This document shows positions 1-28,973 of a stretch of 28,973 nt of DNA, piece by piece; position 1 is the stretch's first letter; each line of letters begins with the position of its first letter. A model generated the notes under the pieces. That model was not told the origin of the DNA. It saw only the letters and a program-made list of their open reading frames with translations, and searched no databases. The translations under genes and the position numbers were made by a program. The DNA comes from a virus. The stretch covers positions 1-28,973 of the IMG/VR virus record IMGVR_UViG_3300018084_000010; one strand, given 5' to 3'.

Positions 1-304
1 ACCCCAGACGCTGCGAATGTGCGCTGCGCTACCTTACCACAAACCAGCAAGGTCGCGCTGTGGAATGGTATCGGCAATGCACGTAAAGAGCGCGCGAGCC
101 AGTCTGCATCCGGCTTACCATGTGTTGTGGCTTGCCCGACTAGTTCAGGACAGGCATTTACTACAAGCAAGTCGCGCAAGTCACAACCAGTCAGCCAATA
201 GAGACGCTTGCCAGAATGATTACGTGGATTGATGTAGAAATATTTTGGGGCCCGACCAATTGTTCCCCACATCGTGTCGAGCACGGCAACGAATTTTCTA
301 CTCA
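1..304 (-). CDS. Partial protein, possible uracil-DNA-glycosylase-fold
   Basis: An open frame starts at ATG 304-302 and runs without a stop off the left edge of the window (about 101 codons). The start overlaps the stop of the preceding gene (TAG at 300-298), as expected for coupled phage genes. Visible segments include LDTMWG near the N terminus, DLLVVNACPELV at about residues 46-57, and LLVCGKVAQRTF near the window edge. A hydrophobic strand followed by N-x-C-P, then a second strand ending in CGKVAQ, recalls the layout of uracil-DNA-glycosylase superfamily members, where the second strand is often followed by G-x-x-A. That match is weak and is my inference. If it is right, a base-recognising protein beside a thymine-modification locus would make sense. 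The C terminus is missing, so the family should be judged on the full gene. Confidence 0.55.
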
Positions 305-438
305 TAATTGTGTGCTGACTTCTCAGCCAACATATCGCGGCGACGTTTCAGCGATTCGAGAATGCGAATGCGCGTAGCGACAGGCAACTCCGCCAGTGCA
401 GCGCGGAGTTCATGATAGATGCGGCGGTCGGGTGTCAT
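298..438 (-). CDS. Small charged helical protein, unknown
   Basis: A 46-residue protein starting at ATG 438-436, one base after the stop (TAA at 442-440) of the upstream winged-helix gene. I prefer this start to an upstream ATG at 501, which would overlap most of the C terminus of the neighbour. The sequence is rich in Arg, Leu and Glu (motifs such as RRIYHELRAALAEL and RILESLKRRRDML) and should form one or two amphipathic helices. It has no recognisable catalytic motif. It sits between a wHTH protein and the possible UDG-like protein and is tightly coupled to both, so it may be a small regulator or partner, but its function is unknown. Confidence 0.6.
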   Translation of the reverse strand: MTPDRRIYHELRAALAELPVATRIRILESLKRRRDMLAEKSAHNYE

Positions 439-439
439 A

Positions 440-715
440 TTAGACGACCATGCTGCGGAGGAACACAATACCGTCGTCTGTAATGGACCAAACGTCCGCA
501 CGCGGCGCTATGTGCGTCACGTAACCACGTTTCTCGAGATACTGCAAGACAGCGTACACATTGTGTCGGTTACCGACGTATGTGCTGATACGTGTCTTTG
601 CGACAATTCCTTGCGTCGATAGATCTTCAGGATCGCTCGTTGTAATTTGCGAACCGTTCAACACGTAGAGCACATAGTACAGAGCGATATCGGCGGGAAC
701 GTGTGTGTTGCGCAT
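440..715 (-). CDS. Winged-helix DNA-binding protein (predicted)
   Basis: A 91-residue protein. ATG 715-713 is preceded on the minus strand by AGGAGA (728-723) at a good spacing, which decides the start over an out-of-frame ATG at 720. The layout fits a winged helix: an N-terminal helix (ALYYVLYVLNG, residues 11-21), a putative recognition region around residues 36-60, and a helix-plus-wing segment (VYAVLQYLEKRGYV then VWSITDDG, residues 53-82) typical of wHTH proteins where a helix leads into a beta wing. It is the first gene after the large non-coding region 716-1448, which carries palindromic operator-like modules, so it may bind there and control its own operon. No specific family can be named. 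Confidence 0.72.
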   Translation of the reverse strand: MRNTHVPADIALYYVLYVLNGSQITTSDPEDLSTQGIVAKTRISTYVGNRHNVYAVLQYLEKRGYVTHIAPRADVWSITDDGIVFLRSMVV

Positions 716-1186
716 GGCATGTCTCCTATAGTAGGGTAGGTTGATTTAGATTTCCTGCTTTTGCTTGTGGTCTGCATTCCCGTTTCACTAATCCGGTGCC
801 GACGTTTGGCTTGCGCTACTATCGGGTATTCCGGCTGTCTCCGGCTGAGCCCCTCGCCATTCCGATTCTCGTGCGGTACGATCAACACGTTGCGGAAACT
901 TTGCTGGCACCGAAGCGACCTGTCACGTTCGCTAGGATGGGGCACATGCGTTGCACAATACTAGCCGCTTCGAATACTCATTCCTGCGGCCTGACAAGGT
1001 TTAGCTTTTGCTTATTAGCCGTCGGGTGCCCCGTAGGGCGGCGACTGCGCTATTAGCATCCTTGTATTTGTCAAAAAGCTGTAGGGCGGAAAGGCTTGCT
1101 GTCGCGTGCGCCATGGCGCGGCCTGCCGTTTGGTACAACGCCTACACATATAAGGTAGTGCTTTGCAAGCGCCAGCGCAATAGGGC

Positions 1187-1211
1187 TAAGTTGTTGATTT
1201 ATAAGCACTTA
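1187..1211. promoter_or_regulatory. Operator-like palindromic module, left copy
   Basis: A 9-7-9 module. The right half-site AAGCACTTA (1203-1211) is exact; the left half-site TAAGTTGTT (1187-1195) differs at two positions from the perfect inverse. The spacer is GATTTAT, the reverse complement of the spacer in the right copy. Dyad symmetry of this size suits a dimeric HTH repressor; candidates are the neighbouring HTH proteins at 440-715 and 1449-1661. Confidence 0.45.
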
Positions 1212-1286
1212 CGGCAGGAGGCTAGGGCGGTCCTAGGCTGTCCCAGCTGCTTAAAATCGGGCGATTTTCGGCACTTTTCTCGGCCC

Positions 1287-1311
1287 TAAGTGCTTATAAA
1301 TCAAGCACTTA
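1287..1311. promoter_or_regulatory. Operator-like palindromic module, right copy
   Basis: A perfect 9-bp dyad: TAAGTGCTT (1287-1295), spacer ATAAATC (1296-1302), AAGCACTTA (1303-1311). It lies exactly 100 bp from the left module, in the inverted orientation. The A/T-rich spacer could also serve as a -10 element (TATAAA), so binding might occlude a promoter. Confidence 0.5.
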
Positions 1312-1448
1312 GCGCGTCTCGCTCGGGTGGCAGGTTGTAACGTGTTCGCCAGTTCGGGCCAGCTAGCGCCAGTTAGGGCCAACTGCTGACGCCCTGGTGA
1401 TCAGCGCAGCGAGCCTAGCCGGCCCAACGTGTTAATAGAACGCTACTG

Positions 1449-1661
1449 CTATCTATGGCGCTTGCTTGCCCGTGATTTCTCAGCTCGAACGCGCGATGAT
1501 TTCACAGTCAATTTGCGCTTGATCGGATCGTAATCCGACGGACCGAAACGTCCTTCGAGCATTTGATTACGTGCCTTTTGATATGGCAATTGCATGAACG
1601 ACGCGACACGCGGCGGATCCCACATCTCATCGATCTCTGTTGGCTTAGCTTTGGATTTCAT
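1449..1661 (-). CDS. Small HTH / excisionase-like DNA-binding protein
   Basis: A 70-residue basic protein whose ATG (1661-1659) lies 7 bp after the stop of the glycosyltransferase gene. Residues 13-40 (MWDPPRVASFMQLPYQKARNQ, split here from LEGRFG) follow the pattern of MerR/excisionase-type HTH domains: a helix with P-x-V-A, a second helix entering the groove, then a G-x-F/G turn. They are followed by R-x-LTVKSSRV, resembling the strand-helix that ends such domains. The C terminus is strongly basic (EKSRASKRHR). It is the last gene of the minus-strand operon and borders the non-coding region with palindromic modules. It may be a regulator or a DNA-architecture protein. Confidence 0.65.
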   Translation of the reverse strand: MKSKAKPTEIDEMWDPPRVASFMQLPYQKARNQMLEGRFGPSDYDPIKRKLTVKSSRVRAEKSRASKRHR

Positions 1662-1668
1662 GTCGATC

Positions 1669-2670
1669 TCAAAAGAAACGCTTCACGTATCGTGCGTGCA
1701 CCGACGCCACTCGGTCACTGAGTTCCTGCCGAAATGGACGCCACCATCGTTCACGTTGCTCACGAGCAATTTCCATCCGCTCGTTGCTGAGCGCATAGAT
1801 GTCATCCATCTTTCGGACGATAAAATCCTTTGGATCGAATCCGGCTTTCTTGAGCATTGTGCGTGAGTCTGGCTCGAAGACCATCGGTAGGCCAGCCGAC
1901 AACATTTCATAGAATCGATTGGCCGGTGAGTGAAATTGCTTATGCGATCGTGCGTCTTCGATATACAAGCCAAAGCCATAGCCGTTCAATTCTCGATAGA
2001 ATCGCTCGGAGATTTTCGGAATGAGCGTGATGTGCCTGTACCGTTGAAAATTGTGATCCGGTCGCGATGGACTATCTCGAATAGGCGATCCGCTACTCAC
2101 GACACGATTCATTTTGTTGAACTTCTTTTCGAAGAATCGATCGAACGACGGACCACGATACTTGCGGAACGATCCGTAATAAAACAGATCGACATCTTTC
2201 GGCTCTCGAATCGTGAGCGGTGTTTCGAGCGCCGACAGCATATTCCAGTTCACGAAGAAGTCGCCCTTGCCCTGAACGTTGTCGGTCACAGTCGTCCAGT
2301 AATCTGTATCTGGCTTGCCCTTCTTGCGTCGCCAGCGGAACGCGTAGCGAAATGATGACTCTGCATTGCCATCAGCCTTTGGCGCGGTGATCATGTAGTC
2401 GTTCTGAACCCAAACGATGCGTCTCGCGCGTCGAACTGCTTTCGCCATCGCATCGCGGATCGTGTCGCCAGTCAGTGCGAGGCCATTGATGAACAAGATA
2501 TCGTATTTCCGGTCTTCAATCTGTTCATCGTACATGAACTCTGCACCGAGCTGCTCAGCCAGCCAATATGCGATACGTGTTCCGCCGGACATCACTGTGT
2601 GAACTTTCTTTCCAGCCAAGAATGCTTTACTCGGCTTGACGAACGTGAACATTCCAAGGCGTAACTTCAT
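1669..2670 (-). CDS. GT-B-like glycosyltransferase of the base-modification cassette
   Basis: A 333-residue protein. The start ATG 2670-2668 overlaps the kinase stop in an ATGA (2670-2667); a longer frame from 2889 would merely overlap the kinase gene. The C-terminal half has the donor-site signature of GT-B enzymes as seen in phages: FYYGSFRKYRG at 163-173, then SPANRFYEMLSAGLPMVFEP at 248-267, followed by a conserved-looking helix region. The N-terminal half has alternating strand/helix segments (YDILFINGLAL, 56-66; RIVWVQNDYM, 84-93). I infer a nucleotide-sugar-dependent transferase. Its position, directly coupled to a 5-hmdU-kinase-like gene, suggests that the acceptor is a modified base in phage DNA, though another acceptor cannot be excluded. 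Confidence 0.75.
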   Translation of the reverse strand: MKLRLGMFTFVKPSKAFLAGKKVHTVMSGGTRIAYWLAEQLGAEFMYDEQIEDRKYDILFINGLALTGDTIRDAMAKAVRRARRIVWVQNDYMITAPKADGNAESSFRYAFRWRRKKGKPDTDYWTTVTDNVQGKGDFFVNWNMLSALETPLTIREPKDVDLFYYGSFRKYRGPSFDRFFEKKFNKMNRVVSSGSPIRDSPSRPDHNFQRYRHITLIPKISERFYRELNGYGFGLYIEDARSHKQFHSPANRFYEMLSAGLPMVFEPDSRTMLKKAGFDPKDFIVRKMDDIYALSNERMEIAREQRERWWRPFRQELSDRVASVHARYVKRFF

Positions 2671-3224
2671 GTATTCCTTAAGAGATTGGTGATGTATCGA
2701 ATCATCGGAACGGCGTCGTTGGTGCGATGACACGGCATTCCTCGTTCTTGTGCCTCGTCGAACATCGCGCGCGCACGACGCTGTTTCATTTCCATCGTTG
2801 TGAGACTCACTCGCGCGTTCCGATGATTCAATGATTGTCGCCACTTGATCCGTTCGACACAGATTTCCAGCGGGGGATCGATGAGACACAGATGCACATT
2901 TTCTCCAGCGTCGTGATATCCGAAGAATTTCTTTCCCGAGATCAAGACATTCTCCACGAGAATGTGCAGATCCGTGCGGATGAGCACGTCTTGAATCACA
3001 CGAAAGATATCGCTGTGCTTCATGCAGTCTGATCCGCCCATACTACGACCAGTAACGTATGGTCCAACGATGAAGACCGGATGGTGAACTTGTTTTAATG
3101 CAATCAACGTACTGCCATGATGCAGATCGATGGCGGATTTCGTTTGGAGCGTCGCTTGCTTGATGATTTCGCGCACGACGTACGACTTGCCAGAACCGTT
3201 CGTTCCACGAATGAGAATGATCAT
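2667..3224 (-). CDS. P-loop kinase resembling phage 5-hydroxymethyl-dU DNA kinase
   Basis: A 185-residue protein starting at ATG 3224-3222, which overlaps the upstream methyltransferase stop in an ATGA. The frame can be extended to 3290 but that extension lies inside the neighbour. A Walker A motif GTNGSGKS sits at residues 7-14, right after a hydrophobic strand (MIILIR). A segment GPYVTGRSMGGSD (55-67) and ILVENVLIS (88-96) match the substrate-loop and Walker-B-like regions I associate with the phage hmdU DNA kinases described for thymidine-hypermodifying phages. Those enzymes phosphorylate the 5-hydroxymethyl group of hmdU in DNA, activating it for later substitution. The helical partner family is encoded upstream at 4992-5852, which supports the call. 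A generic adenylate-kinase-like enzyme is the main alternative. Confidence 0.74.
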   Translation of the reverse strand: MIILIRGTNGSGKSYVVREIIKQATLQTKSAIDLHHGSTLIALKQVHHPVFIVGPYVTGRSMGGSDCMKHSDIFRVIQDVLIRTDLHILVENVLISGKKFFGYHDAGENVHLCLIDPPLEICVERIKWRQSLNHRNARVSLTTMEMKQRRARAMFDEAQERGMPCHRTNDAVPMIRYITNLLRNT

Positions 3225-3817
3225 TGCGGTTTCAGCAAGAGGATGAACCATCCTTGCGTGAACACTGGAATGGCTTTGGCGATTTTCCATCCATTCTTCT
3301 TGAGCAAACTGCGGAACTTACTTTCATCGTGCTCTGCTGTATTGCTCTTTGGAACATACTTTGGACCGAAACGAATCGTACAGATGATCGCCTTCTCAGA
3401 CACGGACATCAACTTTTTGACGACCTGTCGCATCGCCTCTTCATCAATCAGATCGAGAAAGCGAACGCACACTGAAACATCGACAGGCTCGGTCTTGAGC
3501 ATGCGGACATCTTTCACCTTGAGTGTAATACCTTTGCAATTCTTTACTCGCTTCGCTTTCTTCGCCGCTTGTGCCACCATCTCATCGGATACGTCTACGC
3601 CAATCACACGCTTGACATTCAATCGTTCGTACGCTGGAATATAGCGGCCAGTCCCGACAGGAACATCGAGCACAGACCGCGGTTTCAGCTTGGCGAGTAA
3701 ACGTTCAACTTCCTCGTTCTCAATCTTCCATCGACCTTGCGTGATCCGATTCGGTTCGTATGTCTCGGCCATGCGTCCGTGGTATTTCTTGCTCGTTGTT
3801 GTGATAGAGACGGTCAT
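3221..3817 (-). CDS. Class I SAM-dependent methyltransferase
   Basis: A 198-residue protein starting at ATG 3817-3815 in an ATGA overlap with the upstream DUF4406-like gene. The Rossmann SAM site is clear: motif I VLDVPVGTGRY (49-59), motif II GVDVSDEM (73-80), then a D-V-R after beta-3 and VSVCVRFLDLID (about 104-115) as the post-I region. An N-terminal helix segment (YHGRMAETYEPNR) is common in small-molecule methyltransferases. The C terminus is a lone strand pair (GWFILLLKPQ). There is no DNA target-recognition domain and no DPPY or PC motif, so methylation of a small molecule, a sugar or the modification group seems more likely than plain base methylation. It sits between the DUF4406-like and kinase genes, fully coupled to both. 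Confidence 0.8.
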   Translation of the reverse strand: MTVSITTTSKKYHGRMAETYEPNRITQGRWKIENEEVERLLAKLKPRSVLDVPVGTGRYIPAYERLNVKRVIGVDVSDEMVAQAAKKAKRVKNCKGITLKVKDVRMLKTEPVDVSVCVRFLDLIDEEAMRQVVKKLMSVSEKAIICTIRFGPKYVPKSNTAEHDESKFRSLLKKNGWKIAKAIPVFTQGWFILLLKPQ

Positions 3818-4302
3818 TGGCCCATGAGACGAGAGGGTGAATCATCGGTGAATGGATACTTGAATGACGGCGCACCCATGTCTTCTATTTCGAGTTGCGA
3901 GACGGGGAATTCGCGATAGCCAATATCGATGGTGACATGGCTTGGCCGTTCGATGACGAGTCCAGTTTGCCAATCGATGAATGCGAATCCGAGTGTGATG
4001 GCCACAGCTACCTCGGCGCGACATCCGAGTGCACGATCCCATCCCGGCATTAGTGCGATAGCATTGCATACACTCATCATCGTGATGATGTCCATACGCA
4101 AGCCAGGAAATGCCGGACGGAATCTCTTGTCGTTCTCTGGAGAGTATTCTGCACCGAGCGAATTTATGTTCACATCGATGGGACTGATTGCCTGATGACC
4201 AAGCGACCGTAGTCTCGCCGCGCATCCCTCAATCGCAGCGTATCCCTTGTCGGGAATTCCGGTGCGACGACCGCAGACATAGACAATAAGATTCTGATTC
4301 AT
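3814..4302 (-). CDS. DUF4406 / nucleoside 2-deoxyribosyltransferase-like protein
   Basis: A 162-residue protein. I chose ATG 4302-4300, four bases after the upstream stop, because the conserved fold starts immediately (LIVYVCGRRTGIPD, 5-18). Other DUF4406 hallmarks follow: ARLRSLGHQAISP (28-40), then R-x-D-I at about 70, and IALMPGWDRALGCRAEVAVA (82-101), the loop where the family binds nucleotide-like ligands. DUF4406 proteins are related to nucleoside deoxyribosyltransferases and are common in phages with altered nucleotide pools. A C-terminal extension of roughly 45 residues beyond the usual domain is present. In this operon it may process or salvage a deoxynucleotide, or bind the modified nucleoside. 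The exact reaction is unknown. Confidence 0.75.
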   Translation of the reverse strand: MNQNLIVYVCGRRTGIPDKGYAAIEGCAARLRSLGHQAISPIDVNINSLGAEYSPENDKRFRPAFPGLRMDIITMMSVCNAIALMPGWDRALGCRAEVAVAITLGFAFIDWQTGLVIERPSHVTIDIGYREFPVSQLEIEDMGAPSFKYPFTDDSPSRLMGQ

Positions 4303-4306
4303 GATA

Positions 4307-4990
4307 TCAGACCGGACCAGAGCGTGCGAGCAGTGTCCTGCGATTCCATTCTGCATTCACGAGCGCGAGATAGCGCCGAAGGTCTTGAACATCATCAACA
4401 CGATCTGGTCGAGCGAGCAGCATGTCGACAGGATCGTTATTAAATTCGATGACCATTGGCGAGAAACGATCCCACTTGCGCGCGAGCATCATAAATGCGC
4501 CGACACCACCACGCTTGAGCCATGATGCATGGTACTCTTGATCACGCCTTAGAATGAAGGTGTAGTCCCTTTCCATGATCGTTGGAATTTCGCTAATGTA
4601 ACTTTTCGGCATGGGCGACATGCCTGAATGCTGAGTGATGTATCTGACACGTGCTTCGATGCGCGCAAGATTGTGACGAAGTCTGCGTACATCGTCGATA
4701 ATAATCTCACCGAATTCTTTGAGTGCAGCAAAGATATCGTAGTGATATCCTTCTGTCCGGCCTTCAATACTGTTCCACAGAATTGTCATCACGTGAAAGA
4801 TATCTGGCGCGATCTGTGGCTCTCCTTGCACAGACATTATCGCGACACTATCTGAACGGATTACTTCAGAGAGAAAATTCAGGTGGAGAAATGGCGTCTT
4901 GAATTGGTCTGGCGGCGTGTCGAGTGTGATCGCACCGTACTCTTTAATCCGTCGGCGTTGATCTGCCGAATAGTTTTTCTGATCAGGCAT
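4307..4990 (-). CDS. Unknown protein of the base-modification cassette
   Basis: A 227-residue protein whose ATG (4990-4988) is one base after the stop of the aGPT-Pplase-like gene. GGAGG lies five bases upstream, inside the end of that gene, so translation should be well coupled. I do not recognise a family. It looks mainly helical and has conserved-looking aromatic/acidic stretches: PDQFKTPFLHLNFLSEVIRS (27-46), TILWNSIEGRTEGYHYDIF (69-87), a charged helix IIIDDVRRLRHNLARIEARV, and ASWLKRGGVGAFMMLARKWD (about 154-173). It has no P-loop, no Cys pairs and no signal peptide. Its place between two genes typical of thymidine hypermodification makes it the best candidate here for an uncharacterised pathway component. 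Confidence 0.8.
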   Translation of the reverse strand: MPDQKNYSADQRRRIKEYGAITLDTPPDQFKTPFLHLNFLSEVIRSDSVAIMSVQGEPQIAPDIFHVMTILWNSIEGRTEGYHYDIFAALKEFGEIIIDDVRRLRHNLARIEARVRYITQHSGMSPMPKSYISEIPTIMERDYTFILRRDQEYHASWLKRGGVGAFMMLARKWDRFSPMVIEFNNDPVDMLLARPDRVDDVQDLRRYLALVNAEWNRRTLLARSGPV

Positions 4991-4991
4991 C

Positions 4992-5852
4992 TTAGCCTCC
5001 GTATGGGATGAATTTTGCCTTCGGCCGACCAGTTCCTGCTCCAGTTCGACTGTACTTCGAGAACTCGCAGAGGCAATTTTGTAGATCTTGCGCGTGCAAA
5101 CGCGGAAATCTCCAGCGCGCGATGTACGGATTCACGAGCGCATGCAACTCCGATAGCGCTTCACGCCATTCATGTTCTCGCCATTTTGTTGATGGGCTAA
5201 TGCCAGTGACATACGACATCCCTTTACGACTACCGGGACCAGATGATGCGAATGTCCAGAAGTCTTTCGCATTCTTGAGTGGTTGAACATATTTCATATC
5301 AGCCACAATCTGCGCAGCCATGAACGAACCCATCCCATCAAACTTCATCAACATACGATGGTAATTGGCCAGTGACTCATGACGGACCGGACAAAGCATT
5401 GCTCTGTTTTCCCACATCGGATCGAGTACGTAGTCTGCGAGATACTCGGACTTGTCCATCGCCCGTCCACCGGTCGACACGATGTACGCGCCACCGAATC
5501 GCTTGAGCCCTTCGGCCTTACGACGTGCCATGACTTTCAGAAACTGCGCGCGGTTCCATCGGCCAGGAAGCGATAGCTCTGCGAGCGTGTCAGTATTGTT
5601 GACCAGACGCGCAACGACCATCGCAAACCAAAGATGCTTCTCATTTTTGTACGGAGTCCGCCAATGCGCGTTGATCCATAGAGTCACGCGATCGAGTTCG
5701 CGATAGACGTTGGTGAATTTATACACCAACAAGATCGGATCTTTCGTCCATGGCGGACCATCTTGCTTGAGATGAAATCTGCGCTTCCAAATATGATGGC
5801 GTTCTCGAATGAAGTAGAGCAACTGCTCCAGCTTCGGGAATCCATAAATCAT
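4992..5852 (-). CDS. aGPT-Pplase / 5-hmdU kinase-helical superfamily protein
   Basis: A 286-residue protein with ATG at 5852-5850 and GGAG seven bases upstream. Several segments match what I recall of the phage helical family named alpha-glutamyl/putrescinyl-thymine pyrophosphorylase (aGPT-Pplase) and its relative, the helical domain of 5-hmdU DNA kinases: FIRERHHIWKRR (14-25), GPPWTKDPILLVYKFTNVYR (32-51) followed by ELDRVT, GAYIVSTGG (121-129), an HhH-like KFDGMGSFMAAQIVADM (170-186), FASSGPGSRKGM (201-212), and LCEFSKYSR near 261-269 with GRPKAKF. Members occur in phages with hypermodified thymine and have been implicated in attaching amino acids or polyamines to activated hmdU. Which subfamily this is cannot be settled by eye. 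It heads the cassette that includes the kinase. Confidence 0.78.
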   Translation of the reverse strand: MIYGFPKLEQLLYFIRERHHIWKRRFHLKQDGPPWTKDPILLVYKFTNVYRELDRVTLWINAHWRTPYKNEKHLWFAMVVARLVNNTDTLAELSLPGRWNRAQFLKVMARRKAEGLKRFGGAYIVSTGGRAMDKSEYLADYVLDPMWENRAMLCPVRHESLANYHRMLMKFDGMGSFMAAQIVADMKYVQPLKNAKDFWTFASSGPGSRKGMSYVTGISPSTKWREHEWREALSELHALVNPYIARWRFPRLHAQDLQNCLCEFSKYSRTGAGTGRPKAKFIPYGG

Positions 5853-5876
5853 GCACTTGCTCCGAGGGAAATGAGA

Positions 5877-5911
5877 TCACTGGATGGACCCCTGTGAAAT
5901 CCATCCAGTGA
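5877..5911 (-). terminator. 11-bp perfect intergenic hairpin
   Basis: Arms TCACTGGATGG (5877-5887) and CCATCCAGTGA (5901-5911) pair perfectly around a 13-nt loop, in the 69-bp gap between the KGG-repeat gene and the modification cassette. On the minus strand it starts 10 bases after the stop codon. No clear U-tract follows, so it is more likely an attenuator or RNA-processing site than a full intrinsic terminator. Confidence 0.5.
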
Positions 5912-5921
5912 CAGGACTCAT

Positions 5922-6134
5922 CTACTTCTTACCGCGCGTTGCTCCACCTGCACGACCAATCTTTTGCATGTGCGCGCGATCTTTCGAGACGGACTGTCCG
6001 CCTTTCTTTCCAGCGGCGCTCGCTGTATCCTTTGTCCACTTGTGCGCGACGCCTTTCTTATGTGCCGCTTGTCCGCCGAGTCTCGCAACTTCGCGATGAC
6101 GTTCCGGCGTCATATCGCCAAACCCCTTCGGCAT
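5922..6134 (-). CDS. KGG-repeat (stress-protein-like) small protein
   Basis: A 70-residue, Gly/Lys/Ala-rich protein starting at ATG 6134-6132, two bases after the upstream stop, with GAAAGG as ribosome-binding site. It carries repeats of the kind found in bacterial YciG/GsiB/con-10-like hydrophilic stress proteins: VARLGGQAAHKKG (16-28), ASAAGKKGGQSVSKD (38-52) and MQKIGRAGGATRGKK (56-70). Such repeats are predicted to be disordered and strongly basic here, which would suit nucleic-acid binding or DNA condensation. Its role in the phage is unknown. It is the last gene before the 5877-5911 hairpin. Confidence 0.8.
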   Translation of the reverse strand: MPKGFGDMTPERHREVARLGGQAAHKKGVAHKWTKDTASAAGKKGGQSVSKDRAHMQKIGRAGGATRGKK

Positions 6135-6136
6135 GA

Positions 6137-6823
6137 TTAACCTTTCTTTGATGGGAGAGTGAGCGTATCAGATGAGCAGCGAGGAACGGTGTACCCGCTG
6201 GATGTGTCCGCGCGAATCCTCCGAAGTTCTGCGGTGTCTGAGGCAGTCCAACAAATGCCAGTGATTGTGACTGTTGGCGGCGATGGATCTTGATGAGGTC
6301 TCTTCGACGCCAGAGCAATCTTGATCGGTGTCTTGACTGGCATCATCGTTGGATCGACGTGGAGCGTGTCTACGGTCTTGCACCATGGCTGAATCAGTGC
6401 AACTTGCGTGGAGTCGAGCGTCACATCTCCGCGGATTCCATACTTGGCTGCAGAATCCGTAGGAATGAAACACGCGTCCAGGGTTGATACTGGCGTCGTA
6501 TCCGGCTTGATGGTGTCGACAGGAACTGTCCCGCACGATACTTCTGTCGCTACTGAGTCAGCCGAAATCTGCACTGCACCGTGCCAGATCCGCAGATAGA
6601 CAAAGGAATTGCCGCAACTTCGTCCAACAATTCTCGCACCGCCGAGTGCTTTGAGCACTGTGTCAGTCTTGATCGAAAACTTGACCGAGACCGTGTCACC
6701 TTTGGCGATTCGGATTGCTTCATGCGCTCCGGACGAGAGTGCAACCGTGCCTCCAGCGCCAGCCACAACGCCAGACGCAACGAATGCACTGCGCACGAGC
6801 GTAGTCCGAAGGAGGGCGTTCAT
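6137..6823 (-). CDS. Predicted exported protein, unknown
   Basis: A 228-residue protein with ATG at 6823-6821 in an ATGA overlap with the gene upstream. The N terminus looks like a signal peptide or membrane anchor: basic residues (R6, R11) then a hydrophobic stretch of about 20 residues (SAFVASGVVAGAGGTVALSS, 12-31) ending in SGA-HE. The rest is rich in Thr, Asp, Ser and Pro, with beta-like segments (DTVSVKFSIKTDTVL; TIKPDTTPVSTLDACF) and about six cysteines that could form disulfides after export. There is no lipobox at the expected position and no enzyme motif. It could be a surface or superinfection-exclusion protein made early in infection. Function unknown. Confidence 0.72.
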   Translation of the reverse strand: MNALLRTTLVRSAFVASGVVAGAGGTVALSSGAHEAIRIAKGDTVSVKFSIKTDTVLKALGGARIVGRSCGNSFVYLRIWHGAVQISADSVATEVSCGTVPVDTIKPDTTPVSTLDACFIPTDSAAKYGIRGDVTLDSTQVALIQPWCKTVDTLHVDPTMMPVKTPIKIALASKRPHQDPSPPTVTITGICWTASDTAELRRIRADTSSGYTVPRCSSDTLTLPSKKG

Positions 6824-7257
6824 GGGGCTTTGAACGTCGCCGTTCCCGGTTCTTCACCAACCGGAGTTTCTCCCGGCGGAATCTGAGCGTCGCCCGGCGG
6901 AACAACGACGGGAACAACGAGCGCTTCGATGCTCTGGAGATCTGAAAGGATTCCAGCGAAGTCGACAGTCGGCGGAATGCCCGCATCGATCTGCGCTTGG
7001 AGCTCTGCGACTTTCTGCATTAGCGCGCCACGAACGGCGACGAGCAGATTGATCGCTTCTTGATCGGTGCTCTGATCTGCGATGATGATCCCACGCAAAT
7101 GCGTGATTTCATCTCTCACTTCTTTTTCGTCAACCATGAACATCTCCTGGAGCAGTCGCGACATAACAAGCATGCTTTGCTGTCGCGCGGTGAGTGCATC
7201 GAGTCTCGACAATGATTCGAGAATCTCGGGCATGCGGGGATTCGCAACAATGGTCAT
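6820..7257 (-). CDS. Coiled-coil protein with Pro-rich tail, unknown
   Basis: A 145-residue protein starting at ATG 7257-7255, overlapping the upstream stop in an ATGA. The body is acidic and helical, with likely coiled-coil stretches (EILESLSRLDALTARQQSML, 11-30; VRGALMQKVAELQAQID, 74-90). The C terminus is Pro/Gly-rich (VPVVVPPGDAQIPPGETPVG), a probable flexible linker or tail. No family is recognised. It is coupled to the predicted exported protein downstream, so the two might act together at the cell envelope, but this is only suggested by gene order. Confidence 0.7.
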   Translation of the reverse strand: MTIVANPRMPEILESLSRLDALTARQQSMLVMSRLLQEMFMVDEKEVRDEITHLRGIIIADQSTDQEAINLLVAVRGALMQKVAELQAQIDAGIPPTVDFAGILSDLQSIEALVVPVVVPPGDAQIPPGETPVGEEPGTATFKAP

Positions 7258-7490
7258 CGGTTCTCCTTGCCTGTCCGACCGCGCATATCATAGGGTAAAG
7301 TCCCTTCTAATCTGCGCAGTCGTCGAACTATCGCTTTCTTTGCTCGAACGTAGCCATCCTCCTTTTCCATGGTAATGTCTATGAGTCCGTGGTGACGTGC
7401 GTCTTCGAGTTGACGGACCGCTTGCTCGAAGCGAAGTAAGAGACTCCGTGTTCCTGGCGATAGCGACTTGACCCCGTAGGATATACTCAT
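7254..7490 (-). CDS. Small basic helical protein, unknown
   Basis: A 78-residue protein. ATG 7490-7488 overlaps the upstream stop as ATGA, so I prefer it to the in-frame ATG at 7598, which lies inside the SLOG-like gene. It has two predicted helices: GTRSLLLRFEQAVRQLEDAR (14-33) and DGYVRAKKAIVRRLRRLEG (about 46-64), the second strongly basic, with a basic C terminus (MRGRTGKENR). No family is recognised. A nucleic-acid-binding role is possible from composition alone. Confidence 0.68.
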   Translation of the reverse strand: MSISYGVKSLSPGTRSLLLRFEQAVRQLEDARHHGLIDITMEKEDGYVRAKKAIVRRLRRLEGTLPYDMRGRTGKENR

Positions 7491-7987
7491 CGATAAATCC
7501 GCGTCAAGAATTTCTCGTGATCCAATGTCATGACGCCATTCGGCCAAACAATCAGTACTGGAACATGGATCCGTCGCGCCATGCGTACAGTGGTCCACGT
7601 GCCAGAGCGGAGTTCTTCCTTTTGGGAGTGTGGCGCTGCGATGAGAAACGTTGAGCGCTTGACGATCTCTTCATTGCGTGTGAGTGGCGGACGTACTGAA
7701 TTCATCGCGACATGATCTTGGCCATCAAATAGTTTGACTCGCGCTTGATCCGCTGGCCAGATATCGGCAAATCGCAATGGACATTCTTCTCGCCAGAGTG
7801 CGTGGAATTCTGTATCCGATCCATGTGCGCCTCCGTGCCGAACGATAGCAGGTTTCCCGATAGACAAACAGACACGAATAATTTCGTACTGTGTGTGCGA
7901 CATCCCCGCGCGAGTTCCTGAGAATCCCCATTCTGTTTCGAAATGCTCGCTGATCAAATTCATGAGAGACTTCGCTGGATGTGTCAT
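7487..7987 (-). CDS. SLOG/LOG-like Rossmann protein (DprA-type nucleotide binding)
   Basis: A 166-residue protein with ATG 7987-7985 in an ATGA overlap. The pattern of motifs fits the SLOG superfamily: GFSGTR at 21-26 after the first strand, HGGAHGSD (51-58), RNEEIVKRSTFLIAAP (104-119), RSGTW (127-131) with the following helix TVRMARR, and VPVLIVWPNG (142-151). In related proteins these loops bind nucleotides or nucleotide-sugar derivatives. Phage SLOG proteins of this single-domain type are common but rarely characterised. It could sense or process a nucleotide made during infection; the co-operonic TS-like and DUF4406-like genes make a nucleotide-pool role plausible. This is inferred from motifs only. 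Confidence 0.72.
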   Translation of the reverse strand: MTHPAKSLMNLISEHFETEWGFSGTRAGMSHTQYEIIRVCLSIGKPAIVRHGGAHGSDTEFHALWREECPLRFADIWPADQARVKLFDGQDHVAMNSVRPPLTRNEEIVKRSTFLIAAPHSQKEELRSGTWTTVRMARRIHVPVLIVWPNGVMTLDHEKFLTRIYR

Positions 7988-8409
7988 ACTCCGGAATCGT
8001 CTATGAGGTCGCGGGCGACGGTGATATCGATTGCAGTGAGTGCGTATGTCCCTTGCGATGCTTTCAGAAACTTGCGGATCACTTCTTTGTACGGACGAAT
8101 AAAATCGCGTATATCGTTATCGAGCACGCTTTGGAATTCTGCTGACGTGAGCGGTGGACCATGCACACAATCAAATGGACTGACGCATTCGCCATTCGGC
8201 AGGGTGATGCATGGCATTTCGATTGGAAGGAATACGGGATCTTTTGTGCGAACATGTTGAATCGCGTCGAGTCGACCCGAGCAGACGATTTGTCCCTGTT
8301 CCCGTGTGTTCCGCAATCGATTGCATGCAGTGAGCACGTTCCCTTCTCCGATAGCGAACGCGTACACCGAGCGACAGACTTTGCAGACCTTCATAAAATG
8401 CTCGCTCAT
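7984..8409 (-). CDS. Cys-rich unknown protein, possible zinc site
   Basis: A 141-residue protein with ATG at 8409-8407 (ATGA overlap); a second in-frame Met five codons later (8394) is an alternative start. The N-terminal third contains CKVC (9-12) and further cysteines at about 29 and 43, which could form a zinc knuckle (VCKVCRSVY, ACNRLRN, IVCSGRLDAI). A Pro-rich middle (FLPIEMPCITLPNGECVSPF) is followed by a helical C terminus (FIRPYKEVIRKFLKAS). I do not recognise the family. Its neighbours are small uncharacterised phage proteins. Confidence 0.7.
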   Translation of the reverse strand: MSEHFMKVCKVCRSVYAFAIGEGNVLTACNRLRNTREQGQIVCSGRLDAIQHVRTKDPVFLPIEMPCITLPNGECVSPFDCVHGPPLTSAEFQSVLDNDIRDFIRPYKEVIRKFLKASQGTYALTAIDITVARDLIDDSGV

Positions 8410-8621
8410 GATGCTCCCGGAAAGACTTTGATGACGATTTCAGTTTCAATGATTTCAGTCCCATACTTCCATGACCCTGTACCGACTTTCGAAATCGTGC
8501 GAGCAGCGGCATCATCCGACTCAACTTCAATGACGATTCGAATACGTTGTGCGCTGACTCCTGCGCGTCGAACAAGATCGATGACTAGAATCTGGATGGC
8601 ACGTTCTGCGGCATAGTCCAC
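8406..8621 (-). CDS. Small unknown protein, GTG start
   Basis: A 71-residue protein. The only reasonable in-frame start is GTG at 8621-8619, three bases after the upstream stop; GGAGG lies about 14 bases upstream, longer than ideal, so reinitiation after the upstream gene may drive translation. The sequence alternates helix and strands (AERAIQILVIDLVRRAG; RIRIVIEVES; TEIIETEIVIKVF), consistent with a small alpha/beta fold. It overlaps the next gene by ATGA. Function unknown. Confidence 0.62.
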   Translation of the reverse strand: MDYAAERAIQILVIDLVRRAGVSAQRIRIVIEVESDDAAARTISKVGTGSWKYGTEIIETEIVIKVFPGAS

Positions 8622-8624
8622 AGA

Positions 8625-8903
8625 TTAGTCGTAGTCCTCCGGTGAATCGCGGATCACGAGATCAATGGCATGCTGATCGTCGTCAACTGGCTCGCCAGTC
8701 TTTTCGAGATGCAATACCTTTGCTGTATCTATCTGTGTGTGTAATGGCCACCAGACGACCTGACTACGCATCATATCTTCAAGGATTTCTGGAGAAATGA
8801 TGATCGCCGCTTGCTCAATCATTCCGGATTCATCGAGATACACCGGAACTCCGCAGACGCGCAGCGGTCGTTCTCCCGTCACGAGATCCATGATCTGTTT
8901 CAT
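8625..8903 (-). CDS. Small acidic unknown protein
   Basis: A 92-residue protein starting at ATG 8903-8901 (ATGA overlap with the zinc-finger gene). It is acidic, particularly at the C terminus (DDDQHAIDLVIRDSPEDYD), with an N-terminal strand pair around GERPLRVCGVPVYLDESG (10-27) and helix EILEDMMRSQ. I see no known domain. It belongs to the run of small coupled genes downstream of the TS-like gene. Confidence 0.7.
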   Translation of the reverse strand: MKQIMDLVTGERPLRVCGVPVYLDESGMIEQAAIIISPEILEDMMRSQVVWWPLHTQIDTAKVLHLEKTGEPVDDDQHAIDLVIRDSPEDYD

Positions 8904-9364
8904 GCTGTTCCTCGCTTGATCGCTTCGCCAAATGCCGAGAGTTCTTTCGAGACCTCATCGAGATAGATGAGATCGTTCTCTGTGGGTTCATCCCCATCGT
9001 CGAATGTGAACGTGAACATATCCATGAGCCATGCGATGCCCGTGTACCATGCGCGTCGCATCTCTGATCGCTGGATTGGCCCTGCACGAATCGGATCCAA
9101 CGTGGCACGCTCGTATTCCGCCCAGGCGATCGCGATGGTAGAGCGACGAATGGTCGTCAGTGGTTCGTCAGGATGGAGGATACGATTCACCAACGATGCT
9201 TCAGAGGCATCGATCGTTGGCGCGTCGAGTTTTGTGTCGTATGCTGCGATGAGACTGATTTGTCCATCACCATGGCACATCTCACAGCGCCGTCCGTTCA
9301 GCGATTTCGATCCGCGGCACATAGGACAGAGTCGCGATGTGTTAATCCGTTCATGCCGAGACAT
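8900..9364 (-). CDS. Protein with DnaJ-type zinc finger
   Basis: A 154-residue protein with ATG 9364-9362 and AGGAG five bases upstream. It begins inside the end of the TS-like gene (14-bp overlap). The N terminus holds a pair of CxxCxG elements, CPMCRGS (13-19) and CEMCHGDG (27-34), the zinc-binding pattern of DnaJ central domains. The rest is helical and acidic (IAIAWAEYERATLD, MFTFTFDDGDEPTENDLIYL). There is no J domain. Single DnaJ-like zinc modules occur in small phage proteins of unknown role and may support protein or nucleic-acid contacts. Confidence 0.75.
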   Translation of the reverse strand: MSRHERINTSRLCPMCRGSKSLNGRRCEMCHGDGQISLIAAYDTKLDAPTIDASEASLVNRILHPDEPLTTIRRSTIAIAWAEYERATLDPIRAGPIQRSEMRRAWYTGIAWLMDMFTFTFDDGDEPTENDLIYLDEVSKELSAFGEAIKRGTA

Positions 9365-10421
9365 GGGCGCTCCTGAGTTCTGCGCGACGCAGTAACCATG
9401 CTGTTCCTGCAGTCAGCCAGTCGTTGTGTGTGCTCACTCCCTTGGCCTCGCTGAGCACGGCAAGCGCAAGATGAAAGTCGCCATTTCTGTAGCATCGATG
9501 CGCGCGATACATCGGTCGTACGACATACGAGAAAAAGAAATTCTGATAGTCGCAAAGTGTACGATCGGCCAATGATCCGTCGGCCACGAACGACATCACC
9601 TTGGCGAGTTCGTTATCGAAGACTGCTGGCGCGTGCACGAGTGGATACGTTGTGATTCCGCTATTATACGGATCACGCGTATCGGTGAGTGGATAATATT
9701 TCGACCAGCGATACGGTGTCTCGATGTAGGCATGATAGTCGCCACTGATCTGCGTGTAGGTTCCCATCGGGACACCGATCATGGATGCCAAATATTCCTG
9801 CAGGAACGACATGTGCACCGCGTTCGCTCCGTAACATCCCCACACGATGTCGTTGCTGCGATTGTAGACTTGCATGTTGAGATGATTCAAATGAATTGAT
9901 AGTTTGATCAGATCATTGCACGGAATGTCTCCGCTCGTCGTATCGAGATCACGCGCTGGATCCCACATGCCAATCACTGCGCGACGTGATGAGGGATCGC
10001 GTTGGAGCATGGTGATGATCTTGGCCAGCTGATCCATTCCAACGGATTGTCCCAGGGGATGAATGACATCTGGCGGAAGTGGCCGCGCTCCCCAATGTCG
10101 CCAACGATAGCCGTACGCGCCATGGAATGTGATTCCATCGTCGGAGAACTGGCCGAATGTCCGATTGAACTGGCGGAGTGTCGCGACATCGTTCTGCCCG
10201 TTCACCATCCACAGGGCTTCGAACAGATGAAAGAACGGATTGGCGTCGCGTTGTGCGGTGAAGAGCACCCGTTCCTGTGGACTCGCATAGACCGTCGCGA
10301 CGGGATACGGCACTCGACGCACGGGACCATTGCGTGATGGAGTGATGAGGCCATGCGTCGCCATGTACGACATACCGTGAACATACGCATCGTTGACGTT
10401 TCGTGCGTGGATTACGAACAT
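9351..10421 (-). CDS. Thymidylate synthase superfamily (dUMP hydroxymethylase or TS)
   Basis: A 356-residue protein. I place the start at ATG 10421-10419, with GAGG six bases upstream; the frame extends to 10613 only inside the neighbour. TS-fold motifs are clear: NPFFHLFEALWM (61-72), GAYGYRWR (101-108), the phosphate-binding RR at 146-147, catalytic Cys168 in DIPCNDL, NRSNDIVWGCYGANAVHMS (187-205) and GDYHAY (227-232). The His after the catalytic Cys of classic TS is Asn here, and the usual PFN is replaced by YGAN, keeping the Asn (N200) linked to uracil rather than cytosine specificity. The phage hypermodification genes downstream favour dUMP hydroxymethylase (dUMP to 5-hydroxymethyl-dUMP), but plain TS activity cannot be ruled out from sequence. 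Confidence 0.85.
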   Translation of the reverse strand: MFVIHARNVNDAYVHGMSYMATHGLITPSRNGPVRRVPYPVATVYASPQERVLFTAQRDANPFFHLFEALWMVNGQNDVATLRQFNRTFGQFSDDGITFHGAYGYRWRHWGARPLPPDVIHPLGQSVGMDQLAKIITMLQRDPSSRRAVIGMWDPARDLDTTSGDIPCNDLIKLSIHLNHLNMQVYNRSNDIVWGCYGANAVHMSFLQEYLASMIGVPMGTYTQISGDYHAYIETPYRWSKYYPLTDTRDPYNSGITTYPLVHAPAVFDNELAKVMSFVADGSLADRTLCDYQNFFFSYVVRPMYRAHRCYRNGDFHLALAVLSEAKGVSTHNDWLTAGTAWLLRRAELRSAHVSA

Positions 10422-10723
10422 GAGATGCCTCGGTAGAGCATGGCGGTTGGAATGCCGGAGATGATCCCACGATGGATGATCCACGACCAGTCTGGTGGTG
10501 GCGCGTTTCTGAGACGGAACACGAAATGATTTGTGTCGGACAGCGTGACGTCTTTCTGAAAGACAGCGATCTGGACTTTCTGGAACAATCCTGGCGACCA
10601 CGATGCCGCGCATGGAATCTGCACACGGATCTGTATGGTGCTGAGCATGGGATCTGCCTGCGTCAAGAACGGATCATCGAGTGTTGGGATGATCGTATCG
10701 AAGGCAATGAGCTGAACGATCAT
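10412..10723 (-). CDS. Unknown protein upstream of the TS-like gene
   Basis: A 103-residue protein starting at ATG 10723-10721, which overlaps the upstream stop as ATGA; a longer frame from 10855 lies inside the neighbouring gene. It overlaps the TS-like start by 10 bp. The sequence appears beta-rich (MIVQLIAFDTIIPTLDDPF; IQIRVQIPCAASW; KVQIAVFQKDVTLSDT; HFVFRLRNAPPPDW) with no enzyme motif that I recognise. It may be a small barrel or sandwich protein. Function unknown. Confidence 0.68.
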   Translation of the reverse strand: MIVQLIAFDTIIPTLDDPFLTQADPMLSTIQIRVQIPCAASWSPGLFQKVQIAVFQKDVTLSDTNHFVFRLRNAPPPDWSWIIHRGIISGIPTAMLYRGISCS

Positions 10724-11271
10724 GGCGCGAACTCGTGCGTGAGTCGTTCCGTCGCCTTCTTGAGCTTCCGCGGACGAAGTTCTGTGGGATGCATGAGAAT
10801 CGCGTTCGCCGGTCCGAGCTCTGGATAGACTGCGGTGAACACCGCGCGCATCCACGAATATTCAATAGCGCGGATCTCGAGCACGATGATGCTACGCGTG
10901 TGTCTCTTTTTCTTTCGCGCCTCTCCAGCGCATTGTAAGGATTGACGATGATTGGTGTAATATTCTCGCTGCAGATGTTGCAATCGTGATAATGGTGTAT
11001 CTGGTTTCTTGGATGTCCAGATATCGGGATGATGCGTCGCTTTCGCGCACCAGAGGATGAGCGTGCGCTCGATCTCGAGAATTCGTGAGACGAGTTCCCA
11101 TTTTTCTTTGCGACGCTTCTTCTCGATGGTTCCTGCGTTCTTGTTCGTATTCCAATTGACGCGCGTGCAGCAGATACGATATCTCATACAACAGTTCCGC
11201 CACTGCGTAATTAAATTTCGAACCGCGCGATCATCAGATAGTATCGATGGAATGACGATCGGTTGTTGCAT
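10720..11271 (-). CDS. First gene of the leftward operon, unknown basic protein
   Basis: A 183-residue basic protein. Two adjacent ATGs exist (11274 and 11271); GGAGG at 11282-11278 is only three bases from the first but six from the second, so 11271 is preferred. The middle is highly charged and helical (KKRRKEKWELVSRILEIERT), followed by RKKKRHTRSIIVLEIRAIEYSW; the C terminus is Lys/Arg-rich. The paired cysteines (CCMRYRICC) near residues 27-35 are unusual. I recognise no family; DNA or RNA binding is possible. As the promoter-proximal leftward gene it might be an early regulator. Confidence 0.7.
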   Translation of the reverse strand: MQQPIVIPSILSDDRAVRNLITQWRNCCMRYRICCTRVNWNTNKNAGTIEKKRRKEKWELVSRILEIERTLILWCAKATHHPDIWTSKKPDTPLSRLQHLQREYYTNHRQSLQCAGEARKKKRHTRSIIVLEIRAIEYSWMRAVFTAVYPELGPANAILMHPTELRPRKLKKATERLTHEFAP

Positions 11272-11274
11272 CAT

Positions 11275-11914
11275 GTGCCTCCGGTCTTTTCTGGGGTGGG
11301 GTTGCGGTCACCTGGAATACTACACTGGATGGCGGCAAACCGCTAGTAGAGGCTAACTGCCTGGGGAATATGCCACTTACGAGGCAGGGTGGGGCGGAAA
11401 TGGGTAGCATGCTGGAGATTTGCTCTGGCTGTAGATGCTACGGAGAAATGATTAACGAATACTACTAAATGAATGGGATGTGATGGTGTGAATGAGGGGA
11501 TATCTGCTACGGTGGGCGATGGGCGAAAATCGTGCGTTGGTGGATGCGATTCTTTTATCACTGGGAATCTGCCCCGGTATCTGCCCCGTTTCCCATAGGG
11601 GAAATCGTCGTTTCTAGATTGTTGGGGCGAGATTCTACGGAGTGTGCAGAGTCCCCCTAGGCAGTGTTCTGTTGTGCTACTGAACTATGTCTATATTACG
11701 GGGCTGATTCCCTTATAGTACTCTAACATCATTATATCAAAGCTATACAGAACACCCCTATAGCTACTATTTAGCCAGGTCCGGTTTTCGGGTATTTTTG
11801 TTGATGAGTCCGCTTAAATCAAGCGAGCTGGAGTAGCTCCTTGCGCTTGTGTCATGGGATGGCTATATTGAACGTGCGCGAAGTCTACCCCTCTGGGATG
11901 GTCCTAAAACATGA
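11275..11914. other. Divergent intergenic region: promoters, possible packaging site
   Basis: About 640 bp separating the leftward and rightward operons. Open frames inside it (for example minus 11343-11561) have no ribosome-binding site and odd composition, so I see no gene. The segment 11680-11770 is clearly A/T-rich and likely holds promoters. It contains a 9-bp inverted repeat GTGTTCTGT/ACAGAACAC (11664-11672 and 11747-11755), tandem ATCTGCCCCG (11567-11576 and 11579-11588), three CTACGG[A/T]G motifs (11438, 11507, 11635), and a TTTCCC-ATAG-GGGAAA hairpin (11589-11604). Lying just upstream of the small terminase gene, it is a natural place for a cos or pac site. Confidence 0.65.
11811..11849 (+). 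promoter_or_regulatory. Mutually exclusive hairpins in the terS leader
   Basis: AAGCG at 11821-11825 can pair either with CGCTT at 11811-11815 (loop AAATC) or, extended to CAAGCG, with CGCTTG at 11844-11849, enclosing a second small stem AGCT/AGCT. The two pairings exclude each other, an arrangement seen in attenuators and riboswitches. A weak C/G hairpin and T-run precede it near 11781-11802. There is no known riboswitch consensus. Confidence 0.35.
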
Positions 11915-12610
11915 ATGCGTAACGTGGCCAGCAAGAACGGTGCGGGCAAGAAGGTCAAGCCGACGCAGCGGGGGAAACCTCCTGCGTCAGCAGAGCAGAT
12001 GGGACTAAAAGCATCCACAGTCTATGCACACTTCACGCGCTGGCAGAATAAATCCATTCCGAAGTGGCATCCGATCAAGAAGATGCGATACGTCTTCTGG
12101 AGAATGATCGGAGGATCGACGGTGGGCGACGCAATCTGCGAACTGCATTGGCAAGAAGCGGAATTCTGGCATCTGGTCGATCTCAAACGACATGCGCCGT
12201 TCCGTGAAGAATACAAACGAGCAAAGATTCTTCAAGGTCGTGCACTCGCCGATTCTGTCCAAACGATCGCAGAAGGACGCGATGCGATCACACGGAAGCA
12301 TTTGCGAGAAACAAAGAAGATCATTCAGCGCGCAATCAAGAAGATCTCGCGACAGAAGTCGATGCTCCACGGAAAGATGATCTTAGAATCTGTGCTCGGG
12401 GATCTGCGCGAGCGGGATAAGATCGTCATGACGAGAAACAAGTTGCAGATCGAAGCGGCGAAATGGCTCGCCGGAACATCGAATCCTGCGGAGTACGGAC
12501 CAAAATCTGCGCTCGCGCTCGGCGGACTACCTGATGGCGATGGATCCGGCGCTCCACGTCCGATACTCGTCCAGTTCATCGGACCAGATGGAACGGTGGT
12601 CGCCATATGA
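11915..12610 (+). CDS. terS: Terminase small subunit
   Basis: A 231-residue protein, first gene of the rightward morphogenesis operon, immediately before the large terminase. It starts at ATG 11915; an ATG at 11911 is in another frame and stops at once. The ribosome-binding site is weak (GGGATGG). It has a basic N terminus, an HTH-like segment (about 65-100, with RMIGGSTVGDAICELHWQEA), a long charged helical region (RALADSVQTIAEGRD to KKISRQKS) and a C-terminal segment LQIEAAKWLAGTSNPAEYG characteristic of small terminases, where a KL/KW-x-PxxYG pattern recurs. Its job is to recognise phage DNA and position TerL for packaging. The upstream non-coding region may carry its binding site. Confidence 0.82.
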   Translation: MRNVASKNGAGKKVKPTQRGKPPASAEQMGLKASTVYAHFTRWQNKSIPKWHPIKKMRYVFWRMIGGSTVGDAICELHWQEAEFWHLVDLKRHAPFREEYKRAKILQGRALADSVQTIAEGRDAITRKHLRETKKIIQRAIKKISRQKSMLHGKMILESVLGDLRERDKIVMTRNKLQIEAAKWLAGTSNPAEYGPKSALALGGLPDGDGSGAPRPILVQFIGPDGTVVAI

Positions 12611-12771
12611 GAATCGATCTCGTGTACTCGGCATCGGTGGCTCATCGATTCGTTTTATTCACTGATCTGCGATTCTATCGCGCGATGGTCGTTCTGAATA
12701 CGTTCTGGTCGCATCGACTCTGGCATGGGACACCCGATCATATTCCTCCCTTCTGCGGAGTGATCCCATGA
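12607..12771 (+). CDS. 54-aa coupled ORF between terS and terL
   Basis: A short frame from ATG 12607-12609 to TGA 12769-12771. It overlaps the terS stop (ATGA at 12607-12610) and the terL start (ATGA at 12768-12771), exactly bridging the two genes, which strongly suggests that it is translated. The product is 54 residues (begins MRIDLVYSASVAHRFVLF, contains YRAMVVLNTFW and HIPPFCGVIP) and is hydrophobic/aromatic with a possible membrane or amphipathic helix. No family is recognised. It may chiefly serve to couple terS and terL translation. Confidence 0.65.
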   Translation: MRIDLVYSASVAHRFVLFTDLRFYRAMVVLNTFWSHRLWHGTPDHIPPFCGVIP

Positions 12772-14282
12772 CCCAGAGTCAGCGCCGGAAACGAACACGG
12801 AAAGACCTGCGCATTGCAGAACGCGCGATGGTGATCGAAGATGCGATTCAACTTCCGTCATATTCGATCGAACTCTGGCGTCCGCATCGCTACAAGATTC
12901 TGTGGGGAGGTCGTGGTGGTGCACGATCATGGACGGTCGCACGCGCGCTCTTGCTGAAAGCAGGACAGAAGAAGATTCGCGTCCTGTGTGCGAGAGAGAT
13001 GCAGTCATCTCTGCGCGACTCCGTGCATCAACTCTTGCGCGACCAGATTGATCTCATGAAGTTGCCTGGATTTATTGTGACCGATCGTGAGATCCGTCAT
13101 GTGAATGGATCGTTGTTCATCTTCATGGGGATCCGTCACAACGCACACACGATCAAGTCGCTCGAAGGTGTCGACATTTGTTGGGTGGAAGAGGCTGAGC
13201 GCATTACGAAAGAGTCGTGGTCGGTGCTCATTCCCACAATCCGTAAGGAAGGATCAGAAATCTGGGTCACATTCAACCCAGACGCCGAGACCGATGCGAC
13301 CTACACGAGATTCATTCTCAAGAGTCCGACCGATACGTGGAAGATGAAAGTCGGTTGGGAAGATAATCCATGGCTGACGAAAGAGTTGCGTGATGAGAAA
13401 GACTACATGTACGAAACGGATTCAGAAGCCGCGGATCATGTCTGGGGTGGAAACATCCGGAAACATTCTGCGGCACAAATCCTCAAGGACAAATGGATTG
13501 TCCGAGAATTCACCGTGGAGTTGGATGAAAACGGATATCCGATCGACGATGCGTGGAACGGACCCTACTACGGAATGGATTTCGGGTTCGGTGCTGATCC
13601 ATTCACAACGATCAAAGCGTGGATCAAAGGCCGCGTGCTCTTTATCGAAAACGAAGTCTATGCACATGGACTCGATATTGACGCAGCTCCAGCAGCGATC
13701 AATGGCATCATCCCGGAGATCGGGTCGTACATTGTTCGTGCAGACTCTGCTCGTCCAGATTCCATCAGCTATATCCGTCGTCACGGAATTCCGCGCATCG
13801 AGGGCGCAAAGAAAGGACCGGGCTCCGTCGAAGATGGGATAGCACATCTCCGCTCGTACGAACAGATCGTCGTGCACCCTCGTTGCATTCATACACGCGA
13901 CGAGTGCAAACTGTGGAGCTACAAGATCGATCCACAGTCTGGCGATATTCTTCCGATCGTCGTCGATAAGCACAATCACTTAATGGACGCCTTGCGCTAT
14001 GCACTCGAGCCGATGATCAAACCGCGTGTCCGTGCGGGATTCATCTTCATTGGCGCCGAGAAAGTCCGCACGTGTCCATCATGTGAGTCGTTGCTCCCCG
14101 ACGATGGCGAATGTCTTCACTGTGGATACGATGAGAATATGGTCGTTGCGCCGACTCCATCAGTGCCGACACAAGTGATTCAAGAGCGCGTCCGCGAGAT
14201 CACAAATGGAAACGGACACGGGAACGGCAATGGACATCCACCGAAGAACACACCTCTTCGCATGAGAGACTTGAACCGATGA
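12768..14282 (+). CDS. terL: Terminase large subunit with C-terminal zinc ribbon
   Basis: A 504-residue PBSX-type large terminase: packaging ATPase and DNA-cleaving nuclease acting at the portal. N-terminal ATPase: Walker A GGRGGARSW (47-55), Walker B DICWVEEAE (136-144) and coupling motif TFNP (168-171). Nuclease domain acidic residues: MDFGFG (D271), RADSARPD (D326) and HLMDALRYAL (D407). The Walker A lysine is replaced by arginine (R53), which is unusual, although terminases are known for deviant P-loops. After the nuclease comes CPSC...CLHC (C436, C439, C449, C452), a zinc ribbon, and a low-complexity Gly/Asn/His tail (NGNGHGNGNGH). The ribbon is not part of the standard fold and may aid DNA or portal contacts. 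The start is set by ATGA overlap. Confidence 0.93.
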   Translation: MTQSQRRKRTRKDLRIAERAMVIEDAIQLPSYSIELWRPHRYKILWGGRGGARSWTVARALLLKAGQKKIRVLCAREMQSSLRDSVHQLLRDQIDLMKLPGFIVTDREIRHVNGSLFIFMGIRHNAHTIKSLEGVDICWVEEAERITKESWSVLIPTIRKEGSEIWVTFNPDAETDATYTRFILKSPTDTWKMKVGWEDNPWLTKELRDEKDYMYETDSEAADHVWGGNIRKHSAAQILKDKWIVREFTVELDENGYPIDDAWNGPYYGMDFGFGADPFTTIKAWIKGRVLFIENEVYAHGLDIDAAPAAINGIIPEIGSYIVRADSARPDSISYIRRHGIPRIEGAKKGPGSVEDGIAHLRSYEQIVVHPRCIHTRDECKLWSYKIDPQSGDILPIVVDKHNHLMDALRYALEPMIKPRVRAGFIFIGAEKVRTCPSCESLLPDDGECLHCGYDENMVVAPTPSVPTQVIQERVREITNGNGHGNGNGHPPKNTPLRMRDLNR

Positions 14283-14301
14283 CACGACTCCTGAGGTGGA
14301 C

Positions 14302-16530
14302 ATGGCTCCGTCACTAGTGCGTCGCGTGCTCAGCGCACTCGTCACTCCGGAGACGAAAGCACTGACGGCTCCCATACACGATGCACCGGAGTCAGCACCG
14401 AAACGACTGATGGAAGAGAAAGCGTCATCGCTTTCGCTCTTGCCGAAAGGCGCGTATGGAAACAATATCGTCTTTTTCTCGCCAGACGGCGGTCGGACAT
14501 CGATCGATATCACCGGATCAACGCTATCCGGCCAGACGACACTCGCGTTCGTTGCATATTGGTATGTCGCGACGCGATGGCGCGCGCAGAAGATCGCAGA
14601 AGCACCGCTCATGGTCGTTGAAGAGAATCAAGACGACGGTGCCGATGAATGGATCTCCGATCACGAACTTGCGAGAGTGCTCGACGAGCCATCACCAGAT
14701 TACGACATGGGCGAGTTGTTGGAATGCACGTCGCACTTCCTCGATGATTCGGGCGCCGCGCTCTGGGTCTTCGATACAGACGGAGTCGGGACAGTCGCTC
14801 GTATCACACCATTCTCCAGATGGCAGTTCGAACCACAGTCTGATGGAACGCGACTCTTCTCCTCGTTCCGTGTCAACACGCGAAACGGACAAGAGACGTT
14901 CGCTGCGGAAGACTGCGCGTTCTTTCGCGACTTCAGCGGACAAGCGTGGGAGTGGACGATGGGTCGCTCGCGCTTGGATGTGGCCTTGTCGTGGCTGAAG
15001 TTAGGCGCGCAAGCGACGAAAGTGATTCACGATCTGCTCGGCAATTCGATCTGGCCATCTGCTGTGATCATTCCGGACAAAGATTGGAATCCCGATCCAA
15101 AGGTGCTCGCTGAGTACAAGCAAGACATCGAGGCCTATGCGCAGAGTGGAAACAAGGGACGTCCGTTCATCATGCTCGGTGGTGGTCAGTTCGTTCCGCT
15201 CCAATCGACCGTGAAAGATCTTGTGCCTGACGAAGTGATGAATCGTGTCGAGTCGGTCGTTGCGGCGATCTCCGGTGTTCCTGCGATTGTCTTGCAGTTC
15301 GAGGTCGGTCTGCAGAATAGTCCATGGTCACAGATGGCACAAGCGCGTCGGATGGCCTATGATGACACGATCATTCCTGCATGGCGAAAGATCGAACGCA
15401 TCTTGACGAGACAGATGCTGCGTCTGGTCGACGAAGACACGACGCACTTCATTCGCTTCGACGATAGCAAGGTCACGTCGCTCCAAGCCGATCAATCCAT
15501 CGCTGTGTCTATCGCGGTGCAGATGGGTCGTGCGGCATCGCTCAACGAACGACGCAAGCAGATGGGTCTTGAACCTGTTGATGATCCGAAGGCAGATGAG
15601 ATTCCAGAACTGACTCAGCCATCACTCGCAGATATCTTGGCCGGACAAGCCGGAAAGACCCCACCTGATGGAGGCACGAGCGCTGATGGCCAAGATCCAG
15701 CCAAAGATGACACATCGTCGCAAGATGCCGCGAACGCGAAAACGGAACGGCTCACACTCGTCCGCAAATTCAAAGCCCCTGCGCTTCAGCAAGCGCTTCG
15801 GCAAGAAGCGATCCATACCTGGATGACGCACACGACGCTCTTGCTCAAACACGACGCAGACGCCATTGCACGAATCGTCATGGAGCATTTGCTCGAACCG
15901 ATTGACACGAAGAATCGCGCCATGTCATTCAAGTCGAGAGGATCAGAACGGGTCTTGTCTGCAGTGAACGGATATCTCCGCAATGAATCGCGTTCGGCCT
16001 GGGCCAAAGCGACGACGCCATTACTCGTCCAAGCATCTGAACGATCAGCCGCGGTCGTTGCGGCCGACATGAATATCAGCTTTGGACTCTTGCACAAGAA
16101 TGTCGTGGCCTTCGCATCGCGCGAGAGCGGACAACTGATCTCATCCGTAACCGGCACGACGAAGGATCTCGTCTCACGCATTATTCAAGGAGGACTCGAC
16201 GAAGGCGCATCCACATCGACCATCGCCAAGACGATCCGTGAAGCGACCGGATTCTCGTCATCTCGTGCATCATTAATTTCTCGCACGGAAACGACGCGCG
16301 CCTACAATGGCGCACCGACAGAATCACTGAAAGAACTGAGTCGCTCGACGGGAAGAGTCTTCACGAAGACGTGGAGTGGAGTGCTCGATGATATCGAGCG
16401 AGATGAACACGTTGCGATGGAAGGCGAGACGGTCGCTATCGACGATGTGTTCTCGAATGGCCTGGACTTTCCGTCCGAGCCGAATTGTCGTTGTACCGTG
16501 ACCTACAGCGAGGTGACTGACAATGAGTAA
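14302..16530 (+). CDS. Portal protein fused to MuF head-morphogenesis domain
   Basis: A 742-residue protein. ATG 14302 has TGAGG five bases upstream, so I prefer it to the in-frame GTG at 14296. Residues about 50-420 follow HK97-type portal organisation, ending in a C-terminal helical crown around VSIAVQMGRAASLNERRKQM (near 400-420). A low-complexity Asp/Gly/Thr linker (about 440-490) leads to a long helical section and a MuF domain at the C terminus: SRTETTRAYNGAP, then WSGVLDDIERDEHVAMEG and SEPNCRCTV, the closing Cys-Arg-Cys pattern of Mu gpF relatives. Portals form the DNA entry vertex; MuF proteins are minor head proteins needed for morphogenesis or injected with DNA. The fusion would fix MuF at twelve copies per portal. 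No stop or frameshift separates the halves. Confidence 0.9.
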   Translation: MAPSLVRRVLSALVTPETKALTAPIHDAPESAPKRLMEEKASSLSLLPKGAYGNNIVFFSPDGGRTSIDITGSTLSGQTTLAFVAYWYVATRWRAQKIAEAPLMVVEENQDDGADEWISDHELARVLDEPSPDYDMGELLECTSHFLDDSGAALWVFDTDGVGTVARITPFSRWQFEPQSDGTRLFSSFRVNTRNGQETFAAEDCAFFRDFSGQAWEWTMGRSRLDVALSWLKLGAQATKVIHDLLGNSIWPSAVIIPDKDWNPDPKVLAEYKQDIEAYAQSGNKGRPFIMLGGGQFVPLQSTVKDLVPDEVMNRVESVVAAISGVPAIVLQFEVGLQNSPWSQMAQARRMAYDDTIIPAWRKIERILTRQMLRLVDEDTTHFIRFDDSKVTSLQADQSIAVSIAVQMGRAASLNERRKQMGLEPVDDPKADEIPELTQPSLADILAGQAGKTPPDGGTSADGQDPAKDDTSSQDAANAKTERLTLVRKFKAPALQQALRQEAIHTWMTHTTLLLKHDADAIARIVMEHLLEPIDTKNRAMSFKSRGSERVLSAVNGYLRNESRSAWAKATTPLLVQASERSAAVVAADMNISFGLLHKNVVAFASRESGQLISSVTGTTKDLVSRIIQGGLDEGASTSTIAKTIREATGFSSSRASLISRTETTRAYNGAPTESLKELSRSTGRVFTKTWSGVLDDIERDEHVAMEGETVAIDDVFSNGLDFPSEPNCRCTVTYSEVTDNE

Positions 16531-17446
16531 GAAAGCACTGGCGCGGATCGTCGTACCGTTTGTTCTCAAAGCTGCCGCGGACCAAGCGTCCCGGACCTTC
16601 GAGGGGCTCGCGGCCACATGGGACAAAGATCAGGGAAATGATGTCATCCACAAGGGAGCGTTCAAAGACACGCTCGCGAATTGGAAAGCATCAGGCGATG
16701 CCATGCCTCTTCTGAATTCCCATAATCACTTCGATATCTTTTCGGCCATCGGACAAATGACTGCCGCGAAAGAAACGAAGGAAGGCCTGCTCTCGTCATG
16801 GGAAGTGATTCCAGGCGCAGAGGGAGATGCCGTGATGAATCGGTTGCGGCCGAGTAAGACCACAGGCAGACCGCTCGTGGGAAAGATGTCCATCGGATTT
16901 ATTCCAACGAAGTTCAGTTTCGAACAGCCGGAAGGAACGGACAGCTTCTTCGATCGCGTGCGTCATATCGAGAAGGCCGATCTGAAGGAAGTCTCGCTTG
17001 TCCTCTTTCCGATGAACGAGAACGCCGCCGTCGATGCGTCGTCGGTGAAGATGTTTCTCAAGCAACTGGCATTGACCGATCCGCGCGAGGTCACCAACCT
17101 CGATCGGATGATGTTTCGCAAACTTGCCTCACGCATTGGATCGTTGCTGAAGATCCAGCCCGTAGACAAGAAAGTGGAGGACCCGAAGGACGAAGATCTC
17201 GATGACGATGAGATCGAGGACGAGATTGACGAACAGGATGATCCGCCCGCACCGAAGTCTGTCCCGGACTTAGAGTCCGACACGGACGACGATGACTCGG
17301 AGACTCCACCCGTCAAGAAGTCTGGCATTCCATCGGAGCCAAAGATTGGGGAACCCGTCGTCTACCAGATGGGCGATGCACTCACGCAGCGTCTGCAACG
17401 CACACTCCTCAAGGCTCGTACATCGGATATTCGCGAAGCGCAGTAA
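16523..17446 (+). CDS. HK97-type prohead protease with acidic C-terminal extension
   Basis: A 307-residue protein starting at ATG 16523 (GAGGT nine bases upstream), overlapping the portal stop by 8 bp. Residues 1-180 match the S78 prohead-protease fold: TFEGLAATWDKDQGND (25-40), catalytic His67 in LLNSHNH, catalytic Ser123 in KMSIGF, and LKEVSLVLFPMNENA (154-168). Beyond the protease is a segment of about 130 residues dominated by Asp and Glu (about 215-280), then a short basic/helical end. The protease cleaves the capsid delta domain during maturation; the acidic tail could act as a scaffold fused to the protease, which is inference. It directly precedes the capsid gene. Confidence 0.9.
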   Translation: MSKKALARIVVPFVLKAAADQASRTFEGLAATWDKDQGNDVIHKGAFKDTLANWKASGDAMPLLNSHNHFDIFSAIGQMTAAKETKEGLLSSWEVIPGAEGDAVMNRLRPSKTTGRPLVGKMSIGFIPTKFSFEQPEGTDSFFDRVRHIEKADLKEVSLVLFPMNENAAVDASSVKMFLKQLALTDPREVTNLDRMMFRKLASRIGSLLKIQPVDKKVEDPKDEDLDDDEIEDEIDEQDDPPAPKSVPDLESDTDDDDSETPPVKKSGIPSEPKIGEPVVYQMGDALTQRLQRTLLKARTSDIREAQ

Positions 17447-17491
17447 CCACACTCACGTATCACTTGTCCCTTTTGGAGGAGCACTCACACG

Positions 17492-19081
17492 ATGTTAAGC
17501 ACCCTCGTGTCTCGTGGCGGATTCGTTCTGCGCAAGATCCATGGCGTGTTGCATGGCTGTGCGCAATTTGGAACGCTCGGACGATCTCTTGCTGCGGGAG
17601 GCCTCGCGATCACTGATCGTTTGGTCGCCATCGCAGGAGTATTCGTTCTCGCTGCATTCATTATCGCGATTCTGGTATTCGGTTCGCACGAACATCACAT
17701 CACACTCGCGAGTACGGATCCATTGGCCATGATCGGCGTCTCCCTCATGGGTCTCGTCGCCAAAGTCGGTGAAGAAAAGAAGCCGGCGAACATTCGCATG
17801 ATGGAGAAGGATCTGAAGGGCCTCTTGACGGAACTCGAAGCTGGACAGATCGAGATGGCCGCCGGAACGATTCCGCAAGAGCGTGGCGAGGAACTGGAGT
17901 CCAAGGCACAGGAAGCCGAAGAGCTCCAGTCTCAGATCGATCGCTATAACAAGATCGCCGGAATCACGAAGAGCCTTCGGAATGTCGGCAAGGTCACGTT
18001 GCCCGGCGAGACAGAGAACATCCGCAACAAGACGCTCTGGACGACTCCGGGCCACATGTTCGTTGCCTCGGACGACTTTCTGAACTTCAAGCGCTCGGGG
18101 ATCGGCTCTGGGTTCTCGAAGAAAGTCGATGTCGGTGGTCGGCTCGGCAAGAAAGCAGTTCGACTGATGGGCGAAGCAGCCATCGAGTTCGAGAAGAAGG
18201 CGTTTGATTCTGCGACGTTGCCGAATCTGGGAACCGATGCCATCATTGCGGTCGATCGTGATCCGGAAGTTGTTCGCTTCGAAGAGCAGGAGATTCTCTC
18301 GATTCGCGATGTGTTGAATGTCACACCGACGACATCGGATGTCGTTCGCTACATTCGTCACACCGCGACCACCAGAGCCGCACAGTCGCAGGAATCTCGC
18401 GGAGCTGCAAAGCAATACTTGAAGATCGTATTCGATGCGCAGAATGCGACGGTGGGAACAATCGCCGTGCTCAGCAAGGTGACCGAGCAGGATGTCTCCG
18501 ACTCACCGCGTCTCGTCGGCATTATCAACGGGGAAATGTCGTTGGACATCAAGGTCGAGGAAGAGCGCCAGTTGGTCTGGGGCGACGGCTCGAACGGAGA
18601 TCTCATTGGTCTGTTCGATCCGACGGTTGGCATGCCGGAGTTCACGCGTGCTGAGGTGGGCGATACAGTGATCGATACCATCCGCAAAATGCGCACAGAT
18701 TTGCGGAAGCGTCGCGTCACACCGACCTTCGTCTTGATCGATCCGGTTGATTGGGAAGAGGTGGAGCTCACAAAGGGTAGCGACACGCATTATATTTGGG
18801 GACTCGTCACCGATCTTCGTGGCCCGCGCATCTGGTCGTTGCGTGTCGTGGAGTCGGATGCGATGACCAATCTGGAGACGGACGAACGGCGCATCTGCGT
18901 CGGTGATGGTGTCCGTGGCGCAACGATCTACGATCGTGAGTCTATCCAGTTGGCTGTCGGATTTGTCGACGACGACTTCGCTCGCAACCTCCGCACGCTT
19001 CGCGCGGAAGAGCGTCTCGCATTCGCCGTCAAGCGTCCGTTTGCGTTCGAGTTCGCCATCACGGAAGCACCGAACAGCTAG
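17492..19081 (+). CDS. Major capsid protein (HK97 fold) with N-terminal membrane segment
   Basis: A 529-residue protein with strong GGAGGA at 17475-17480 and ATG 17492. The C-terminal two thirds are HK97-like: an N-arm region (about 180-215), then RQLVWGDGSNGDLIGLFD, the P-domain helix/strand FVLIDPVDWEEVEL and the closing FAVKRPFAFEF. Residues about 95-165 are a charged coiled-coil (MEKDLKGLLTELEAGQIEMA, ELESKAQEAEELQSQID), the usual delta/scaffold domain removed by the protease. Odd: before it, residues 42-67 (LVAIAGVFVLAAFIIAILVF) form a clear transmembrane helix preceded by a basic, amphipathic N terminus. HK97-type capsids normally lack this. A start error is unlikely, since the ribosome-binding site fits and no internal start with a good site was seen. 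Confidence 0.9.
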   Translation: MLSTLVSRGGFVLRKIHGVLHGCAQFGTLGRSLAAGGLAITDRLVAIAGVFVLAAFIIAILVFGSHEHHITLASTDPLAMIGVSLMGLVAKVGEEKKPANIRMMEKDLKGLLTELEAGQIEMAAGTIPQERGEELESKAQEAEELQSQIDRYNKIAGITKSLRNVGKVTLPGETENIRNKTLWTTPGHMFVASDDFLNFKRSGIGSGFSKKVDVGGRLGKKAVRLMGEAAIEFEKKAFDSATLPNLGTDAIIAVDRDPEVVRFEEQEILSIRDVLNVTPTTSDVVRYIRHTATTRAAQSQESRGAAKQYLKIVFDAQNATVGTIAVLSKVTEQDVSDSPRLVGIINGEMSLDIKVEEERQLVWGDGSNGDLIGLFDPTVGMPEFTRAEVGDTVIDTIRKMRTDLRKRRVTPTFVLIDPVDWEEVELTKGSDTHYIWGLVTDLRGPRIWSLRVVESDAMTNLETDERRICVGDGVRGATIYDRESIQLAVGFVDDDFARNLRTLRAEERLAFAVKRPFAFEFAITEAPNS

Positions 19082-19107
19082 TCGTTCGCAGTTCGCGATT
19101 CAAAATC

Positions 19108-19145
19108 AGCGCATGCGTCAGTCTTGAAATACTGGCGCATGCGTT
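19108..19145 (+). terminator. Stable hairpin downstream of the capsid gene
   Basis: CGCATGCGTCAGT (19110-19122) pairs with ACTGGCGCATGCG (19131-19143) through 13 pairs including one U-G, around the loop CTTGAAAT; two more pairs (one G-U) extend it to 15. No U-tract follows. Position after the capsid gene suggests partial termination or a 3' end stabiliser that raises capsid mRNA over downstream genes. Confidence 0.6.
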
Positions 19146-19164
19146 CACGCACAAGGAGCACACG

Positions 19165-19443
19165 ATGCGATATCTCGAAGCAAAGCGACTGGTCGTGCAG
19201 AAAGGTGAACACAAGATGGCTCCTGGGATTCGCGTCGACCAACGTGACGAGACAGTCCCAGTCAACGCTGGTACAGACAAGATGCCTCCCGAACATCTTG
19301 GCGAAGTCAAGATCCGCCCGGACGTGTACGAGTTAGCAGATGAACTCAACGTCGATCTCAGCATGGTGAAGGGCACTGGACGAGATGGACAGATCACGAA
19401 GTCCGACGTGCGTCAAGCAGCAAAGCTGAAGTCCGAGGGTTAA
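19165..19443 (+). CDS. Small head-region protein with E3-binding (PSBD)-like domain
   Basis: A 92-residue protein; AAGGAG at 19153-19158 lies six bases before ATG 19165. The C-terminal part (about 51-87) closely follows the peripheral subunit-binding domain pattern of 2-oxoacid dehydrogenase E2 chains: RPDVYELADELNVDLSMVKG then TGRDGQITKSDVRQAAK. In those enzymes this fold binds E3; in phages the same small three-helix fold appears in structural-region proteins without known partner. The N-terminal half is basic and probably extended. Located between the capsid and the head-tail connector, it may decorate or stabilise the head or bind the vertex. The domain call is by pattern; the function is inference. 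Confidence 0.78.
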   Translation: MRYLEAKRLVVQKGEHKMAPGIRVDQRDETVPVNAGTDKMPPEHLGEVKIRPDVYELADELNVDLSMVKGTGRDGQITKSDVRQAAKLKSEG

Positions 19444-19464
19444 CGCTCCAACGAGGATCGGTCC

Positions 19465-20103
19465 ATGATCGTAGAGCTGGCGCAAGTCAAGGTCCTCCTC
19501 GGCATCGAAGCTGATGACGATTCATCTGACGAGCACCTAATACAACTGATTCTCGCAGCGACTGCATTCGTGGAGCGCGAAACGCATCAACGGTTTCAAC
19601 CTCCAATTCCTCGCACGGACTATGTGAATGGCACCGGACGACGGGAGATCTATATCCGTGGCCATATCGATGAGACACCGAGTACCGATGTGCCTGAATC
19701 AGCGGATCCACTCGCACTCATCGTCGTGTCGCAACGACTCATCGGCGACAACGGACCATGGGACGAAATGATCGAACTCGAAGACTACGAACGTCGCGAC
19801 GACACCTTATTGTCCTTCGGAGTTTGGGGTCCGTTCTGGGATCGGTGTGTGGAGTTTCGTCTGCACTATCATGATGGCTATGTCGTCGCACCAGACGATA
19901 TCCAACAGTTGATTATCGAGATTGTGATGCGGCAATATAACAACGATATTGCGATCTCGACGGGAACAGCGGGAATCACGAGCGAGAAGATTGGCGACTA
20001 CAGCTATACCGTGGACCTCGGTGCGACAGCATTGATCAGTGGATCGATCATCACCGCAAGTGGATGGCTGACGATCAATCACTACAAGAGGATCCTCGTA
20101 TGA
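19465..20103 (+). CDS. Head-tail connector (gp6-like adaptor)
   Basis: A 212-residue protein starting at ATG 19465. The N-terminal helices VELAQVKVLLGIEADDDSSD (3-22) and LIQLILAATAFVERETHQRF (25-44) are the hallmark of phage gp6/gp15-type connectors that form the ring below the portal. A beta-rich insertion follows (GRREIYIRGHI; LALIVVSQRLIG; WDRCVEFRLHYHDGYV), then the typical closing helix starting APDDIQQLIIEIVMRQYNND and a C-terminal extension. Order between capsid and head-closure protein agrees. It ends in an ATGA overlap with the next gene. Confidence 0.82.
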   Translation: MIVELAQVKVLLGIEADDDSSDEHLIQLILAATAFVERETHQRFQPPIPRTDYVNGTGRREIYIRGHIDETPSTDVPESADPLALIVVSQRLIGDNGPWDEMIELEDYERRDDTLLSFGVWGPFWDRCVEFRLHYHDGYVVAPDDIQQLIIEIVMRQYNNDIAISTGTAGITSEKIGDYSYTVDLGATALISGSIITASGWLTINHYKRILV

Positions 20104-20477
20104 CTCGACCATCAATCACTGGATGGTTCGATAGTACGATTCGAATCTGGCGTCCGAGCGTGACTCGGTCTGGTCCAGGAATCGATACACGGAATCTATC
20201 GCCCATCGCTGTTGTCGGTGCAGTCATTAATCGATCACGCACACCAGAAGCACCGCAGGATGGAGGACTCGCGCGCTCTGGGATCATTCGGTGGTACGGG
20301 AAAGCAAATATCGACATTCAGCAGCGTGATGTCGTGCAGGTCTTGACCGGTCCCGATGCAGGACGTACATGGGAAGTGAATGAACAACCAGTCCGTCCGC
20401 GCGGACATCATACGCAAGTGGATTGTGTTGAGTGGAATGGTGTACTCCCAGCAATCGAGGAGACGAGCGATGCCTGA
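20100..20477 (+). CDS. Head closure / head-tail joining protein
   Basis: A 125-residue protein; ATG 20100 overlaps the connector stop and has AAGAGGA six bases upstream. The pattern is that of small beta-barrel head-closure proteins (SPP1 gp16 / HK97 joining type): strands around IRIWRPSVTRSGPG and IAVVGAVINRS, then QRDVVQVLTGPDAGRTWEVN and RPRGHHTQVDCVEW, where H-H-x-Q-V-D-C near the C terminus recurs in such proteins. It closes the portal channel after packaging and receives the tail. Its last 8 bp overlap the PIG-L-like gene, marking the left border of the inserted glycan cassette. Confidence 0.75.
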   Translation: MTRPSITGWFDSTIRIWRPSVTRSGPGIDTRNLSPIAVVGAVINRSRTPEAPQDGGLARSGIIRWYGKANIDIQQRDVVQVLTGPDAGRTWEVNEQPVRPRGHHTQVDCVEWNGVLPAIEETSDA

Positions 20478-21183
20478 GAACGATCTGTGGGAAGTGTTCT
20501 TGACTCCGCATACGGACGATGAGACATTGGCGATGGCAGGCGCGATCACTCATGCGCACTTCTCCGGTCTCAAGACTCGTGTGATTCTTGTCACGGACAA
20601 TAAGCCATCCATCCGGCAGTCTCGTCTCTATCCGCTCGACAATCTCGACACACTCCGTCGTGTAGAATGGCAGCGCGCGATGGAAGCCTTACGTGTCAAT
20701 GCGTTTGAGACGTGGGAGATTCCTGAAGACGTGATGGCCGAACGTCCGTTCGATGTTCAAGCGATGATCGAAGATCGGATGGAAGATCTCCTCGAGTTGG
20801 ATATATTGCATCTGCATACGGTCTGCGGTGCTGACGATATCCATATCGATGCCGGATATGGAAGTATCTCGCATATTCTCTGCGCGAATGCAGCATCGAA
20901 GTTCGCCCAGAAGCATCCGGGCGTACGCGTCACACTCCACGGAGTCTACGTCTACTCGAAACCCATCGAGGAGCGTGCCATATACGGGCCGATGCGTCTC
21001 ACAAAGATCCCACTCTCGAAGAAAGAATGGATGCGGAAGATTGAAGCGCTACTCTGCTATCGTCCGGGCCAAGGTTCACTCGGCTATGGATATCGTTCGG
21101 TGCCAGAACTCTTCGACAACGCATTGATGGATCCCCACGAGTACACCGTTGAACTCTCCCAATCGATGGCGGTGAGCGCATGA
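20470..21183 (+). CDS. PIG-L / LmbE-type deacetylase-like protein
   Basis: A 237-residue protein. ATG 20470 with GAGGAG seven bases upstream sets the start. The metal/catalytic motif of the PIG-L family is present as PHTDDE (13-18; usually PHPDDE) followed by TLAMAGAI (19-26); a second motif RRVEWQRAMEALRV (63-76) and HLHT (114-117), then HIDAGYGSISH (125-135) give the expected histidine ligands. The family removes acetyl groups from N-acetylglucosamine-linked substrates, or acts on related amides, in a zinc-dependent way. Family members in phages are uncommon in structural operons. Here it heads a run with methyltransferase and glycosyltransferases, so a sugar substrate is likely. Substrate unknown. 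Confidence 0.82.
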   Translation: MPENDLWEVFLTPHTDDETLAMAGAITHAHFSGLKTRVILVTDNKPSIRQSRLYPLDNLDTLRRVEWQRAMEALRVNAFETWEIPEDVMAERPFDVQAMIEDRMEDLLELDILHLHTVCGADDIHIDAGYGSISHILCANAASKFAQKHPGVRVTLHGVYVYSKPIEERAIYGPMRLTKIPLSKKEWMRKIEALLCYRPGQGSLGYGYRSVPELFDNALMDPHEYTVELSQSMAVSA

Positions 21184-21767
21184 TTGACGTCGCCGCGATT
21201 TATAATCGATTCTTTGCGCTCGGCGGACCACCGTCTGGATCTGTTCGTCCGTGGAATTATCGTCGGAAAGAAACATCGCTTCGTCTCGTCGGGTGTCAGC
21301 TGCTCGTGAATCTCGTCTACGAGCGACAGCCACGATGGGTTCTTGATCTCGGAAGCGGCATTACATCGCACATGCTCCGTCACGCGATGCGTGATCATCC
21401 TGATATGATTGTCATCACAACTGACACTCACCAGAAATGGCTCGATATGACGAGTGCTGAATTGCGTCGAGACGGACTGAACACGGAGCATTGTTACCTG
21501 CAGAGTGCTTTTGAGTCCAAGACATGGCCGCCGTTTGATCTCATCTCAGTCGACTCGGGCAATCTGAGCTATCGTATCGCACTCGCTCCACATTTTGTTG
21601 AGTGGTGCGCGCCACACGGAATACTCTTCCTCGACGATTGGCGGAGACACGACTATGCAGTCGCAATGGAAGAAGCATTAATTCCGATGGGATTCCAAGT
21701 GACTGAGCACGACAAAACGTTGGACGAGTTTGGAATGAGCACAGCCACTGCGGAGCGTGTCACATGA
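21180..21767 (+). CDS. Class I SAM-dependent methyltransferase (glycan cassette)
   Basis: A 195-residue protein starting at ATG 21180 (ATGA overlap). SAM-binding motif I VLDLGSGITSHML (54-66) is clear, with acidic ends of later strands (VITTDTHQKWLDM near 78-90; FDLISVDSG about 120-128) and GILFLDDW (about 146-153). This layout resembles the Methyltransf_24/FkbM-like groups that O-methylate sugars or natural products. There is no DNA target-recognition region. It is coupled to the PIG-L-like gene before it and the DNA-methyltransferase-like gene after it. Modification of a virion glycan is the simplest idea, but not proven. Confidence 0.8.
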   Translation: MIDVAAIYNRFFALGGPPSGSVRPWNYRRKETSLRLVGCQLLVNLVYERQPRWVLDLGSGITSHMLRHAMRDHPDMIVITTDTHQKWLDMTSAELRRDGLNTEHCYLQSAFESKTWPPFDLISVDSGNLSYRIALAPHFVEWCAPHGILFLDDWRRHDYAVAMEEALIPMGFQVTEHDKTLDEFGMSTATAERVT

Positions 21768-22264
21768 AGATCATCTATCACGATGCAATGACGACACTCT
21801 GGCTCGGTAACGCGGACCAGTGGCCATGCACGGATTGGGTAGATTTTGTGTTGACGAATCCGTATGGACCAATGCCGATTGGCCTCGCAAAGACGCCAGC
21901 GATCATCCATCAGTGGCGACATCGCAAAGCACAAGCAGAGCAATGGTCTCACATGCAGCTGACACGCGAAGTCAGTGCATGGAGTAAAGACCGCGAAGTC
22001 TTTTGGGCGAATACATACGTGACTGACTTCGTTCCGCTCAATCTCACAAACTATAATCCAGAACCATCTGGATGGTATCCGGAAGAACTCGTTGTGCGAT
22101 TGCTATCGCAGTATGTTCGTCCTGGACAAGTGGTCTGGGATGGATTCATGGGACGGAGCACGGTCGGCAAGGTGTGTCGCGCGATGGGAATCAAGTATAT
22201 CGGTGTGGAACAATTGGAACGCCACATGGTGCTTGCGATGTCGTACTTGGATCTTTCATCATGA
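21764..22264 (+). CDS. Small beta-class DNA-methyltransferase-like protein
   Basis: A 166-residue protein with ATG 21764 (ATGA overlap). The order of motifs is that of beta-class N6-adenine/N4-cytosine methyltransferases: catalytic motif IV as TNPYGP (31-36; usual DPPY/SPPY) comes first, and SAM motif I VVWDGFMGRSTVGKVCRAMG (123-142) with IGVE (146-149) comes last. The region between is short, leaving no room for a normal target-recognition domain. The NPYG variant keeps the Asn-Pro-Tyr core seen in N6-adenine enzymes. It may methylate phage DNA with low specificity, need a partner, or act on a non-DNA substrate. A DNA enzyme inside a glycan-like cassette is notable. Confidence 0.78.
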   Translation: MKIIYHDAMTTLWLGNADQWPCTDWVDFVLTNPYGPMPIGLAKTPAIIHQWRHRKAQAEQWSHMQLTREVSAWSKDREVFWANTYVTDFVPLNLTNYNPEPSGWYPEELVVRLLSQYVRPGQVVWDGFMGRSTVGKVCRAMGIKYIGVEQLERHMVLAMSYLDLSS

Positions 22265-23970
22265 CGCAACCATCCTTCTGGAGTCCAACCACGACCCGAG
22301 AACTCGACAGTACACCACTGTCGGATACGGAACGTCCGGCCAGGATCGTGGCCTGTATCAACGTATGGAATGATCTCGACGCGCTCAAGCAGACATTGCC
22401 GTCGTGGTTCGCCTACGTCGAGGCGGTAATCGCTGTTGATGGTGCCTATGGTGCGATTGATCAAGGACTTAGCACTGATGGAACGCGCGAATACTTGTCG
22501 AAGATGAAACGCACGACGCTTGTCGATGGGGCTGGTCTATCCCAATGCGACAAGCGATCACTCTATTTTCGACACACGCGTGCGGGAGACATGCTCTTTA
22601 TCATCGATGCGGATGAGACTGTGCTCACTCCGCAGGCCTTGCGCGAGGTGCCGATCTGCGATGTTGGTTGGATCCGCGTGCATTCCAATCTCTACAAGCG
22701 TCAATATGGACAACCGAGATTGATCCGCTGGCAGCCCGGACTTCGCTATCAAGGTCGGCATCATTGGATCTATGCGAATCATCGTGTGCTTTGCACGCAT
22801 CAGTATGGTGGCCCTGGCTTTGAGCATCGTGTGTCTAATGTAACGATCAATAACCAACGCCAGCTCGGTCGGTCACCATCGCGCATGTCTGCAAAGCGCG
22901 AGAATCACGCTGTGCAGATTGCAGATGAGAGAAGTCAGTGCTCAATGCCGACGGCGTTCGCGTCAGACACACAGATCGGTGGGCGCGAAGCATTACAGAT
23001 TGCGCATATCGTCTATCGTGATGATGGCCTTGCTCCGTCGCGCTTGCATACGGCGATCAATCGTACGACTCCACACTCCTCACTCTTCTTTAAGAATCGA
23101 CCGGGGCCGTTCGGCGTGCCTGATGGATTGTTGATGTCCCAGAATTCTGTGAAAATGATGCAAGCGCAACAACAGGCGGACGTCCTTCATTTTCATGGAG
23201 TCATGAGCCAAGCGAAGCGAATACGCCGAACGTCTCCGACGGTTTTTCATCATCATGGATCCTTACTGCGAGCCAATGCAGCGGAGTACAATGCACAAGC
23301 GAGATCGATCAACGCATTGATCCTGCTGTCGAATCTCGAATTGTTCTCATGGACGACGGATGTCGAGGCTCATTTCCTTCCGAACGTTATGCCCGTGGCG
23401 CGATATCGTCGCTTGCGAGATCGTTTGTCCGTGCCGTGGGATGGCAACAGCCCATTCCGCATCGCGCACTCGCCGTCAAAGCCAGAGCGGAAAGGAACGA
23501 AAGAATTTCTCGCTGCGTGCGAACGCTTGAATGCACGAGGTATTCCAGTCGAACCAGTGATGTTACACGATAAGGATCATCACGAAGTACTTCGCATCAA
23601 AGCGACATGTCATGCGGCGTTTGATTCGTTCTGGCTCGGCATTCAGTGCTCTGGACTCGAGTCGGCAGCGATGGGATTGCCCGTGATTGCAGGAGACGAA
23701 ACGGTTGCGAGACGCTACACCGAACAGTTCGGCGCAGTGCCATATACGATGGCGGTAAACGGCGAACAGTTGGAAACACAGCTCGAACGTCTCGTCGACG
23801 AGCCCGCATTCTACATGACCGAAGCCTTTCGCGTGTCGACATATGTGACGGCGCACCACGATGAGTCTGCGGTGGCCTTGCGATATCTCGATTTGCTGGA
23901 CACTGCGTTCGGTTGGCGTTCGTTAACACGGAGATCTCGCCCGATGACTTTCCTCAACATGAAAAGATAA
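22261..23970 (+). CDS. Bifunctional glycosyltransferase (GT-A plus GT-B domains)
   Basis: A 569-residue protein; ATG 22261 overlaps the previous stop as ATGA. The N-terminal domain (about 27-240) is GT2-like: RIVACINVWNDLDALKQTLP (28-47), VIAVDGAYG (56-64), then DGTREYL and the metal-binding IIDADE (114-119). The C-terminal domain (about 300-560) is GT-B/GT4-like: VLHFHGV, VFHHHGS, FRIAHSPSKPERKGTKEFL and CSGLESAAMGLPVIAGDE (about 461-478), the donor-nucleotide site. Joining two unrelated glycosyltransferase folds in one chain implies two successive sugar additions. It probably builds a short glycan on a phage protein or other phage-made acceptor. Donor and acceptor sugars cannot be told from sequence. 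Confidence 0.86.
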   Translation: MTQPSFWSPTTTRELDSTPLSDTERPARIVACINVWNDLDALKQTLPSWFAYVEAVIAVDGAYGAIDQGLSTDGTREYLSKMKRTTLVDGAGLSQCDKRSLYFRHTRAGDMLFIIDADETVLTPQALREVPICDVGWIRVHSNLYKRQYGQPRLIRWQPGLRYQGRHHWIYANHRVLCTHQYGGPGFEHRVSNVTINNQRQLGRSPSRMSAKRENHAVQIADERSQCSMPTAFASDTQIGGREALQIAHIVYRDDGLAPSRLHTAINRTTPHSSLFFKNRPGPFGVPDGLLMSQNSVKMMQAQQQADVLHFHGVMSQAKRIRRTSPTVFHHHGSLLRANAAEYNAQARSINALILLSNLELFSWTTDVEAHFLPNVMPVARYRRLRDRLSVPWDGNSPFRIAHSPSKPERKGTKEFLAACERLNARGIPVEPVMLHDKDHHEVLRIKATCHAAFDSFWLGIQCSGLESAAMGLPVIAGDETVARRYTEQFGAVPYTMAVNGEQLETQLERLVDEPAFYMTEAFRVSTYVTAHHDESAVALRYLDLLDTAFGWRSLTRRSRPMTFLNMKR

Positions 23971-25517
23971 TGCAAGATCAGTGGAGTGACCTCACGATCG
24001 TGACATCATGTCATCGGTATGGGAAGTATCTGCCAGAGTGGACGAAATCCATTCTGTCGAATACGGTGCGTGTCGGTCGTGTCTGCATGTTCTCTCATGG
24101 AACTGTCGAGGATTTCACCGCCTGTGAAGACGCAATCAAGGAATTCAAGAAAGCGGGCATTGCGACTCGCCACGAGCATTCGGCGACTCAATTGGATTAC
24201 GGATCAGCACGCAATCGCGCGGTTGCGATGGCGGTATCGCCGTGGGTCATGCATCTTGATGCCGATGATCTCCTCATGTCGCACGCCATCAAAGAGTTTC
24301 GGATTCTTTCGGAATCGTGCGATGTCATTCAAGCCGGCTATGAGCGCAGCGGAAACATCGCTGCTGGTCCTGCACGACGCGCACGCGTCTACCAAGGCGC
24401 CGATGGACTCGCAGCACTTGATCTCCCAGCCATCTGTTCTGGCAATTCTCCATTTCGGAAAACGTTATGGGATCGATCCCCGTACCGTAGTGACATGCTC
24501 GGTGCATGGGACACGGCGCTCTGGATCGGTTTCTCGCGGCTCGGCGCGAGGTTTCGTCCGACGATCAGAGCCGCATTCTATTATCGGCAGCATCACGATA
24601 GCGTCTTCAACGAACGTCGTCGGGTGAATGGATGGGCAAGAGCACACACGTCGGCGATGCTGAAAGCGCTGCGACGCAATTACGAAGGTGTTGACATTAT
24701 CGTTCCGCTGTCGAAACGTCTCTCGGCAGAACGTCAGCGAAATTGGACTCGTGTCCGCGCGCATTATGCCGAGCATCATCCTGACTGGCGAATTATCGAA
24801 GGGCTTTGTGATCATAAAGATTGGATCAAGGGACGCGCGGTCGAAGACGCGACTGGCGCTGCTCGTGGCGAGATTGTCGTAATTGCAGATTCAGATTGCA
24901 TCGTTCATCCGGACAAACTGCGCGATGCTGTGGCCAAAGTAAAGGAGGGAGCTCCATGGGCGATGCCACACACGATGGTACACCGAGCGAAAGATGCATT
25001 GACCCATGTGATTTGTGGCCAACATCCATCGACGTTACCAATGATTCCTGCGATGGTGCAATGCGATCGTGTTCCGCATGTTACAGTTCCTGGCGGAGGT
25101 ATCGTAGTCGTGAAGCGAGTAAACTACGATGCAGTCGGCGGAATTCCGCAAGTCTTTCACGGATGGGGAGGTGAAGACAAAGCATTCGCAATCATTTGTG
25201 AGACTGCGCTCGGACCATGTACACAAGGCGATGGCATTTTGGTCCATCTGTGGCATGAACATCAACAGGACAAAGTTCTACCGAATGGAAACCTCGGTGT
25301 CTTGAAGAAAATCGGCTACGCCGCTCAACATGGGAAAGACTCACTCATCGCCTTGACGTCTACATTCCCGAATGGAGCCGCTCGCCCGACCACTTCATTA
25401 CGTCCTGCGCCTGGACTTTATCACAAGGCTTCTGTCCGCGAGGTGAGACAGTTTGATCAGCGCACAATCGCTGAACGGCGAGAACGTCTGCAAGCAAAAC
25501 GCCGGAGGATGCCATGA
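23970..25517 (+). CDS. Tandem GT-A (GT2-type) glycosyltransferase
   Basis: A 515-residue protein. ATG 23970 overlaps the previous TAA (TAATG); upstream alternative starts lie inside that gene. Domain 1 (about 6-230): LTIVTSCHRYGKYLPEWTKS (8-27), YGSARNRAVAMA (77-88) and MHLDADD (94-100), the GT2 nucleotide and metal sites. Domain 2 (about 240-450): VDIIVPLSKRLSAERQRNWT, GEIVVIADSDCIVHPDKL (about 297-314) with its DSD metal motif, PGGGIVVVKRVNYDAVGG and HGWGGEDKAF near 397-406, resembling the acceptor-side helix of galactosyltransferase/chondroitin-synthase-like enzymes. Two GT-A units in one chain suggest alternating or sequential transfer. It works, presumably, with the adjacent GT-A/GT-B enzyme. 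Confidence 0.86.
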   Translation: MQDQWSDLTIVTSCHRYGKYLPEWTKSILSNTVRVGRVCMFSHGTVEDFTACEDAIKEFKKAGIATRHEHSATQLDYGSARNRAVAMAVSPWVMHLDADDLLMSHAIKEFRILSESCDVIQAGYERSGNIAAGPARRARVYQGADGLAALDLPAICSGNSPFRKTLWDRSPYRSDMLGAWDTALWIGFSRLGARFRPTIRAAFYYRQHHDSVFNERRRVNGWARAHTSAMLKALRRNYEGVDIIVPLSKRLSAERQRNWTRVRAHYAEHHPDWRIIEGLCDHKDWIKGRAVEDATGAARGEIVVIADSDCIVHPDKLRDAVAKVKEGAPWAMPHTMVHRAKDALTHVICGQHPSTLPMIPAMVQCDRVPHVTVPGGGIVVVKRVNYDAVGGIPQVFHGWGGEDKAFAIICETALGPCTQGDGILVHLWHEHQQDKVLPNGNLGVLKKIGYAAQHGKDSLIALTSTFPNGAARPTTSLRPAPGLYHKASVREVRQFDQRTIAERRERLQAKRRRMP

Positions 25518-25966
25518 TCCTCATGGGGAAAGTCCGGTGGGAAAATAAAGACAACATCGGGGAAGAAGAATTTCAGAAACTGAAACCCGGAGCGGAGATC
25601 GCTGTGACTGCAGCGACATTGTACTTTGAAGGCGCAGTGAAACGCACACTCAGTGGGAAACGTTCTGGACGAATTTATCGCATCGGAAAGAAGGGAAGGA
25701 TACATCAAGCATCGGCTCCTGGTGAAGCGCCCGCATCTATGCCGGACGCAACACTTCGAAAATCCATCACACATCAAATTCTTTGGGATGGTGATTTGGT
25801 CTGGGGTGAAGTCGGCACAAATGTAGTCTACGCTGCGATCCTCGAGTTCGGAGGCGTGACATGGAATGGTGGTCGTATTCTTCCACGTCCGTACATGGCT
25901 TCCACCTTTCTAGCCGAGGAGGAACATATTAACGCCATCCTCGAGGGAGCGACGAAAGTCAAATGA
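25514..25966 (+). CDS. HK97 gp10-like neck/minor tail protein
   Basis: A 150-residue protein with GGAGGA at 25504-25509 just before ATG 25514, which overlaps the glycosyltransferase stop. The pattern follows HK97 gp10-like proteins: an N-terminal helix (AVTAATLYFEGAVKR), a basic linker, TLRKSITHQI (about 79-88), VGTNVVYAAILEFGG (about 100-114), which corresponds to the conserved vGtn-x-YA-x-x-EfG segment, and RPYMASTFLAEEE near the end. These proteins sit at the head-tail joint. Resumption of standard tail-gene order here marks the right border of the glycan cassette. Confidence 0.85.
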   Translation: MILMGKVRWENKDNIGEEEFQKLKPGAEIAVTAATLYFEGAVKRTLSGKRSGRIYRIGKKGRIHQASAPGEAPASMPDATLRKSITHQILWDGDLVWGEVGTNVVYAAILEFGGVTWNGGRILPRPYMASTFLAEEEHINAILEGATKVK

Positions 25967-26367
25967 TGTGGGCCGAAGTGATGGAGCGAGTCGTTGCGCA
26001 GATTGCCGCGCATCCGACACTCGGTGTGCTCTATGAGAATCGTGTTCGCATGGCGAGTCCTTCTGGAGAACAACAAGTGCCGGGCATTGAATGGACCTTG
26101 ATTGGTGATACAGAGACGGAACTCTGGGAGCCAATCTTGATTCAGATCGATATTTGGTACACGGATCATGTTGTGATGATTCAGACCGAACGAATCATTC
26201 GTGGCATGTTCCGGCAAGATCTTCCGTTCAAACTCGGCGGAGACTTCACAGTCATCGCTACATTCGAGACGGGAGTGTCGTTGGCCGTGCCTGACCGATC
26301 CAATTTCTATGGTCGGGGTTTGAGATTCCGTATCGCCGCGCTGCGCAATCAGTACGCGTTCTCGTAG
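25963..26367 (+). CDS. Tail terminator/completion protein (DUF3168-like)
   Basis: A 134-residue protein starting at ATG 25963 (ATGA overlap). It has the compact alpha/beta outline of phage tail-terminator proteins: N-terminal helix MMWAEVMERVVAQIAAHP, strand IEWTLIGDT, then ELWEPILIQIDIWYTD (51-66), a helix TERIIRGMFRQ, and a closing strand GRGLRFRIAAL. Position between the gp10-like and tail-tube genes matches that of terminator proteins, which stop tube polymerisation and bind the head. The family is divergent, so the call leans on order and outline. Confidence 0.75.
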   Translation: MMWAEVMERVVAQIAAHPTLGVLYENRVRMASPSGEQQVPGIEWTLIGDTETELWEPILIQIDIWYTDHVVMIQTERIIRGMFRQDLPFKLGGDFTVIATFETGVSLAVPDRSNFYGRGLRFRIAALRNQYAFS

Positions 26368-26403
26368 GACGTAGGTCAACACTTCTCAGGAGGAGCAGGA
26401 AGC

Positions 26404-27078
26404 ATGTCGAACTTCAACTTGGCCGATGTCTCAGGGATCATTGCATCCTACGGTCGCGGCGTCGTCTTCTACGCCGACAAGTGGGATCCAACGACTGCCT
26501 TGTCCATGACGCAACTCGGCGTCACGGAAGGCGACATCAACGTATCTCCGAACGGCGCGACGGCAGGCCTCACACTGCCGGAATTGACTGGACCGATTCC
26601 GCACGAGATGGATTACCTCGGCGAGAATCCGGTGATCGAGATTCCGTTGTACTTGGCAGATCCGACACTCATCGGAATCTGTTCGCCATCCGGCAGCAAG
26701 CATGCAGGACGTTCGCGACGTGGTCCGGTAAAGGAATACACACTCGCTATCTTCCCCGAGGCGCTGTTTCTCGAAGCAGATAACGACGGTATCGTAACGG
26801 ACTTCGAGGTGGCTTTCGACATCGCTGGCGCATGGACGTTCAACAACATCGCACTAACTGCCGATCAGCAGCGATTGCTTGACGCCAGTTTCTGGCTCTG
26901 GCGTGTCGTGTTCAATCGTCCGACGCGTCGGTTTCGTGGCGGCGCTGGCGACGACAAGAAGAACATCGAGACCGTATCCACGCAAGCAATGCACCATCCA
27001 GACCTCGCAGAAGGCCACCACATCTACACGACTGGCGACCCATTCCTGGCTGGCATTGACTTGAACGGCGCGTCCTGA
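26404..27078 (+). CDS. Major tail protein (tail tube)
   Basis: A 224-residue protein with strong GGAGGA nine bases before ATG 26404, stronger than most neighbours, as expected of an abundant structural protein. The sequence is beta-rich, with no cysteine-rich or enzyme motif: GVVFYADKWDPTTALS near the N terminus, VSPNGATAGLTLPELTGPIP, then EYTLAIFPEALFLEADNDGI and AFDIAGAWTFNNIALTADQQ. It lies directly before the frameshifted tail assembly chaperone and tape measure, the normal position of the tube protein in siphoviruses. No sheath gene is nearby, so the tail is probably non-contractile. Assigned mainly from context and size. Confidence 0.78.
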   Translation: MSNFNLADVSGIIASYGRGVVFYADKWDPTTALSMTQLGVTEGDINVSPNGATAGLTLPELTGPIPHEMDYLGENPVIEIPLYLADPTLIGICSPSGSKHAGRSRRGPVKEYTLAIFPEALFLEADNDGIVTDFEVAFDIAGAWTFNNIALTADQQRLLDASFWLWRVVFNRPTRRFRGGAGDDKKNIETVSTQAMHHPDLAEGHHIYTTGDPFLAGIDLNGAS

Positions 27079-27080
27079 TC

Positions 27081-27596
27081 ATGGGGACGTTCAAATATAT
27101 TCCACCCCGCGAGGTGGAGGAGCGCCATCGGTCGAAGCGGCCGACGGCCTCCCCTCGCGGAGCGCTGCCGAGTCAGAGCGAACCTCGGCAACGGAATGTG
27201 GAGGCCGTCCTGTCGCTTGGGAGTACTCGCTATCTTCGCCTGCATGATCGTGCATACGCAATTCCGCCAGTTTCATTCAAGCTTGGCCAGCGTTTGCTTG
27301 ATCGGTCAATCCAAGTGACTGTGTTGGCGAAGCGTCTCTCGATCACTGGGAAGCGCGAAGATTCTGTCGAGTATTATCTCCAGCTTTCATCACTCGCACA
27401 AATGATGTGGCCGTATATGACACCGACTGGTGGACGGAAATGGCTGAAACGTTTTCATTTGATGCGTAATCCGTTGCTTGTCGCATCGGAGTTCGAAATT
27501 AAGGATGTTTGCGATTTTTTCTTGCAGGGCCGGACGATGTCAAGCGTCCAACCCTTATCGGATCAGACTCCGGCCTACGAGATACAGACGTCTTAG
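27081..27596 (+). CDS. Tail assembly chaperone, short form (gpG-like)
   Basis: A 171-residue zero-frame product starting at ATG 27081, two bases after the tail-tube stop, with no strong ribosome-binding site. The N-terminal 40 residues are basic and Pro/Ser-rich and probably disordered (PREVEERHRSKRPTASPRGA). The core from about 45 has strands LRLHDRAYAIPP and helices SIQVTVLAKRLS, EYYLQLSSLAQMMW and EFEIKDVCDFF. Chaperones of this kind hold the tape measure while the tube grows. Ribosomes that do not slip at 27515-27521 continue 24 residues past the site to TAG at 27594-27596. Confidence 0.8.
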   Translation: MGTFKYIPPREVEERHRSKRPTASPRGALPSQSEPRQRNVEAVLSLGSTRYLRLHDRAYAIPPVSFKLGQRLLDRSIQVTVLAKRLSITGKREDSVEYYLQLSSLAQMMWPYMTPTGGRKWLKRFHLMRNPLLVASEFEIKDVCDFFLQGRTMSSVQPLSDQTPAYEIQTS

Positions 27597-27820
27597 ATGA
27601 GCTCCAACTGTTCGTGGCCCTCCGGCCTGCATGGTGCGGAGCAGATGGATTTCCATTGTCGTGGCAACATTATCAGTATGCGTTGACACACATTGGACGA
27701 TCGTACTTGCGCGATCAGATGGCGACCGCGCAAGCTGTGCGGATGGCTGGAGTCGTGCCTGATGACTACGGAACGTGGCAGCGCGACATGACTCGACTGA
27801 CTGAGGTACCGAGATACTAA
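27081..27820 (+). CDS. Tail assembly chaperone, -1 frameshifted long form (gpGT-like)
   Basis: Slippage by -1 at T-TTT-TTC (27515-27521) carries the ribosome from the 27081 frame into the frame that stops at TAA 27818-27820, giving a product of about 246 residues. The added part reads LAGPDDVKRPTLIG onward and contains DELQLFVALRPAWCGADGFP and a helix HYQYALTHIGRSYLRDQMA, a typical T-domain. It has no convincing independent start or ribosome-binding site, which supports frameshifting over a separate gene. The order G-GT-tape measure is nearly universal in long-tailed phages, and the T-domain is thought to contact the tape measure. The tape measure start overlaps the stop. Confidence 0.85.
27515..27554 (+). 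promoter_or_regulatory. Programmed -1 ribosomal frameshift site with hairpin
   Basis: The slippery heptamer TTTTTTC (27515-27521) is in the right phase (T TTT TTC). Five bases later a stem begins: GGG (27527-27529) with CCC (27552-27554), a 2x2 internal loop, and GGACG (27532-27536) with CGTCC (27545-27549) around an 8-nt loop. Spacing and stem are as expected of a stimulatory element. Confidence 0.85.
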
Positions 27821-28973
27821 TGGCAGACAACATCGTCAAACGAATCATTCAGCTGTTGTTGGATAAGGATAGTGCGAAGAAAACACAGTCCGATGTCAAC
27901 ACACTGACGAACGCCATCGATTCGTCGTTCAAGAATCTCGGATTCAAGATTGCCGGATACTTGAGTCTCGGTGCCGCAGTGCTGTCGCTTAAGAAACTTG
28001 GAGCGGCGGCGATCGAGCAAGCGACTGAGTCAGAGAAAGCCTGGCGGATGTTGAAGGGAACGATCGACAACACAGGCGCATCGTTCGACGCGATGGAAAT
28101 CAAGTTGCGTGCGACGGCCGATGCGTTTCAAGATGCGACGATTCACGATGACGATGCATTCGCTGTCTCGCTCACACGTTTGGTCACACTGACTGATGAT
28201 GTGTCGGCATCGTTGAATAATATGGGACTGGTTGCCAATGTCGCGGCGCAGTTCTTCGAAGGAGATCTCGCTCCTGCCACTGATCTTGTGGCCAAGGCGA
28301 TGAATGGGAACACACTTGCACTAAAGAAACTCGGCATTCAAGCAGACACGGCGCAGCAAGCACTGGAGATTCTTGCGTCGCGGTCGTTCGGAGCAGCGGA
28401 GCGAGAGGCTGCAACGTTCGACGGACAGCTCAAGCAGATGAGCAATTCGTGGGACGATGTACTGAAGGACCTCGGCAATGCAATTATCAAGGGAGACGGC
28501 GCGACCACGATGTTCTCCGTGCTCCGCGCTGCGATTCAAACACTCGGCGATTGGGTTCTAAAGAACCAGGGACAGATTCGAGACTGGGTTACTAATGGAA
28601 TTAAGTTTGCGATCGATGCAACGGACGTACTCATCCGTGCAATCAAAGGCATGGGCGAGTTGCTCACCGGCGGATTCCAGTCGGCAGCGGGCATTGCTAC
28701 ATTGGCAATCGGCAAACTCGTTGATGCATGGGCGTCGTTGCGCGAGATTGAAGATAACGTCCGAGAGAAACTTGGCCAGGATGTGACCGAGCGGCGCAAA
28801 CTCACGCAAGCAATCCGCGAGAATGCGAAAGCGCTGGAAGAAACTGGAAAGGAGTTGTTTAATCAGGGCAAAGAGAATGTTGCGAAGTCTACATCGACAT
28901 TTGCGAACCGTCTCTTTTCGAGTGATCAGTTCGCTGGTGGACCGACCACACGGACAACAGTGCCCGGAGGCAC
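27820..28973 (+). CDS. Tail tape measure protein, N-terminal part
   Basis: An open frame from ATG 27820 (TAATG overlap with the chaperone stop) that runs off the right edge: 384 codons so far without a stop. The residues form long helices rich in Ala, Lys and Gln with few prolines: IVKRIIQLLLDKDSAKKTQS at the start, a hydrophobic stretch FKIAGYLSLGAAVLSLKKLG (about 45-64), ATESEKAWRMLKGTIDNTGA, then further helices (SNSWDDVLKDLGNAIIKG) and a variable linker. Tape measures set tail length and are ejected with DNA. The segment TMFSVLRAAIQTLGDWVLKN and the following helices resemble the standard TMP core. The total length, hence tail length, cannot be known from this window. Confidence 0.88.
   Translation, partial: MADNIVKRIIQLLLDKDSAKKTQSDVNTLTNAIDSSFKNLGFKIAGYLSLGAAVLSLKKLGAAAIEQATESEKAWRMLKGTIDNTGASFDAMEIKLRATADAFQDATIHDDDAFAVSLTRLVTLTDDVSASLNNMGLVANVAAQFFEGDLAPATDLVAKAMNGNTLALKKLGIQADTAQQALEILASRSFGAAEREAATFDGQLKQMSNSWDDVLKDLGNAIIKGDGATTMFSVLRAAIQTLGDWVLKNQGQIRDWVTNGIKFAIDATDVLIRAIKGMGELLTGGFQSAAGIATLAIGKLVDAWASLREIEDNVREKLGQDVTERRKLTQAIRENAKALEETGKELFNQGKENVAKSTSTFANRLFSSDQFAGGPTTRTTVPGG

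Follow-up and report, generated by a model that had tools for sequence, protein, structure and literature searches.

Thymidine hypermodification in Pseudomonas phages M6, YuA and PaMx11 and in Salmonella phage ViI is characterized by genes for a dUMP hydroxymethylase, an HMUDK_hel protein and a 5-hmdU-kinase-family protein in one locus. By contrast, T4 beta-glucosyltransferase (BGT) makes glucosyl-hydroxymethylcytosine and is linked to a dCMP hydroxymethylase, while base J (beta-glucosyl-hydroxymethyluracil) of kinetoplastids is made on intact DNA by JBP hydroxylases plus a glycosyltransferase (GT). Bacillus phage SP-15 carries glucose and phosphoglucuronate on dihydroxypentyluracil, with the sugar acid linked through a phosphodiester (PMC5977210), and uses a teichuronic-acid-like gene set. 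In marine podophages, pelagiphage HTVC023P-type loci were noted in passing to have TS and aGPT-Pplase1 in one region with a 5'-deoxynucleotidase and a putative glucosyltransferase (PMC9599517), so the pairing has a published hint; no kinase or methyltransferase combination was described there, as far as we consulted this work.

Here, we present a computational analysis of a 28,973-nt fragment of an uncultured phage (IMG/VR record IMGVR_UViG_3300018084_000010, positions 1 to 28,973; hereafter, the window). This analysis was motivated by the original prediction, made from the sequence alone, that six coupled minus-strand genes at 1669-5852 form a thymidine hypermodification cassette with its own GT. 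Our findings support this prediction. Similar to the M6, YuA, PaMx11 and ViI loci, the window encodes a dUMP-hydroxymethylase-type enzyme and an HMUDK_hel protein, together with a kinase that we connect to the 5-hmdU DNA kinase family through its relatives; however, instead of an ADDT transferase, radical-SAM or acetyltransferase gene, none of which was found, it encodes a predicted divergent relative of BGT and a methyltransferase. In the literature we consulted, which did not include the central papers on these systems, we found no description of this GT family, its relation to BGT, the kinase-methyltransferase-GT set or the exchange of partners described below.

Genes of the predicted thymidine modification locus

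All six genes are present on the minus strand and are tightly packed, with junctions of -4, -4, -4, +4 and +1 nt. With respect to gene starts, the GT gene begins at 2670, giving a protein of 333 aa, and the DUF4406 gene probably begins at 4302. A 96%-identical record of 47.7 kb supplies the rest of such a genome, including polymerase, other replication genes and tail genes. Against this relative, the genes evolve under purifying selection, with dN/dS values of 0.03 for the GT, 0.02 for the kinase, 0.12 for the methyltransferase, 0.17 for the 227-aa protein and 0.05 for HMUDK_hel. Neither the window nor the 47.7-kb record has a match to the ADDT or radical-SAM profiles. Moreover, no hit to a JBP/TET hydroxylase was seen among the proteins scanned, albeit without a dedicated search.

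The gene at 4992-5852 (minus strand) encodes a 286-aa HMUDK_hel protein of the aGPT-Pplase1 type (HEL; PF18723, E 2.3e-39, 135.9 bits against a cut-off of 25; phrog_2396, 1.5e-49). The gene at 9351-10421 (minus strand) encodes a 356-aa TS-superfamily protein (phrog_5131, 2.4e-104) that is 43-44% identical to PaMx11 gp51 and YuA gp17, the latter of which is annotated as a putative deoxyuridylate hydroxymethyltransferase. As originally noted, this protein has the uracil-type Asn; T4 dCMP hydroxymethylase (gp42) has Asp at this position. In addition, the protein has FGQF where thymidylate synthases have IWDEW. Because it is also closest to the hydroxymethylases of HEL loci, we set aside the possibility that it is an ordinary thymidylate synthase. 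In 59 viral loci with HEL, the hydroxymethylase is nearly always next to HEL or a few genes away.

The gene at 2667-3224 (minus strand) encodes a 185-aa P-loop kinase with GTNGSGKS and GGSD motifs. It matches phrog_800 (4e-13), whose label "terminase small subunit" we reject as a propagated misannotation, and has weak tblastn matches (25-29%) to kinases that sit beside HEL and the hydroxymethylase in PaMx11 and Ab18. Kinase, HEL and hydroxymethylase are neighbours in PaMx11, YuA, Ab18 and RHph_I72, and the kinase and helical proteins are separate genes in YuA and PaMx11 too. The family alignment shares the P-loop, GG-x-D and Glu positions, and 10 of 11 members match PF18748; however, the window protein itself does not. 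Because a 38%-identical homologue in another locus (L004) is over the curated PF18748 cut-off, we suggest that the window kinase is a diverged member of the 5-hmdU DNA kinase family, which it reaches only through its relatives.

The gene at 3221-3817 (minus strand) encodes a 198-aa class I SAM methyltransferase (PF13649, 3.5e-12). The gene at 3814-4302 (minus strand) encodes a DUF4406/nucleoside 2-deoxyribosyltransferase-like protein (PF14359, 3.3e-8; phrog_355, 1e-14), and a related gene follows the hydroxymethylase in many HEL loci. The gene at 4307-4990 (minus strand) encodes a 227-aa all-helical protein with a C-terminal RGGVGAFMMLARKWDR domain that is widespread in viral contigs. This protein has 539 confirmed viral relatives and recurs near HEL and the hydroxymethylase, but it has no Pfam match and no PDB fold match.

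A glycosyltransferase with a predicted BGT-like fold

The GT encoded at 1669-2670 (minus strand) is not recognized by any of the sequence libraries searched; a weak Fpg-like_C hit (E 0.004 over 24 residues) is considered to be due to chance in light of the fold result, and a sequence search of the PDB with the GT found nothing. Similarly, no hit to a curated sequence family of BGT was found among 31 members at E <= 1. The family has no match in 50,697 phage isolate records and none in 84,980 cellular genomes. An AlphaFold model from 31 relatives has a pLDDT of 91.9 and a pTM of 0.90, and its best six matches among 350,542 PDB chains, based on Foldseek, are BGT structures (E down to 2.1e-9), followed by T4 alpha-glucosyltransferase, some with hmU DNA. 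Thus, the original guess of a GT-B-like enzyme is confirmed by the predicted structure. Consistently, a profile comparison with six BGT sequences gave a score of 41.8, while 60 column-shuffled controls gave a mean of 14.9 and a maximum of 22.6. In this alignment, Asp92, Arg170, Arg173, Asp240, Arg253 and Glu256 (numbering of the 334-residue translation of 1669-2673) correspond to BGT Asp100, Arg191, Arg195, Asp258, Arg269 and Glu272, and all six are invariant in 31 sequences. In BGT, Asp100 is probably the catalytic base and the Arg and Glu residues probably bind UDP-glucose. However, the TM-scores to BGT are moderate (about 0.6), sequence identity is 13%, the hhalign probability is only 67%, Pfam does not assign the GT, and the seventh position analyzed, BGT Glu163, has no aligned counterpart. 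Altogether, these data support that the GT, which is similar to BGT also in length, is a divergent relative of BGT.

Of 30 non-redundant GT lineages, 22 carry both HEL and the hydroxymethylase and 26 carry at least one of the two, while several of the others are short fragments. Thirteen lineages have a kinase, and in 17 no kinase was detected in the locus. The methyltransferase family occurs in 5 of the 13 kinase-positive lineages and in none of the 17 kinase-negative lineages (Fisher p 0.009, not corrected for relatedness). Thus, methyltransferase and kinase look like one added tailoring step on top of glycosylation.

Exchange of HEL partners

HEL is not kinase-specific. Among 42 non-redundant HEL-recruited viral loci, 24 have a GT (the family described here, TAGT PF20691 or a GT-B) and no kinase nearby, 10 have a kinase and no GT, two have both, and six have neither. 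Over whole records, 31 of 43 lack any kinase match, although records may be fragments. On the HEL tree, the partner state changes at least 16 times; for instance, a locus with TAGT plus radical SAM (L026) and a locus with a kinase (L028) are supported sisters. Similarly, the window's own sister and nearest relative (L003) has, at the same place, a TAGT-like GT, a UDP-sulfoquinovose-synthase-like enzyme (NF041015, 8.8e-97, below its cut-off) and a GT-B. The conserved residues of HEL, including the HAQDLQNCLCEF block, are the same whichever partner is present. Cultured Microbacterium phages such as Carostasia pair HEL with a TAGT GT and a TS-family enzyme carrying the cytosine-type Asp, and have no kinase-profile match. 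We infer that HEL is a shared DNA-handling subunit that presents hydroxymethylpyrimidines in DNA to exchangeable enzymes.

Predicted pathway and product

Based on these observations, we consider it likely that the cassette makes a sugar-modified thymine in phage DNA. According to this model, the TS-family enzyme converts dUMP to 5-hydroxymethyl-dUMP, which, by analogy, is polymerized in place of thymidine, while the DUF4406 protein and the HD proteins seen in relatives probably help to purge competing nucleotides. HEL would then give the tailoring enzymes access to hydroxymethyluracil in DNA, and the BGT-like enzyme would transfer a sugar, probably from a UDP-sugar, onto the hydroxymethyl oxygen, giving a base-J-like O-glycosyl-hydroxymethyluracil. 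Finally, we infer that the kinase and the methyltransferase add phosphate and methyl to the sugar or to part of the hydroxymethyluracils. The step from dUMP is strongly supported, and sugar transfer is well supported by the predicted fold, the conserved residues and the recurrent linkage; however, no nucleoside chemistry exists for any relative of this GT, adjacency does not prove a shared pathway, and many loci are fragments; the sugar, acceptor, order of steps and product are inferred. T4 BGT itself can glucosylate hydroxymethyluracil in DNA, making base J, but in duplexes only when hmU is mispaired with G (PMC4111573), and the need for a helper is therefore plausible but unproven. The likely purpose of the modification is protection from host nucleases. 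The original prediction assumed the known route of phosphorylation followed by substitution; this route need not apply because most HEL loci with a GT have no kinase nearby. The methyl decoration that it suggested is plausible but unproven.

Among the alternatives, it is a possibility, although an unlikely one, that hydroxymethyluracil in DNA is phosphorylated first and that the GT then puts the sugar on the phosphate, giving a sugar-phosphodiester base like the phosphoglucuronate of SP-15. In support of this idea, kinase, methyltransferase and GT are coupled in the window and recur together in several lineages. However, in the 17 of 30 GT lineages with no kinase detected in the locus, the GT must use an unphosphorylated acceptor, and BGT homologues attack a hydroxyl. 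Even less likely is a canonical M6-type amine route, in which the kinase activates hmdU as the pyrophosphate, an unrecognized transferase displaces it, and the GT and methyltransferase are bystanders; while kinase, HEL and hydroxymethylase are the core of M6, YuA and PaMx11, the lack of ADDT-type transferase or radical-SAM matches in the window and the 47.7-kb record, together with the very strong purifying selection on the GT and its BGT type, argues against this scenario. Finally, phage GTs acting on virion proteins or cell-surface polymers are common, and the window has two further GT2-type enzymes in the structural genes that are conserved in relatives, but the best fold matches to DNA GTs and the linkage to HEL or the hydroxymethylase in 26 of 30 lineages make it very unlikely that the GT and methyltransferase only happen to lie beside a thymidine modification locus.

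More tentatively, uncultured phages may make a diverse, exchangeable set of sugar-decorated thymines, which are base-J-like, further phosphorylated and methylated in the window, and possibly sulfoquinovosylated in the sister lineage, with HEL as the common DNA-access subunit that serves kinases and GTs alike and even an apparent hydroxymethylcytosine system in the cultured Microbacterium phages. Such enzymes would be useful for labelling and synthesizing modified DNA and for studying modification-dependent restriction. In the literature we consulted, sugar on hydroxymethyluracil appears as base J of protists, and phage DNA glucosylation is known mainly on cytosine. The locus described here predicts that glycosylated thymine is a common phage strategy that culture collections have missed, points to a predicted DNA GT family with no annotation, and suggests a general role for HMUDK_hel, which so far has been named after the kinase.

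Other genes in the window

Upstream of the cassette, on the minus strand of the window, we found a possible SLOG/DprA-like nucleotide-binding protein (7487-7987), which is conserved in L002, the corresponding locus of the 96%-identical relative, and in L003, the locus of the sister lineage. Compared with L002, about 60-90 bp are replaced at 9425-9485 in the C-terminal part of the hydroxymethylase gene; this gene is only 82% identical, while its neighbours are 95-99% identical. On the plus strand, the structural gene region contains genes for a PIG-L deacetylase, two methyltransferases (one of the DNA N6/N4-type) and two GT2-type glycosyltransferases (20380-25517), of which the two glycosyltransferases are conserved in the relatives G001-G003 and the other three only in G001, the record that contains L002.

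Distribution of HEL and associated proteins

The RGGVGAFMMLARKWDR helical domain of the protein encoded at 4307-4990 (minus strand) has 539 confirmed relatives in viral contigs and no Pfam model, and it follows HEL and the hydroxymethylase in several phages and in Hyphomicrobium-type bacterial contigs. We also notice that the hmdU DNA kinase family is labelled "terminase small subunit" in PHROGs (phrog_800) and in several phage records (NC_028770 gp49 and NC_010116 gp13). Forty-two Microbacterium phage records match HEL; in one of these phages, the cultured phage Carostasia (PQ114742; locus L186), HEL occurs with a TAGT glycosyltransferase and a TS-family enzyme with the dCMP-hydroxymethylase-type Asp. 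In archaeal, candidate-phyla and other bacterial genomes, HEL homologues were found without any of the profiled partners (51 of 74 loci; L217-L268), where they could perhaps function in defence.

A UDP-sulfoquinovose-synthase-like enzyme in the sister lineage

In the cassette of the sister lineage, a UDP-sulfoquinovose-synthase-like enzyme (L003, 12848-14035) is encoded between two glycosyltransferases, and no relative of this enzyme was found in 50,697 phage records. A sulfosugar on DNA would be new.
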